Origin: a virus
Reading direction: 5' to 3' (one strand)
IMG/VR virus record: IMGVR_UViG_3300028840_001720
Coordinates: 1 to 48,367 of that record
Length of the DNA: 48,367 bases
Shown here: piece after piece, positions 1 to 48,367 of the stretch
Layout of the letters: each line of letters opens with the position of its first letter
How positions within the stretch are numbered: position 1 is the first letter of the stretch
Notes under the pieces: model-generated
What the model was told of the DNA's origin: nothing
Database searches by the model: none
The model's input: only the letters and a program-made list of their open reading frames with translations
Program-made: the position numbers and the translations under genes

Positions 1-12
1 CTACGCGGACAG
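1..12. repeat. 12-bp terminal direct repeat (left copy)
   Basis: The first 12 bases (CTACGCGGACAG) are identical to the last 12 bases (48356-48367). This means either that the contig closes into a circle with a 12-base overlap, or that these are cohesive-end sequences of a cos phage. Lambda also has 12-base cohesive ends, and the late gene order here is lambda-like. A short assembler overlap would look the same. Confidence 0.8.
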
Positions 13-56
13 AGCGCAAAGCGCGCGTTTGAAAAAGTACCTACGCAAAAGGGTCT

Positions 57-101
57 GCGTCCCCGCGGTCAACCGCTCCGAGCTTCGACGCACGGGGACG
101 C
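57..101 (-). terminator. possible hairpin terminator after the glycan operon
   Basis: GCGTCCCCG (57-65) is the exact reverse complement of CGGGGACGC (93-101), giving a 9-bp GC-rich stem with a long loop. In minus-strand transcription it sits at the 3' end of the last gene of the glycosyltransferase operon and is followed by a short CCCTTTT run. The loop is long and the T run short, so this is only a weak call. Confidence 0.3.
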
Positions 102-1091
102 TTTCCCCTCCAATTCTTTTATCAGTCTTTCGCAATAATAATCTGGTGTGTACTTCGCTGCATACTGCATTCCGTTGCATGCCGACACTTCATCGTGACC
201 GAGGTCAAGTAACAGTGACAGCTTATCCGCAATATGTTCAGCCGTCTCGCTTATGTCACACGTAATCATCGGCACAACTTCGCCCGGTTCGCATATTGGC
301 TGATCGGCTGCTATGGCAGTATTGCAAGCTGGCACCTCGACGAATTTCTGTAAGCGGTACTTATAGATTGAGCTACAGAAGCAAGTGATTCGTGCTTGAT
401 TGACCGCCTGAGCAAATTGCACCAGATGCCAATTATTGTCGGCATCGTCAAGTAGATTGCCGGGATGCTCGAAATGGATGCAACGGTATTTGTTGGCCCG
501 CATTATGCGAAGCACGTCTTTGAATCTGCTACGGAGGGGATAGACACGACCGGACAGCGAGCCCACCAGCATTACATCCCATCGCTTCGGTAGTCCCCAG
601 TTTTTGAAAATGGATGGATCGGCAACGTGTGGGATATGGCAGGACTGGATGCCCCAGCCGGCTAGTCGCTCTCGCTGGTTCAGGTATCCGTTGTAATGAT
701 GAAAGATACAAATATCCGGCTTGCTTTCACGTACCTCTGGTTTGAATCGAGCTTCCTTGACTTCGTTATAGTGGAGCACTTTGAAACACGGTACTTTCGC
801 AAAGTCGAGATGCTCAAGCGGCTTGTATGCAATCAGCACATCTGGCAGCCTGCCATAGAGATTGCGTAAGTTCGCCCCTACGGTTTTGTTCTCGTCGTAA
901 CCCGGCCAGCCGTTGCCTGTTCGCTTCGGCTGCAACGGATCGATCGACAGAAACCGACTCCGACAGAGCTTGTGTGTGTAGTGGTGATGCGATACGAGTT
1001 GCACGATGTTAGGTGCATTAGACAATTTCAGTATCCTCTTTTTTTCCTGCGCGATCATCTCATCAAGTTTATACTCTGGTGGTATACTCAC
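69..1091 (-). CDS. CgeB-like glycosyltransferase
   Basis: A 340-residue protein resembling single-polypeptide GT-B glycosyltransferases of the CgeB/spore-maturation type. The best local signals are a DVMLVGSLSGRVYPLR segment near the middle, which looks like the start of the nucleotide-binding C-terminal half, and a later KFVEVPACNTAIAADQ segment matching the conserved KxxE(V/I)xAxG-type region of this family. It would move a sugar from a nucleotide-sugar donor to an unknown acceptor. It starts with GTG inside the end of the upstream gene (23-base overlap) and is the last gene of a tightly coupled glycan operon. The family is fairly clear; donor and acceptor are unknown. Confidence 0.7.
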   Translation of the reverse strand: MSIPPEYKLDEMIAQEKKRILKLSNAPNIVQLVSHHHYTHKLCRSRFLSIDPLQPKRTGNGWPGYDENKTVGANLRNLYGRLPDVLIAYKPLEHLDFAKVPCFKVLHYNEVKEARFKPEVRESKPDICIFHHYNGYLNQRERLAGWGIQSCHIPHVADPSIFKNWGLPKRWDVMLVGSLSGRVYPLRSRFKDVLRIMRANKYRCIHFEHPGNLLDDADNNWHLVQFAQAVNQARITCFCSSIYKYRLQKFVEVPACNTAIAADQPICEPGEVVPMITCDISETAEHIADKLSLLLDLGHDEVSACNGMQYAAKYTPDYYCERLIKELEGKASPCVEARSG

Positions 1092-1809
1092 GTTTCCACG
1101 TCTCCCATAGTGATGTTTCCGGGTATTCAGCCATCAAATCTCGTTCGTTTTTACGCAACACTCTCGCCCATAGATGCTGCCCATAAACGCCATTCATGAC
1201 TGGCGGATCAGCATCGAAGAATTTAGCAGTCTGATGCCAGCGTAGCTGGCAATAATCCGATGCAGGTAGCACTCTAACGCGATGTGAAACACCACTTAAG
1301 TCAGGAAGTATTTTTACTGACTGATTACCACGCATCCCTTCGTTAAGTAGCTTTGGCCCGAATCGTCCCGCTGTGCGATCATCCAATCGCGTCATTCCTT
1401 GCACAAAAGCCCATTGCATAAGTCCTAATCCGCCAGGAAGGTAAGCGCAGGCGAAGTTCGGTATCTGCCGGTCGGCATTCTCTGAACTGAAGAAATAACC
1501 TTCCGGGAAATCATCAGACAAGCAAAGCGTATCGGCGTCGATGAAAACGCCGCCTTCCTCTGCCAGGAATTTGTAGCGGAATAAGTTGGCGTGCAGTGCT
1601 GGGCTACCTTCATTTCGCTTGTCGGTGTATCGCAAAATTGGCGAGCGGAATATCTCGTTGGCATCGCACAGTTGCACGCCAGCGGGAAAATCAATCCAGC
1701 GATCGTATACCCAAAGATTAACTTCGTGGCCGTGCTTGATCCAAGATGACATGCACAACCACGTCACCGGAGATAGCTCGCCATCAATCCATATCGCGTT
1801 GACAATCAT
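1069..1809 (-). CDS. DXD-type glycosyltransferase (Gly_transf_sug/GT32-like)
   Basis: A 246-residue cytosolic protein of the GT32-like sugar-transferase family. The N-terminus begins with the typical IVNAIWIDGELSP strand. Residues about 75-93 carry the family hallmark, an alpha-helical FRYKFLAEEGG stretch followed by the metal-binding DAD motif (D91, D93), which binds the nucleotide-sugar through Mg or Mn. Its start overlaps the upstream glycosyltransferase stop by four bases (ATGA), so translation is coupled. The context is an operon of four glycosyltransferase domains and two sulfotransferase domains. The sugar specificity cannot be read from the sequence. Confidence 0.8.
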   Translation of the reverse strand: MIVNAIWIDGELSPVTWLCMSSWIKHGHEVNLWVYDRWIDFPAGVQLCDANEIFRSPILRYTDKRNEGSPALHANLFRYKFLAEEGGVFIDADTLCLSDDFPEGYFFSSENADRQIPNFACAYLPGGLGLMQWAFVQGMTRLDDRTAGRFGPKLLNEGMRGNQSVKILPDLSGVSHRVRVLPASDYCQLRWHQTAKFFDADPPVMNGVYGQHLWARVLRKNERDLMAEYPETSLWETWKREYTTRV

Positions 1810-2528
1810 TCAGCGCCCCCTCTTTCCATGCTCGCTTTATGCAAGGCAGTTTTTTTGTGCTTCTCCCACCACTCCTGTTTTAGCTTTTTAGCTCGCCCGC
1901 GATACTGTCTATACCAGTCGCTGTCCGGTTCTGGATTATGGTGGAAAATAGAAGTCTGACCACAAAAGGCAATGTCCCATTTTCCGGTTTCCCCTATCAC
2001 GGTCATCCAAGGTCCATGCTCGCCAGTTTTTAGCATTTCATCGAATGGGTGATCTTCCAGTATTTCTCGGCGACACATCACAAACATTCTGGCTGTCGAG
2101 CTTTTATAGTACTGCAGCCCAGACGGCAGCGAGCGTTCTTCCAAAACGGGAGGAAAGTAACCGGGATCAACAAATCCACCGACTACACCGACCCGCGAAT
2201 CGAAATCAAGTATTTCCACAAGCGGCCTTAGGTCCGTTTTCTCAGTAAAGACAAAATCCTCCTCAAGATACACAAGGTAGTCACCCACGAATCTCTTAGC
2301 CAGTTCATTGCGGGTAGCTGCACAGCCGGCATCAAAGGGCAGCAAGAAAATCCGCCTGCCTTCTTCTGATTTAACAAGCGTATGATCCCAAGGCCCTTCG
2401 ATCCCATTTTCGGCGATGTCGATCCGCACACCTTGCGGGGCATGTTGCTGAATTGATTCAAGTAATCGCCGTACCAGATGCGGACGATTGAAACACGTAA
2501 TGCCAAGCGTAACTCGTGACCAGTTCAT
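1806..2528 (-). CDS. family 2-like glycosyltransferase
   Basis: About 240 residues with a GT-A fold: VTLGITCFNRPHLVRRLLES at the N-terminus, then a YLVYLEEDF strand where an E-E-D cluster takes the place of the usual DXD. The frame is open to 2795, but the ATG at 2528 is chosen because it overlaps the upstream stop as ATGA and starts directly before the first beta-strand of the fold; the longer N-terminus is low-complexity read-through. The Asp-to-Glu change in the metal motif is seen in some active GT2 enzymes, so activity is plausible but unproven. Confidence 0.8.
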   Translation of the reverse strand: MNWSRVTLGITCFNRPHLVRRLLESIQQHAPQGVRIDIAENGIEGPWDHTLVKSEEGRRIFLLPFDAGCAATRNELAKRFVGDYLVYLEEDFVFTEKTDLRPLVEILDFDSRVGVVGGFVDPGYFPPVLEERSLPSGLQYYKSSTARMFVMCRREILEDHPFDEMLKTGEHGPWMTVIGETGKWDIAFCGQTSIFHHNPEPDSDWYRQYRGRAKKLKQEWWEKHKKTALHKASMERGGAE

Positions 2529-3241
2529 TCTGCATACTCCCATGCCCCGCATGGAGCTGTCCAGTTGTCCGTCTTTTTCGCTTCGGCCATCTTTCGGTAA
2601 TAGACTTGGCTCATCAGTGTTTTCCACTCGCTCATATTCGGTCGCGGATGGTCGTGATGATATGCAATTGCCTCTTCGCAACAGGTGCCAGATAATGGCA
2701 GATGCAAAAGTCTTTGATGCCGCCAACGATCTTCCCATGCTCCAAGCCGAAAATCCTCGTCCTGTCCGCCGATTGCGAAAATATCCTTTCGCCAAAACGC
2801 GGCCAGAAAATCAGGACGAATACATTTGGGACTGCAGTAGGTGTATTTATGATTGCCGGACTTATCAACATCGTAGACCGTCGCACAGACGAAGTGACCC
2901 GGCACAAGCTGATCGCAGAGTCGCAGGATCGTGTCTGGTGATTCATGCGTCACGTCCGCACACTGCTCGATAATTCGCTTTCCACGTGCGAGGCGATAGC
3001 CGATGTTTATTGCCACCGCACAACAACGCGGTTGCTTTTTTGGATCAGGTTTAATGCGACGATAAATCACTCTGGATTCTTCCCATCGCCCCCACGGTAG
3101 ATGCGGCGTACCATCCGTGCTGCCATCGTCAATCACTATCACCTCGCGAGATACTTCCTCAGGCTGCTTGATAATCGACTCGATCACCTTCGGCAAAATC
3201 CATGCCTTGTTGTAGGCCGACATCACAACGCTAACGTCCAC
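2525..3241 (-). CDS. family 2 glycosyltransferase
   Basis: A 238-residue GT-A enzyme. The N-terminal VSVVMSAYNKAWILPKVIES and VIVIDDGSTDGT strands are classic family 2 motifs for binding the nucleotide of a nucleotide-sugar. It overlaps the upstream sulfotransferase by 11 bases and the downstream glycosyltransferase by four. The middle contains a Cys-rich loop. It most likely adds one sugar of a short glycan built by this operon. Its acceptor (virion protein, DNA base or host glycan) is not indicated. Confidence 0.88.
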   Translation of the reverse strand: MDVSVVMSAYNKAWILPKVIESIIKQPEEVSREVIVIDDGSTDGTPHLPWGRWEESRVIYRRIKPDPKKQPRCCAVAINIGYRLARGKRIIEQCADVTHESPDTILRLCDQLVPGHFVCATVYDVDKSGNHKYTYCSPKCIRPDFLAAFWRKDIFAIGGQDEDFRLGAWEDRWRHQRLLHLPLSGTCCEEAIAYHHDHPRPNMSEWKTLMSQVYYRKMAEAKKTDNWTAPCGAWEYAE

Positions 3242-3890
3242 GTTTGTATCTCCTCCATAGATTGCACGGGAACTTGTCGAGGTGTTCCCAAATCCGCCGC
3301 TCTTGTTCGTCAGTCAAATGATTTCGCCAATCACCCGGAGTACCACGGCGAGCCTTCCGGGGATCTTCTGCATGCATAATCTCAAATCGACTTTCGGCTT
3401 CAGCATAGTCCAGTGATGCATCAGAAACACCAGACCCCAGCCAGTGAAGGAAACGCACCAGCGTAGGCCGGAAATTATCGTGCAGGTCTTGGTAGTCGCA
3501 AGCGAAACTCCAGGTAATATCGGAGTTCGCATACCCATATGTCCACCGCCCTAGTTCATCGGACTTATGATCAAGATAAGAATCAAGATCATCCCACTTT
3601 CTCTTCCAGTAGTAGTACGCAGACACGATAATGTCGCGAGGATCACGAGTCATTTTGCCGAGAAATTCCGCATTAGCAACTTTCTTCTCCCGCTCGCCAA
3701 AAAAACTATGCGTTGAACTTGCAAGCGGTAGGCCGATCGCATCAAACAATGGATTCTTCGACCACTTTAGCGTATCAGCCTTAATCAACCTAATGCCATG
3801 CTCCCAACTCAATGCTTTGCACGCCGCGTACCATAGCCATGTTCGACCACACTTGGGATAGGAGATTAGAACGCGAGAATAGTGTGTCAA
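3231..3890 (-). CDS. sulfotransferase
   Basis: A 219-residue PAPS-dependent sulfotransferase. Residues about 10-18 (SYPKCGRTWL) form the 5'-phosphosulfate loop; RDPRDIIVSAYYYW near residue 82 is the 3'-phosphate-binding motif; RRGTPGDWRNHLT near the C-terminus matches the RxGxxGxWK signature. All the key motifs are present, so it should be active. The start is TTG, overlapping the upstream stop as TTGA; no ATG lies close enough upstream of the P-loop to be an alternative. Its place among glycosyltransferases suggests that it sulfates a sugar or a lipid-linked intermediate. Confidence 0.88.
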   Translation of the reverse strand: MTHYSRVLISYPKCGRTWLWYAACKALSWEHGIRLIKADTLKWSKNPLFDAIGLPLASSTHSFFGEREKKVANAEFLGKMTRDPRDIIVSAYYYWKRKWDDLDSYLDHKSDELGRWTYGYANSDITWSFACDYQDLHDNFRPTLVRFLHWLGSGVSDASLDYAEAESRFEIMHAEDPRKARRGTPGDWRNHLTDEQERRIWEHLDKFPCNLWRRYKRGR

Positions 3891-4165
3891 TCCTGTTTCT
3901 CCGTATCGCCAAAAACTTTGTTCACCGGTCCAATTTTCCTAGTTTCTGGTCGGTCTTTTTGCATCAATGGTTCGATTGTCACCAACAAGCTGTCACGCAA
4001 TTTGGCGGTATCACGCGGAATTAAAATCTGTATGGAATGGTTGTCTTCGCCTTCCCCGTGAAACCATATCAAGCATCTCGCCTCGTCAGTTGTATCGTTT
4101 TCTTCTTCGAGTCCAACAACTTCCCCGTGACACTGATATTTCCAAGTCAATTTACGTTCATTCAT
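3887..4165 (-). CDS. small hypothetical protein in the glycan operon
   Basis: 92 residues, acidic in the first half, with no recognised domain. It is coupled by four-base overlaps at both ends (ATGA with the upstream fusion enzyme, TTGA with the downstream sulfotransferase), which supports it being a real gene. The predicted beta-strand content (CLIWFHG, SIQILIPRD, LLVTIEPLM) suggests a small beta-rich domain. I do not recognise its function. Confidence 0.7.
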   Translation of the reverse strand: MNERKLTWKYQCHGEVVGLEEENDTTDEARCLIWFHGEGEDNHSIQILIPRDTAKLRDSLLVTIEPLMQKDRPETRKIGPVNKVFGDTEKQD

Positions 4166-5445
4166 CGCTCGGCTCTCCCCATATCAAAACTCTTCGCCGC
4201 CTCGATCACATCTTCAAACCACACTTTCAACTTCGGTCCATCCCATGCCGCAAAATGATAGCGGGCCATCTCGATTAGTTCGGCAACGTCGTGGCCGTAG
4301 ATTCGCAAGTCGTTGAATTTGTACCGCCGATACGTTCGTTTCATTCGCTCGTAATCACGTTCTACCAGGAGGACAAGCGGATTGTATGACTTGAGAATCC
4401 ATTGCCACCGTTTCCAGGTAACGACGAGTCGCGGATCCTTGATGCACCACGGCTGCGGCAATGCAGATAAGACGTTGGCAAATTCGTATGGTTGCGGATC
4501 TGGAGCAAACGAAGTTGGTTTGCCGCATCGGCCGCAAATCATAGCCTCGCTTAACTCTCCACCGCATGGGCAGATTCCTTGACGCAGTAGCAGTTGCTTA
4601 TTGAGTTCCTGTACCGCAAGGTTTTCCGCAACGCCCTTTTTCACTTCGCCGAGATTCCATCCAAGTGCTTCCAGAATGCGAACGATCGGACTTGTACCAG
4701 AATGCCCCACGCCGAGCACGACGATGTTTGTCGGGTCATCCGGCTTGCGGAATGGTTTGTTGACTTCGACAGCCCGACAGCGTGCCTTTTGATATTCCGA
4801 GCTGTCGCCAGTGCGGTCGTGCTTGACTTTGCATGATGGGACGTAAGCTATTTTGATTCCTAGCTCTTTCGCCTGCACGAAGAATCGCCGATGCTCGCCG
4901 ACTTTCAATTCTGGACACCACCGCAAGCCAGCGTCAAACACCGACCGCCGCACAATCATAAAGTTGTCGGCGATGTCGCACGGGATGAATTCAACGCCGG
5001 TATTGGTCGTGCGTTTCTCTGTGGTTCGCTTCGTGCAACCATCCTCGTCAAACACCGTTGGCTCACCGGTGCCAGCGTTGCCGCATACAATTCCGATGTC
5101 TGGATTCTCGTCTAAGACAGCCTGCAAATCTTCAATGCGAGTTTCCTCGGTGAATTCAAAATCATCATCCAGGATGAGAAGATCGCCGACAGTTTGCGAG
5201 ATGAGAAAGTTGCGACATGCTGATAGGCCGCAGTCGAACGGAAGAACATGATAATCAATACGCAGCCCAATTATGCTTTGTAAATAAGCGTGAAACTCGG
5301 CTAGCTCATGAACCCCCTTTGGTAGCCTCTGACCATTATCTGCAATCAATACGGACGCGACGGGATACCATCGTGAAACCGACTGGATTAGCCGATCCAG
5401 CTTCTCTGGCCGCATAAACGTCACGATTCCGAACGCAGGCAACAT
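4162..5445 (-). CDS. glycosyltransferase 2 - sulfotransferase fusion
   Basis: A 427-residue two-domain enzyme. Residues 1-225 are a GT2-type glycosyltransferase with the metal-binding DDD at 93-95. Residues about 238-427 form a sulfotransferase-like domain with a P-loop (GVGHSGTS, 245-252) and a KDPRL motif (336-340). A four-cysteine insert (C292, C294, C304, C307) between the P-loop and KDPRL looks like a small zinc ribbon, which I have not met in this family. The fusion suggests sugar addition followed by sulfation on the same acceptor. It is the first gene of the glycan operon. The preceding gap (5446-5487) is short and shows no obvious promoter. Confidence 0.8.
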   Translation of the reverse strand: MLPAFGIVTFMRPEKLDRLIQSVSRWYPVASVLIADNGQRLPKGVHELAEFHAYLQSIIGLRIDYHVLPFDCGLSACRNFLISQTVGDLLILDDDFEFTEETRIEDLQAVLDENPDIGIVCGNAGTGEPTVFDEDGCTKRTTEKRTTNTGVEFIPCDIADNFMIVRRSVFDAGLRWCPELKVGEHRRFFVQAKELGIKIAYVPSCKVKHDRTGDSSEYQKARCRAVEVNKPFRKPDDPTNIVVLGVGHSGTSPIVRILEALGWNLGEVKKGVAENLAVQELNKQLLLRQGICPCGGELSEAMICGRCGKPTSFAPDPQPYEFANVLSALPQPWCIKDPRLVVTWKRWQWILKSYNPLVLLVERDYERMKRTYRRYKFNDLRIYGHDVAELIEMARYHFAAWDGPKLKVWFEDVIEAAKSFDMGRAER

Positions 5446-5487
5446 GGCACCTCCTCCTCATTGCCGACTACGTATTTTGTTGTCGCG

Positions 5488-5721
5488 TTATCGAGTTGAC
5501 GACGCAACCGTAACCTGCTCTCTTGCTACAGGTGGTGGCTTAACCTCTCTGTCAAAATCCACGTATAGCTTTGCCGTGAGAGTAACTAGCCCCTTCAACG
5601 GCATGTCTGCATTCCAGTCGACAACACGGTAAGTCCTCCCGGCAAGATCGCGAAGCATCGCTGGAGGGGATGCCGCCCTAGCCAGTATCTCCTCCGATTC
5701 GTAACCTGCTACAAAAGGCAT
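5488..5721 (-). CDS. hypothetical protein, 77 residues
   Basis: A 77-residue protein with a strong GGGGGAGG ribosome site just upstream of its ATG. No family is recognised. The sequence looks globular with a C-terminal beta-strand (KGLVTLTAKLYVDF). It lies between the fibre-type genes and the glycan operon. Confidence 0.6.
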   Translation of the reverse strand: MPFVAGYESEEILARAASPPAMLRDLAGRTYRVVDWNADMPLKGLVTLTAKLYVDFDREVKPPPVAREQVTVASSTR

Positions 5722-5732
5722 GATACCTCCCC

Positions 5733-6302
5733 CTACGATGTTAATTCAAAAACCTGCCGTATCGCTCCATAGAATTGTCGGTGCTGTAGATGCAACGGAC
5801 TGCACGCTACCAGAATTTGTGAACGCATCGTGATGTCGTCACGCTGGCCAATCCATTCCGCGTCCCATGCGGTATCCGATGCGTCCGTGATGCTCACGCG
5901 AGCCGCGGTAAGATTCGGCCCGGTCGCCTCAAATAGCTCCTCCTCGAATAGCATCAATTCGCTAAGTAACTCACGACGCACAGACTGATCTTCGTCTTGA
6001 TCGCTCGCCCCAAGTCGCTGCCGAATGTCGATATCCCACGCCGCTACATATCCCTGACTGTTGCGATCTTTGCGACCCGCCGGCGCGTAGTTGCGAGGTA
6101 CCATAACCCGGACCTGCAAACGCGAATCTTGCAACAGCCACTCCTCTGGTAGGTTGCTGCCTTGTGATTGCCTCAATTGCACTCGCCCGCCGATTTCCCA
6201 ATCAACCGAAAAATCATTGTTCGAAAAACTACCGGCTTCGCGGTCGGTTTTAATCGCGTCAACCAGCTCTTTCGCAACTAAGACGAGCTTTGAATCGCTC
6301 AT
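5733..6302 (-). CDS. hypothetical phage protein, 189 residues
   Basis: A 189-residue protein without a recognised domain, with an AGGTGG ribosome site eight bases before the ATG. It begins with an amphipathic helix (LVLVAKELVDAIK) and continues with mixed beta-rich sequence including a long acidic helix (RRELLSELMLFEEELFEA). This resembles the general shape of head-tail or tail-completion proteins, but the position far from the tail module makes a role impossible to assign. Confidence 0.65.
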   Translation of the reverse strand: MSDSKLVLVAKELVDAIKTDREAGSFSNNDFSVDWEIGGRVQLRQSQGSNLPEEWLLQDSRLQVRVMVPRNYAPAGRKDRNSQGYVAAWDIDIRQRLGASDQDEDQSVRRELLSELMLFEEELFEATGPNLTAARVSITDASDTAWDAEWIGQRDDITMRSQILVACSPLHLQHRQFYGAIRQVFELTS

Positions 6303-6310
6303 ACGTCCAC

Positions 6311-6433
6311 CTACTCAAGTAACGAAATGGCGTATGCTAGGTCGGTTTCGTCTACGCGACCGTCTTTATTCACATCCAGCGAACAGCCTGTAAACAAGAT
6401 TGGAACGGCCAAAATAAACAATAACTTCTTCAT
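6311..6433 (-). CDS. 40-residue lipoprotein with an EF-hand/dockerin-type loop
   Basis: A tiny gene with a good AAGGA ribosome site nine bases before the ATG at 6433 (an in-frame ATG at 6442 sits directly on that site and is less likely). Residues 1-17 are a lipoprotein signal peptide ending in the lipobox LFTGC. The mature 24 residues are essentially one calcium-binding loop of dockerin type (DVNKDGRVDETDL) followed by a helix. The product would be a membrane-anchored calcium or dockerin-like peptide. A paired loop in the virion-type protein at 10627-11130 suggests a shared theme. Confidence 0.65.
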   Translation of the reverse strand: MKKLLFILAVPILFTGCSLDVNKDGRVDETDLAYAISLLE

Positions 6434-6452
6434 GCTTTTCATTCCTTACAGG

Positions 6453-8414
6453 TTAGGGAACATATTTCCCGGCGATCGCCCAGTCGCTTACACCGTCTCC
6501 GACCAGGTGGAAACACTCTTTTTCGTTTACCGTCAGACTGGCAAAGTCGCCTTCTTCAATCGTGTCATCGCTGCCTGATTTTGGCTTGATGGAACAGGTG
6601 TATTCCGTGCTGTCCAATCGCTTTATGAAGAACTCCTTACCTGCGCATGCCTCAGCCGCCGTCGGTAAGAAAGCGTCAAGGCTTGCGCTTGTGAGCGTCA
6701 AAGTCACGAACTCTTGCGATGTCGTTAGCGAGACGGTTTCGGCGCCCCCCTCGGTCACAACAACCGGTGTCGGAATCGTGATTGTGACGGCAACCGGGCT
6801 CGGCGACATAGAGTATTCCGCTTCTACGCTTAAATCTGGGGTCGGCAGTGTTACCGACACAGAAACCGGCACGGGCGCCGTCGAGTACTCTGCTTCAACT
6901 GCCGGCGTTGCCGCCGGGACCGTAGCCGAAACCGCCACTGGGCTCGGTGCTGTCGAGTATTCCGCTTGTACGTCCGTCGTGACCGCTGGGACCGTCGCCG
7001 TGACGGATAGAGGACTCGGCGAGGTCGACTGTTCCGCCTCTGTAGCCACTGTAACCGCTGGGATAGTCACGCCGACCAATACGGGGCTTGGTGTAGCGGT
7101 CCCAACAGTTCCCGACGTGGCACTGACTGCCGGCACCGTGATGGACACTTCAACGGGACTCGGTGCCGTCGTTGCCTCAGTTTCGATGGACGTTGTTACC
7201 GAGGGTACCGTGACGGAGGACACAACCGGCGATGGGGTCGCCGTGTATTCTCCGCTGGTGGCAGTCGTTACCGACGGAATCGTGACGGTAACTGATACGG
7301 GACTCGGCGATGTCGAGTATTCGGCTTGCGTAGCTGTCCCAACTGCAGGAACAGTTGCGCTTACTGCCACGGGGCTTGGTGAGGTCGAGTATTCCGCTTC
7401 TACGCTGGTGCTCGCTGATGGAACAGTGGCAGAAACGGATACGGGCGATGGCGAGCTTGAATACTCGGCCTCGGCTGCAGTCGTGACTGACGGAACCGTA
7501 GCCGATGCAACCACAGGGCTGGGAGACGTGGAGTATTCCGCTTCTACGCTGGTGCTCGCTGATGGAACAGTGGCAGAAACGGATACGGGACCAGGGGCGG
7601 TCGAAGACTCAACCTCAATCGCCGTCGATACGGATGGGATGGTAACGCTAACGGAAACCGCTGATGGCGTTGCAGTTTCTTCAGTGCCTCCCCCCGCCGA
7701 CACCGGCCACAGCGTACGACGCCAGGGGACCAGCAGGTGGTTGATGGGGTCATGCAACCATGCGTGTTGTGACGCGGACAGGACCGTTTCGAAAATACAG
7801 ACGAGTCCGAAGGTATTGACTCGGTTGTGGTTCAGCCGAAATGTGCCGCCGTTGTAATTGATGGGCGGGTCCCAAAAAGTGGACCCGCCATAGTATTGCC
7901 CATTCAAATAAAAGGATACATCGTCCTGCGTGCCAGTCCCACTTAGACCAACGGAAATCCACTCTCCGCTCGTGAGCCCTGTATATTCAATTTGGTCCAC
8001 GTCTGGAACAAATTTCGTGTACATCCGCCAAAACAAAGACGTGTTATTCCATCGCTCACACAGATACAACCCGTCCGGTCCTGTCCAACCGAAATGCACC
8101 TTGGTTGGTCCGCCGCCGCTGATGACCGGGCGAATGCGAGCAAAGATGCTGACGTTATCACCGCTCAAATCTCCAAGTGGCGTGCTAACGTAGTCAGTGG
8201 TGGCATCGCAATCGCATGTCCATCCTCGCTGATTGTCCCACACCCACTGCACTCCGTTCCCAGTCCCGTGGTTCCCCCGCCCGGACAGATCGTGGACGTA
8301 ATCCGATCCGAGGAATCCGCCCGGCACGGCGAGCACGCAGTCCGCTTGGCTGACGGGAGCAGCCGCGTTCCATTTGTAATTCCGATCTTGCGGATTGGGA
8401 TAAAACGTGCGCAC
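6453..8414 (-). CDS. LamG-like fibre protein with thirteen 24-residue repeats
   Basis: A 653-residue putative tail fibre or receptor-binding protein. Residues about 25-230 resemble a concanavalin/LamG jelly roll (HDLSGRGNHGTG, VSIFARIRP, GEWISVGL, VSFYLNGQYYGG). Residues 249-560 are thirteen tandem 24-residue Ser/Thr/Val/Pro repeats of the form SPSPVxVSxTVPxxTTxxEAEYST, probably an extended beta-rich stalk. Residues about 561-653 are a separate C-terminal beta domain. It starts with GTG, overlapping the upstream stop as TAGTG. The length difference typical of repeat genes makes copy-number variation between relatives likely. Confidence 0.8.
   Translation of the reverse strand: MRTFYPNPQDRNYKWNAAAPVSQADCVLAVPGGFLGSDYVHDLSGRGNHGTGNGVQWVWDNQRGWTCDCDATTDYVSTPLGDLSGDNVSIFARIRPVISGGGPTKVHFGWTGPDGLYLCERWNNTSLFWRMYTKFVPDVDQIEYTGLTSGEWISVGLSGTGTQDDVSFYLNGQYYGGSTFWDPPINYNGGTFRLNHNRVNTFGLVCIFETVLSASQHAWLHDPINHLLVPWRRTLWPVSAGGGTEETATPSAVSVSVTIPSVSTAIEVESSTAPGPVSVSATVPSASTSVEAEYSTSPSPVVASATVPSVTTAAEAEYSSSPSPVSVSATVPSASTSVEAEYSTSPSPVAVSATVPAVGTATQAEYSTSPSPVSVTVTIPSVTTATSGEYTATPSPVVSSVTVPSVTTSIETEATTAPSPVEVSITVPAVSATSGTVGTATPSPVLVGVTIPAVTVATEAEQSTSPSPLSVTATVPAVTTDVQAEYSTAPSPVAVSATVPAATPAVEAEYSTAPVPVSVSVTLPTPDLSVEAEYSMSPSPVAVTITIPTPVVVTEGGAETVSLTTSQEFVTLTLTSASLDAFLPTAAEACAGKEFFIKRLDSTEYTCSIKPKSGSDDTIEEGDFASLTVNEKECFHLVGDGVSDWAIAGKYVP
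6735..7670 (-). repeat. 13 tandem 72-bp coding repeats
   Basis: Tandem 72-bp units encode the 24-residue stalk repeats of the fibre protein. Units differ by substitutions but keep exact length. Two blocks (around 7400-7440 and 7544-7584) are nearly identical at the DNA level, which points to recent unit duplication. The repeats also keep an antisense frame open, giving a spurious long plus-strand reading frame. Confidence 0.85.
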
Positions 8415-8983
8415 TAGTCCTGCACTTGTTTGGTAAGCCCTCTGACTTGTAATGCCGTCTCGTCTGCGGTGGCATGAACGGCAACCGAGCTGCCATTACC
8501 TACTACGATCATCATGTATCGTCTCGGTGCTGTGAAATATCCAACCACGCCGACTTGCGGAGAATCTTCGTCGTTCATAACCGCGAGCCGAAGGTGCCCG
8601 ATAAAATCCAGTTGCTGTACGCAATCAGCCACAGCGCCGCCGCCATAGCCAGTATACAATTCGTTCGCGCCAGAAAGCCCAGCAGGATTTCCCGTTGCCG
8701 CCGTAGCCGAATCAGAAAAGCCAGCATGAACAGAAATGCGTTCACCTGCGGTTGGATCGGTTTCCATTTCGATAGTCATCATCAGCTCGTACAGCTCATC
8801 TCGGTTCGCCCCAAGATCGAGCTTTGCTGATTGCCGATATGCTCCTGATGCTAGGCCGCCTAAGTCAATCTCTGCGTTGACCGTGTCACTCCATCCGAGC
8901 GTTGGAGTCTCCGGCCACTCCGTGTCATAGGCGAAGATGTATGACGACCCGTCGACGTATTTAATGCCATCTGGAAGTGCCAT
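8414..8983 (-). CDS. putative virion protein, 189 residues
   Basis: A beta-rich 189-residue protein with the look of a small phage structural protein: GIKYVDGSSYIFAYDTEWP at the N-terminus, many short strands and few charged helices. Its stop overlaps the GTG of the LamG-like fibre gene (TAGTG), so the two are translationally coupled and the proteins probably act in the same appendage. No domain name can be given. Confidence 0.7.
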   Translation of the reverse strand: MALPDGIKYVDGSSYIFAYDTEWPETPTLGWSDTVNAEIDLGGLASGAYRQSAKLDLGANRDELYELMMTIEMETDPTAGERISVHAGFSDSATAATGNPAGLSGANELYTGYGGGAVADCVQQLDFIGHLRLAVMNDEDSPQVGVVGYFTAPRRYMMIVVGNGSSVAVHATADETALQVRGLTKQVQD

Positions 8984-9000
8984 TTACCTAGTCCTTCACG

Positions 9001-9534
9001 TCAGCTTTGATTGATGATGGCGATTGCAGCTTGCACGTCTTGGAGGGTGCAGTTACCCTTGAAAACTGCCACCGCTGATTGAGCCTGAGCCGAACCGTCG
9101 CCACCACCAGGCCCATTGTCACTGCCACCGTATACGGTTTTGGGTTCCTCAGCGAATAGCTTCTCGACTTTCGTCGCCTTACGAGTGGCGAGTCCGAGTA
9201 AGCCGGCTTTAGAATTTGCCGCGCCCGTGCAAACTTCGTTTAGGGCATGCCTGCCTCGCGGTGCCTCGATCGCAAATGACCCGTTGTGAAACAGGAACAG
9301 CATCACGCTCATGTCTTTCTCGTCAAAGGCAGCGTAATCAGTATCCCAATCAATGCCCTCTTGCACGGCCCGATCAACCTCTATGCTCTGTTGCAACACC
9401 CAGAAATCGGACGTTTTTTCGTTGTACCAATTCATAATGACATTCAACGCACCATCGGCGAGGGCGTCGACAATCGTCTGGTCTGTGTTCGCTGCGATGT
9501 CCGCTGCGAATGCGATGTGTTGTTCTGGTGTCAT
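9001..9534 (-). CDS. hypothetical protein, 177 residues
   Basis: A mostly helical N-terminal half (MTPEQHIAFAADIAANTDQTIVDAL) followed by a Gly-rich linker (GGSDNGPGGGDGSAQ) and a short C-terminal segment. A helical cap with a flexible linker is common in baseplate or fibre accessory proteins. It is preceded by an AAAGGAAA ribosome site. Function unknown. Confidence 0.7.
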   Translation of the reverse strand: MTPEQHIAFAADIAANTDQTIVDALADGALNVIMNWYNEKTSDFWVLQQSIEVDRAVQEGIDWDTDYAAFDEKDMSVMLFLFHNGSFAIEAPRGRHALNEVCTGAANSKAGLLGLATRKATKVEKLFAEEPKTVYGGSDNGPGGGDGSAQAQSAVAVFKGNCTLQDVQAAIAIINQS

Positions 9535-9558
9535 AATTAGTTTCCTTTTGTTTCGGTT

Positions 9559-9621
9559 TCAGAAAGGCGCCAGGGCGTCAGTTTGACTCTTCCGCAATTC
9601 GTACTCGGTTACGATGTCCAT
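9559..9621 (-). CDS. possible 20-residue peptide
   Basis: A short reading frame (MDIVTEYELRKSQTDALAPF) with a very good GGGAGA ribosome site seven bases before its ATG, filling the gap between two structural-type genes. The site is unusually strong for chance, but 20 residues cannot be verified by sequence alone; it may be a leader peptide or simply a relic. Confidence 0.4.
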   Translation of the reverse strand: MDIVTEYELRKSQTDALAPF

Positions 9622-9666
9622 GTTTGCTTCTCCCTAATGTTAAGCCCCGGCAGTCAACACAACCGG

Positions 9667-10119
9667 TTACGGTCCGGCAAACTGCACAATCCCCTCGGCG
9701 TCCCACTGAATCGTCACCTGCGTTGCCTCCAATACGACATCTGCGGAAAATTCATTCCAGACGATTGGGATTGAATCGGTGTCGTCGACGACGTGTTTGT
9801 ACACGAGATCGCCGTCATAATCGTTAGATGCGTCGCCACTCAATCCAGAAAACACGGAGTCATCAGCATCTAACTCCACGCGATCGTTCGCGTCGTCCAA
9901 TGCTACCGATACATTGGCTAGCGTCTGGCGTGATGTTCCCGTTGCATCGCCAATAGCATCGGTGGTGATCGCGTCGATGTCGTCAACTGTACCATTGTCC
10001 GCATCCGTCGCGCAGGAATTTCCGGTCATCACCAACGCCACCTTGAGAGTGTCGCCATCCAGGTCAATATCTGCTTGGACAATTTCCTGCAGCGCGTAAA
10101 GAAATATCTTGGAAGCCAT
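9667..10119 (-). CDS. putative virion protein, 150 residues
   Basis: A 150-residue acidic, beta-rich protein (FLYALQEIVQADIDLDGDTLKVALV opening). The opening, a helix followed by a strand ending in LKVALV, followed by Asp/Thr-rich loops and a conserved-looking DLVYKHVVDDTDSIPIVW strand, is the pattern of a small widespread phage structural family. It is in the run of fibre or baseplate-type genes. Confidence 0.7.
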   Translation of the reverse strand: MASKIFLYALQEIVQADIDLDGDTLKVALVMTGNSCATDADNGTVDDIDAITTDAIGDATGTSRQTLANVSVALDDANDRVELDADDSVFSGLSGDASNDYDGDLVYKHVVDDTDSIPIVWNEFSADVVLEATQVTIQWDAEGIVQFAGP

Positions 10120-10166
10120 CGAATTTGTCTCCTTGCTGAAGTCTCAGCTTTTGGATTAAACCTAAC

Positions 10167-10610
10167 TCAGACCTCGGTGTTGGATTCGAACGAAGCGTAC
10201 AGGGCTTTCTGTTCCTCGCGTTCGTCCAGTTTGAACCAGTCGCCTGTCTGGACGTAGCGACGTACTCGCCTTCTGGCGGATCGCTCAGCGTGATACTGGT
10301 TCGGATAGTACACCTGTGGCTCAAACAACATCTTGCCATTCTCGCCTGGTTCGAAAAACCGCAGGCGGAACGGCATCTTCGGGTGACCGTTTTCGGTCTT
10401 GTAGACTTTCACCGCGACGGTCACGACCTCGAAGTACTTTTTGTCGTTTTTGTCGACAGCTTTCCTTTTTTCGGAAGCGTCAAACTCGTTGACTAGTTCC
10501 GCTTCGATCGGCTCCAGGGTCTTGCTGACGACCGCCCTGCCGTTCTGGATGACTTGTTTCCCCTCGTCGTCAGTGACGGGAATTCTCTTGAGTTTGTTGA
10601 TCGTTGGCAT
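10167..10610 (-). CDS. hypothetical protein, 147 residues
   Basis: A basic, charged protein of 147 residues with a good AGGAGGA ribosome site. The central region (KKYFEVVTVAVKVYK) is beta-rich, and the C-terminal part has an Arg cluster (SARRRVRRYVQTGDWF). I do not recognise a family. Confidence 0.65.
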   Translation of the reverse strand: MPTINKLKRIPVTDDEGKQVIQNGRAVVSKTLEPIEAELVNEFDASEKRKAVDKNDKKYFEVVTVAVKVYKTENGHPKMPFRLRFFEPGENGKMLFEPQVYYPNQYHAERSARRRVRRYVQTGDWFKLDEREEQKALYASFESNTEV

Positions 10611-10626
10611 ACGATCCTCCTCTTTT

Positions 10627-11130
10627 TTATGGTAATGAAGTGAAGTTCAAATTGCGCCACAGGACTACATCTGCCTCCGTCAACTGCCCGTCATGATTGA
10701 CGTCAAGCATGTCGACCATGATGTTCCACTCCGCATCAGCCTTGATGGCCGCGACTGCCTCGGCTTCTGTGCAGTGACCATCCCATTCTTCTCGTTTAGC
10801 TGCCCAAGCCACAACGTCGATATTGTCTAAGATATCATCTTCGTTGATGTCCAAGATACTGACCATCGCCAACCATTCGGAATCTGCTTTGACGACCGCA
10901 AGCGGAGTTTCCGAAACGGTGACCGTGATTGACGAGGTCTCTTCGACCGTAATCGACGTAGTGCTTGTCGAGAGCGAAATGGTTGTCGTGCTTGTCGAGA
11001 GAGAAATCGTATTGGCCGACTCGTTGACGGTAATCGTCGGTGCGGATTCGTTGACCGTGATAGCTGGTGCCGACTCGATGACAGCAACATTGATTGGCGT
11101 CTCTTCGACAGTCACAGCAATCGTGCTCAT
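10627..11130 (-). CDS. beta-repeat protein with a dockerin-like EF-hand pair
   Basis: A 167-residue protein in two parts. Residues 1-75 are short beta-strand repeats rich in Thr/Ser/Val (SAPTITVNESA, STSTTTISLS). Residues about 88-165 hold two dockerin-type calcium loops (DINEDDILDNIDVV and DVNHDGQLTEADVV), each followed by a helix, with the spacing of a type I dockerin. Dockerins normally dock cohesins on cellulosome or surface proteins; in a phage this could attach a virion part to a host surface protein or stabilise a fold with calcium. The calcium residues look intact. Confidence 0.75.
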   Translation of the reverse strand: MSTIAVTVEETPINVAVIESAPAITVNESAPTITVNESANTISLSTSTTTISLSTSTTSITVEETSSITVTVSETPLAVVKADSEWLAMVSILDINEDDILDNIDVVAWAAKREEWDGHCTEAEAVAAIKADAEWNIMVDMLDVNHDGQLTEADVVLWRNLNFTSLP

Positions 11131-11493
11131 TTAGCTCGCCTCTTTCGGCATCTTTGGTAGAATCCGAAACCGGCCCTTCAGCAATGGATAGACAGCCCCC
11201 GCCGCTGTTTCGTATTCAAGGCCGTAGACGTAATTTCCGGGATCAAGACTCGATGTGTCTGATGGCTCGAATTCAATATCAATCGAGCCATTATTCATTG
11301 TTAAGCCCGATCCATTCGTCAAGTCAATCACGCCGCTCGCCGCGTCTTCGGATGTGCGAACTTGAAGCCTACCAGTGGTAGCCCTCAGGTCAAGCGGACT
11401 ACCATCCTGTGTAATGGTAAGAGTGCGAGCAAAGGTTGTCCCCTGTTCCATCACAATGTTGAGTACGCCAGCTTCGCTTTTGGTTTCAGCCAT
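11131..11493 (-). CDS. beta-sandwich phage protein (BppU-N-like)
   Basis: 120 residues beginning with GVLNIVMEQGTTFARTLTIT, a sequence pattern common in a small phage beta-sandwich family found at the N-terminus of baseplate and receptor-binding proteins. It continues with DLRATTGRLQVRTSED and a DPGNYVYGLEY strand. It probably forms a connector domain of a fibre. It abuts the dockerin-like gene with no gap. Confidence 0.7.
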   Translation of the reverse strand: MAETKSEAGVLNIVMEQGTTFARTLTITQDGSPLDLRATTGRLQVRTSEDAASGVIDLTNGSGLTMNNGSIDIEFEPSDTSSLDPGNYVYGLEYETAAGAVYPLLKGRFRILPKMPKEAS

Positions 11494-11504
11494 TGCTTTC
11501 GCCT

Positions 11505-11684
11505 TTAGTCTGTCGTGTCTTCCAAATCGTCACTAACGTACTTATTCAAAATACCCGCAATCATCCGCGATTCTTCTTCGGTAAGCGGTCGCATCGGCAT
11601 TGTTCGTTCGTCTGGCTGTACGATTGCCCAGCACTGCTCAATCGGCTCTCCGTTCGCTATTTGAATGGGCTGATAACCGTGCAT
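11505..11684 (-). CDS. 59-residue hypothetical protein
   Basis: A short gene with a perfect GGGAGG ribosome site seven bases before its ATG. The 59-residue product (start MHGYQPIQIANGE, end DDLEDTTD) is acidic and ends in a helix (EEESRMIAGILNKYVSDDL). No domain is recognised. It fills the gap between the lysis-type genes and the fibre proteins. Confidence 0.7.
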   Translation of the reverse strand: MHGYQPIQIANGEPIEQCWAIVQPDERTMPMRPLTEEESRMIAGILNKYVSDDLEDTTD

Positions 11685-11703
11685 CGGGAAACCTCCCGAT
11701 AAT

Positions 11704-12018
11704 CTATTCCTGCAACTGCTGATTGCGTCTGCGTGATAGTGCCATCACGACGCCCGCCACAGTAAGCAGCGCGCCGAAAGCCCACATCGCCTCAGCGCGG
11801 GTAACGTAAGTTCCACGTTCCGATTCGATCTGGTCGCGTAGCTCGTTCATTTGAAAAAGCCTGTGATCGGTTGCCTTCTCACTTGCTGCCTGAGTTTTCT
11901 CGAAAGCGTCGAATCTCATATCGACGTAATCGCGAAGCGTCACTAAGTCGCCCCGCGTTGCCGGCGTAGTTGGTTGGTCTGCTGCGAAAACTGCCAGAAA
12001 CAAAAAAAGTCTCGTCAT
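11704..12018 (-). CDS. membrane protein with coiled coil (holin- or spanin-type)
   Basis: 104 residues: a hydrophobic N-terminus (MTRLFLFLAVFAA), a central helical, probably coiled-coil region (about 25-75, DYVDMRFDAFEKTQAASEKA), and a C-terminal membrane segment (AFGALLTVAGVVMAL) followed by SRRRN. It overlaps the adjacent holin-like gene by four bases (ATGA). Two-membrane-helix small proteins next to a hydrolase gene are typical of phage holins or Rz-type spanins; which one cannot be settled here. Confidence 0.65.
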   Translation of the reverse strand: MTRLFLFLAVFAADQPTTPATRGDLVTLRDYVDMRFDAFEKTQAASEKATDHRLFQMNELRDQIESERGTYVTRAEAMWAFGALLTVAGVVMALSRRRNQQLQE

Positions 12019-12290
12019 GTGTGATCCCCCGAATCCGACTCATCTTCTTTCCGTGATGATACCTTGTCGGGATGCAGTGGGCACGTAGCACATTCTAGCT
12101 CGATCTTTCGCAGTCGCCGGTCATGCTCATTGTGTAGAGCGTCTGATTTTGCATCTCTTTCCTGCCTGCCATCTAGCCTCACCTCGATGCGAGCCAATTT
12201 CGCCGTCGCCATCATCGCCCAGGGGACGCCACCAAGGAGAACGATCGCCATAAGACCTTGGAAGACTGCCAGTGCGGTTGTTGAGTCCAT
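12015..12290 (-). CDS. putative holin
   Basis: 91 residues with one clear membrane helix near the N-terminus (AVFQGLMAIVLLGGVPWAMMATA) and a charged, helical cytosolic tail ending in a short Cys-containing segment (CATCPLHP). It has a GGAGGA ribosome site in the end of the upstream small gene and ATGA coupling to the next membrane protein. Size, topology and its place next to a protease gene suggest a holin. Confidence 0.6.
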   Translation of the reverse strand: MDSTTALAVFQGLMAIVLLGGVPWAMMATAKLARIEVRLDGRQERDAKSDALHNEHDRRLRKIELECATCPLHPDKVSSRKEDESDSGDHT

Positions 12291-12293
12291 CGG

Positions 12294-12443
12294 TCACTTC
12301 CTCCTGCGTCGCCATTTCCGTCGTGGTGGCTGGGGCGTGATTCGCTTGTGCCGCTCCCAGTCTTGGGATTGTTCGCGGCGTATCTCTCCGGCAACCCGCT
12401 TATTCAGTGCCGACTTGTACCCGCCCTTCGATCGACTGCCCAT
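12294..12443 (-). CDS. 49-residue basic protein
   Basis: A very basic 49-residue product (about a third Arg or Lys; starts MGSRSKGGYKSALNKR, ends PPRRKWRRRRK). It starts four bases after the protease stop, has a G-rich ribosome site, and its end carries the ribosome site of the holin-like gene. It could be a small nucleic-acid- or membrane-binding peptide. No family recognised. Confidence 0.55.
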   Translation of the reverse strand: MGSRSKGGYKSALNKRVAGEIRREQSQDWERHKRITPQPPRRKWRRRRK

Positions 12444-12447
12444 GCCA

Positions 12448-13281
12448 TCATGCCCCCGGTGATTGCCGCATTCTCAGGAAGATGCACGACCAGGAAGGAT
12501 ACTTGCGTCTCCCGCCAATCAGCCCAAATCCCTTGTCGCCATAGCCATCGTTGCCCCAGCTATTGCGGATGCCCATCTGAACTTCGCCGCCGTTGACGCG
12601 CCCCCAGCAGCCATAGACGTAGTGACTCCACCAGGAATAAGACAGCCCCACAGGATGACCCTGGCAAATCGCCGACATGCAACGCCAAAATCCGCTTTCA
12701 CCGCTGCCGGCTTCCACGACCTCCTCCAGCCACTGATGTTTGCGATCGGCTTGCGTCTTGTCTGTGTCGTAGTTGCGCGAATAGCCGTTGGCCGGCCATA
12801 GTCTTGCGTCCGTCGCACCGTGCTCCTGGAACTTCTCGACGCCCAGCGAAGGATAGCCGCCGCGGACGCCAAAATTCGAGTAGCAATGATACGCCACGGA
12901 CGCCGGCGAGGGGACGCGATACGGCAAGCCCGCACAAGTCAGCATCAGAGAAGCGGCCCCGCAAGTGCCGAAAATCCAGCAGGTGCCGGCCTCTTGCTTT
13001 AGCGCGTCCATCTCATAGCCGAGGTGCATAAGCGACGCTTCGTGAGCCCACATATTCTCAAGCCGCTCTTTGACCTCCTGCTCATCGTACTCGACAATGC
13101 CAGACGCTTCAAAAGGCAACGTTGCCATTCGGGCGGGATACCATTCTTCAACCGGCAGGCAGCCAGTGAAATGCAAGTTGCCCTTGTTGTCCTTGACGAC
13201 GTAATCAGCATCGGGCACGTAGTCCCGATAATTGCTGTCGTCGATGACGTGCGGTGGTTTTCCGTTCAGGGAGGTTATCAC
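12448..13281 (-). CDS. papain-like (C1 family) cysteine protease
   Basis: 277 residues with the papain catalytic set: Q96 and C101 in the QEAGTCWIFGTCGA block, H220 in SWWSHYVYGCWG, and N240 in GIRNSWGNDGYGDKG, which matches the xNSWGxxWGxxGY signature. No secretion signal is visible, so a holin or another export path would be needed if it acts on the cell envelope. It starts with GTG, overlapping the upstream stop as GTGA. Located between a secreted protein and two holin-like genes, it could be the lysis enzyme; no lysozyme, amidase or transglycosylase was found elsewhere in the window. Confidence 0.85.
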   Translation of the reverse strand: MITSLNGKPPHVIDDSNYRDYVPDADYVVKDNKGNLHFTGCLPVEEWYPARMATLPFEASGIVEYDEQEVKERLENMWAHEASLMHLGYEMDALKQEAGTCWIFGTCGAASLMLTCAGLPYRVPSPASVAYHCYSNFGVRGGYPSLGVEKFQEHGATDARLWPANGYSRNYDTDKTQADRKHQWLEEVVEAGSGESGFWRCMSAICQGHPVGLSYSWWSHYVYGCWGRVNGGEVQMGIRNSWGNDGYGDKGFGLIGGRRKYPSWSCIFLRMRQSPGA

Positions 13282-14180
13282 TTGAATTCCTCCAGCTTCT
13301 CAATCGCCGCCTCGACCGATTCCGGCAAGGGCTCAATCACTTCCCGCTCGCCGTCGCTCACAATCCACGCCGGCAATTTCGTGCCCGATTCCATCAGCAA
13401 ATCCCAGCCCTCGACGTACACGGGCAACTCCAGCTTTCTACCTTCGGAGCCATCGACCAAAGATTCCGGGTGGCTGAATCGGTATGCGGGTCGGCCGTCT
13501 GATTCCTTCGCAGCGTGGGCATCCATCCAATCCCGGAGCGGTTTGCTTGTGAAAATATTGATTTGACTCTGCGGCAACTTTCCCCGCTGGTTCTCGTCGT
13601 CGATTACCAAGACGTGCAGCCCCGATACTTTCCATTGTATCGGGGCTGGCGGAGGGTCCGGGCCAGGTGGTGGATTCGGTGCCTCGCCGGTCTTGATCGT
13701 CCACGCGAGCCGATGGATAATGGGTTGCTCACCTTCCAGTCTCGCCACCGTCACAACCACATCGTATTGCCTCAGCGGGTTGTCTTTGGCAATCTCGACC
13801 CAGACGAGAATAGTCCCGCGGAGATCCTGGAGCACGCGAACGTGGCTCGATTCGAGATAGCCCGACGGGTACACAGACACGTTGCCGCCGCGAAGTTCCG
13901 GCACCGTCACACCGTCCACTTCGAGCCACACCGACTTGCCGATTGGCACGATGTCTTCAGGGCCAGTCATCGAGGGGTCAGCAGCAGCAGCATTCGCTGC
14001 AACAAACAGAAAAAGCCAAGCGGTGGATTCGAACCACCTTGCCTTGCAGTTCTGCGGGCTACCCTCCAGGGAAGAGCTATGCCAGCGTGCCCGACTCAGA
14101 GCCAGCTTGGCCGGGAGAGTTTTATTCGCTTCGGCTGGATTACCTCTATTCGTACTCGCATAGATCTTGGCGCTTGGCAT
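13278..14180 (-). CDS. secreted two-domain protein with Pro-rich linker
   Basis: The frame is open from an ATG at 14180 with an AAGGGG ribosome site, but residues about 23-56 are a translation of the tRNA-like element. A signal-peptide-like stretch (WLFLFVAANAAAADPS) follows it directly, so the true start may be near 14020 with a non-ATG codon. The mature protein has an N-terminal beta domain, a Pro-rich linker (PNPPPGPDPPPAP), and a C-terminal domain (VLVIDDENQRGKLPQSQ ... PAWIVSDGE) of a type I associate with planctomycetes and their phages. Function unknown; its stop overlaps the protease GTG. Confidence 0.65.
   Translation of the reverse strand: MPSAKIYASTNRGNPAEANKTLPAKLALSRARWHSSSLEGSPQNCKARWFESTAWLFLFVAANAAAADPSMTGPEDIVPIGKSVWLEVDGVTVPELRGGNVSVYPSGYLESSHVRVLQDLRGTILVWVEIAKDNPLRQYDVVVTVARLEGEQPIIHRLAWTIKTGEAPNPPPGPDPPPAPIQWKVSGLHVLVIDDENQRGKLPQSQINIFTSKPLRDWMDAHAAKESDGRPAYRFSHPESLVDGSEGRKLELPVYVEGWDLLMESGTKLPAWIVSDGEREVIEPLPESVEAAIEKLEEFK
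14015..14111 (-). tRNA. tRNA-like element (perfect acceptor and T arm)
   Basis: On the minus strand GCCAAGC (14105-14111) pairs perfectly with GCTTGGC (14015-14021), a 7-bp acceptor stem, and GGTGG-TTCGAAT-CCACC lies directly before the 3' strand as a canonical T arm with a 5-bp stem. The total of 97 bases would need a long variable arm, as in Ser or Leu tRNA. I could not fold a convincing D arm or a 5-bp anticodon stem with U33; a weak CTC/GAG stem around TTCCCTG would give CCC. It may be a degraded or unusual tRNA. No CCA is encoded. Confidence 0.4.
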
Positions 14181-14192
14181 CGCAATCGCCCC

Positions 14193-14342
14193 TTACGTGT
14201 TGACGGTCGGGCCGGTGTCATCGTCCTTTCGGTCCTTGAGCAACTCGATTATCAGCTTGATAATCTCAAGGATAATCGACCAGTCAAACGCCACTTCCAC
14301 GCCGTCATCAGATCGTCGCACTTTCATTTTCACTTCGGCCAT
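14193..14342 (-). CDS. 49-residue amphipathic-helix protein
   Basis: The ATG at 14342 is chosen because a GAGGAG ribosome site lies eight bases upstream; the frame itself is open to 14405. The product has a basic N-terminal strand and a hydrophobic helix (WSIILEIIKLIIELLKDRKDD) that could lie in or on a membrane. It may belong to the lysis or membrane group. No family recognised. Confidence 0.55.
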   Translation of the reverse strand: MAEVKMKVRRSDDGVEVAFDWSIILEIIKLIIELLKDRKDDDTGPTVNT

Positions 14343-14417
14343 GATTTTTCTCCTCTCATTAGGGTAAGACACGTATTTCTCGTCTGTCAAGACGAATACC
14401 GCCACAATACACAGGTT

Positions 14418-14807
14418 TCACGTATCAAAAAAGTCCCCGCTATTCCCCGGAATCACGTCACAAACCACGGTTTCCACTCGCATTTCTCGCTTGGTTGACT
14501 CACCGAAAAAGTCACTTTCGTCCACAGTTTCAACCTCGTAAACCAGGCTACCGCAGGTGGCTTCTGAATATCGCAACGGCCATTTTACCACCTCGCCCGT
14601 ATCGCGTCGCACAACTTGACAGCCGTTGGCGAGAGAGTATTCAGCCGACATCGGGAGGGCGTTGCTCGAATCATTTTGACCGACTCGGTACCAGATCAAG
14701 CCTTTCTCCCAGTCGAAGAATCGCGGACCTTCCGGGTATCGCCGCTCGCGATCGCCTTCCTTTTTGGGCTCCGATTCGGCAACATCGAAAATCTCAGGTT
14801 GGTACAT
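14418..14807 (-). CDS. hypothetical protein, 129 residues
   Basis: A soluble 129-residue protein with many Glu and Asp residues and a hydrophobic, aromatic central segment (RFFDWEKGLIWYRVGQ). Its start lies one base after the pentapeptide-repeat gene. No domain recognised. Confidence 0.65.
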   Translation of the reverse strand: MYQPEIFDVAESEPKKEGDRERRYPEGPRFFDWEKGLIWYRVGQNDSSNALPMSAEYSLANGCQVVRRDTGEVVKWPLRYSEATCGSLVYEVETVDESDFFGESTKREMRVETVVCDVIPGNSGDFFDT

Positions 14808-14808
14808 T

Positions 14809-15261
14809 TTATTCGACCTCTTCGAATTGAATTTTTACCTTCTGGCCGCGGAAAGTAATAATCGCCCCTCGCATGTCGCAGTTGCATAATATCGCCCTGG
14901 ACAAATCCGCTTCGGATAAATTCGCTTCGTACAAATTCGCCCTGGATAAATTCGCTTCGTACAAATTCGCTTCGTACAAATTCGCCCTGGATAAATTCGC
15001 TTCGGATAAATTCGCCCTGGATAAATCCGCTTCGGATAAATCCACTTCGCACGAATTCGCCCTGGACAAATTCGCTTCGTACAAATTCGCTTCGTACAAA
15101 TTCGCCCTGGATAAATTCGCTTCGGATAAATTCGCCCTGGATAAATCCGCCCTGTACAAATTCGCCCCGGATAAATTCGCCCGTTCGCCGCCCTCTTTCG
15201 ATTCCAGCCATAACATGTGCTTTCTCAGCACCTCTGCCAATTCTTCTGCCGTCATCTTCAT
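14809..15261 (-). CDS. pentapeptide-repeat protein
   Basis: 150 residues from the ATG at 15261, chosen because it follows a G-rich ribosome site and begins a helical cap (KMTAEELAEVLRKHMLWLES). Residues about 28-125 are about 20 uninterrupted A(N/D)L-type pentapeptides (ANLSE, ANLYE, ADLSR), which fold into a right-handed square beta-helix. Members of this fold include DNA mimics such as MfpA and Qnr that bind gyrase; whether this one mimics DNA is not shown. The C-terminus is a short strand cap. The open frame further upstream is low-complexity read-through. Confidence 0.85.
   Translation of the reverse strand: MKMTAEELAEVLRKHMLWLESKEGGERANLSGANLYRADLSRANLSEANLSRANLYEANLYEANLSRANSCEVDLSEADLSRANLSEANLSRANLYEANLYEANLSRANLYEANLSEADLSRAILCNCDMRGAIITFRGQKVKIQFEEVE
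14890..15182 (-). repeat. 15-bp tandem repeats in the pentapeptide gene
   Basis: The pentapeptide region is built from 15-bp units (such as GACAAATTCGCCCTG and GATAAATTCGCTTCG, as read on the plus strand) that repeat with little or no change, including a block of about 100 bases that occurs twice (near 14950-15000 and 15060-15120). The near-identity shows recent expansion by slippage or unequal recombination. Confidence 0.8.
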
Positions 15262-15426
15262 TTTCCCGCCCTCGTTGGTTAGTGGTTGCCGCTCTTTCCC
15301 TGCCAGGAAGGTAAAAGGGTGTTCGGTGTCATTTCTCGCTGTCACCCGGTTTTTGATGTTTTCCCTGGAGCACGAATTAAAACGCTGGTGACGTTGCTTT
15401 TCCACAGAACACGCTTCACGCGTGCG

Positions 15427-15460
15427 CGTGTGCGCGGGTACGCGCGTGCGCCCGCACACG
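15427..15460. repeat. alternating purine-pyrimidine inverted repeat
   Basis: CGTGTGCG (15427-15434) is the reverse complement of CGCACACG (15453-15460). The stretch 15417-15460 is almost entirely alternating GC/GT/AC steps, which favours Z-DNA or a cruciform when negatively supercoiled. It lies between the iterons. Confidence 0.6.
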
Positions 15461-15498
15461 TGAGTATGTTTCGTGAAAAATGGTGTCACCAACGTCAC

Positions 15499-15560
15499 CC
15501 TCTCTCTCTCTCTCTCTCTAAGTTTAGTAGTAGTAGTAGTTTAGTATTTATTAGTAGAAG
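15499..15560. repeat. CT and TAG microsatellites
   Basis: A CT dinucleotide run (15499-15519) is followed by a TAG trinucleotide run and related AT-rich sequence to about 15560. These are easily unwound or slip-prone tracts and fall inside the candidate origin. Confidence 0.75.
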
Positions 15561-15628
15561 AAAAAAACGGTGACGTTCGTGGTGACGGTGACGTTCATCT
15601 CTGTGACACCCCACCCAAAAAAATGAGA

Positions 15629-17434
15629 TTAAAATAATTCCTCATTTTCCTCATCCTCATCCAAAAATAAATCAATCGGTGTCCACCAAAATCGCCGATG
15701 TTTCGTTCGCTGAGCTTCGGCACCCGGAACTCGTTGCATGATTTCCGCGATCGACGATCTATTCCAGCGAGTTTTCGCCAACAGGTGCCGCTTTACCCTG
15801 GTTGTGTTTACCCTCACGCCGTCACCGACGACAACGAGCCCACATTTATCTAGTGCTTTTTCTGCGTCCGTACGCTGGCTGGAATAGCCGTCACGCACAA
15901 TTTCGATTAGTTGCTCCACCGACAGCCGGCCCAACTCTCGGCCTGCGTCAACGTGCGAGGAGCGGAGGGTTTCGAATAAATCCTCTGCGTCGGCCACTAC
16001 TTCGCGAGTCATCACTTCCGAATTTTTGACGAAATCCCGCAACACTGACTCGCCGCTCACGCCGATCGCAAGAGCGAACATTGCCGCAGGGACGCTGTAC
16101 GTTTCTGTAACGCGATTCGAGAAACCATCCAGCTCCAGGCCCCCTATCTCGCCCGCAAGCGTCACAGCGTCGCGTACGAGCCTCACGGAGGTTGCCAATA
16201 ATTTCAGCCCGACGGCCTCGCACTCCGTCTGCGTCGGCTGAATTATCGTTGGTGATCCGGGGGCTTTCGGTAATAATTCAATTCTCACAAATCGGTCAGC
16301 GTCAGTTTTTGTGGTCAGCCCCGATTCAATTCCAGCCAGCCAGAATATTTGTGAGAGTGCTTTTTCTGATCGGCCCCGCCCCTCACCGGTCCACCGCTCG
16401 TCTTCTCCCCGGCCGGCTGGTCGCACCACAGTCTCGATGATATCCTCTCGGTGCGGATTTTTATCGAGTTCGTCCATCACGGCAATTTTCGCCGACGATC
16501 GGCAGTGCTTCATTATTCCGATTGCCGTTGTTTTCCTGCTGGCAGATTCCGCCAATCCGCAAAACATTCGCTTCAGCATCCGGAAAAAAATAGTCTTGCC
16601 GCTGACGGTTTCGCCGGTGATCGCGACTTGTGGCCGCCAATCCCAGAATTTTTGCACCCATGTTGCGAGGATCAATCCTAACGCGAGTTCGGCCCCTTTG
16701 TGAAATTGATACCGCCATCGCCTGAGAAGCCCCAGAGCATCGAGCACGGCCTGCTCATCTGATTTCTGGTTGCCATTTTCGATCAGCCGGCGAAATTGGC
16801 AGTTGTCGCAGTCCCGCGAAGTGCAAAACCAATTTGGGTTCCCGGCCAGGTCGTAAAGACGCCCGTCGCATCGCGGCATGGCGTCGCAAATTAAATGCTC
16901 ACCGTTCCAGATCGATTTCCAGCCATCGCCGACGAGAACCACATTCCGGCCGCTTTCCCAGCAGCCGGCTTCCCGCTTCGAATCGTCAACTAATTTCGGC
17001 CGGCGCCCGGCTGCGTCGGCGATCAGCATTCGCACTTCCTCCAGTTGCATCATGCCGGCTCTGGATTCTGAGCCGCGGTGAACCTTCGCCTTGACGACCG
17101 CCTTTGTGCAAATTTGAGCGAGTCGAGCCATCTTGATCCGCTCGATGTCGCGAATCCGCGTAAACTTCCGGGTTGTGGTACAAAATACCTCCACCGATCC
17201 GTCCTCATATTCGCCGATTACATCGAGCCCCAGTTCGGCCAGCATCGCATCGTCGGCTGTCTGCTCCTCTTCTTTTGCCCTGGCCGGTGTGTAGACTTCT
17301 GACCGATCTCGCATCGCGATCAGTTCGCGGGCGATGTCGTCGCGAGTTTTGCCGGCTTCTCTCTGGCCAATAATCCACTCGCGAATATCGCCAGACGGCG
17401 GAATGATCTTGCGGACTTCCATGCCACAACTCAT
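15629..17434 (-). CDS. AAA+ replicative helicase-like ATPase
   Basis: 601 residues. The central domain has a Walker A (AITGETVSGKT, about 271-281) and a Walker B (KIAVMDELDK, about 315-324), followed by a conserved-looking arginine-rich block (RPAGRGEDERWTG). A Cys cluster around residues 185-212 (CDGRLYDL ... CTSRDCDNC) may bind zinc. The layout fits phage and plasmid primase-helicase ATPases of the D5/DUF927-like kind with a lost or separate primase, which here is the Toprim gene just upstream. It starts ATGA-coupled to a small gene and precedes the candidate origin. Confidence 0.75.
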   Translation of the reverse strand: MSCGMEVRKIIPPSGDIREWIIGQREAGKTRDDIARELIAMRDRSEVYTPARAKEEEQTADDAMLAELGLDVIGEYEDGSVEVFCTTTRKFTRIRDIERIKMARLAQICTKAVVKAKVHRGSESRAGMMQLEEVRMLIADAAGRRPKLVDDSKREAGCWESGRNVVLVGDGWKSIWNGEHLICDAMPRCDGRLYDLAGNPNWFCTSRDCDNCQFRRLIENGNQKSDEQAVLDALGLLRRWRYQFHKGAELALGLILATWVQKFWDWRPQVAITGETVSGKTIFFRMLKRMFCGLAESASRKTTAIGIMKHCRSSAKIAVMDELDKNPHREDIIETVVRPAGRGEDERWTGEGRGRSEKALSQIFWLAGIESGLTTKTDADRFVRIELLPKAPGSPTIIQPTQTECEAVGLKLLATSVRLVRDAVTLAGEIGGLELDGFSNRVTETYSVPAAMFALAIGVSGESVLRDFVKNSEVMTREVVADAEDLFETLRSSHVDAGRELGRLSVEQLIEIVRDGYSSQRTDAEKALDKCGLVVVGDGVRVNTTRVKRHLLAKTRWNRSSIAEIMQRVPGAEAQRTKHRRFWWTPIDLFLDEDEENEELF

Positions 17435-17643
17435 CTTAAATGCGGAAAATCATATCTGTCGCCGCTGTAATCACGCACAACCGTTATCCCGCCATTGCGA
17501 GTATTCACCACGTCGAAATTTCTATGTGCTGCCTCTTGCCACGGTTCCCAGCCCGCTTGGATCTCCGCACACATCGCACGAATCTCATCTTCGTCCGGCA
17601 CAAGGTCACAACCACGCCCGCTAGGATTCGGATCAGCAATCAT
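17431..17643 (-). CDS. 70-residue hypothetical protein in the replication operon
   Basis: Placed between primase and helicase, overlapping the primase stop by 11 bases and the helicase ATG by four. The sequence is acidic and aromatic, with a helix (DEDEIRAMCAEIQAGWEPWQEAAHR). Tight coupling suggests a replication accessory role, but no domain is recognised. Confidence 0.65.
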   Translation of the reverse strand: MIADPNPSGRGCDLVPDEDEIRAMCAEIQAGWEPWQEAAHRNFDVVNTRNGGITVVRDYSGDRYDFPHLR

Positions 17644-18508
17644 CGCATAACACCCCTATAGCTTTGTCGGCACCGCGATTGCCAACCTCGTCAGAATCGC
17701 CAACCACGACAACCGATTTCCCTTCGAATGCCTTCCGCCATTCAGCCGGAAACGATCCGGCCCCGCAGACGTTGGCTACGGCAATGTCTGCGGCTGGAAT
17801 AACACCCGCCAGTGCGAGAGCATCGGTTGTGCCCTCACATTTCCAGACCGACTTCGCCACTTGGAATTCATCCGGCGTGCCGATCACGACTAACCCATCG
17901 CCCTTGCAGCCGAGCATATGAGCCTTTCGCTCTGGCAGGCTTCCATACGATGAAAACGGCTGCCCGTCAGCCCGATAAATAATATGCCCCTTCTCTCGCC
18001 ACGTCAGTGGATCGAATACGACAAACGCCAGCACTCGTTGCCGATCTTCGCGGTATGCCGCCTTGGGCCACCATGCAGCCGCCCATCGCACGCGAAAGAG
18101 TTGTGATGCCTCAATGCCCTGCTTCGCTCGAAGCCACGTTGTAGCCCACTGTCGCTTGTCCACGTCGCGGAAACTGAGCGAGTCATCAGCCGTGTTTTTC
18201 CTGGCAGACTTCAGCCCCAGGTAATCTGCGATTCGCTGGCAAGCCTCTTTGAAATCCACATCAAGCATCCACTGCACAGCCGCAATTCCGTCGCCCGATT
18301 TTGGCGACGTGTCTCCGTTGTGGCAGTGCGAGCAAAAAACAGCACCAACCAATTCATCGAGCATCCGAAACCGAGTTGACCCGCCGCATTTTGGGCAGGG
18401 GTGTTCTCGTTTTGAGCCGTCCAGGATGTCGGATGGGATACCGCCCAGAGAGGAAAGGATTTCCCGCCAACGTCCGGCTGCGGCTTGCTTGATGTCGGAG
18501 GCTTTCAT
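17633..18508 (-). CDS. DnaG/T7-type primase (zinc ribbon plus Toprim)
   Basis: About 291 residues. A zinc ribbon near residues 36-60 (CPKCGG ... FCSHCH) recognises template DNA. The C-terminal Toprim fold shows WKCEGTTDALALAG and SVVVVGDSDEVG, the Glu and Asp pairs that bind metal for primer synthesis. The protein ends right after Toprim, so the helicase part of T7 gp4-type proteins is missing and is supplied by the neighbouring AAA+ gene. The ATG at 18508 is preferred to the more upstream ATG (18550) because the latter sits almost on top of its GGAGA. Confidence 0.85.
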   Translation of the reverse strand: MKASDIKQAAAGRWREILSSLGGIPSDILDGSKREHPCPKCGGSTRFRMLDELVGAVFCSHCHNGDTSPKSGDGIAAVQWMLDVDFKEACQRIADYLGLKSARKNTADDSLSFRDVDKRQWATTWLRAKQGIEASQLFRVRWAAAWWPKAAYREDRQRVLAFVVFDPLTWREKGHIIYRADGQPFSSYGSLPERKAHMLGCKGDGLVVIGTPDEFQVAKSVWKCEGTTDALALAGVIPAADIAVANVCGAGSFPAEWRKAFEGKSVVVVGDSDEVGNRGADKAIGVLCDDC

Positions 18509-18556
18509 CTGCAGTTTCCGGTCTCCCGATATTTTCAAGTAAAAGACCATTCTCCG

Positions 18557-18883
18557 TCAGACACGCTTGCCGCCGTGGCGGTAGCCACGCTGACGATTCT
18601 TCTCCAGCTTCGCACGGACCACGGAATCGAAATCGTCCGTGAACGCGGCCACACAATCCAGGACACGGATCACGATGTCGGCCATTTCTTCGATGAAATT
18701 CTCGCCGTCGTCATGCCGGAAGGCTTCAAGAGCTTCGGACACTTCACTATGTATCAATGCCAGAATTGCAGGCACCTTGTATGCGCCGCCCCATTGTTCT
18801 GGCTGCGTCACGTTCCACCCGTTCCCCTCGTTTATCTGCCGGATCTCTTCTGCCAATTGCTGCAGCACTCTGTTCTCCGTCAT
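18557..18883 (-). CDS. MazG-like nucleotide pyrophosphohydrolase
   Basis: 108 residues with the MazG fold hallmark, EVSEALEAFRHDDG followed by FIEEMADIVIRVLD; the Glu and Asp residues of these helices bind Mg for hydrolysis of NTPs to NMP and pyrophosphate. Phages often carry such enzymes to tune nucleotide pools or (p)ppGpp. The start overlaps the upstream stop as TGATG. Confidence 0.85.
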   Translation of the reverse strand: MTENRVLQQLAEEIRQINEGNGWNVTQPEQWGGAYKVPAILALIHSEVSEALEAFRHDDGENFIEEMADIVIRVLDCVAAFTDDFDSVVRAKLEKNRQRGYRHGGKRV

Positions 18884-19131
18884 CAGATAACCTCTTCTTC
18901 TTCCTCTGGCGACGGCATCCCCATGTCATCCATTCGCACAACGCGGATTGCCGGCAGGTTGTATCCTTCTGATTCGTAATCGTTTTTTGATGGATGCTTT
19001 CCGCCCCATCTGCTTTTTCTTTTTCTCGCGAGATTCTCACGCCGAATTTTGCGGCATTCCCTCGCGATTTCAGCCGGAGTCGGGCAGTAACGGCAATTGA
19101 TTATCACCCCGTCTGGATCTACCGTTTGCAT
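18883..19131 (-). CDS. small Cys-containing hypothetical protein
   Basis: Up to 82 residues from the ATG at 19131 (an upstream in-frame start at 19182 lies deeper in the neighbouring gene). It has a CRYC motif at its N-terminus, a basic helix (IARECRKIRRENLARKRKSR) and an acidic end (PSPEEEEEVI). It may be a small nucleic-acid-binding protein. It overlaps the ERCC4 gene end by about 60 bases in another frame. Confidence 0.55.
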   Translation of the reverse strand: MQTVDPDGVIINCRYCPTPAEIARECRKIRRENLARKRKSRWGGKHPSKNDYESEGYNLPAIRVVRMDDMGMPSPEEEEEVI

Positions 19132-19624
19132 GATTGTGCTTCCATACTTTTTCGAGCAGGCGAAACGCGAATAACTCGGCACGTCGCCGGCTACCGGGGA
19201 AATGAAAACTTACTCGCGGATACCGTACCATCCAGGAGGTTACAGTTGCCGCGGCTGCGTGAGGGTGAAATTCCGAACGCCAGTCGTTGTGATATTTTTC
19301 CGGGCTGCAAAACTCTGGCCAACTCGCCTCGACAATCACCCACGTTTTTCGAAGCGAGAAATTCATGTGCTCGATTTGCTCGCGGAAAGCGTCGCGTCCG
19401 CACTTTGGCGACAGCGAGAGGTACGCATCATTCAGGCTTTTTCGCTCGATCGAAAACTCCGGGATACCTTCCACCTGGTAGTCACCCTCGTCAATCGGCA
19501 GCCGGATTTCTCGCGTCTGAACTTCGACTGGCTGCATACGCGACTTGATCAGCATTTGGCAATCTTGAAAGAGCCACGGAGCACCTTCGTTTGTGTCAAC
19601 TAAAATCGTGAATGGAGTTTTCAT
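19070..19624 (-). CDS. ERCC4-type nuclease
   Basis: 184 residues of the XPF/ERCC4 nuclease superfamily. The active-site signature GDxnERKxxxD is visible: G47-D48 in EGDYQVEG, then E60-R61-K62 and D66 in SIERKSLNDAYLS. The opening TILVDTNEGAPWLF is the typical first strand. Such stand-alone phage ERCC4 domains cut branched or structured DNA during recombination or replication. It is ATGA-coupled to the small gene upstream and lies in the recombination cluster. Confidence 0.85.
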   Translation of the reverse strand: MKTPFTILVDTNEGAPWLFQDCQMLIKSRMQPVEVQTREIRLPIDEGDYQVEGIPEFSIERKSLNDAYLSLSPKCGRDAFREQIEHMNFSLRKTWVIVEASWPEFCSPEKYHNDWRSEFHPHAAAATVTSWMVRYPRVSFHFPGSRRRAELFAFRLLEKVWKHNHANGRSRRGDNQLPLLPDSG

Positions 19625-19809
19625 TTTTTGATTCGATCACGCATGTATCGCAACAAGCCGATCAAATTCTGACGAAACCGCTGTCTTCCTTCACGCTTTG
19701 AATCTGCTTCGGGGAAATGTGCAATGTCGTTGTTCAAACAATCCCACGCATTTTGATTTTCGACGAGAAAATCAAAGTCAATATCAATCAGGTGTTTATC
19801 GTACAGCAT
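19621..19809 (-). CDS. 62-residue hypothetical protein
   Basis: A small helical protein (FDFLVENQNAWDCLNNDIAHF ... LIGLLRYMRDRIKK) sitting between the RecD-like helicase and the ERCC4 nuclease. It overlaps the helicase end by 14 bases and the nuclease ATG by four. No domain recognised. Confidence 0.65.
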   Translation of the reverse strand: MLYDKHLIDIDFDFLVENQNAWDCLNNDIAHFPEADSKREGRQRFRQNLIGLLRYMRDRIKK

Positions 19810-21118
19810 CTTCCAGCTCCCTCATTTTTTCGACGGCCATTGTCTTGCGTTTCCACAGGTGCGACTTGCGGCACCAGTCGCTTAGCGTCTGAGGTTTCGC
19901 GATGCAAACACAGAGTTGTTTGGCCCGACTGATTCCCGTGAGAACCCAGTGCCGATCGCATAGCCACTTAGCCCCGCTGCTTTCATCGCCGACGACGAAA
20001 ACAACCGGAAATTCTGCCCCTTGCGATTTATGGCAACTTATCGCATACGCCAATTCCCACTTGCCGGTGTCATCATCACCGCTGCTTCGCGGCTTACTCA
20101 CTCGCACAAGTCGATCTGGCGTATCAAGCTGGCAGATCGTGTTGCCGCCGTCAACTTCAATCACACGGGCCTGCTCGCCGTTGGCGACGTACACCCGCCG
20201 CTGATCATTCATCTCTTCACTGGGACAGCCAGGGGCAGCGAGATACCAGCCGTTTTTGCCGCACACGATTTTGTCGCCTTCGCGGTACGGGTTACCCTTC
20301 GCCTGCTTGCCGGTTGGATTGAGATAGCCTTGCAGCATCGGGTTGAGTTTCTTCCGGCTGACTTCTGATTTTTCGTTGAGGGGCACAATCACCTGAGCAT
20401 GCCAGATGGGGTCAACAACATCCTGCGACCAGTCCCATGCCGCTGACGTTGGATCGAGCCAATCGCGTAGCGCCTGCGTCTGTTCTGCCGGATTCTTCCA
20501 CTCGCGATCAACGTGCAGATTCTCGCCTGCCGCCAGGTCGATTTCTGGCGAGTGTTGCCACTTACCTTCTTCCGCTATCAGCTTGCAGGTCTTCACAATC
20601 CGGCCGGCGTTGCGGTGGATTTCCGTGAGGTGTCCACGCGGAACTCCCAACGCAATCATATCGCGGAATGGGGCACCGTGACCGACTGGCGGTAGCTGGT
20701 TCGGGTCGCCGATAAACAGGACATGGCCACCTTTCCGCCGTGCTGCCAGGAGGGAAGCCATCAGCGACGAGTCAATCATGCTCGCCTCGTCCACGAAGAC
20801 AAACTGATGAGGTAGCGGGTTGCTCCGGTTATAACCGAAGTATCCGGCACCCTCCAGGTACGTGTAGGCGAGCAGCCGGTGTATCGTGGTGCAGTCTAGC
20901 CTGATGCCTTGCTCGCCGAGTGCTTCGGTCATTCTCCTGGCAGCCTTACCAGTCGGTGCCGCCCCCGCCATTCCGCTGCTGCCGTTGCGTTGGCGTAGCT
21001 GGCGGATCAGGTGCCCAAGGCAAGTAGTCTTGCCGCTGCCGGGTCCGCCGGTGAGTAGCCCCACCGTGCCGATGGTTGCGGAGTTGAGGGCGTCGAGTTG
21101 GTGGGCGGTTAGTTGCAT
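19796..21118 (-). CDS. RecD2-like SF1B helicase, motor half
   Basis: 440 residues forming a complete SF1B motor: Walker A GGPGSGKT (24-31), motif Ia APTGKAA, Walker B FVDEAS (about 108-113), motif III GDPNQLPPVGHG (137-148), and C-terminal CHKSQGAEFPVV and TGISRAK motifs. It begins exactly at the domain boundary where RecD2 proteins join their N-terminal region to the motor; that N-terminal region is encoded separately at 24144-25178, on the other side of the CRISPR cassette. The ATG is preceded by TTGGGGAC inside the degenerate last CRISPR repeat. It should unwind DNA 5'-3', alone or with the N-terminal half. Confidence 0.9.
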   Translation of the reverse strand: MQLTAHQLDALNSATIGTVGLLTGGPGSGKTTCLGHLIRQLRQRNGSSGMAGAAPTGKAARRMTEALGEQGIRLDCTTIHRLLAYTYLEGAGYFGYNRSNPLPHQFVFVDEASMIDSSLMASLLAARRKGGHVLFIGDPNQLPPVGHGAPFRDMIALGVPRGHLTEIHRNAGRIVKTCKLIAEEGKWQHSPEIDLAAGENLHVDREWKNPAEQTQALRDWLDPTSAAWDWSQDVVDPIWHAQVIVPLNEKSEVSRKKLNPMLQGYLNPTGKQAKGNPYREGDKIVCGKNGWYLAAPGCPSEEMNDQRRVYVANGEQARVIEVDGGNTICQLDTPDRLVRVSKPRSSGDDDTGKWELAYAISCHKSQGAEFPVVFVVGDESSGAKWLCDRHWVLTGISRAKQLCVCIAKPQTLSDWCRKSHLWKRKTMAVEKMRELEDAVR

Positions 21119-21154
21119 CCAAATATGTCCCCAATATCATTCGTTCGCTGCAAC
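21119..21154 (-). repeat. degenerate terminal CRISPR repeat
   Basis: The last repeat keeps the first 19 bases exactly (minus strand GTTGCAGCGAACGAATGAT) and has diverged in the rest, as expected for the trailer-end copy. The altered half supplies GGGGAC as ribosome site for the RecD-like motor gene, whose ATG is at 21116-21118. Confidence 0.9.
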
Positions 21155-22101
21155 CCGGCGACACGTTCGGCGACAGCGTAGCACTCAACACCTCACAATC
21201 CCAAACCAATCATTCGTTCGCTGCAACCGGCAGGTCCTCTGGTACGCGACCTGCCAGGGCGATCTCACAATCCCAAACCAATCATTCGTTCGCTGCAACA
21301 CCGATGAGCCAATGGCCGATGAAGAAACGCTCCTCCTCACAATCCCAAACCAATCATTCGTTCGCTGCAACTAAATCGGCGGCTGTTCCACTGACTGTCG
21401 ACCATCAGACTCACAATCCCAAACCAATCATTCGTTCGCTGCAACGCAGACGCGAAGCCGAACGCGAGCCGGAGTTCCACGCTCACAATCCCAAACCAAT
21501 CATTCGTTCGCTGCAACTTCCCCGATGGCAACCATCAATACTACCGCCAATCCAACTCACAATCCCAAACCAATCATTCGTTCGCTGCAACTACGCGACG
21601 CGTGGGGGCGTCTGGCGGACATACCCCCTCACAATCCCAAACCAATCATTCGTTCGCTGCAACCGAGTCATCGTTCGGGGTTCGATCACCCAAGCGAGCC
21701 TCACAATCCCAAACCAATCATTCGTTCGCTGCAACTTGCGGCCTGCGATAAGGGCTCCATCCTTTAGCCGGCACCTCACAATCCCAAACCAATCATTCGT
21801 TCGCTGCAACCATCACAAAGGTTACTACATCAGCGTACTGCGGAACTCACAATCCCAAACCAATCATTCGTTCGCTGCAACGCGAAGGAAAGCGGCTTGC
21901 AGCGATACATGCCCGCCTCACAATCCCAAACCAATCATTCGTTCGCTGCAACAAGCCACGTCCGCGCGGCGGCGGCGTCCGCCAGTCCCCCTCACAATCC
22001 CAAACCAATCATTCGTTCGCTGCAACCTCCCTAAACGTAGCCGGAACCTCTCCGGAACCTGGCCGCTCACAATCCCAAACCAATCATTCGTTCGCTGCAA
22101 C
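21119..22101 (-). CRISPR. CRISPR array: 13 perfect repeats, 1 degenerate, 13 spacers
   Basis: Thirteen identical 36-bp repeats (first base positions 21192, 21264, 21336, 21410, 21482, 21556, 21628, 21700, 21775, 21846, 21917, 21991, 22066) and one degenerate repeat at the left end enclose 13 unique spacers of 35-39 bp. Read on the minus strand the repeat begins GTTGCAGCGAACG and ends GGGATTGTGAG. The degenerate copy marks the trailer end, so the leader is at the right and transcription is leftward, in line with the cas-like genes. The GTTGCAG opening resembles published Cas12f repeats. No self-matching spacer was noticed by eye. Confidence 0.98.
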
Positions 22102-22383
22102 TCCGTCGCCATAAGTCCTTTCGCCACAACGGGCCAAAGACATACTTGCGAGAGCCCCCTGCCGATTGGCACCTCTTCCAACCTTCCTTGCAAGTCCCAG
22201 CTTCGGAAACTCTTGCTCAGAAGGAAGTTCTGACACGCGAGCGGTTCCCGGCCTCACAAATCTACGGCACTGCTCGCAAATCGGTAACTGATCAGATTTC
22301 ACCATTTGCAAAAATCTTTTGCGCGACAGTCGCACCGACTTGCCACACACTTCGCATGGCAACTCACGACGAATCTTCGCCAT
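22084..22383 (-). CDS. zinc-ribbon protein next to the Cas12-like gene
   Basis: From the ATG at 22383 (GGGAGAT upstream) the first 45 residues carry C10-x2-C13 and C36-x2-C39 in a basic context, a zinc ribbon like the target-nucleic-acid-binding insert of Cas12 and TnpB. It starts 20 bases inside the Cas12-like gene in another frame, exactly where that protein ends and where Cas12f proteins have their zinc ribbon. The remaining 55 residues have no recognisable fold and run through the array leader; the stop codon is inside the first repeat (22084-22086). It may complement the effector in trans or by frameshift. Confidence 0.65.
   Translation of the reverse strand: MAKIRRELPCEVCGKSVRLSRKRFLQMVKSDQLPICEQCRRFVRPGTARVSELPSEQEFPKLGLARKVGRGANRQGALASMSLARCGERTYGDGVAANE
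22102..22380 (-). promoter_or_regulatory. probable CRISPR leader region
   Basis: The segment between the Cas12-like stop and the first perfect repeat should hold the leader, because the array's degenerate end is on the other side. It is also covered by the zinc-ribbon reading frame, so leader and coding sequence overlap if both are real. I see no convincing -35/-10 pair next to the first repeat; crRNA may be transcribed from an upstream operon promoter. Confidence 0.35.
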
Positions 22384-23509
22384 TGTCAATATCTCCCAGT
22401 CGCAATTTGCGAACCTTGACTTCGATTCCACGACGCGCTGCCGCATTTTTCAAATCGTCCAGCCATCGCGTCCAGTTCCAAGTCAAGCCGTTTGCCTCGA
22501 ACCAGCATTTTTCTTTGGTTGGATTGGTGGGTTCCAGGTACTCCAATACGCCACAGCGATGCCGCTCGCATTGCTTAACCACATCTACGATTGCCCGCCG
22601 TCGCACCTCGGTCACAATGTCGGCAAGTTGAAGATTGCGCTTCGATACCGCGATATCTATTTTCTTTCGTCCGTGCCCCGCCCCCATTCGCTGCCGATAT
22701 CTCCAGCCAATCTGTTTTCGCACGCCGACTAAGCGAAGTGTCTGCGAAATCAGGTACCGTCCTGCACCAATTCCCCAGGCACGACTACGCCCCGGAATCT
22801 CTAGCGAAAACGGTCGCTCGATTTCTCCTTTGCCGATCACCGGTGACAATGTAGCTATTCGATCAGTATCAAGTTGTTCCGTTTCAAACGCGACAGGAAT
22901 ATACCAGTACCATTTCCCGCGACGCTCAAGCAATTTCGAGTCGGCTAGTTTGCGTTCACCTCTTGCCAAGTCATGGATAATCCGCTTAATGCCAGTCGGC
23001 ACGCCCTTGAGTGAGATTGTAAAGTCCAGCGAAATCTGCAAACTATTTCGCATGATGTTGCGAACATGGACTTGCACATCGTCCTCAAAGACAATCGTGG
23101 TATGTTTATTTGCGATAGGCACTGACAAATCCGTGTAAAATGCCGGCCGTTCCTCACGCCGCAGAATCGCATCTTTTCGTTTCGGTCTTTTGCCGTTATC
23201 CGCTACACCCTTTCGCCAATCTACCTTAGCAGCCAGGAAAGAATTGACCTGTTGGGCAATGTTGCTTGCAACATCGGTGCCAAGTCGCGGTACAGACGTT
23301 GTAATTGCATGGTAAAGTTTTGTTGATTCCGACAAGGGCTTGCCTTGTCGGTTTAATTTCGCTTGTTTGGCTGATTCCTTCCGGCCGCGAGCCCGCAATA
23401 GCCAGTCTTCGCTGGCTACATTGCGGGCCTCGCGACACAGACGAGCAACTTCTGTCAGCTCTGCCGGCGGATCAGTCAACTTCAATTTCAAAACTGTTAT
23501 TGACTTCAT
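22364..23509 (-). CDS. Cas12f/TnpB-like effector lacking RuvC-I and RuvC-III
   Basis: 381 residues. The C-terminal half lines up with Cas12f and TnpB: a basic GxGHGRKK segment (276-283), the helix-strand unit ending in VLEYLEPTN with the RuvC-II glutamate E323, then a Trp-rich WNWTRWLDDLKNAAARRGIEV segment matching the WgrFlxxLxYKaexxGi motif. The RuvC-I region (about 216-240, SPVIGKGEIERP) has Gly where the catalytic Asp is expected, and the protein ends before the zinc ribbon and RuvC-III Asp. It should bind guide and DNA without cutting. Lengths of known Cas12f are 400-700 residues. ATGA-coupled to the gene upstream. Confidence 0.75.
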   Translation of the reverse strand: MKSITVLKLKLTDPPAELTEVARLCREARNVASEDWLLRARGRKESAKQAKLNRQGKPLSESTKLYHAITTSVPRLGTDVASNIAQQVNSFLAAKVDWRKGVADNGKRPKRKDAILRREERPAFYTDLSVPIANKHTTIVFEDDVQVHVRNIMRNSLQISLDFTISLKGVPTGIKRIIHDLARGERKLADSKLLERRGKWYWYIPVAFETEQLDTDRIATLSPVIGKGEIERPFSLEIPGRSRAWGIGAGRYLISQTLRLVGVRKQIGWRYRQRMGAGHGRKKIDIAVSKRNLQLADIVTEVRRRAIVDVVKQCERHRCGVLEYLEPTNPTKEKCWFEANGLTWNWTRWLDDLKNAAARRGIEVKVRKLRLGDIDNGEDSS

Positions 23510-24012
23510 ACCGGCATCAATTTCCCTCTCCGTTCAAGCTCGACGATTCGTCCCTCCAAAATTCCCCGCTGTCGCTCGCTCTCGTCAAGACGTTCGCGAA
23601 ACATCGCAGCTTGCTCGCGATACTCTTTCACGTTCGCTTCAGCTTGATCCAGTTTCAACTGGAGTTCTTTGGCCAGAGCCTTCCAATTTGTCTTCTGGAT
23701 TTCACCCGCTTCTTTCGTTGGCGTTGCCAGATCGATCATGGCCCATACGTTGTATTGATATTCAGCCCATGTCGATTTTTTCGGATTGGCTCGATAGGCT
23801 CGAACCAGTTCTGATACCGATGGCGAACCGCCAAAATGCGCGAATTCCTCTTCCTGCAAATGATCCATCAATTGTCCTTCTCCTCCGAACTGGTCGACAT
23901 ACTCTTTGTCGGCCAGCAGTTCGTCAACCAGTTGCAGCATGCGAAAGATATTCTCTCGCGATTGTTTGGCGAGCTTCTTTAATTCTGCTCGCTTCTGTCC
24001 ACTCGTACTCAT
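23506..24012 (-). CDS. coiled-coil protein of the CRISPR operon
   Basis: 168 residues from an ATG with an AAAGGAAA ribosome site. Residues about 5-35 and 110-160 are strongly helical (KALAKELQLKLDQAEANVKE, ERLDESERQRGILEGRIVEL), the latter a likely coiled coil; the middle is globular (WAEYQYNVWAMIDLA). Its stop overlaps the ATG of the Cas12-like gene (ATGA), so it belongs to the same operon. No known Cas or anti-CRISPR family is recognised. Possible roles are dimerisation, DNA-binding help or target silencing. Confidence 0.75.
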   Translation of the reverse strand: MSTSGQKRAELKKLAKQSRENIFRMLQLVDELLADKEYVDQFGGEGQLMDHLQEEEFAHFGGSPSVSELVRAYRANPKKSTWAEYQYNVWAMIDLATPTKEAGEIQKTNWKALAKELQLKLDQAEANVKEYREQAAMFRERLDESERQRGILEGRIVELERRGKLMPV

Positions 24013-24059
24013 TTCATTTTCCTTTCAAAAACGAAGACTTAAAACAGGAACCATCAATC

Positions 24060-24143
24060 AGACACAGCCGCTCGGTTTGGGATTTCCGCGTCCTGACGTA
24101 ATCCACATCGCGGATTTACGGAATTTGGCGAGAGGTCCGGCTG
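24060..24143 (-). ncRNA. candidate tracrRNA (hairpin plus anti-repeat)
   Basis: The 131-base gap upstream of the CRISPR operon holds, on the minus strand, first a hairpin (CGTAAATCC at 24112-24120 with GGATTACG at 24097-24104; one bulged A, 7-base loop), then AATCCCAAACC (24074-24084), the exact complement of 11 bases in the 3' half of the repeat. With the next two bases the pairing reaches 13 with one G-U. Cas12f tracrRNAs also have stem-loops 5' of an anti-repeat that pairs with the repeat's 3' half. The promoter is not evident. Confidence 0.45.
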
Positions 24144-25178
24144 TCACATTAAGACCTCCGGCTGCTCGCCATTCGGGCTGTGAGCACCCGTTTGACTACG
24201 GCTGTGCCTGATTGATTGCTCCCACTTCGCCTCTCCCGCCAAACCAAAATCATCATCCAGTTCGTGCCAAGCGACATGAAGATCGGACACCCACGAAGAT
24301 TCAGCGTCAGCTTTCGCTGACTCGGCGTACCATCGTCGCCCATCGCCATCCACCCGCTCGCGGATCATGTCCCGCTCGATTGCATCGGCTATCGCTTCTC
24401 GCACCTGGACAGTAGCTCCCGCGATCTTCGCGTCTAGCTCTTTGCGAATCACGCTTTCGAGAAGCCACGTGCTACCAGAAGAATCGGATTCAAGAGCGTA
24501 CAGGGCACAATGCGTCTGCCGGATCAACGCGCCCATCGGCAAGCCAAGTGACTCGTATAGCCGATCACAGAGCAAAAACCCACAGCCGGCAAACCCGCGA
24601 AGCACATACGGATTGTCGCGGATCACCTGCACTGCACTTTCGCCCCACGCCTCGATGCATTTCTGCGAGGTTGACTTTGGAAAACCGCGATTTGCCAGAA
24701 GCCCCTCAACCTCAATCGTGATTGCTTCCAGTGCTTTTCTGGCAGAGAAAAACGACGATGCAGCCTCAACCGTCGTGACATTGAGGCTGCATCGCTTGGC
24801 CACGCTGGCCGGCTCAAGTCGCAATTTCTCTAGTGCCAGCTCTCCAAATTCTGCGACGATCTTGATTGCTGCTTGCGGACCGATGCCGTTTGCCTTTTGT
24901 AAATATCGCTGGATGGCTTGCAGGTCGGTCGGCTCAACCGGAGTAAACGAAGAAAATTGAAACTGCCGACCGAACCTATCGTGTGTTTGCACCCGCCCCA
25001 GAAACCGATACTTCTCACCCATGCACAGCGAGCCGGCCTTGGCATTTCCTACTACCGTTTGCCCGTCTCGCATTTTGCCAACCACCCAGCGATCAGCCGA
25101 ATCGTCTTCGCCGATCGCCCGGTGTTCGTGGGAGAAGATCCCGATTAGTTCTTCGGTTTTTGGGGTTACGACTGGCAC
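24144..25178 (-). CDS. RecD2-like helicase, N-terminal half
   Basis: 344 residues matching the N-terminal part of RecD2 proteins: an OB-like domain (KYRFLGRVQTHDRFGRQFQFSSF), helix-hairpin-helix modules (KANGIGPQAAIKIVAEFG; NPYVLRGFAGCGFLLCDRL), and a helical end. It has no Walker motifs; these are in the separate motor gene at 19796-21118. It starts with GTG behind GAGGGG and ends with a stop about 130 bases before the CRISPR operon. The two halves together total 784 residues, near the usual RecD2 size. They probably associate in the cell. Confidence 0.82.
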   Translation of the reverse strand: MPVVTPKTEELIGIFSHEHRAIGEDDSADRWVVGKMRDGQTVVGNAKAGSLCMGEKYRFLGRVQTHDRFGRQFQFSSFTPVEPTDLQAIQRYLQKANGIGPQAAIKIVAEFGELALEKLRLEPASVAKRCSLNVTTVEAASSFFSARKALEAITIEVEGLLANRGFPKSTSQKCIEAWGESAVQVIRDNPYVLRGFAGCGFLLCDRLYESLGLPMGALIRQTHCALYALESDSSGSTWLLESVIRKELDAKIAGATVQVREAIADAIERDMIRERVDGDGRRWYAESAKADAESSWVSDLHVAWHELDDDFGLAGEAKWEQSIRHSRSQTGAHSPNGEQPEVLM

Positions 25179-25260
25179 TGTTTGCCCCTCGAAAATAGTC
25201 TCGCCGCCGCAAAAGGAACTCAGGTAAAAACGACGGCGAGACTCCAGCTACACCGCTGGC

Positions 25261-25815
25261 TCAAAAAAATCCGCCGTCATCATTCGTGTCCGGTGTCGCG
25301 TATGGATCATCCACCGCGTCGAGGTCTTTGACTTTCGATCGGTCAACCGGAATTTTCAGGCGGGCAACTTCTTTGTTTTCCGGGTGCCAAAAATTCGAGT
25401 AGGGTACTTTGGCAACCTGCTTGCCCTTGTACTTGCCCTGCTCCTGCTCCTCATTAACAACCTCGAAGCAACACACCTTGCCGTACAGGTCGTCAACCTC
25501 GTAGTTCAGCCCCCGGTTTTCCTTTCTGGCAGCCGCAATCAAATCGGCCGTCCAAACACCGGTAGCAACCAGCAGAGCAGCACGCCGCGAGCGATTGCCT
25601 TTCTTCGCGTTTTTGTGAATATACTCGCGGTGCGTCTGCCCGACTTGATCCGGCTTCGTTCCGCTGAGGATTTCCAGCTCGACGAAGAACGATTCATCTC
25701 CGTCATGCACTTCCGTCACCTGGCCGAAGTAATAGCCGGGTGCAACCAAAGTGAAAGAGCCACCGCTACCTACGGTATCTTCGTTCACTTCGTCGTCAAA
25801 GTATTCTTCTGGCAT
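25261..25815 (-). CDS. SSB-like single-stranded DNA-binding protein (DUF669-like)
   Basis: 184 residues from the ATG at 25815. An N-terminal beta-rich domain (SFTLVAPGYYFGQVTEVHDG, FFVELEILSG) resembles the DUF669 phage family, and the C-terminus is an acidic tail (DDPYATPDTNDDGGFF) ending in hydrophobics, as in SSB proteins that recruit repair partners through the tail. It is next to the RecT-like annealing protein and RecD2-like helicase. The domain call is by pattern; the SSB role is inferred. Confidence 0.6.
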   Translation of the reverse strand: MPEEYFDDEVNEDTVGSGGSFTLVAPGYYFGQVTEVHDGDESFFVELEILSGTKPDQVGQTHREYIHKNAKKGNRSRRAALLVATGVWTADLIAAARKENRGLNYEVDDLYGKVCCFEVVNEEQEQGKYKGKQVAKVPYSNFWHPENKEVARLKIPVDRSKVKDLDAVDDPYATPDTNDDGGFF

Positions 25816-25819
25816 TTTT

Positions 25820-26215
25820 CTACCTTTCAAAATCGTATGGTGATTCCACCGGTGTTTTGTCCTCGATCCCACAACGCAGGAGCAATTCGCAAATCTCCTC
25901 CGGCGATACGTTTCGGCCATCAAAGCCCGTCAATTCCGCCAATACATCGCGAAATTCCCATAAAGCATCCCACGCGTCGTTGTAGACGCACAATAACGGC
26001 ACGTTTTTGTGAGACATTCTAATCCAACGGATCGTAAATTCGCCCGTCGTTCCACCTCCAGGATAGTACATGCCGATTGTAATTTCGTCTACATAATCGT
26101 GGTCACGGTGAAGGCGAGTAGCACCATACCATGCCCGCGATAGATGGATGAATTGACGACGACATTCAGCGTGCTTCCCTGATAGGGAAAATCCGATAGT
26201 GTTCATAGATGGCAT
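25820..26215 (-). CDS. hypothetical protein, 131 residues
   Basis: A 131-residue protein with a mixed beta core (EITIGMYYPGGGTTGEFTIRWIRM, VPLLCVYNDAWDALWEF) and a C-terminal helix (SPEEICELLLRCGIED). It overlaps the preceding small gene by 50 bases and has an AAGG ribosome site. No family recognised; it lies in the recombination operon. Confidence 0.6.
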   Translation of the reverse strand: MPSMNTIGFSLSGKHAECRRQFIHLSRAWYGATRLHRDHDYVDEITIGMYYPGGGTTGEFTIRWIRMSHKNVPLLCVYNDAWDALWEFRDVLAELTGFDGRNVSPEEICELLLRCGIEDKTPVESPYDFER

Positions 26216-26354
26216 AACACACCTTGCGATTCTCGCTGCTCTTTAAGCCGAGTTGAATCGGCAAGCCTAATTCGCGTTCCGCCCAACACCACGCGACGGC
26301 GGCTACCTCGTCAATCGCCTCCCCCGTAGCCGCCGCCGCGTAAGCTACCGCCAA
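26166..26354 (-). CDS. 62-residue hypothetical protein with TTG start
   Basis: Starts with TTG seven bases after GGAG. The product is helical (AVAYAAAATGEAIDEVAAVAWCWAERELGLP) with a basic end. It overlaps the next gene by 50 bases in another frame. No domain is recognised; it could be a small accessory of the annealing protein. Confidence 0.5.
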   Translation of the reverse strand: MAVAYAAAATGEAIDEVAAVAWCWAERELGLPIQLGLKSSENRKVCYAIYEHYRIFPIREAR

Positions 26355-26398
26355 TTTGATGCTCCGCGGCCAGTCTTCCCAACCCAGCCAGGGAGAGG

Positions 26399-27433
26399 CT
26401 AGGATTTTCCCAGTTTGGCCCGGAGCTGATCGAGCATTTGTCTTGCTGTCGCGAGTGGCAACTCCGACAGTTTCGATACGCCGGCCTTGTCCAATGCCGC
26501 TTGGAGCTTGTCGGACATTTCCAAAACGTGGAGGTGCATCGCGACGAGCAACTGGTGAGCTTGCTCCTCGCTCATGTCATTCATGGTGACACCCTCGCCG
26601 AAAATTTCGCCGGCTTGCTGACGGACCCATTCGTTGAGCTTGAACTTCGCCGCGATCTGCTTAATTTCGTTTTTCGATTCCATCGAAGCAGCCGCAAGTG
26701 CGTCGCCCTTCGCCGTCGCCGCTGCCGCTTCGGCGTTCGCTTCGGCCACCGCAGGATCAACCGCTCTGGCAGTGTCACCGCCTTGTGACTCCGACGCAGC
26801 ATCCGTGCCAGACTCCGTGGCTGTCGCCTCCGTGTCTTGCTCCGGCCGGCCGCGTTTTTTCTTTTGCGGTTCCGACTCGACTTGGAACGATGCGTCGATT
26901 ATTTCACCGCCGATGTACTCCGCGTCTTCCTGCATCCCGGCCCCGATGGACGGCTCGAACATCGTAGCTGCCCTTCCCCAAAGTTTCGACCGAAGCATCT
27001 GGGCAGGGTCTTTGTCCCAAGCAGACCCAGCCTTGAATTTCTTTCCGTCGCTCTTGCCAAGTCCTTTGCGGTGTGCCATCTCGATCGTGAATTCAATATC
27101 GTGCGATTGGCTGCCGTTTTCCAACCGCACAGCCGCACGCTTGCCGTCCTCCCCCGTGTTCAGCCAAGTCACTTTCCATCCACGGCGAAGCATCTCTGCA
27201 TGAATCCACTCAGCCCGCAGGCCGAATCCTCCCTCATCGTAGACGTGGTACTTCTGCTCAAATGCGACTGGGGGCAGCCCCTCGCTGAGCATCTGTATCG
27301 CGACCACCGTAGCAAGCGATTTGCTCTTGACGCCTTTCATCCCCATTACGATACGTTCACCCATGTTTTGGATGAACGCGAGCGATCGCTCCGGGTCAGA
27401 GGCTATCACGCTAAGTGCCATTGTTTCCGCCAT
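26399..27433 (-). CDS. RecT-like single-strand annealing protein
   Basis: 344 residues from the ATG at 27433, which has GGGAGA nine bases upstream. The core (ATVVAIQMLSEGLPPVAFEQKYHV; AEWIHAEMLRRGWKV; WDKDPAQMLRSKLWGRAATMFEP) follows the RecT/Red-beta pattern of an early helix bundle and the W-x-x-x-P...ML...R...A...R region. A long low-complexity Ala/Glu/Thr linker leads to a helical C-terminal domain. It would anneal complementary single strands during recombination with the SSB-like protein. Confidence 0.7.
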   Translation of the reverse strand: MAETMALSVIASDPERSLAFIQNMGERIVMGMKGVKSKSLATVVAIQMLSEGLPPVAFEQKYHVYDEGGFGLRAEWIHAEMLRRGWKVTWLNTGEDGKRAAVRLENGSQSHDIEFTIEMAHRKGLGKSDGKKFKAGSAWDKDPAQMLRSKLWGRAATMFEPSIGAGMQEDAEYIGGEIIDASFQVESEPQKKKRGRPEQDTEATATESGTDAASESQGGDTARAVDPAVAEANAEAAAATAKGDALAAASMESKNEIKQIAAKFKLNEWVRQQAGEIFGEGVTMNDMSEEQAHQLLVAMHLHVLEMSDKLQAALDKAGVSKLSELPLATARQMLDQLRAKLGKS

Positions 27434-27557
27434 CGTTTTCATTCTCCCTTTGCTGTTTTCGTTCCCAAATAACCTCCGAAATAAGACACGCTATTGCGAC
27501 TGCCAGGGGGATGCACGCGATGGCAGTCGAGATCGTTGCTAGTTTCCAGACTTCCAT
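27411..27557 (-). CDS. 48-residue membrane protein
   Basis: A small gene (ATG at 27557, GGAAG upstream) whose product has one membrane helix (LATISTAIACIPLAVAIACLI) followed by a charged tail (SEVIWERKQQRENENDGG). It overlaps the RecT-like start by 23 bases. Small membrane proteins of this type are frequent and unassignable. Confidence 0.5.
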   Translation of the reverse strand: MEVWKLATISTAIACIPLAVAIACLISEVIWERKQQRENENDGGNNGT

Positions 27558-27596
27558 TGTCTATTACTTCCAAAAAAGCCGAGCGTGACTGTCGCA

Positions 27597-28190
27597 TCAT
27601 GGCCGCGATAAAATCGCTGTCGCCGTCCAGCCGTCACCTTTTGAGTTTTTCTCGGCCAATCTTGCTGCCGAGACCAACCACTCGGCAAATTCTCGCGTCG
27701 TGGCTGATCGTTGATTCCTACTCAATCGCTTGTACGGTCGTCGTTGTCCACTGCCTTCCCTGTTGTGAAGCCGTAGAGGAACCTCAATCTGCGATGGATC
27801 AATCCCGCAAAATGCAAGCCACGTCGTCTTCTTCATCGGATAGCCCCACCACGCCTGCCAAACTTCAATCGTCCAGAGGTCGCCGTCTAGCGGCCTTCCC
27901 GGTTGCGGTAGTCCGCCCGCCTCGAATAACTCGGAAAATGTCGGCTGTTCCAAAACGCCGCCGCATTCCTTTAGCTTCTCGCAGCAGAATAACCCCAGCT
28001 CTTTTTCTCCCGGTTCTGGCTTGGCTTGATGTTTCGTTTTTACGCTCCAACTTCGGCATGGCGGGTGAGCTACAATCGGCATTCCGCCACCGAAAGTCCT
28101 AGCATCTCGACGTGCGTCATAGACTTCGACATCCGGCAATGACTTGTAGATACTGCGCGAGGCAGCGCATAAGATAGCCACGGTCCGCAT
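27597..28190 (-). CDS. phage protein with HPPC motif (nucleotide- or DNA-modifying type)
   Basis: 197 residues from the ATG at 28190, which overlaps the upstream stop as TGATG. The opening VAILCAASRSIYKSLPDVEVYD and the DARTFGGGMPIVAHPPCRSW block are typical of a conserved phage family; a proline-proline-cysteine motif in this context recalls cytosine-methyltransferase motif IV, and a later Trp-rich segment ends in YPMKKTTWLAF. It may be a degenerate or unusual C-methyltransferase-like enzyme. Function remains open. Confidence 0.6.
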   Translation of the reverse strand: MRTVAILCAASRSIYKSLPDVEVYDARRDARTFGGGMPIVAHPPCRSWSVKTKHQAKPEPGEKELGLFCCEKLKECGGVLEQPTFSELFEAGGLPQPGRPLDGDLWTIEVWQAWWGYPMKKTTWLAFCGIDPSQIEVPLRLHNREGSGQRRPYKRLSRNQRSATTREFAEWLVSAARLAEKNSKGDGWTATAILSRP

Positions 28191-29062
28191 CACACAACTC
28201 CGAATTTGCGGGCGATCGCCCACTCCTCTTTACAGTCCCACTCCAGGTACGTCTTCGCCTGCTGTTTATCGAGCATGTCGCCCGAATTCCAGAGTCGGTG
28301 AAAATCCGAGCCATCAAGGTCTTGCTCTTCCTCTGGTCGTGCGACTCCGAGATATCGGGCTACGTCTTTTGCCTTCGCGCCTTTCTTCGACTTCGCGCCT
28401 TTCTTCGACTTACCGACTGGGTCAAAGTGCATTCCGCCGAGATCCCAGACATCCATCAAATCAACGAAGACTGGCGAAAGCCATTTGAAATTACGGTCGA
28501 GGATGTTGGGCGGCTGCAAGTCCAGCCTGCAAGCCCAGACCCACAAAAACCACACATCGAAGTTTTTGATGTTCCAGCCGACAAGATGCTTTCCCTGGCT
28601 GGCAACTGCCGAGAATCGCCGGAAGAAATCCGACACGATGTGCTCCGGCTCGTCGCTGACAATCTCGACATGTTCGCCATCGGCCGTGTAGCCGACTGCC
28701 AGAGGAACGCCAGTCACGGGCGAGAGCGGAGCCTTGTCGAGTGCTTCCGCCCAGTAGTCCACCTCGCCGGTTTCCAGTCTTTTTTCGTAGTCGGCGAGGG
28801 CCTTGTGGTGTTTCTGCCGCTCAGCCTCGATTTTCTGTGCGATCTTGTCGGCATCTTTCAGCCGGCCAAGTCGCACTTTCGTGTCATCAAATTCTGCCGG
28901 AGGAGCTGGTCCGACCGAATCTGCATCCCACCCCGGCAGAATCGACTTGAGTTGCTCCAGCGGCAATGGTCCGGTCTCGATATCAAAAACGACGGACCGA
29001 TCCGTTGCTACCTTCACGGGCTCGCCTGTTGCTTCCGTTTCTTCTTCGTCAAAAAATCCCAT
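28190..29062 (-). CDS. DnaQ/PolB-type 3'-5' exonuclease-like protein
   Basis: 290 residues from the ATG at 29062, which has a GGAGGAGG site; the upstream frame is read-through. The DEDD-type signals are VVFDIETG (D27, E29), then VGWNIKNFD, and a C-terminal YLEWDCKEEWAIA segment holding the last Asp. Residues around 215-235 contain a Lys-rich repeat (KSKKGAKSKKGAK). No polymerase palm is attached, so it is a stand-alone proofreading-like or repair exonuclease. Confidence 0.78.
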   Translation of the reverse strand: MGFFDEEETEATGEPVKVATDRSVVFDIETGPLPLEQLKSILPGWDADSVGPAPPAEFDDTKVRLGRLKDADKIAQKIEAERQKHHKALADYEKRLETGEVDYWAEALDKAPLSPVTGVPLAVGYTADGEHVEIVSDEPEHIVSDFFRRFSAVASQGKHLVGWNIKNFDVWFLWVWACRLDLQPPNILDRNFKWLSPVFVDLMDVWDLGGMHFDPVGKSKKGAKSKKGAKAKDVARYLGVARPEEEQDLDGSDFHRLWNSGDMLDKQQAKTYLEWDCKEEWAIARKFGVV

Positions 29063-29159
29063 AATCCTCCTCCTCGTTTTTCTTCTGCTCAATATACTCC
29101 GCTTCGTCTGGCGCCCGCCCGCGACGACGAGCAGCGGACGAGGTGGGGGAAAGGTGGAT

Positions 29160-29360
29160 TCAGTCCCAATCTCCCTCCCAGCCGTCCTCCGTCGATCCGT
29201 CCGGGAACACGGTAGTCCGTTTCTTCCCGTCTTCCAGCATTACCTCCTCGTCGCGGTCCCGTGCGATTCCGCGAGCCGCCTGGATCGCCTCGTCGCACAC
29301 CGACGAGGACTGCAGCCCGACCGTGATCTCTTCTCCATTTCTGTTGTAGATTTCCGCCAT
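29160..29360 (-). CDS. 66-residue acidic hypothetical protein
   Basis: Start ATG at 29360 behind AAAGGTGG. A small acidic protein (IYNRNGEEITVGLQ ... DGKKRTTVFPDGSTEDGWEGDWD). No domain recognised; it lies between HNH and the exonuclease. Confidence 0.55.
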   Translation of the reverse strand: MAEIYNRNGEEITVGLQSSSVCDEAIQAARGIARDRDEEVMLEDGKKRTTVFPDGSTEDGWEGDWD

Positions 29361-29398
29361 CGTTTTTCCACCTTTCAAAAAATAGTTCAGAAAATAGT

Positions 29399-29812
29399 TC
29401 AGACATTCCCTCGCGGGTCTTCGGTCTTGCCCGCGATGATTGCTTTGGCCAGTACTCGATATTTGCGAATCGCTCGTCGCGTCAACCGGTGGATGTCGGC
29501 ACGCGTCTCGGGGCCGGCGAACTTCGCCAATGGCTTATCCTGCCGGCTGCAATTGCACGCCCGGCAAGCCGTGATAAGGTTGCTGGCGTCGTTGCTCCCG
29601 CCGTCCGACTCGCAGCAGACGTGATCGAGGGTGATATCTGTGGGATGTGCTCCGTGGAGATCCTTGCAGCAGTAGACGCAACGGAAGGAATCCCGCAGGT
29701 AGATGGCCAGTCGCAGGTCTTTGCGGATGCAGACGCCTTTGTAGGCCCGCCGTGAATCCTTCGCCCGTTTCCCGCTTCGTCCGTTTTTCGCTTTGGCTGT
29801 TTTCGTTTTCAT
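29399..29812 (-). CDS. HNH endonuclease
   Basis: 137 residues with a basic N-terminal tail and a complete HNH domain: a zinc pair CVYC (C45, C48), the catalytic LDH (D63-H64), an Asn (N78) and a second pair CRAC (C83, C86). It should nick or cut DNA. It directly follows a strong promoter and could be a homing-type or packaging-associated nuclease; packaging HNH genes usually sit near terminase, and this one is in the early region. Confidence 0.88.
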   Translation of the reverse strand: MKTKTAKAKNGRSGKRAKDSRRAYKGVCIRKDLRLAIYLRDSFRCVYCCKDLHGAHPTDITLDHVCCESDGGSNDASNLITACRACNCSRQDKPLAKFAGPETRADIHRLTRRAIRKYRVLAKAIIAGKTEDPRGNV

Positions 29813-29835
29813 CGTTGCTCCCTTTCACTGCCCTA

Positions 29836-29863
29836 ATTCTACCATAGTATTCGTCCGTGTCAA
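29836..29863 (-). promoter_or_regulatory. sigma70-type promoter for the early operon
   Basis: TTGACA (minus strand, 29858-29863), a 16-base spacer and TAGAAT (29836-29841) form a near-consensus promoter. Transcription would start near 29829, with a short leader and a GGGAG site before the HNH ATG at 29812. The block from TTGACA through CGGACGAATA is shared with 30188-30173, which suggests a common operator. Confidence 0.75.
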
Positions 29864-29935
29864 CGCATTCTCTTGATAATTCCCCGAAGTTTTCCGTCTT
29901 TTTTTCGTTGACGTAAACGTATACCAGATAGGGAG

Positions 29936-30160
29936 TTACGTCGCCTGCTTGGGAGGTTGCCCCGGTCCAGGGCGTTTTTTCGAGAGGATTTCCGCCAGTT
30001 CCGCCCGCCGCAGTAACCGAATCCGGCCACAAACGCGTCCCAGCCCCAGCCTGCGAGCGATCGTAGAAATAGTCGAGGGTGCAACGCCGGTGAGTTCCGC
30101 CGCCTCACTCAGCGAAATCGGGTAAGTGGTGTCAGGTGCTTGCTTCTTCATGGCATCCAT
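29936..30160 (-). CDS. MerR/excisionase-type HTH protein
   Basis: 74 residues (an alternative ATG at 30151 lies three residues in). The core ISLSEAAELTGVAPSTISTIARRLGLG ... GRIRLLRRAELAEIL is a helix-turn-helix with a small wing, typical of excisionase- and MerR-family DNA-binding proteins. The basic, Pro-rich end is disordered. It sits between two copies of a promoter-like motif and is a good candidate early-gene regulator. No integrase is near, so an excisionase role is less likely. Confidence 0.8.
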   Translation of the reverse strand: MDAMKKQAPDTTYPISLSEAAELTGVAPSTISTIARRLGLGRVCGRIRLLRRAELAEILSKKRPGPGQPPKQAT

Positions 30161-30161
30161 C

Positions 30162-30188
30162 CTACTATAGATTATTCGGCCGTGTCAA
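30162..30188 (-). promoter_or_regulatory. second copy of the TTGACACGG-CGAATA motif
   Basis: TTGACACGG followed by CGAATA (minus strand, 30188-30173) repeats the start of the 29863 promoter. A -10-like TAGTAG (30162-30167) follows at 15 bases, which would put the transcript start almost at the HTH ATG, giving a leaderless message. It may therefore be an operator or promoter variant. The region divides the minus-strand early genes from the plus-strand lipoprotein gene. Confidence 0.45.
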
Positions 30189-30214
30189 CTAGTATCTTGA
30201 GGAGGAAATCAAAA

Positions 30215-30406
30215 ATGTCAAAAGAAGCCTACCGAACCTGGCTGCGATTGTGCTTCGTCACCGGGGCGATGTTCGCGGCTGCAGTGATCTACTCAATCGC
30301 TGGCTGTTCTTCGCCAAGCCAGAAACCGGCAGACGAGCCGGCTCCGCCAGTGTACCCGACGCCGCTGCCAGCTCCAATTCTGCCAGCTCCAATTCCGCCA
30401 GGATAA
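30215..30406 (+). CDS. proline-rich lipoprotein (only plus-strand gene)
   Basis: 63 residues from the ATG at 30215, preceded by a very strong GAGGAGGAAAT site; the longer open frame upstream is not needed. Residues 10-29 are a hydrophobic helix and the sequence ends its signal with SIAGC, a lipobox. The mature part is strongly Pro-rich (PAPPVYPTPLPAPILP). Small Pro-rich lipoproteins are typical of Rz1-type o-spanins, though the partner i-spanin is not obvious nearby. It is divergent from the early operon. Confidence 0.7.
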   Translation: MSKEAYRTWLRLCFVTGAMFAAAVIYSIAGCSSPSQKPADEPAPPVYPTPLPAPILPAPIPPG

Positions 30407-30445
30407 AAAGAAACCCGGCCATCGGCGGCGGAACCGATGACCGGG
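30403..30445 (-). terminator. rho-independent terminator for the late operon
   Basis: CCCGGCCATCGG (30414-30425) pairs with CCGATGACCGGG (30434-30445) with one C-A mismatch. On the minus strand the hairpin is followed by TTTCTTTTTAT, a good T-rich tail. It would end transcription from the tail gene at 30471, and also lies at the 3' end of the convergent lipoprotein gene. Confidence 0.8.
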
Positions 30446-30470
30446 CGAGGGCAGGAACGACGATGTTTTG

Positions 30471-31910
30471 TCATGGTTCGGCTGGCCAAATTTGTGCTGC
30501 TCGAAATTCGGCTCCACCTGTACCAGATAAAAAATCTACTGTCGGCAAGGGTGATCCGCTACCACCAGATACAGATAGTTCACCTTTCCATCGAATCTTA
30601 TCACCGGCGGAAAGCTCCCACTGAGAAAGATAACCACATAATGACAAGATGTAATTCCCGGCGTTTCCCGCTCCCGGTTGCGACCACCTTACGTACGGTG
30701 CTTGATCTACATAAGCTGCAGCAGCATAACTAATTTGTGGCGTCCAAGTAAAATTGAAACTTTCGTTTGCTTCTACACCTGAAACCTGAAAAACTCCCCA
30801 ATACTTTATGTCCCAAACGCCATATTCTTCACAAGTAAATTCACCGCTTGCATAGTCCCAGCCGAGAATATAATCCACGAGTGCGAACTGCACTGATACA
30901 GCTTCCCAGTCCCAATATGGCCAGGGAGTAGATGCACCAGCATTTGCTGTCAATGGTGACGTGCTTGAATCAAGATAGCCCAGCGAAAAACCAACATACG
31001 GATGGTAGTTACCCAAGGCAACAAGACAGGTTTGCTGGCCGGTAGATGTTGGTGCATTTAGAATGCGATGTGGACCACGAACACATGATACAAGTCGATA
31101 TTCACCGGGATAAGACCCGCAATAAAGATGTTCTACGTCATGGATATAAACAGTCGCCGGCGTAACACCAGTAACTTGCACTCGCCCATATTCTCCGGCG
31201 GCAACAATGTGTTGAAGTACTCCATGTCGATTCCATCTCTCGTCATCTTCCCGCCAAGTCCAAGTCGGCTCCGCCATGTCGCCGCCCGGTTCCGACTGCG
31301 GATAAAATCCCCAAGTCGGATTGGCAATACCGACAAGATCCCACTGTGAGCGAGTATTTTGCGAAACGTTTTTGCACTTGATCTTATTAGTATCAGTTTC
31401 GAATTGATCTATCTCGACAACGCAAAGCTCTACACCGCTACCAGTGGGAGCATTGAGAATTTTAACTGGACCAACATGGCAGGAAACAAGGTAAGGTAAT
31501 CCATTTTCTTTACGAGCGTATTGGTGAGAACTATTGAGCCAATAGACTCTCGCCTCGCACACGCCCGACACCTGACAATCAGCAATCACATTTTGCGGCG
31601 TCGGTTGTCGCAGCACCCCGAACGATGCCGTTTGCCAGTGCGTTGGCAATCCGCCATCAAGCCAGATATGATCGGCGTCAGTTGTCGCAAGCAGACCGCC
31701 CTGAAATTCGACGATGTCACCTCGCACTCGATTGCCGCCTGTTGAATTCTTTGCTTTGACGATGCTCGTGCGAACCGACTCGCGTTGGAAGTTATGGCCG
31801 CGGCTCAATTCGCGTCGATGCTGATAGTCGGCCGCGGCATCGTCCCACGCATTCTGTTGCGTGGCCTCTGGCGGTTTCCAGGGAGATCCTTGCTGTGCTT
31901 TCTGTGGCAT
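30471..31910 (-). CDS. tail-associated protein with an internal domain duplication
   Basis: 479 residues, the last gene of the structural operon. Two similar segments (about 115-175 and 240-300) share a pattern of a tyrosine-rich strand, LVSC, GP, ILNAPT and a Cys-ending strand, which indicates an internal duplication of a beta domain. The N-terminal 50 residues are hydrophilic and the C-terminal part Trp/Tyr-rich. The position downstream of the tape measure suggests a tail-tip or fibre role. No named family. Confidence 0.7.
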   Translation of the reverse strand: MPQKAQQGSPWKPPEATQQNAWDDAAADYQHRRELSRGHNFQRESVRTSIVKAKNSTGGNRVRGDIVEFQGGLLATTDADHIWLDGGLPTHWQTASFGVLRQPTPQNVIADCQVSGVCEARVYWLNSSHQYARKENGLPYLVSCHVGPVKILNAPTGSGVELCVVEIDQFETDTNKIKCKNVSQNTRSQWDLVGIANPTWGFYPQSEPGGDMAEPTWTWREDDERWNRHGVLQHIVAAGEYGRVQVTGVTPATVYIHDVEHLYCGSYPGEYRLVSCVRGPHRILNAPTSTGQQTCLVALGNYHPYVGFSLGYLDSSTSPLTANAGASTPWPYWDWEAVSVQFALVDYILGWDYASGEFTCEEYGVWDIKYWGVFQVSGVEANESFNFTWTPQISYAAAAYVDQAPYVRWSQPGAGNAGNYILSLCGYLSQWELSAGDKIRWKGELSVSGGSGSPLPTVDFLSGTGGAEFRAAQIWPAEP

Positions 31911-31913
31911 CTT

Positions 31914-32756
31914 TTATCCACCCCACCCGAACGCAGAGACGTATGCTTTCCATTGCCTGGCAGCCGGCCGAATAGTGAGGAAATAATCAACAGGTTTGAC
32001 GGGCTTATCGTCCAATATATGATCTTTGAATCGAGGTTCGAGGATATCCCATCCGTATTTTTTGCTGATTGTGATTTTGCCTACATCGAAGTTCGTTCGA
32101 TTATAAGAAATGGCAAAGGAATAACTCGCACTCGCTTCAGCATCAGTTTCAGTAAAAGGACCACCGAGGTACATAACCTCGCCTTTTGCGTATCCCAAAA
32201 ACGTATCACTATTTGGAAAACCAACTAGTTCGCCGATGGCCTTAATGTAATCCCGATTCAGAATGCCTTCTGGATGCCGAAACGAGACGTTAATTTTCGG
32301 TTGGCTCACGGGTATGTCGATTCCCGCGATCTGGTCACCATCTTTGCCGATGGGTTCCGTTTCTCCGACAATTCCCTGCGGAGCGTTTGCCCCATGTGCC
32401 CCGATCACTTCGCCGTGTGTGACGTGAACAGTTCCGCCAGAGGTATCGACTTGAATCTGATACGCTCCAGCTTGTCGGTCAACAGGGCCATATTCAACTG
32501 AGATGTTGTAGTTCAGTGCATAATGATTTTCGTGGACCTGCACCGCGTTCGCGAACAAAGTGCCGACTGGAGAAGCGTACGTCCTTGCGTATTGGCTCAC
32601 CCAAGACAAAGCGTAGGCTGCCATGTTGTCGAAGTAATCGCCGCTGAAAGTCGCAGGCAAGGTGTCGATGGAGCGATACTGGCGAACGATACGCGATGTG
32701 TGACGGTCAAACATCGCGTCACTTCCCGGCACTGCTTCAAATCGAAAATTGGACAT
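31914..32756 (-). CDS. putative tail protein downstream of the tape measure
   Basis: 280 residues, beta-rich (GTVHVTHGEVIGAHGANAPQG; SYSFAISYNRTNFDVGKITIS), lying directly after the tape measure gene, where distal tail proteins are commonly encoded. It ends in a Trp/Gly motif (AFGWGG). The role in the tail tip is inferred from its position. Confidence 0.7.
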   Translation of the reverse strand: MSNFRFEAVPGSDAMFDRHTSRIVRQYRSIDTLPATFSGDYFDNMAAYALSWVSQYARTYASPVGTLFANAVQVHENHYALNYNISVEYGPVDRQAGAYQIQVDTSGGTVHVTHGEVIGAHGANAPQGIVGETEPIGKDGDQIAGIDIPVSQPKINVSFRHPEGILNRDYIKAIGELVGFPNSDTFLGYAKGEVMYLGGPFTETDAEASASYSFAISYNRTNFDVGKITISKKYGWDILEPRFKDHILDDKPVKPVDYFLTIRPAARQWKAYVSAFGWGG

Positions 32757-32759
32757 GGC

Positions 32760-34901
32760 TTAACCGTATGCGAGGTTCCCGCGAATCTGCTCTGCGATAC
32801 GCCGAAAATGCTCCATTGATTCGAGTTGCTTTTTTGTGAGGTTTTTGGTTTCGGCTATATCGTTGGCCATCTTTTTTTGCGGAGTGAACTGCTGACCGTA
32901 GCCCATCGCAACTGCCGCTGCCGCAGAAAATGTAGCTGTGATGCCAGCGACACCGCCTCCACTTGGCTTTGCTTCCTCTTCCTCGATGACTTTGCGTTCA
33001 GCAGCATATCGTTTGCGAATCAAGTCCTTTTGTTTCGCCGTTTTTGCTTCACGAAGGGCAATTCTTTTTTCGTGCTCCAACAATGCAAGCCGCTCATCCA
33101 ATCCGTCTTTCGCTGCTCGAATCTGTGCGGCTGCCACATCATCGGCCAATTGTTGTTCTGTCTGTTTTTCTATTTCGAGCAGTCGCTTTTTTTCTTCTTC
33201 TTCCTGCTCTCGATATCGAGAACGTATGGAAGCTATTTCTCGCTGCCTGAGTTGTTCCGCTAATTGCAGGTCTTCGGCTGATGCATCCTGGTCGGATAAC
33301 ATCTTTTGATATTGCCGATTCAGATTTTCAACCTCTTGTTGCTCTCGCGAAAGGTTGCTAATGCGATTGCGGAATGCTCGTTCTTCGAGTTGCTGGAGAA
33401 ATTCCCGTGTCTTTATTTCTTTTTCGTCCGCCTTAGCTTTTTCAGCAGCCATACTACCTGGTTTTTGCTCTGCTCCTTCTATGTCTTCCGACTCCGTCCC
33501 CTCTGGTGAACTGAGTTCTTTCAGTAATATATCGCGTCGTATTTCGAGCGGCTGTTCACCTATTCCCCACGTTGTTTCCTTGGGTTCTTCTTCTTCTAAT
33601 CCAAGTGTTTTTATGACCCCGCTAGAAGCCAAGCCAAGGGGGCTCCATTCAAACGCTTTTTTCGCCGCTTTTTTTGCGAATGTAGCACTCCAAGAAACAA
33701 AATCATCTGACATGGAATTCAGCATCATATTCCACTGCATTCTCAACTCTATTGTTAGCAGTTCCCACGCTTTATCGAGTTGACCGCTTTGTATTGCATT
33801 CTTAATTCCTTCAAGTGCCTCACCAAAATGGCCAGCCATCGCCTTGAGATCAGAAGACAAATCGGAAAATGCACCCTCCTGCCACATTTCATAAAGAGCG
33901 GTTCCTGCAATCAAAGCAAAACCAGCCACCAATGCCGCTATGGCTGCCGCTATGGCAATAGTTACCGCTCCGATTGGAGATAGAAGAAATCCAATGGCAG
34001 TACCAATACCAGAGATTGCAATGCCCGCTCCGGCAATCGTCGTGCCGAGCAAAATAATTGCCGTACCGGCTCCGGCCAGGGCGGCACCAACGGCACCGAT
34101 GACAGGAATGAGTTTTTGATTCTGTTTAATCCACTGGCTGGTTGCTACGGCAATAGTCTTTATCCATTCAAGAGCCGGCAAAATGGAATCAGCTAAACTC
34201 GCTCCGATGTCAAAGAACGTCTTTTTGATTACACGACGTACTCGATTGATTGCGTCAGTAACCTTCTCTGCATTTCTTACTTCCTGCTCGCTTGGAATAA
34301 TCCCTAGGTCGCGAGCCTCTTTGCGCAACGCTTTGAGATTGCCAAGCATCGGAATAAGCATAGTACCAGAACGGCCGAAAATCTCCTGGGCAATAGCAGC
34401 TTTGCGTGTAGCGTCGTCTACTGCTCCAAGTCGTTCGGTTATCAGCTCGAACTGATCTTCGGGCGAAAGTCCCTGCAAGTCCTGCAGACTGATGCCGAGA
34501 GATTCGAAAGCATCAACGGAAGTAGATAACCCGCGCTCGTAGTCGCGGATCATCTTTTGCTGTCGCTTAATTGCTTTTTCAAGAGTCGACAACTCAGTGC
34601 CAGATTGCTCGGCTGCAAACTGAAGTTCGGCCAAAGCTGATGCCGCGATTCCCGTGCGAGTTGACATCTTGCCGAGTTCATCGCCTACCGCTGCAAAATG
34701 GACAACGGTAGCCGTAAGAGTCCCGATGATACTTGCCCCCGCCGCAGTTATGCCAGCACCTATTACCGCAATTGAGCGTCCAATAGACTGCATCTTAGAG
34801 CCGACGTTTTTAACGGCGCTGACGAGTTTTTTTGTCATCTCGTCCTTGAGAAAAAGACGAACGAATGCACCGCCAGCTTGAACGTCGGATTTACCTGGCA
34901 T
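32760..34901 (-). CDS. tail tape measure protein
   Basis: 713 residues, one of the longest genes of the tail module. The N-terminal part has the usual ALAELQFAAEQSG and IFGRSGTMLIPML patterns of phage tape measures. Several hydrophobic helices occupy residues about 240-330 (AVGAALAGAGTAIILLGTT, GAVTIAIAAAIAALVAGFAL), and long coiled coils fill 490-640 (EEEEKKRLLEIEKQTEQQ). It sets tail length and probably assists genome ejection. It overlaps the end of the frameshifted assembly chaperone by 11 bases, as in lambda. Confidence 0.9.
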   Translation of the reverse strand: MPGKSDVQAGGAFVRLFLKDEMTKKLVSAVKNVGSKMQSIGRSIAVIGAGITAAGASIIGTLTATVVHFAAVGDELGKMSTRTGIAASALAELQFAAEQSGTELSTLEKAIKRQQKMIRDYERGLSTSVDAFESLGISLQDLQGLSPEDQFELITERLGAVDDATRKAAIAQEIFGRSGTMLIPMLGNLKALRKEARDLGIIPSEQEVRNAEKVTDAINRVRRVIKKTFFDIGASLADSILPALEWIKTIAVATSQWIKQNQKLIPVIGAVGAALAGAGTAIILLGTTIAGAGIAISGIGTAIGFLLSPIGAVTIAIAAAIAALVAGFALIAGTALYEMWQEGAFSDLSSDLKAMAGHFGEALEGIKNAIQSGQLDKAWELLTIELRMQWNMMLNSMSDDFVSWSATFAKKAAKKAFEWSPLGLASSGVIKTLGLEEEEPKETTWGIGEQPLEIRRDILLKELSSPEGTESEDIEGAEQKPGSMAAEKAKADEKEIKTREFLQQLEERAFRNRISNLSREQQEVENLNRQYQKMLSDQDASAEDLQLAEQLRQREIASIRSRYREQEEEEKKRLLEIEKQTEQQLADDVAAAQIRAAKDGLDERLALLEHEKRIALREAKTAKQKDLIRKRYAAERKVIEEEEAKPSGGGVAGITATFSAAAAVAMGYGQQFTPQKKMANDIAETKNLTKKQLESMEHFRRIAEQIRGNLAYG

Positions 34902-35150
34902 GTCCGTTTCCTTGTGCTCGTGCCCGTCTTATCGCCTCTTCTCGCTGCTTGCGGTATGCCTCGCGAATTGCCGGTGTGTCAGGAAGAGGGTAATCGTTCC
35001 GCCATTCTCGCAGGTGACCAGTCCTCACGAAATCTTGCGGCTCGATTCGTTTGGCACCGAGAAGACTGATTACATCCAGGGCGAGTAAACGTCGGCTTTC
35101 ACGGTGGCCGCAAACCATAAACCACAGTTGCCGCAGGGTCAGCTTGCGGG
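34891..35150 (-). CDS. GT-type extension of the tail assembly chaperone (-1 frameshift product)
   Basis: This frame (RKLTLRQLWFMVCGHRESRR ... RRARAQGNGHAR) has no good start of its own and opens exactly where the G-type chaperone ends, in the -1 frame. The arrangement copies lambda G/GT: a short upstream protein, a -1 extension, and overlap with the tape measure gene. The slip site is probably at CCC near 35148-35150; the heptamer is not a strong consensus. Confidence 0.65.
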
Positions 35151-35732
35151 GACTGGTTCCGCATTCTCCGCTGAGTCGGTAGCAGGCTTCGGTAGGGTGG
35201 CATCCGGGCCACCAGCAGACGCGAACGCCAGCAACGATTCCAAATCGCCAGAGTCCCCGCCCGCTGCTTCGATTTGTTTCTTCACCTCGTCCAGAGCCCC
35301 GCGTTTGAAGTCCCCCTCCGGCATGTCTTGGATCGCCCGAAACATCGGCAGTATCGGCTCGATCACTTCCCACATGTCGCGGATCATCGTCGCGTCGCTG
35401 TGGATCGTCTGCCCCTTCTTCCGTCTCTCCAAATTCGACCGCATCGCGGACATCGTGCTCTTCGGGAAAAAATCCGCAAGTGCAGCCTCCACCGCTGCAC
35501 GTCCTTTTGCGATCGCGTCACCTCGCATCATCTTTGCGAATTGCCGGAAGTCTTGCTCACACACAATGGCGAGAACCTTGACGAGAAGCACATCATCAAC
35601 CATCACGCGATAGTAGCCATCGGCCCCCAGGTCCGCGAGGTCCACGTCACAATCCAATCTGAGTTGATCAAGGATAAACGCATCGAACGTCAATGCGTGC
35701 TCTGTCCCGCCGCTGTCTTTGAATGTCGCCAT
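35139..35732 (-). CDS. tail assembly chaperone (lambda gpG type)
   Basis: 197 residues directly upstream of the tape measure region, with a helical C-terminus and an unstructured end (DATLPKPATDSAENAEPVPAS). Size, position and the following -1 frame extension match tail chaperones that coat the tape measure during tail assembly. Sequence identity is not claimed. Confidence 0.75.
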   Translation of the reverse strand: MATFKDSGGTEHALTFDAFILDQLRLDCDVDLADLGADGYYRVMVDDVLLVKVLAIVCEQDFRQFAKMMRGDAIAKGRAAVEAALADFFPKSTMSAMRSNLERRKKGQTIHSDATMIRDMWEVIEPILPMFRAIQDMPEGDFKRGALDEVKKQIEAAGGDSGDLESLLAFASAGGPDATLPKPATDSAENAEPVPAS

Positions 35733-35743
35733 TGCCGCCGCCT

Positions 35744-36388
35744 TTAAGGTGTCGCGTCGAGTCCAACCAGGATATAGATAGTTGCCGCCTCTTCGCTATC
35801 GTGACTCGCGAAGGCTTTTGTGATTGCATTTCCGCTGTATGTGTTCGAATCGCCAGCGTCCACGTTCACGACTTGGTTGAGACCGCCCGCCGCTTTTTCG
35901 TGAACAAGATCAACCTCGTTGATACTGTTGCTCCCGCTGTCCTGAAAATCAACATGGGCCTTCGCCCCGGTGTCATCGGTGTTGCGGTAAAACACACCGA
36001 TGATATCGATATTGTCGCCATCGAAAGAGCAATTGATCCGCGTCCGCGTCGTCACAGTGATTGCGGTATCCTGCACTGGCAGGTTATCGCCGGCCCCGCC
36101 GTCAATCGTCACTTCGTTTCCGCTGACGCTGGCTGTCATGCCATACCGAACGCCGCCGCTCCAATACACATCAACGGTGTTGCCATCGCCAATTGTGTGA
36201 CCAGATGTAAGCGAAGCCACGCCAGTATCATTGTCGGTGCGAGTTGATAGCGTGCCGGTGTTGTTGGAGTTGATTGCAGCCAACGTAACTTCATAAGCGT
36301 CAGCACGGTCAAACGAAACATTCGCAGCATTATCCGAGAAGCTATGGTCCGGGAACGAAAACGTCTTGCGATAATTGCCAGTAGGCAT
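35744..36388 (-). CDS. putative tail tube or structural protein
   Basis: 214 residues rich in Thr, Asp and Gly and in beta-strands (RINCSFDGDNIDIIGVFYRNT; GNEVTIDGGAGDNLPVQDT). It lies two genes above the tape measure, within the stretch that normally holds tail tube and decoration proteins. No conserved motif identifies it firmly. Confidence 0.65.
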   Translation of the reverse strand: MPTGNYRKTFSFPDHSFSDNAANVSFDRADAYEVTLAAINSNNTGTLSTRTDNDTGVASLTSGHTIGDGNTVDVYWSGGVRYGMTASVSGNEVTIDGGAGDNLPVQDTAITVTTRTRINCSFDGDNIDIIGVFYRNTDDTGAKAHVDFQDSGSNSINEVDLVHEKAAGGLNQVVNVDAGDSNTYSGNAITKAFASHDSEEAATIYILVGLDATP

Positions 36389-36399
36389 TATTCACCTCA

Positions 36400-36789
36400 C
36401 TAGGCCGCAGTGCCATCATACAATGCGACGCAGTAAATCGTTGCTGTGCTGCCGGAGGCGTTCGTGATAAACACGCTCGTCACGTCAGTGCCCAACAAAA
36501 ATGAATCATAGGAATTTGTGTGCCAGACATACGGCTCGTTGGCTCGCAGCGAAATAGTATCGTCTGGGCTTGATCCGTCGTTGGTTTCAAATGTCACGTC
36601 CTGCGTGCTGACAAGGAAAAATGATTTGCACTTTGATACGTCCAGTGCGAATTCGACTTCCTGATCCGTCTGGCTGTCGGCTACGGTTTCGCCGTCGATC
36701 AGCACAACGCCGGTATCCGTCGAGCTAATGTCGTAGCTCTTCGAAATGCCAGAGCCCTCGACAGCCAGGGTGAGTTTATGCGTCGACAT
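36400..36789 (-). CDS. putative structural protein, 129 residues
   Basis: A beta-rich small protein (HKLTLAVEGSGISKSYDIS ... SVFITNASGSTATIYCVALY) in the tail module. The alternating polar-apolar pattern and lack of helices suggest a virion surface component. Its start overlaps the upstream gene by 14 bases. Confidence 0.6.
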   Translation of the reverse strand: MSTHKLTLAVEGSGISKSYDISSTDTGVVLIDGETVADSQTDQEVEFALDVSKCKSFFLVSTQDVTFETNDGSSPDDTISLRANEPYVWHTNSYDSFLLGTDVTSVFITNASGSTATIYCVALYDGTAA

Positions 36790-37012
36790 CTTCTGTCTCC
36801 TCGCTTTCTGGTTCGCCGCCTAAGATCATCTGAATCGAGACGGTTTCGAATGGTGGTTCTTCGCCGACATCGGAAAACCAAAGTTCGCCGTGGTACAGTC
36901 GGTCGGACATTTCCATGCGGCCAATAAAGCCGTCGAAAATTCGACCGGTATCGGTGTCTAATTTTCCCTTCGCCGCGAACAGTTGCCGCAACGTGTCTTT
37001 TGTGACCTTCAT
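36776..37012 (-). CDS. hypothetical tail-module protein, 78 residues
   Basis: 78 residues, helical at the start (TKDTLRQLFAAKGKLDTD) and acidic at the end (GGEPESEETEDVDA). It lies between tail tube-type genes and overlaps its downstream neighbour by 14 bases. No family recognised. Confidence 0.6.
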   Translation of the reverse strand: MKVTKDTLRQLFAAKGKLDTDTGRIFDGFIGRMEMSDRLYHGELWFSDVGEEPPFETVSIQMILGGEPESEETEDVDA

Positions 37013-37016
37013 GTTT

Positions 37017-37205
37017 TCACCATGTCAAAATTGCAACAAACAGAACGATTGCAATTAAAAACCATCCTACCATATACCAGCATGACTTATGACTTTCTTT
37101 TTCGATGCGCTGAAATATCGTAATTTCGCGACGTATCAAATTGCGATACCGTTCCTCTGACATCCAACTTGGGCGATGCGGTATTTTCGGCGGAACCCAT
37201 CCCAT
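37017..37205 (-). CDS. 62-residue membrane protein
   Basis: A basic N-terminal helix (SWMSEERYRNLIRREITIFQ) and one C-terminal membrane helix (YMVGWFLIAIVLFVAILTW). It sits between tail genes. A tail-anchored role or a small membrane-acting peptide are both possible. Confidence 0.55.
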   Translation of the reverse strand: MGWVPPKIPHRPSWMSEERYRNLIRREITIFQRIEKESHKSCWYMVGWFLIAIVLFVAILTW

Positions 37206-37206
37206 G

Positions 37207-37644
37207 TTACGTACCTACCGTCCAGTCCCGTCCTTCGTCGTCTGTCGGGTGCCCAGTGAATTCAACAACCATACCGTCCTTCAGTCCACCAGGCGAAGAA
37301 TCTTCAAGGTAACAGTCGCCGTCGAATTCCGTTTCGCCGCCGCTGTAGCGAACAATCTTAATCGCGATTGCAGCCCCGGTTCTCGATGCCACAAGGAAGG
37401 CAGCCATGTTGGCATCGCTATCTTTGTAGATCATCGAAAATGTTAGGTTGTTGATGGCAAGCGCAACCGGCTGCTCGGTTTTTTTTGGCAAGTTTGTGCC
37501 CGCACCGCGATCAGTATGCTCATTGAACTCAGGGCCAGTGTCGATGTTGATATCAACCACGTTGTCGTCAACAGAAGTTGACGCAGTGGAGCCGGCGGTC
37601 CCACGATACAACATCCGTTCCCAGCCCGCTCGTTTTTTGGCCAT
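37207..37644 (-). CDS. major tail protein candidate
   Basis: 145 residues from the ATG at 37644, with GGAG nine bases upstream. The C-terminal half (AAFLVASRTGAAIAIKIVRYSG, DGDCYLEDSSPGGLKDG, FTGHPTDDEGRDWTVG) has the look of a siphophage tail tube protein, where a long strand pair is followed by a conserved acidic loop. It lies just downstream of the tail completion genes, as in lambda V. Not proven. Confidence 0.65.
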   Translation of the reverse strand: MAKKRAGWERMLYRGTAGSTASTSVDDNVVDINIDTGPEFNEHTDRGAGTNLPKKTEQPVALAINNLTFSMIYKDSDANMAAFLVASRTGAAIAIKIVRYSGGETEFDGDCYLEDSSPGGLKDGMVVEFTGHPTDDEGRDWTVGT

Positions 37645-37655
37645 AGCAAAATCTC

Positions 37656-38087
37656 CTACGTAAGAGCCGCCCGCCAATCGCGGTGGAAACGGCCAAGGTT
37701 TCGTTCTAGTGCCGGAGCAACGATAGGCCGCTCCGGATACTTGGTTCTGATTATCATGCCCGATGGCAGGTCAACATCTTCCATCAAACCGTGCTCGTGC
37801 GTGGCTGCGACGTGCCCGACTTTCGATTTGCGAAAGCCTACCAGAATAGAAGTCGGCAGATCGTCATAGACAACCCAAACCGCACGCTTGAAAAATCCGG
37901 GCTGATGCTGGAAAGGCGTTTCACCTGGCTCGGCTGTTTTTGATGGGTCGCTTCGGTGACGAATTGACTTTTTGATTTCCTTCGCAAGTGATCGGCCGGC
38001 GTGCTTAAAGGTTTCGTACTCGCCTTTTTCGACGCGACGTAGCACGGCGGGAGTGTTGTTTTTGAATTCAACTTTCGAGCCCATCAT
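37656..38087 (-). CDS. HK97 gp10-like tail completion protein
   Basis: About 143 residues; the ATG at 38087 overlaps the upstream stop as ATGA. Features are an N-terminal strand (SKVEFKNNTPAVLRRVEKGEY), a basic helix (SLAKEIKKSIRHR), and VSDLP-type loops leading to a C-terminal PIVAPALERNLGRFHRDWRAAL, which matches the end of HK97 gp10-like connectors. It seals the head-tail joint. Confidence 0.7.
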   Translation of the reverse strand: MMGSKVEFKNNTPAVLRRVEKGEYETFKHAGRSLAKEIKKSIRHRSDPSKTAEPGETPFQHQPGFFKRAVWVVYDDLPTSILVGFRKSKVGHVAATHEHGLMEDVDLPSGMIIRTKYPERPIVAPALERNLGRFHRDWRAALT

Positions 38088-38458
38088 TGCGTCACCTCTT
38101 GCGAGTGACAAAGCCACTGATAGCCGGCGTGTTCTTCAACGGCCGGTTGCTTCTGGGATGCCGTCGGTGGGCAGATTTCCCAAGTCGCACCGTCCGCTGT
38201 GATAATCATTCCGGCTGTCGGCTCAACCGTATTGCTGCCGATCACGCAATCTGACTTCAACAGATACCAGTCACGTATCCGCCGCTTAATGTTCATGCCG
38301 GTTTCAAACTCGATGCTCTCATACTCGACGTCGCAATACGCCGCGTCGAAAGCATCGCTAGTGTTTACTCCACTCGTCAACGTAACGCTCACACCGTGCT
38401 GCTCCTGATGCTGCGGCACGGCGTAAGACGTTCGCGTTAGTTCGTGAAGATTCGGCAT
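38084..38458 (-). CDS. head-tail connector-type protein
   Basis: 124 residues between the major capsid gene and the gp10-like gene, ATGA-coupled to the latter. The opening PNLHELTRTSYAVPQHQEQHG is short and polar, the rest beta-rich. By position it corresponds to lambda FII-type connectors. No motif is decisive. Confidence 0.6.
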   Translation of the reverse strand: MPNLHELTRTSYAVPQHQEQHGVSVTLTSGVNTSDAFDAAYCDVEYESIEFETGMNIKRRIRDWYLLKSDCVIGSNTVEPTAGMIITADGATWEICPPTASQKQPAVEEHAGYQWLCHSQEVTQ

Positions 38459-38460
38459 GG

Positions 38461-39501
38461 TTACGCAGTTACGGCGGTTACGAGGTGCCCTGCTTCTTTG
38501 TGGATCATTTTGATTCCACGCTTATTGCGAGGACGAAGGAACTTGCCACGTGTTTTCTCGTCTTCGTATTCGTCGAAGATAAGAGAATCCTCACCGGCCA
38601 TGTCCGAACCCGGCAACGGGTAGTTGTTCTTTGTGCAGAACAACGTTCTTCCGATGTGGGGCCGCGGCATTTCCAAGTCGCCCGTCCATCCGTCATCTTC
38701 GATTCGGCAGACGAGGCAAAGCGTCGTGTCCCAGAAGTCGGTAAACGATGGGGATGTATTGCCCTTCGGCTTGGAATTATAGGCCGCATCGCCAACGAGA
38801 ATTTCTTGGAGTTGCAGCAACTCAAGCAGCCCCGAAGTAACTTGTCGAACAGCACCGATATCCTGAGCCCCTTGGAGAGCGTTGAGGAGAATCTGGACGC
38901 CGTCGTATTTGAGAACGCCAGTCACCGCATCGGTGCGAAGCATCGCACGGTAAGCGGTGTAAGACATGACGGCATGCGTCGCCCGATAGCCGCATTGACT
39001 CTTGACCGAATCACTCGCCGAGTCGATATCGGCAATCGGCGTACCGCTTGCCGCAGTTGACCAAGCACCGCCGGTTGCAGTCGACTTGCCCGACCATACC
39101 GCCGCGCGAAAACAAGCGTGGGCAATGTCGTATTCGAGCCGGCGAAGCATGCGCCAGATTGCCCGTTCGCGGGCGATGGCTTCGACGCGGATCAAGTCGC
39201 CCCAGCGTTCAACTTTGCCGTAGTCAACTCGTTCTTCGACACCATGTTCAACAGTGTTGTAGTCGTCTTCGGTGAAACGACCTTCGTCGCGTCGATAAGT
39301 GCCGTCGAGGTTTCGGCGAGTGTCTTCGATGTTATGCTCGATGTGCTCTACATCAAGCCGTTGAAACTTCGCATTTTCTTGCGTCACACCAAGCGGCGGC
39401 AAGACGCGAAGTCCGATGTATCCGCTCGCCATGACGCGGCTGGAAAACTCGGCATAGGTCAGCGACAGATCCCGCCGAGTGATGTTCGTGGTAGTATCCA
39501 T
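38461..39501 (-). CDS. major capsid protein (lambda gpE type)
   Basis: 346 residues with the HK97-fold layout as in lambda gpE. N-terminal helix (SLTYAEFSSRVMASGYIG), an E-loop region (EDTRRNLDGTYRRDEGRFTEDDY), a long spine-like helical section (RVEAIARERAIWRMLRRLEYD), and a P-domain end (IFDEYEDEKTRGKFLRPRNKRGIKMIHKEAG). Its length, its position after the decoration protein and prohead protease, and the tight operon make this call secure. Confidence 0.88.
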   Translation of the reverse strand: MDTTTNITRRDLSLTYAEFSSRVMASGYIGLRVLPPLGVTQENAKFQRLDVEHIEHNIEDTRRNLDGTYRRDEGRFTEDDYNTVEHGVEERVDYGKVERWGDLIRVEAIARERAIWRMLRRLEYDIAHACFRAAVWSGKSTATGGAWSTAASGTPIADIDSASDSVKSQCGYRATHAVMSYTAYRAMLRTDAVTGVLKYDGVQILLNALQGAQDIGAVRQVTSGLLELLQLQEILVGDAAYNSKPKGNTSPSFTDFWDTTLCLVCRIEDDGWTGDLEMPRPHIGRTLFCTKNNYPLPGSDMAGEDSLIFDEYEDEKTRGKFLRPRNKRGIKMIHKEAGHLVTAVTA

Positions 39502-39553
39502 TCGGTTTCTCCCTTTCTAAAGGCCGTAGCGTTACCACTCGGCGTTTTAATGG

Positions 39554-39946
39554 TTACGATGCGACTCGTTTCGGCAGGTATTGAGCCAATACTTCGTCAC
39601 CGGCTGCCACTGCGGCTTCCAGGGCAATGCCCCATTGAACGCCGCTTACGGTATCGTCAACTCGCCCGTTCGTCGCCGGGTAAAGCGTCGCGTAAGCCGA
39701 AAACGCACCGGCTGCAACCACACGATAAACCTTGCCGGCAACCAGCGGTTCGCAGCTTACAACCTCGTCCACCGAGCCGTAGAATTGTGCCGTTGATAAG
39801 CCGGCCTGCGTTTGCAGATCCGTGGTACCATTCGTCGCCAACTTCACGTCGCCGTCAGCATCGCGTGTCAGGCGAAGGTTAGGACCAATATCCCGTCCCT
39901 TGTTGTTCGGGATCGGGAATGCACCTTCGTAAGCAAGTGCGGGCAT
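39554..39946 (-). CDS. capsid decoration protein (DUF2190-like)
   Basis: 130 residues from the ATG at 39946, behind GGGAGA; the longer frame is not needed. The C-terminal half (FSAYATLYPATNGRVDDTVSG, WGIALEAAVAAGDEVLAQYL) follows the DUF2190 pattern of capsid-stabilising proteins. By position it is lambda gpD's counterpart, lying between protease and major capsid. Confidence 0.75.
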   Translation of the reverse strand: MPALAYEGAFPIPNNKGRDIGPNLRLTRDADGDVKLATNGTTDLQTQAGLSTAQFYGSVDEVVSCEPLVAGKVYRVVAAGAFSAYATLYPATNGRVDDTVSGVQWGIALEAAVAAGDEVLAQYLPKRVAS

Positions 39947-39996
39947 TTTATTTCTCCCTTTGGTTAAGTTCAGGTGACTTGGTTCATGCTCGCGTG

Positions 39997-40464
39997 TTAG
40001 CTTACAGCGGTAACGCCGAGCGCGTCGAAACGTTCGTTGAGCGATCGCTTCGCGTATTGGGTGTTGTTTGTGGCCAGCAAGTACGCTTGAGCCAGTTTGG
40101 GATTCCGGCGCCGCACTGCGTCGACCGCCTGCAGCCGTTCGCAACGATAACGCTCCATGTGAGCGATGACAGCCGAATCGAAATCTTCGATCGGATCACC
40201 GGTTTCGCCAGCATCACTGGAAGACTCGACGGTAAGAGGTTGCCAACCGGTTCCGGCCGACGGTGCCGACGACTTCGCGGCTTGAGCTTCTTCCAACTCT
40301 TTCTTATGCCGCTCTTCGGCTTCGGCTGCTTTGCTCTCGACGTGCTGGGCATACGCCTTCGAGGCGTCGAGCATTGTTGCCCCGGCTTCCAGTTGCGACA
40401 GAATCCAATCGCTGCCGGCGTTCGGGAAAGCCGCTTTCAATTCAGCAAGTGTAGCAGGTTCCAT
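39997..40464 (-). CDS. nested scaffold protein (Nu3-like)
   Basis: An internal ATG at codon 342 of the protease gene is preceded by AAAGGAG ten bases upstream, a strong ribosome site inside a coding region. The resulting 155-residue product is helical (EERHKKELEEAQAAK) with an acidic linker, like lambda Nu3, which is also made from inside the protease gene. It would be the assembly scaffold, cleaved later by the protease. Confidence 0.65.
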   Translation of the reverse strand: MEPATLAELKAAFPNAGSDWILSQLEAGATMLDASKAYAQHVESKAAEAEERHKKELEEAQAAKSSAPSAGTGWQPLTVESSSDAGETGDPIEDFDSAVIAHMERYRCERLQAVDAVRRRNPKLAQAYLLATNNTQYAKRSLNERFDALGVTAVS

Positions 40465-41487
40465 CTTTTTGGTCTCCTTTGCTACGGGGGTTAAGACTTG
40501 TGCCGGTTGCGGCTTCCGCGTACCGACTAGATCACGTACAGCGTTAAGCGCTTGGCCGTAGGTGCCAATCTGATCAATCAGCCCCGCAGCTTTCGCGTCA
40601 TCTGCAAAAATCACCCGGCCGTCGGCGAGTGGCCGCACGCTTTCGACCGGGCGGTTCCGACCAGCAGCAATGAGGAGGAGGTAGTTTTCATTCAGCCGGT
40701 CAACGATTCTTTGTATCTCATTGATTTGTTCTTCGGTAATTTGTGTTCCCGGCTCGCCCATGCCTTTAAATTCGCCGGCCTTGACCACAATCACCTTAAC
40801 GCCAAGTTGATCCGCTCGCCCGCTCATGTCTTCCAGGACGGCGTAGGTGCCCATTGCCCCATACATCGCAGCACTATTGTTGGCCCATATCTGCGTTGTC
40901 TGGCTGATCACGCTGACGCCGGCTGATGCGGTCATGTCCTCGACAAATCCGACAATCGGTTTTTCCTGGGCGAACCGTCGCACCTCGTCAGCAAGATCGC
41001 TATTCCCTCTGGCTGTTCCGCCAGGGGTGTCCATGTAAAGCAAAGCCCCGCCGATATCCGCCGACCGCCTCGCCGCCCTGAGTTGCTGGCGAAGACGAAC
41101 GGTTGATGTGCCCTCTGCCAGGGAAGATACCTGTTTCATCATCGGGCCATTGACGCGAAGGATTGCAATGCCGTCGTCGGTGGATTCGTACGTGACCGCT
41201 GATTGCTGCTTGACCACATCGGCTGCTTGCTGGCTCTGAATATGGGCATGAAGATTGATGCCTTGCACTCGCTGGACAGCGTTGCGAAACGACTCTGGCT
41301 CAATCATCCAAATGCCGAAATGATCAAACAGGTTTGGCACTTGGACGCTGAAGTTCGGCATCAAAATAAAATCATCTTCTGCGTGAGGATCTCCAGCGTG
41401 TGCCCGTTCGCAGGCTTCTTTTGTATCGTACTGACAGGGGCCGTTTCCCCATTGCCACTTGCCGTTGTCGCACTGCTTGCAAGGCAT
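39997..41487 (-). CDS. S49 (SppA/ClpP-like) prohead protease with C-terminal scaffold
   Basis: 496 residues. The protease domain (about 100-320) shows the S49 Ser-Lys dyad: TASAGVSVISQTTQI with S188 and VKAGEFKGMG with K241. The helical C-terminal third (about 342-496) is the scaffold, also made separately from an internal start. A Cys-containing N-terminal segment (CKQC, C18, C26) is unusual for this family and might bind zinc. The protease processes the prohead in the lambda C/Nu3 manner. Confidence 0.85.
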   Translation of the reverse strand: MPCKQCDNGKWQWGNGPCQYDTKEACERAHAGDPHAEDDFILMPNFSVQVPNLFDHFGIWMIEPESFRNAVQRVQGINLHAHIQSQQAADVVKQQSAVTYESTDDGIAILRVNGPMMKQVSSLAEGTSTVRLRQQLRAARRSADIGGALLYMDTPGGTARGNSDLADEVRRFAQEKPIVGFVEDMTASAGVSVISQTTQIWANNSAAMYGAMGTYAVLEDMSGRADQLGVKVIVVKAGEFKGMGEPGTQITEEQINEIQRIVDRLNENYLLLIAAGRNRPVESVRPLADGRVIFADDAKAAGLIDQIGTYGQALNAVRDLVGTRKPQPAQVLTPVAKETKKMEPATLAELKAAFPNAGSDWILSQLEAGATMLDASKAYAQHVESKAAEAEERHKKELEEAQAAKSSAPSAGTGWQPLTVESSSDAGETGDPIEDFDSAVIAHMERYRCERLQAVDAVRRRNPKLAQAYLLATNNTQYAKRSLNERFDALGVTAVS

Positions 41488-41489
41488 AT

Positions 41490-43310
41490 CTATTTCTCCT
41501 CGTCTTCACCTTCTGGTTGCATCGGCTGTCCTTGTTGATCAACCGACTTTGCCTCAGACTCGCCGCCGATGCTGCCAGTGAGAGCAACCTGTACGCCTCC
41601 GGTTTGATTGCCGTAGGCCAACTCGCGAGCAAGTGCGGGGATCTCCGACTCGTCGATGCGATCGGAGAATCGCTTTTGTAGGAGAACCGCTTGTTCAAAT
41701 CCTTCGCCGAGCCACGAAGCACGGTCGCCGATTACCTCTCGCCGGTGATCGTCGTAATCAACGCCGCGGTTCGCCAAGATGCGACGCAACGATTTAAGAT
41801 TTCGTTTCTCCGCGAGGTCTTCAGCCGCAGCATCTTCAAGCGGCTTTACGTAGGGCCAGCCGGTCGGGCGGAAGACATAGCGAAACGGATTGGCACCTCG
41901 TTCAACGGCTGTCGCTAACGCCCGGTCGAATAGCGGATGTCCAGGCGTCAATCGTTGCCGAGTGCGGATCTCGTAGGTCGGTCCCCAAAGCCCCTTGCGT
42001 TGCATGTCCTGGAGTTGGGTGAAGCGGAGCCGGATTTGATCGGTGATCATTCGGCCGCCGTGGAAGTTGACCTTCGAGCCGTCGAGAAGAAGGAACATCA
42101 GCGGGATATCGAGATTCACGCTTAGCATCGTAAGCATAAGCGAAGCATGTTCGAACCATTGCGGAGTCGGGATGTTCGCGTCAACGCCTTTCATCGTTTT
42201 GCCGATCGGCAAATCAAAAACTTGAGCCGGTTGTCCGGCTTGCTCAACGATAATTGATCGCAAGCCGAGCCCGTGATCTGTCGCGTATCGGTCGCCAGCT
42301 TGCGGAATACCGCTGTCCTCTCTGTCTTTTTCAGCCGTGAATGGGTTTTGGCCGGTCTGCTCTTTTTCTTCGAGCCAGTAGGACAACAGGGCCCGTTTCA
42401 GCATCGACTTGATGTGAGCAAAGTTGCTGTCTTCGAATCCATTCATCGCATCTCGCGGCGGCGAAAATCTGGAAATGCCGCGGCGTTGCTGGAATCGGTG
42501 CATAAACCCGATGTGAAAAACGATCTTATTTCCATCTTGGTCGGTCGCCTCGAAGAATCGTGACTTGTGCCGCTGAGTGATCGAGCCGTATGGGCTGACG
42601 TAATTTGGGGTCAGCCAGTAGCCGGCTACCCTGCCGCCGCGAATCTCGACGCCGTGAATAATGCCGTTGTCAGCCTCGCCCGTCGCACGATGGCCGTAGG
42701 GATTGCGAAGGTGGTGCGACTCGAAGGTTTGTAGCCGGCCGTCGAACAGCGGCAGATGGATGATATCCCCGTCAACCACCTGGCTGAAAAATGATTGGCA
42801 AGCCAACGCCGCAAAATCTCGCTCGCCCTCATAGTCGCACAGATTGCGGCCAGCCTGCGTCTCGCCGGTGAAAAGCAACCAGTCAGCTTTCTGGTCGGCG
42901 TCTAATGTTGGGTCGCCTGAATTCACGTCGAGCGTGAATTCACCAAGCCGCAGATTTGCACCGAGCCGATTCACACCAGACTCGACAAGTGGATGGTTTC
43001 GGACAGCCGCCCGGCCGCGTTCTACCATGAGGAAGTAGTTGCGTTCGGTCGCGAAATGCGTATCGGCGTCGGTGCCGAGAGGATTGACCCCTCGTGGCAC
43101 GGGGTTCATGCGGTCCGACTCGCCGGCGTAATAGGACGAGCGGGCCTCCAGGTGATCGCGTTCGAGCCGAAATAGCCGCTCGAATAGCTCTGTCGATTCT
43201 CGCGGTGACACTGCCCACTGACGCGATGTGTCCGGTTTCGTCGTGGGGGCTGACCGGTAATAGCTTGTCGTCAGCGTCAGTTTCCCGTTGTCATTGTTGC
43301 CACTCATCAC
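41490..43310 (-). CDS. portal protein (lambda gpB type)
   Basis: 606 residues. The N-terminal part (LFERLFRLERDHLEARSSYYAG, ARLGANLRLGEFTLDV-type strands) and a central clip-like region (DGDIIHLPLFDGRLQTFESHHLRNP) with a helical C-terminus are those of a lambda-type portal. Its ATG overlaps the upstream stop as ATGA. It forms the dodecameric ring at the head vertex through which DNA is packaged. Confidence 0.85.
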   Translation of the reverse strand: MMSGNNDNGKLTLTTSYYRSAPTTKPDTSRQWAVSPRESTELFERLFRLERDHLEARSSYYAGESDRMNPVPRGVNPLGTDADTHFATERNYFLMVERGRAAVRNHPLVESGVNRLGANLRLGEFTLDVNSGDPTLDADQKADWLLFTGETQAGRNLCDYEGERDFAALACQSFFSQVVDGDIIHLPLFDGRLQTFESHHLRNPYGHRATGEADNGIIHGVEIRGGRVAGYWLTPNYVSPYGSITQRHKSRFFEATDQDGNKIVFHIGFMHRFQQRRGISRFSPPRDAMNGFEDSNFAHIKSMLKRALLSYWLEEKEQTGQNPFTAEKDREDSGIPQAGDRYATDHGLGLRSIIVEQAGQPAQVFDLPIGKTMKGVDANIPTPQWFEHASLMLTMLSVNLDIPLMFLLLDGSKVNFHGGRMITDQIRLRFTQLQDMQRKGLWGPTYEIRTRQRLTPGHPLFDRALATAVERGANPFRYVFRPTGWPYVKPLEDAAAEDLAEKRNLKSLRRILANRGVDYDDHRREVIGDRASWLGEGFEQAVLLQKRFSDRIDESEIPALARELAYGNQTGGVQVALTGSIGGESEAKSVDQQGQPMQPEGEDEEK

Positions 43311-43642
43311 GCCCTCTTCCGATAAGTGGACACGGTGTCGTCGTACTTCCCGAAGTCGCTGAAATCAGCGTGCAGGACTGCAGGACGGGCCTTGCGCTGA
43401 GCCTCCGTCTGTGAGCGATTGGCTGCAATCCACTGCAAACAGCGGTCTAGCTGCTCGCCAAGCGTTTGCATATTCCAAGCGTATTGATTACTGCCCTCGG
43501 AGGAACTCTGCACTTGGCCAAGCATAGCCCGGAGTGCTTTCGCGTGCCGCTTAGCGTCGGCGAGAGACTGGTCTACGTCGTAGCCCAGAGTGTCTTCGTA
43601 GACCGTTTTAACGCCCGATGGGGTAGAAAAATCGTCTGCCAT
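43307..43642 (-). CDS. small head protein in gpW position
   Basis: 111 residues, mainly helical (SLADAKRHAKALRAMLGQVQ; TLGEQLDRCLQWIAANRSQTEAQ). It lies between terminase and portal where lambda encodes gpW, but is longer than gpW. Its stop is shared with the portal ATG. No clear homology is evident. Confidence 0.65.
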   Translation of the reverse strand: MADDFSTPSGVKTVYEDTLGYDVDQSLADAKRHAKALRAMLGQVQSSSEGSNQYAWNMQTLGEQLDRCLQWIAANRSQTEAQRKARPAVLHADFSDFGKYDDTVSTYRKRA

Positions 43643-43721
43643 ACCTTTCGAAAATAGGCTAAGCAGACGATTAAGGGCAATAGAAAGAGAAGATTACAGA
43701 CTTGGTATTCTTGGTAAAGCG

Positions 43722-43802
43722 TTAAATAGTGGCCATCCAAGCCGCACCAGCCCCCATGAGAGTCGCAAAGATCATAAGTAACGATAGTTTCCATAGCATC
43801 AT
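43722..43802 (-). CDS. 26-residue hydrophobic peptide
   Basis: Two adjacent ATGs (43802 and 43799) follow a GAGG site in the TAA stop of the previous gene (TAAATG). The product is almost all hydrophobic with several Met (MMLWKLSLLMIFATLMG). A longer frame (73 residues, starting 43794) overlaps it but lacks a ribosome site and extends into the gpW-position gene. The small peptide is the better supported of the two. Confidence 0.45.
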   Translation of the reverse strand: MMLWKLSLLMIFATLMGAGAAWMATI

Positions 43803-44138
43803 TTAATCCTCAAAAAAAGAATCCCGCTCGCCGCCATTGCAAACGTCGTGCAGTTGCTCAAATAGCCACTGGGCTGCGTGTCGCCGATCAGTGACTCTAC
43901 GGCCAGAAGAAAGGACCGTCTGGGCCCTGTCGAGTGCGATCGCCAGCCCGCCGAGTGCCGCCGCCTCCCGCTTACCGAGATGCACGTTGACATGGTAAGT
44001 GCTCACGTTATCCGGTAGCTGATCCACCTCCGGCAGCCGGACAACTAACCCCGGCTCGTTTTTTACTTGTGCCCGCATCTGTTCAACCTCCTCGGTTAGC
44101 GTTGCAACCTGTTGCTCTAATTCCGCTTTTGTTGGCAT
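43803..44138 (-). CDS. coiled-coil hypothetical protein, possible small terminase
   Basis: 111 residues beginning with a heptad-like helix (ELEQQVATLTEEVEQMRAQV) and continuing into a mixed domain with DRRHAAQWLFEQLHDVC. Located directly after the large terminase; small terminases are helical and would normally lie upstream. The role is undetermined. Confidence 0.6.
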   Translation of the reverse strand: MPTKAELEQQVATLTEEVEQMRAQVKNEPGLVVRLPEVDQLPDNVSTYHVNVHLGKREAAALGGLAIALDRAQTVLSSGRRVTDRRHAAQWLFEQLHDVCNGGERDSFFED

Positions 44139-44153
44139 GGTTTTACCTCCTCG

Positions 44154-46316
44154 TTACCATCGGCCTCTTGTGAATTGTCCGGTTGTCGGCACCGCTGCAA
44201 CTGGGGCAGGCGTCGATCTTCGCGCCTTGGCGGTCGGTGCCACCTTTTCTATCGTGCGGGTGATCGGCTCCAGACGCTCAATACCTCGCATAATGCGGCC
44301 AAGGATCGTCAACGCCGTGCTGTCCAAATAGTGATTCTGTTTTCGCACCTTCCACCAGCCGAGCCGGTTTTTCTTCCAGCCTTTTTCGAAGCGTTCCTCC
44401 CAGATTTCCGCCGTCACCTGAAACGCAAAGGTCTTGTGCGGCAATCGCGTGTCCGTCTCGAACACCCGAAGCGAGCCAGTGTAGCCCGTTTCTGTGAGAA
44501 ACCCTGAATGCACTTGCAGCTTAAATGTGTCAGGGTCAAAAAGAATTACGCCTTCCTTACTGGCGTGCCATCCAGGTCCACCAATGTCCGCCCATTGCGG
44601 CCGGCGGTATGGGCTCCAACCTTTCGTTGGAATAAATCGGAGCGTACCGACTTCCCGGCAGAACTTCCGCACGGGCTGCTCTTTCCAAGGCTCCTCTTTC
44701 CACCCCTCGTCGATCGCGATCAAATCGACGTGATAGGGCAGTTTGTCGATCACCTCTGTTTTCCAATCGTGCAAAGCGTTGTAGATGCACAGATCCATTG
44801 TTTCGATAGGCAAGCCGGCAGAATGGAAATCGAAAAAATCGTAGTCCACGATCGAGCCGGCAGCCTCCGAGTTCCACGCGGTAGTGGTGTACTCCAGACC
44901 GGCCTTGCGAATGTCGACGCCGCAGACGATTCCCGTCGCGTCGTCTGGGATCTCCTGGCGTTTCAGCCCGGACCCACACTGATACATGATATGATCTGGC
45001 GTCAAAATCAACGGCTGCTCGGCATCTGCCGGCGGGTCGTTTTGGTGTTCCGTAAGAAACGAATCCATGCCGTTGTCGGCGATGTAGTCGTAGCATTTCT
45101 GCAGCGCCGATAAGTGCTCTGGCTGCTTGTCGTCGAGTAAATCGGTGTTGTAGTCGTGCCCCGAAGACATCTCGCAGCCAGCGTGCATTTTGTCGAATCG
45201 TTCCCGCAGAAAATCACGGGCTTCGCGGGCGTGCTTGTCATGCGGCTGTCGGTTGCGGCGTAGCTCAATATATGTCTCCCACAAATCGAGCCGATCGGGC
45301 CATTTGATGATTCGCGGGACTCGCTGACCGTCCCAGGATGGCTTCTCGTCCCGGTCGGTGTACTGATAGGCCGCTGAACGCCGGCTAGTGATCGTACAGA
45401 TAAACACCTTGCCAAGCCGCTTGTTCGGTCCGCCCAGCCCCGCGACAGTCTTGTCAATGCAATCCTCGATCTTTCCGGCTATTAGCCCTTGTTCGGCTGC
45501 GAGGCTGTCTCGGCTGTCCAGGTCGTCGAGCATAACGAAGTCCGGCCGGCGGTCGTAGATATTGAGCCCCTGAAGCGAATCAGACGAGAACCCCAAGCAC
45601 ATCAACACCGGCCCCAACTCGGTTTCGTTTTTGGGCAATCCGTACTTGACGGTCGCGTACTTCCCCCGCCCGTCCGGCAGACTGGGCAGCACGACGTGTT
45701 GCGGTCCCCACTCGACCCGGACGGGCAACCCGCCCCATGTCACGCTGCGAGCCCTCGACGGTGCCGGCGCGATGTAGCGGCAGATCGATGTCTCAAACGG
45801 AAAATCCTCGTGCAGCTTTTTGTTGGTGATAGTCCGCAGCTTTGCCTTAATGTCACGCAAGATCTGTTCGCCCTTGGTTGTCGTGGCTGCGAGAATCAGC
45901 GGAAACTTCAGTTGCCGATAGAGAGCGTACTTGAGTTGGAGGTACTTGAGGATGGTAGACTTCCCGCTGCCTCGCGGCATCGCCATTGCCTTCGATGTGC
46001 CGTATCGAATCGCCCGGCCGCAGTCCTCGATGAATTGCTTTTGAGCGCTGGTGAATGGAGCATAGAACACATCGGGGAAATACGTGCGCAGGAACTTTTG
46101 GTCGTCCTTCTCGCAAGCTCGACGGCGTCGCGGATTCTGAACGATGCGGGCGGGAATGTCGCGACCCGACGACCGCATCTCCCGCTTGCGAATCGCGTCG
46201 GCTGCCCGCACTTTGTCGGCCTGCTCCGCTGGCATCCCCTTGAGCGCAGCCTTCAGTTTTCGCCGTTGCTCCTGCAACTTGCGGTCTGCGGCTCGTAGTT
46301 CTTCGATGGTTGGCAT
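44154..46316 (-). CDS. large terminase subunit
   Basis: 720 residues from the ATG at 46316, which overlaps the previous stop as TAATG; the longer frame is not needed. The ATPase has a Walker A (AMPRGSGKSTI, about residues 111-121) and Walker B (DFVMLDDLDS) with a downstream catalytic Asp/Glu region. The nuclease-type VCGVDIRKAGLEYTTT and AIDEGWKEE blocks follow. It packages DNA into proheads. A Lys/Arg-rich N-terminus (KAALKGMPAEQADKVRAAD) may bind the small subunit. Confidence 0.9.
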   Translation of the reverse strand: MPTIEELRAADRKLQEQRRKLKAALKGMPAEQADKVRAADAIRKREMRSSGRDIPARIVQNPRRRRACEKDDQKFLRTYFPDVFYAPFTSAQKQFIEDCGRAIRYGTSKAMAMPRGSGKSTILKYLQLKYALYRQLKFPLILAATTTKGEQILRDIKAKLRTITNKKLHEDFPFETSICRYIAPAPSRARSVTWGGLPVRVEWGPQHVVLPSLPDGRGKYATVKYGLPKNETELGPVLMCLGFSSDSLQGLNIYDRRPDFVMLDDLDSRDSLAAEQGLIAGKIEDCIDKTVAGLGGPNKRLGKVFICTITSRRSAAYQYTDRDEKPSWDGQRVPRIIKWPDRLDLWETYIELRRNRQPHDKHAREARDFLRERFDKMHAGCEMSSGHDYNTDLLDDKQPEHLSALQKCYDYIADNGMDSFLTEHQNDPPADAEQPLILTPDHIMYQCGSGLKRQEIPDDATGIVCGVDIRKAGLEYTTTAWNSEAAGSIVDYDFFDFHSAGLPIETMDLCIYNALHDWKTEVIDKLPYHVDLIAIDEGWKEEPWKEQPVRKFCREVGTLRFIPTKGWSPYRRPQWADIGGPGWHASKEGVILFDPDTFKLQVHSGFLTETGYTGSLRVFETDTRLPHKTFAFQVTAEIWEERFEKGWKKNRLGWWKVRKQNHYLDSTALTILGRIMRGIERLEPITRTIEKVAPTAKARRSTPAPVAAVPTTGQFTRGRW

Positions 46317-47125
46317 TAGTGATGTTGCTGCACTCGCAACGGGTTGTGATACCCCGCAGGCAGATACCGCTGCAAGTCCTTTTTGATGTAGTGTCGGACG
46401 CCAAGCTGTTGACACAGCTCGACGATTTCATGCGTGTAGCTTTCCCAATCAGTGGATTGTGTCATCGGCAAGTAGTTCGCCCGTCCGATTTTGTAAAGAT
46501 CGACGAACCGAAATGTCCGCTGGATGATTTCGAGACTGCTATCTGTGTCTAGTGTTGGCTCAAGTGACACCCAGGTGAAAATGCCCGCCTGGTGAAATGC
46601 CCGTAGCGTACTGATGCGATCACTTGGCAATGCGGCGTTGGGTTCCCATCGGTTACTGAATTCGACATCAAGGCTAGTCAGCGTCGAGGCGAACGCGTCA
46701 CGACCAGGACGGAATAGGTCGATATCCCGCAGCGCCCGCGAGCCGCCCTTGGTCAGCGTGCAGACCGCAAGCCCGTGCCCCTGCAAAATGCGGATTGTTT
46801 CCGATGTCAATGCGGTGTCGCCCGGATGATAGGGGTCGGTCGTGAAGCTGAGCATTACTTGCTCGGTGATCCCAGCCACCCGATACTTCGCCGCATCCTT
46901 CTTTAGCTTCGCCAGAAATCCCGGCCGCTCTATGGCTCCAGCGTCGAATTCCGACCGCGACATGCGGAGCACTTTCGGAACATAGCAGTACTTGCAGCCG
47001 TGTCCGCAGCCCCGATATGGATTCGTCGCCAGCGGTGCATACTCGCCAGCTTGACCACGTGGGGCGTAGATCATCGAACAGTTCTTGACGGATACGCCGT
47101 CCGGGTTCAGAATGACGTTAGACAT
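46316..47125 (-). CDS. radical SAM protein, SPL-like
   Basis: 269 residues. The iron-sulfur motif CGHGCKYCYVP (C40, C44, C47) binds a 4Fe-4S cluster and SAM. LSFTTDPYHPGD and GSRALRDIDLF follow the layout of spore photoproduct lyase-like and other small radical-SAM enzymes. In a phage this could repair or modify bases; substrate unknown. It lies between terminase and a methyltransferase. Confidence 0.82.
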   Translation of the reverse strand: MSNVILNPDGVSVKNCSMIYAPRGQAGEYAPLATNPYRGCGHGCKYCYVPKVLRMSRSEFDAGAIERPGFLAKLKKDAAKYRVAGITEQVMLSFTTDPYHPGDTALTSETIRILQGHGLAVCTLTKGGSRALRDIDLFRPGRDAFASTLTSLDVEFSNRWEPNAALPSDRISTLRAFHQAGIFTWVSLEPTLDTDSSLEIIQRTFRFVDLYKIGRANYLPMTQSTDWESYTHEIVELCQQLGVRHYIKKDLQRYLPAGYHNPLRVQQHH

Positions 47126-47765
47126 GCTCGGTTACTCCTGATAACTGAGGGTGTTCAGACTCGGCCGGGGTACCATCCCGGCCGCTGTCGTTTAGGGGCT
47201 CCAGCCGGATGCCGAAATATCTGGCGTTCCCGTCTGAAACCACCTCGACAGCTTCCTTTATTGTAGCATATTCAGACGCCACCCACAATAACCAATCCGT
47301 AGCTTGCCGCGTGATTCCTGCCAAAACAGTCTTGGGGGCAAGCCTGAGGATTGAATCGTGGATACCGACAGCCCGCATTGCTACCCTGTCGAATTGCTGG
47401 AATCCCGCCGATATGACCCATGACGACGTAAGAAATACCGTTGTGGGCCGTGATAAATTGGGGATCATTGCCTCCCAGTGCTTCCAAGGACTGCCGTAGG
47501 TATCCACGTCCACCACGTTCTGCGGCCAGCCGGGCTGCTGAAGAATCCGCACCGAATCCAACTTGAGCCGGCCTTTCTTCGGTTTCAGGTCCACCCCCCA
47601 ATACGAGTTGACCGCGAATTCTTCCCGCAGTCGCTTCCAGATCAACCCACCGCCCTGGCAACAATCCAGCACGTCAGGCGGCTGCTCGGCGTGATACTTC
47701 CGCAGGAAATACCGCCGCAAGTCTAGCTTCGCCTTCAAGTCGTGGTTGTCGGTTTTCTTAGCCAT
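47118..47765 (-). CDS. SAM-dependent methyltransferase-like protein
   Basis: 215 residues from the ATG at 47765. The core shows motif I (DVLDCCQGGGLIWKRL), a motif II acid (YWGVDLKP), and a later VDVDTYGSPWKHW block typical of class I methyltransferase folds. Target (DNA, protein or small molecule) is unknown. It overlaps the radical-SAM gene start by a few bases. Confidence 0.7.
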   Translation of the reverse strand: MAKKTDNHDLKAKLDLRRYFLRKYHAEQPPDVLDCCQGGGLIWKRLREEFAVNSYWGVDLKPKKGRLKLDSVRILQQPGWPQNVVDVDTYGSPWKHWEAMIPNLSRPTTVFLTSSWVISAGFQQFDRVAMRAVGIHDSILRLAPKTVLAGITRQATDWLLWVASEYATIKEAVEVVSDGNARYFGIRLEPLNDSGRDGTPAESEHPQLSGVTEHV

Positions 47766-48315
47766 CGTTGCTTGTCGTTTCCACGATGCTTTCCTCAATC
47801 CCAGCGATCATTTCGACCACTTCAGCCACTTCGCCCCATCGAACAGTGGGAAGCCCGATAAGCGCCCATGTCATTGCCGGTGGTGGTTTGGTAGACAATT
47901 GCCGAAGTTCGGTTTCCTTCTCCTCTTCAGCACCGCCTAGCAGCGTTTCTAGCCAGTCGTCGCTGTCGATTTCCGCAAGCAACTCCGACAGCTTCGCGTC
48001 ATCTGTTTCCGCCATCTCCGCCAGCGGATCGAGCGCCGCTAAAAGTTTGTTGGCCTCGTCCTCGGTCACGTCGAGTACCAGACACGGCCATTTCGTCGAG
48101 CCATCCAGGTCCGCCCGCAGATGCCCGTCTATGATCTCCAGCGTGCCGTCTGGTAGCTCACGGGTGAGAATCGCATCGGCAATGCCAACCTCCGCCAGGA
48201 CGCCCCGCAGGGCATTCTGTTGTGCCTCTGGGTGGACCCGCCAGTTGCGCGGATTTGGCCGCAACTCGCTGGCCTTTACCCGTCGCAGACTTTTGATTCG
48301 GTCTCGTAGTTTCAT
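47758..48315 (-). CDS. ParB/Srx-like domain protein
   Basis: 185 residues. The N-terminal domain (ASELRPNPRNWRVHPEAQQNALRGVLAEVG, LEIIDGHLRADLD) is a ParB/sulfiredoxin-like fold, in which related proteins bind DNA or hydrolyse nucleotide; the acidic C-terminal part (LAEIDSDDWLETLLGG) is separate. Phages often carry these beside methyltransferases in modification modules. It is the first gene of the late operon at the right end. The promoter is not evident; the gap to the contig end shows only a T run. Confidence 0.8.
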   Translation of the reverse strand: MKLRDRIKSLRRVKASELRPNPRNWRVHPEAQQNALRGVLAEVGIADAILTRELPDGTLEIIDGHLRADLDGSTKWPCLVLDVTEDEANKLLAALDPLAEMAETDDAKLSELLAEIDSDDWLETLLGGAEEEKETELRQLSTKPPPAMTWALIGLPTVRWGEVAEVVEMIAGIEESIVETTSNDG

Positions 48316-48367
48316 GACTACCCCAGACGGACGGACTTTGTTGCAAAAAAACGCACTACGCGGACAG

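What the first reader, a model, noticed from the sequence alone, without database searches (positions are those of the whole stretch)
21119..24143. Compact phage-borne CRISPR system with a nuclease-dead-looking mini-Cas12 effector
Seen: an array of 13 identical repeats, a 381-residue Cas12f/TnpB-like protein, a separate zinc-ribbon gene, a coiled-coil gene and a candidate tracrRNA, all in one leftward operon, with no cas1, cas2 or cas4. Known: Cas12f and TnpB use RuvC; nuclease-dead TnpB-like repressors (TldR) and Cas12m silence without cutting. Inferred: the phage directs a small RNA-guided binding complex to silence rival phages, plasmids or host genes. The gene content (split effector, coiled-coil partner) is unlike any subtype I know.
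Basis: partly seen in the sequence, partly recalled or inferred. Interest (0 to 1): 0.95.

Follow-up and report, generated by a model that had tools for sequence, protein, structure and literature searches.

The report
Phage CRISPR with non-cutting mini-Cas12f
A small bacterial virus carries its own compact CRISPR system whose Cas12f-like protein has lost its DNA-cutting residues, and one of its stored guides matches a packaging gene of a related virus, so it probably switches off rival viruses by binding their DNA rather than cutting it.

Summary
Window 21119-24240 (minus strand) carries 13 perfect 36-nt repeats plus one half-degenerate terminal repeat, 13 unique spacers, a 381-aa protein, a zinc-ribbon ORF, a coiled-coil ORF and a structured RNA with an exposed 11-nt anti-repeat. 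The 381-aa protein is a divergent Cas12f (PADLOC 1e-10); fold matches, from low-confidence models, rank a nuclease-dead dCas12f first. The RuvC-I Asp and RuvC-II Glu are replaced, and the chain stops before the zinc ribbon and RuvC-III; the separate zinc-ribbon ORF lacks the RuvC-III Asp too. No cas1, cas2 or cas4 was found among the proteins scanned. New here: (i) spacer 5 encodes VPAKGWSPYRRPQ, nearly this phage's own terminase peptide IPTKGWSPYRRPQ, so its target is most likely a related phage's terminase gene; (ii) the cassette lies between the two halves of a RecD2 helicase and has lower GC3 than its flanks, as expected of an acquired insert. Best explanation: RNA-guided DNA binding that silences competing phages, Cas12m-like in action but built on a V-F (Cas12f) effector. 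That the zinc ribbon is split from the effector, or that the coiled coil is a partner, is not shown. New variant of a known kind.

The parts
21119..22101 (-). CRISPR array: 13 perfect 36-nt repeats + 1 half-degenerate terminal repeat (21119-21154), 13 spacers of 35-39 nt
21736..21774 (-). Spacer 5, encodes VPAKGWSPYRRPQ; matches own terminase gene at 30/39 nt and 11/13 aa
   Evidence: 1000 shuffles reach at most 26/39
22084..22383 (-). Small zinc-ribbon ORF (99 aa from ATG 22383, SD GGGAG), CxxC-x22-CxxC; overlaps the effector 3' end in another frame and ends inside repeat 1
   Evidence: no profile match to the Cas12f TNB domain
22364..23509 (-). Cas12f-like effector, 381 aa, RuvC-I Asp and RuvC-II Glu replaced, ends before zinc ribbon and RuvC-III
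   Evidence: PADLOC Cas12u3 1e-10 and Cas12f 8e-10; alignments; fold matches
23506..24012 (-). 168-aa ORF, helical N-terminal part and C-terminal coiled coil; its stop overlaps the effector start; role unknown
24030..24240 (-). Putative tracrRNA: long closing stem (arms 24047-24070 / 24199-24222), internal hairpins, unpaired stretch with anti-repeat
   Evidence: MFE -98.1 kcal/mol, z -6.4; inverted arms
24074..24084 (-). Anti-repeat AATCCCAAACC, complementary to repeat nt 21-31
24144..25178 (-). N-terminal half of RecD2 helicase (profile 27-308 of 713); its last about 30 codons lie inside the tracrRNA region
19796..21118 (-). C-terminal (motor) half of RecD2 helicase (profile 315-709 of 713); its ATG follows the terminal repeat directly
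44595..44633 (-). Self-homologue of the spacer 5 target inside the terminase large subunit gene (44154-46415); 5' flank CGATTT; mismatches crowd at the PAM-proximal end

Best explanation
A phage-borne, adaptation-less type V-F-like CRISPR system that works by programmed DNA binding. Shown: a Cas12f-family protein without RuvC catalytic acids, next to its own repeat-spacer array and a structured RNA with an anti-repeat, with one spacer most simply derived from a homologous terminase gene. Inferred: tracrRNA and crRNA pair through the 11-nt anti-repeat, load the dead Cas12f (possibly with the zinc-ribbon protein standing in for the missing TNB domain), bind a T-rich-PAM target in a competing phage and block transcription of genes such as terminase, so that a co-infecting or superinfecting relative cannot be packaged. 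The phage's own terminase is spared because the seed end of the match has diverged (5 of the first 9 nt differ).
For: Cas12f membership: PADLOC 1e-10 and 8e-10; best phmmer hit in the PDB is a Cas12f, 9nzq, though weak at E 0.022; BLASTP 8e-7 to the Cas12f of Alicyclobacillus phage MMB025; 500 shuffled effectors score at most 1.4 bits against 14.8 with a Cas12f profile; Foldseek top hit is dCas12f 9n9c both from the model with one homologue (3.6e-8) and from the single-sequence model (2.9e-4), with all top 5 Cas12f both times, though the models themselves are poor. Loss of catalysis: D to V or S, E to L, RuvC-III absent, stable over four alignment settings. tracrRNA. Phage target: spacer 5 against own terminase 30/39 nt, null maximum 26; peptide score 72 against a null maximum of 42; 5 of the 9 nt differences are synonymous and the other 4 lie in two codons. 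The crRNA, if read leftward, has the sense of the mRNA, so it can pair with template DNA but not with that mRNA. Precedents for silencing without cutting: Cas12m2 (PMC10442227), TldR (PMC13418256).
Against: Only one of 13 spacers has any match; its actual target genome was not found in IMG/VR, INPHARED phages or PLSDB plasmids. No expression data and no close relatives, so no covariation test of the RNA and no conservation test of the zinc-ribbon or coiled-coil genes. Absence of acid residues in RuvC does not by itself prove the absence of cleavage.
Confidence: 0.68

Rival explanations
1. RNA-guided transcription control of host or own phage genes (TldR-like repression, or dCas12f-type activation) rather than competition with other phages.
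For: The best fold match is dCas12f 9n9c, which also stops before the zinc ribbon. TldR proteins in phages repress host flagellin (PMC13418256).
Against: 13 different spacers in a real array rather than one fixed guide; the one identified target lies within a phage structural gene, in coding sequence; no sigma factor or regulator domain in the three-gene operon.
Confidence: 0.13
2. Decoy or anti-CRISPR role: the dead effector and tracrRNA sequester host crRNAs, as proposed for phage-encoded RuvC-dead Cas9 (PMC11656645).
For: Nuclease-dead effector with its own tracrRNA-like RNA in a phage.
Against: The phage carries a 13-spacer array of its own with a phage-derived spacer, which a decoy does not need. 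The host and its CRISPR systems are unknown.
Confidence: 0.08
3. A decaying, captured CRISPR locus without function.
For: All catalytic acids lost, no adaptation genes, effector shorter than Cas12f nucleases.
Against: 13 perfectly identical repeats, three intact overlapping ORFs with starts and ribosome sites, a strong RNA fold, an identical copy in a second contig. Conserved non-catalytic GHGRKK motif kept.
Confidence: 0.08
4. The effector still cuts, using displaced acids or the separate zinc-ribbon protein to complete the RuvC site in trans.
For: An acid (E326 in EYLEP) lies one residue after the RuvC-II position; a zinc-ribbon ORF follows directly.
Against: No acid at or next to the RuvC-I position in any alignment; the zinc-ribbon ORF has no Asp at the RuvC-III place (CEQCRRFVRPGTAR) and no profile match.
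Confidence: 0.03

Closest known systems
dCas12f (PDB 9n9c/9n9m, 365 aa, 'Nuclease-deactivated Cas12f')
   Same: Cas12f fold, named as nuclease-inactive, chain ends before the zinc ribbon/RuvC-III region (profile 11-370 of 446); best Foldseek match of both models
   Different: From my own knowledge it works with a sigma factor in bacterial chromosomes (paper not held in the library); here there is a 13-spacer array, no sigma factor, and a phage location
Cas12m (subtype V-M)
   Same: Miniature nuclease-dead Cas12 with CRISPR array that silences mobile elements by binding; found on plasmids and some prophages (PMC10442227, PMC11656645)
   Different: Cas12m2 has 596 aa, an HDD triad, a REC2 insertion and a single crRNA; here 381 aa, Cas12f profile, tracrRNA-like RNA
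TldR (TnpB-like nuclease-dead repressors)
   Same: Phage-encoded, RuvC-dead, RNA-guided repression (PMC13418256)
   Different: TldR uses a guide RNA cassette beside its gene, not a CRISPR array
Virus Rctr197k (KX853510) Cas12f-like protein with CRISPR
   Same: Phage-borne Cas12f-like protein with RuvC-I Asp replaced (His), coiled-coil gene just upstream, 36-nt GTTGC... repeats just downstream
   Different: Keeps RuvC-II Glu and its zinc ribbon in one chain; about 24% identity; the coiled-coil proteins show no detectable homology
Alicyclobacillus phage MMB025 Cas12f with CRISPR
   Same: Phage-borne Cas12f next to a CRISPR array
   Different: All RuvC acids intact, single chain, annotated as transposase

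Membership tests
CRISPR array | Near-identical direct repeats with unique spacers of similar length | tested here: met
   13 identical 36-nt repeats, 13 unique 35-39-nt spacers
Subtype V-F (Cas12f) | Effector sequence belongs to the Cas12f family | tested here: met
   PADLOC Cas12u3/Cas12f 1e-10 and 8e-10; BLASTP 8e-7; Foldseek
Subtype V-F (Cas12f) | Intact RuvC D-E-D triad and zinc ribbon in the effector (nuclease) | tested here: not met
   D to V/S, E to L, RuvC-III and zinc ribbon absent from the chain; hence 'V-F-like, nuclease-dead', not a V-F nuclease
Subtype V-F (Cas12f) | tracrRNA with anti-repeat | tested here: met
   Structured RNA 24030-24240 with 11-nt anti-repeat; transcription not tested
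Subtype V-F (Cas12f) | 5' T-rich PAM | tested here: inconclusive
   Only the self-homologous site is available: 5' flank CGATTT
Subtype V-M (Cas12m) | Cas12m sequence family, about 600 aa with REC2 insertion | tested here: not met
   381 aa; only Cas12u3 and Cas12f models hit in PADLOC
Subtype V-M (Cas12m) | DNA binding and transcriptional silencing without cleavage | not testable with these tools
   Needs an assay
TldR / TnpB-like repressor | Guide RNA cassette beside the gene, no CRISPR array | tested here: not met
   13-spacer array present
CRISPR-associated transposon (V-K, Mu V-F) | Tn7- or Mu-type transposase genes beside the effector | tested here: not met
   No transposase hit among the neighbours
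dCas12f-sigma factor system | Sigma factor gene next to dead Cas12f | tested here: not met
   No sigma domain in the operon's ORFs

The most novel reading that the evidence does not exclude
A new V-F variant in which the effector is physically split: a dead Cas12f lobe, a separately translated zinc-ribbon subunit and a coiled-coil subunit form a multi-protein RNA-guided DNA roadblock, moved between phages as a cassette and used for phage-against-phage silencing.
Probability: 0.3. Interest if true: 0.85.

Novelty: new variant of a known kind. Interest (0 to 1): 0.7.

Why it matters
Nuclease-dead Cas12 proteins are known on plasmids (Cas12m), as phage repressors with a fixed guide (TldR) and as dCas12f. 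A small phage with dead Cas12f, tracrRNA and a 13-spacer array, one spacer of which resembles a related phage's terminase gene, would be a natural CRISPR-interference weapon in competition between phages. It would also give a very small DNA-binding effector (381 aa) without the zinc-ribbon/RuvC-III part, and it makes directly testable whether a virus can exclude rivals without cutting them.

Tried and rejected
Close relatives: single-protein and alignment-based scans of IMG/VR and of GTDB contigs gave only the same phage population and one distant Cas12f. Repeat sequence elsewhere in IMG/VR: only the same contig. Spacer matches in INPHARED phages and PLSDB plasmids: only chance-level hits. Target phage of spacer 5 by degenerate terminase patterns: none besides the same phage population (the hit is the spacer itself). 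Rfam: no hit. RNA co-fold of repeat and tracrRNA was uninformative because the anti-repeat lies inside a multiloop, which the program cannot pair across molecules. AlphaFold2 models were poor (pLDDT 38), so fold matches are only supporting evidence. Coiled-coil homology between this locus and Rctr197k: not detectable. Target-site duplication at the cassette ends: none convincing. Transposition (CAST) role: rejected, no transposase genes.

Full report
OBSERVATION. The array is real: 13 identical 36-nt repeats with 13 unique spacers of 35-39 nt, plus a 14th repeat at 21119-21154 that keeps only its first 19 nt. The degenerate copy sits at the end away from the cas-like genes, and the repeats begin GTTGC in the leftward sense; both agree with leftward transcription. 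The three ORFs lie upstream in the same direction with overlapping ends. The cassette is identical in IMG/VR contig 3300018080_000343, although that contig carries 75 nt more than the window inside the RecT-like gene.

PHAGE. The window holds terminase, portal, protease, major head and tape-measure genes and recombination/replication genes. The virus record is a 48,367-base contig. No close phage is in INPHARED (terminase hits at about 25% identity), so the host is unknown.

EFFECTOR. The 381-aa protein matches only the Cas12u3 and Cas12f models of PADLOC (1e-10, 8e-10). phmmer against the PDB gives a Cas12f first, but weakly (9nzq, E 0.022). BLASTP to the Cas12f of Alicyclobacillus phage MMB025 gives 8e-7, and 500 shuffles of the protein score at most 1.4 bits with a Cas12f profile against 14.8 for the real one. 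AlphaFold2 models are poor, yet Foldseek ranks Cas12f structures first with both, the top one being dCas12f 9n9c (3.6e-8 with one homologue in the alignment, 2.9e-4 with none). TM-scores are low (0.16-0.28), so this supports the family but is not a structure.

CATALYTIC SITE. In four alignment settings the RuvC-I Asp (ILGVDMG and the like in relatives) is V or S in TLSPVIGKG, the RuvC-II Glu is L in VLEYLEP, and the chain ends before the zinc ribbon and RuvC-III. The GHGRKK stretch is kept. The following zinc-ribbon ORF has CxxC-x22-CxxC but no Asp at the RuvC-III place and no profile match to the Cas12f TNB domain. That it is a split-off part of the effector is therefore an inference from position and spacing.

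GUIDE RNA. The minus strand of 24030-24240 folds with z = -6.4: a long closing stem, internal hairpins and an unpaired stretch that contains AATCCCAAACC, the exact complement of repeat nt 21-31. In this stretch an 11-nt match is reached by 17 of 20000 shuffled repeats. Two other 11-nt matches occur elsewhere in the 48 kb, on the other strand, so the match alone is not significant window-wide; its place next to the operon and in an unpaired loop is what counts.

TARGET. Spacer 5 matches the phage's own terminase gene at 30 of 39 nt (1000 shuffles: maximum 26). In the terminase frame it reads VPAKGWSPYRRPQ against IPTKGWSPYRRPQ; of the 9 differences 5 are synonymous and 4 fall in the two changed codons. 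The score as a peptide is 72 against at most 42 in the null. The other 12 spacers do not match this genome. The simplest reading is that spacer 5 was taken from a homologous terminase gene of a related phage. The mismatches crowd at the PAM-proximal end (5 of the first 9 nt), which would spare the phage itself. The self-homologous site is preceded by CGATTT, compatible with a T-rich PAM. The target phage itself was not found.

ORIGIN. The cassette separates RecD2 profile positions 27-308 from 315-709, and the N half ends inside the tracrRNA region. GC3 of the three genes is 0.50-0.515, against 0.59 and 0.66 for the RecD2 halves. This suggests insertion of the cassette into or between recD2 parts. 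That the helicase was split by this event is an inference: no uninterrupted close relative was found.

MECHANISM. Most likely the complex binds DNA and blocks transcription, as shown for Cas12m2 (PMC10442227) and TldR (PMC13418256). A review describes phage CRISPR systems without adaptation genes or nuclease in jumbo phages, and viral mini-arrays aimed at related viruses (PMC11656645); the 2025 classification notes repeated RuvC inactivation in type V (PMC12669027). A landfill survey reports phage-encoded relatives of Cas12f2, f3 and m, many with weak or missing RuvC motifs (PMC12607003). This locus is therefore a new variant of a known kind, with an unusual combination: a phage contig of ordinary size, a dead and C-terminally short Cas12f, a tracrRNA-like RNA, a long array and a terminase-like spacer.

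LIMITS. No expression data, no close relatives, one assigned spacer, no reliable structure. The roles of the zinc-ribbon and coiled-coil genes are open.

Noticed in passing
L018 (KX853510.1, Virus Rctr197k) 302-2865: A second phage Cas12f-like protein with RuvC-I Asp replaced by His, a coiled-coil gene upstream and a CRISPR array downstream; annotated as transposase-like. Possibly another phage-borne binding-only system.
   Followed up: partly
L014 943-2304 (Ruminococcus albus 7 plasmid pRUMAL01, WP_013483559.1): A Cas12f-family protein with RuvC-I Asp changed to Asn (GVNLG); may be nuclease-dead.
   Followed up: no
L012 / L019 (Alicyclobacillus phage MMB025; IMGVR_UViG_2558860250_000001): Phage-borne Cas12f with intact RuvC motifs beside two CRISPR-like repeat groups, annotated as transposase.
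   Followed up: partly
window 19796-21118 and 24144-25178: RecD2 helicase encoded in two halves around the CRISPR cassette.
   Followed up: partly
window 26844: 75-nt length difference from contig 3300018080_000343 inside the RecT-like gene.
   Followed up: partly
window 14809-15498: Pentapeptide-repeat protein (a fold that can mimic DNA), over a stretch of 15-nt tandem repeats.
   Followed up: no
window 1069-5445: Cluster of glycosyltransferase-like genes and a sulfotransferase-like gene at one end of the phage contig.
   Followed up: no

Follow-up and report, generated by a model that had tools for sequence, protein, structure and literature searches.

The virus record IMGVR_UViG_3300028840_001720 was analysed over its whole length of 48,367 bp (hereafter the window). 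It encodes phage-type proteins, namely a portal protein, a large terminase (TerL), a tape-measure protein and a primase, and nearly all of its genes lie on the minus strand. The recD2 gene of the phage is cleanly split into two ORFs (19796-25178) by a 3.1-kb CRISPR cassette, which comprises in this order a structured RNA element, a coiled-coil protein (P0002), a Cas12f-like protein (P0001), a zinc-ribbon ORF and a 13-spacer array (Table 1). In the profile alignment, RecD2 homology stops at residue 325 of P0003 (nt ~24204), within the 5' arm of the RNA element, which indicates that this element belongs to the inserted cassette; the same alignment suggests that the element also supplies the codons for the last ~19 residues of P0003. 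The terminal repeat of the array is degenerate at the place where the ribosome-binding site of P0004 would probably sit. The cassette sequence is identical in a second assembly. A sibling contig (IMGVR_UViG_3300018080_000343) has 74 additional bases at window position 26844, in a low-complexity part of ORF 26399-27442. Searches of viral contigs, bacterial genomes, phages and plasmids with P0001, P0002, P0004, TerL, the repeat and the RNA element returned no relatives beyond the same viral population, distant RecD helicases being the sole exception.

Table 1. Features of the CRISPR cassette and of the flanking recD2 halves (positions in the window)
Feature	Position	Strand	Remarks
P0004, C-terminal helicase half of split RecD2	19796-21118	-	TIGR01448 positions 315-709 of 713
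CRISPR array	21119-22101	-	13 identical repeats of 36 nt plus a degenerate terminal one (21119-21154); 13 spacers, 35-39 nt
Spacer 9	21736-21774	-	from large terminase gene of related phage; peptide score 72
Zinc-ribbon ORF (CxxC...CxxC)	22084-22383	-	zinc-ribbon match, E 1.5e-4
P0001, Cas12f/Cas12u3-like effector, 381 aa	22364-23509	-	PADLOC: Cas12u3 1e-10, Cas12f 8e-10
P0002, 168 aa, coiled-coil-like C-terminal part	23506-24012	-	only weak coiled-coil matches
Structured RNA element, candidate tracrRNA, 176 nt	24047-24222	-	MFE -88.3; overlaps 3' end of upstream recD2 half-gene
Closing stem, 3' arm	24047-24070	-	inverted repeat; stems 24071-24053 and 24051-24047
Anti-repeat AAUCCCAAACCGA	24072-24084	-	pairing partner of repeat bases 19-31 (exact over the 11 bases 24074-24084); unpaired junction strand in fold
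Hairpin 5' of anti-repeat, minimum-energy fold	24084-24123	-	replaces earlier hairpin 24097-24120
P0003, N-terminal half of split RecD2 helicase	24144-25178	-	TIGR01448 positions 27-308
Closing stem, 5' arm	24199-24222	-	inverted repeat, 88%; stems 24222-24218 and 24216-24198

Effector, partner proteins and CRISPR array

The Cas12u3 and Cas12f profiles match residues 18-365 of P0001; in the controls the same profiles also match TnpB. By sequence, the closest solved structure is a 433-aa Cas12f (E 0.022), 433 aa being the length given for OsCas12f1 (PMC10090079). An AlphaFold model of P0001 alone reached a pLDDT of 38.7 and was not used. The match with Cas12f profiles is one of the marks of type V-F; another, an intact RuvC catalytic triad and a zinc finger in one chain, is absent from P0001. 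Indeed (i) the RuvC-I aspartate is replaced (ATLSPVIG versus ILGVDMG in the alignment) and (ii) the protein ends before the zinc finger and RuvC-III, so that P0001 is unlikely to be a cutting enzyme. By analogy with Cas12m (type V-M, formerly V-U1), a compact effector that protects by DNA binding and not by cutting (PMC11013384), we infer that P0001 could act by DNA binding without cleavage, although Cas12m is not its best match. Phage-encoded, RNA-guided proteins of the TnpB family that have lost nuclease activity are also known as TldR (PMC13418256); these serve in host-gene control, whereas the system described here has a CRISPR array with 13 spacers against other phages.

The zinc-ribbon ORF lies in another frame, overlaps the end of P0001, stops inside the first repeat and has no RuvC-III motif. 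It is possibly the detached zinc finger. Since the second assembly has the identical sequence, an assembly error is unlikely to be the cause of the frame break between P0001 and this ORF. The missing RuvC-I and RuvC-III and the zinc ribbon in another frame would also fit a decaying remnant, in which a frameshift cost the effector its catalytic residues and zinc finger, and the RNA and the array no longer have a function; we regard this as very improbable in view of the 13 identical repeats, the uninterrupted reading frames of P0001, P0002 and the two RecD2 halves, the agreement of the two assemblies and the very stable RNA fold described below.

The repeat in gene direction is GTTGCAGCGAACGAATGATTGGTTTGGGATTGTGAG, and it has no strong hairpin near the spacer. 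The origin of spacer 9 emerged from a comparison with the homologue in this phage itself. Read in the large-terminase frame, the spacer encodes VPAKGWSPYRRPQ, and the phage's own terminase (44595-44633) has IPTKGWSPYRRPQ; 11/13 residues and 30/39 bases agree, the changes being mostly synonymous, and the peptide score of 72 compares with at most 46 among shuffled spacers (n=300). A peptide so close to the phage's own terminase and yet different indicates that spacer 9 derives from the terminase gene of a related phage. The exact target phage was not found by search, and the other 12 spacers gave no such match. A putative TerL relative (L242) was discarded, its motif match being due to chance. 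In the phage's own terminase gene, the triplet 5' of the spacer-9 site is TTT in gene-sense orientation; PAMs of Cas12f are usually T-rich and 5'. No Cas1 was found in the phage, which therefore does not acquire spacers by itself. The features by which phage-encoded CRISPR systems for interviral conflict are recognised, namely a phage genome, the absence of adaptation genes and a spacer matching another phage (here spacer 9), are all present. Type V systems lacking adaptation genes are already known from phages, and it is the form of the present one that is new: cyanophage CL131 (type V-U2) and other phage mini-CRISPR systems have a small type V effector and ~10 spacers and no adaptation genes (PMC6293099, PMC12607003). 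CL131 differs from the window in that its effector is another one, no tracrRNA was found in it and no insertion into a split recD2 is reported.

Structured RNA element and its anti-repeat

An earlier note on this DNA had proposed a candidate tracrRNA at 24060-24143. These boundaries proved too short: a 24-base inverted repeat (24047-24070 and 24199-24222) forms the base of a 176-nt fold with a minimum free energy of -88.3 kcal/mol, whereas the 84-nt segment alone is weakly structured (z -1.44 versus shuffles). The fold is closed by two stems, of 5 and 19 bp, and carries three hairpins; it holds the anti-repeat as a long single-stranded junction strand and takes in the last ~26 codons of the upstream ORF. 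The 24-base hairpin first placed at 24097-24120 has a probability of only ~3% in this fold and gives way to the hairpin listed in Table 1. A 173-nt cut (24048-24220) has a z-score of -7.46, none of 200 shuffles being as stable (opposite strand, z -5.20); this score is somewhat flattered, since the edges of the fold were picked after the inverted repeat had been seen. The two arms differ at three places. At two of these, G-U pairing is kept on the minus strand but becomes A-C on the plus strand, in favour of a minus-strand RNA. An Rfam search returned nothing.

On the plus strand, positions 24074-24084 read GGTTTGGGATT, as do bases 21-31 of the minus-strand repeat. The minus-strand transcript, AAUCCCAAACC, therefore pairs exactly with the repeat over 11 bases, and with 24072-24073 added the helix reaches 13 pairs (repeat bases 19-31) with one G-U, which bears out the earlier description of this anti-repeat. 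It lies on the same strand as the cas gene and the array. In this sole 13-bp helix the last five repeat bases stay unpaired and the 5' part of the repeat has no free partner. Because the window has, outside the array, three 11-base matches to the repeat (~0.35% per gap-sized stretch, one strand), the match alone is modest evidence. Among 1500 shuffled repeats, 2 to 4 equalled the real repeat in their pairing to the gap or the element (p ~0.001-0.003), and the earlier chance estimate of ~0.2% thus holds. Co-folding of the 84-nt segment with the repeat, which had been proposed as a check, gave p 0.04-0.09. In the 176-nt fold the anti-repeat is mostly 0.9-1.0 unpaired, its opening costs 1.05 kcal/mol and the duplex with the repeat yields ~-16.5 kcal/mol. 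An accessibility-weighted scan of both strands of the 48 kb ranks this site first for the gene-sense repeat (-12.1), by a small margin over the runner-up (-11.8); the same scan fails to rank the tracrRNA of a control locus (L065, see below) first, and is a test of the candidate in the window, not a general finder.

These results bear on the possibility that the 11-base match is due to chance and that the fold is genuine but belongs to the phage or to the insertion of the cassette (an inverted-repeat end, a transcript-processing site or a terminator-like site), the effector being tracr-free or using another RNA. Such an origin would agree with the three 11-base matches in the window, with the position of the inverted repeat at the cassette boundary and with L237, another phage locus with a compact effector, whose gene abuts the array, leaving no visible tracrRNA, and whose repeat forms a hairpin; from L237, tracr-free function may apply to the window system as well. 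We nevertheless hold it to be improbable, because the match falls on the long strand that the fold leaves unpaired, comes first among accessible sites and has a p of 0.001-0.003 against shuffled repeats.

The earlier note had also placed the candidate in the only non-coding gap of the cassette. This is correct if the zinc-ribbon ORF is real; otherwise 22102-22363, the usual place of a tracrRNA between cas gene and array, is non-coding too, and this segment contains no anti-repeat (co-fold p 0.73). On the minus strand of the cassette, no other anti-repeat stands out. Several other approaches were set aside. Duplex energy without accessibility was uninformative (candidate rank 155/4726). The published criterion for Cas12f tracrRNAs (PMC10090079) accepts the candidate but also 1.1% of all positions, and so does not discriminate. 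In the accessibility-weighted scan with the opposite crRNA orientation the candidate does not stand out. A two-part anti-repeat (AATCCCAAACC and GCTGTG) is the best bipartite match in the window and resembles that of L065; it was rejected because GCTGTG is locked in the 19-bp stem and its opening costs 22 kcal/mol.

A comparable fold was seen at just one other place, within the coding sequence of P0001, where two strong hairpins are found in the interval 23320-23460. One comprises ~20 bp interrupted by small bulges; the other is a perfect stem of 9 bp, followed by TTTAATTT on the plus strand. The segment 23350-23449 has z-scores of -5.9 on the minus strand and -8.4 on the plus strand.

Comparison with known systems and proposed function

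The control locus L065 (IMGVR_UViG_3300037317_000075), on another phage contig and found by its repeat-start pattern, encodes an intact Cas12f, a 5-repeat array and, between gene and array, a clear tracrRNA whose anti-repeat is complementary to bases 21-31 and 1-8 of the repeat (co-fold p 0.003). As in the window, its repeat begins GTTGCAGCG, the anti-repeat covers repeat bases 21-31, and gene, tracrRNA and array lie on one strand of a phage genome. Unlike the window, L065 has an intact RuvC, a TATAAT box ahead of a tracrRNA located between gene and array, and a second anti-repeat to repeat bases 1-8, and its effector is not alignable with P0001 by BLASTP.

Type V-F systems with Cas12f1 (SpCas12f1, AsCas12f1 and OsCas12f1) share with the window a small effector of the same profile family, a same-strand array, and a long, structured tracrRNA-like element whose anti-repeat is directed at the repeat's 3' half; Cas12f1 is characterised by long tracrRNAs, of 153 and 169 nt (PMC8548392). 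They differ in three respects: (i) the RuvC-I and RuvC-III residues are lost in the window and its zinc ribbon is in a separate frame, (ii) published Cas12f tracrRNAs sit between cas gene and array, whereas the element lies upstream of the operon, and (iii) its anti-repeat is in an internal junction and not at the 3' end. By the location of its candidate tracrRNA and by its catalytic site, the window system is thus not a standard member of type V-F. A partial precedent for an anti-repeat presented in a junction is Cas12c2, in which pieces of the repeat pair, as pseudoknots, with loops enclosed by tracrRNA stems (PMC9522604). The tracrRNA of Cas12c2 and the scoutRNAs (types V-C and V-D) nevertheless serve large, unrelated effectors and form several 4-nt helices, in contrast to one 13-bp helix here; with 11-13 bp and a Cas12f-like effector, the element is not a scoutRNA, which would show 3-5 nt of complementarity and belong to Cas12c or Cas12d.

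The Cas12f family needs a tracrRNA. Given the right strand, the accessible anti-repeat, the strong fold and a cassette with an array and a Cas12f-related effector, a tracrRNA or a tracrRNA-like scaffold is the best reading of the element, which has both an anti-repeat able to pair with the crRNA and a stable structure outside it (z -7.46). The 176-nt RNA (24222 to 24047, minus strand), with the anti-repeat in its 3' part, is probably the tracrRNA of a type V-F-like mini-CRISPR of the phage, and the proposal of the earlier note is in this respect strengthened. Several points weigh against it: the position upstream of the operon is unusual, no promoter is seen, and in the collections searched the element occurs in one viral population only, with no relative whose repeat has changed; further, the margin over the runner-up site is small, the single helix leaves both ends of the repeat without a partner, the published criterion does not discriminate, and P0001 contains a comparable fold. 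No sigma-70-like promoter was found in the cassette, nor a promoter or terminator of the element's own on the minus strand.

The absence of these signals, the strong fold and the position directly upstream of P0002, as a 5' leader, would also suit a cis-acting leader of the operon. Such a leader would control the coiled-coil and effector genes, and free crRNA repeats binding to the exposed strand may tune expression to the crRNA supply; the effector would not carry the RNA. We consider this unlikely: either another scaffold or an effector that works without a tracrRNA would then be needed, the repeat of the window, unlike that of L237, has no strong hairpin near the spacer, and the minus strand of the cassette offers no second anti-repeat that stands out.

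As a tracrRNA, the element could be made with the recD2-cas transcript, or processed from such a transcript. According to the computed fold, the closing stem and the three hairpins would form a scaffold exposing the anti-repeat strand, which is predicted to pair with repeat bases 19-31 in the same-strand array transcript. From what is known of Cas12f and Cas12c, this pairing would fix the crRNA for processing and loading. The RNA would then be bound by P0001, and this Cas12f-like protein, having lost its RuvC-I and RuvC-III residues, may bind target DNA under guidance of the crRNA without cutting it. Genes of rival phages would be silenced in this way, one spacer being drawn from a relative's terminase gene. 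A more specific proposal, which we put forward tentatively and at somewhat less than even chances, is that the element represents a new tracrRNA architecture: a closed multibranch RNA in the 5' leader of an operon, with a 12-nt anti-repeat in a junction, serving, in the silencing of rival phages, a nuclease-dead phage relative of Cas12f that has its zinc ribbon on a separate chain and a coiled-coil protein as partner. If so, phages maintain a purely DNA-binding CRISPR system directed at the packaging genes of competitors, and the topology of its guide-RNA scaffold differs from that of known Cas12f tracrRNAs. The minimal system would consist of one RNA, one protein of ~380 aa and two small partners, and could be rebuilt in vitro for direct tests.

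Other phage loci examined alongside the window provided further observations. In L065, a tracrRNA-like scaffold occurs twice in tandem in the region 10905-11400, each copy preceded by a TATAAT-like box and only one of them carrying the anti-repeat; their 26-nt hairpin differs by a compensatory change (GGGGTG/CACCCC versus AGGGTG/CACCCT). Compact Cas12f-like effectors with arrays are also encoded on the phage contigs L237 (3100-5135) and L236 (3290-6352). The effector gene of L237 codes for 434 aa with intact RuvC motifs, and there is no room for a tracrRNA before its array.
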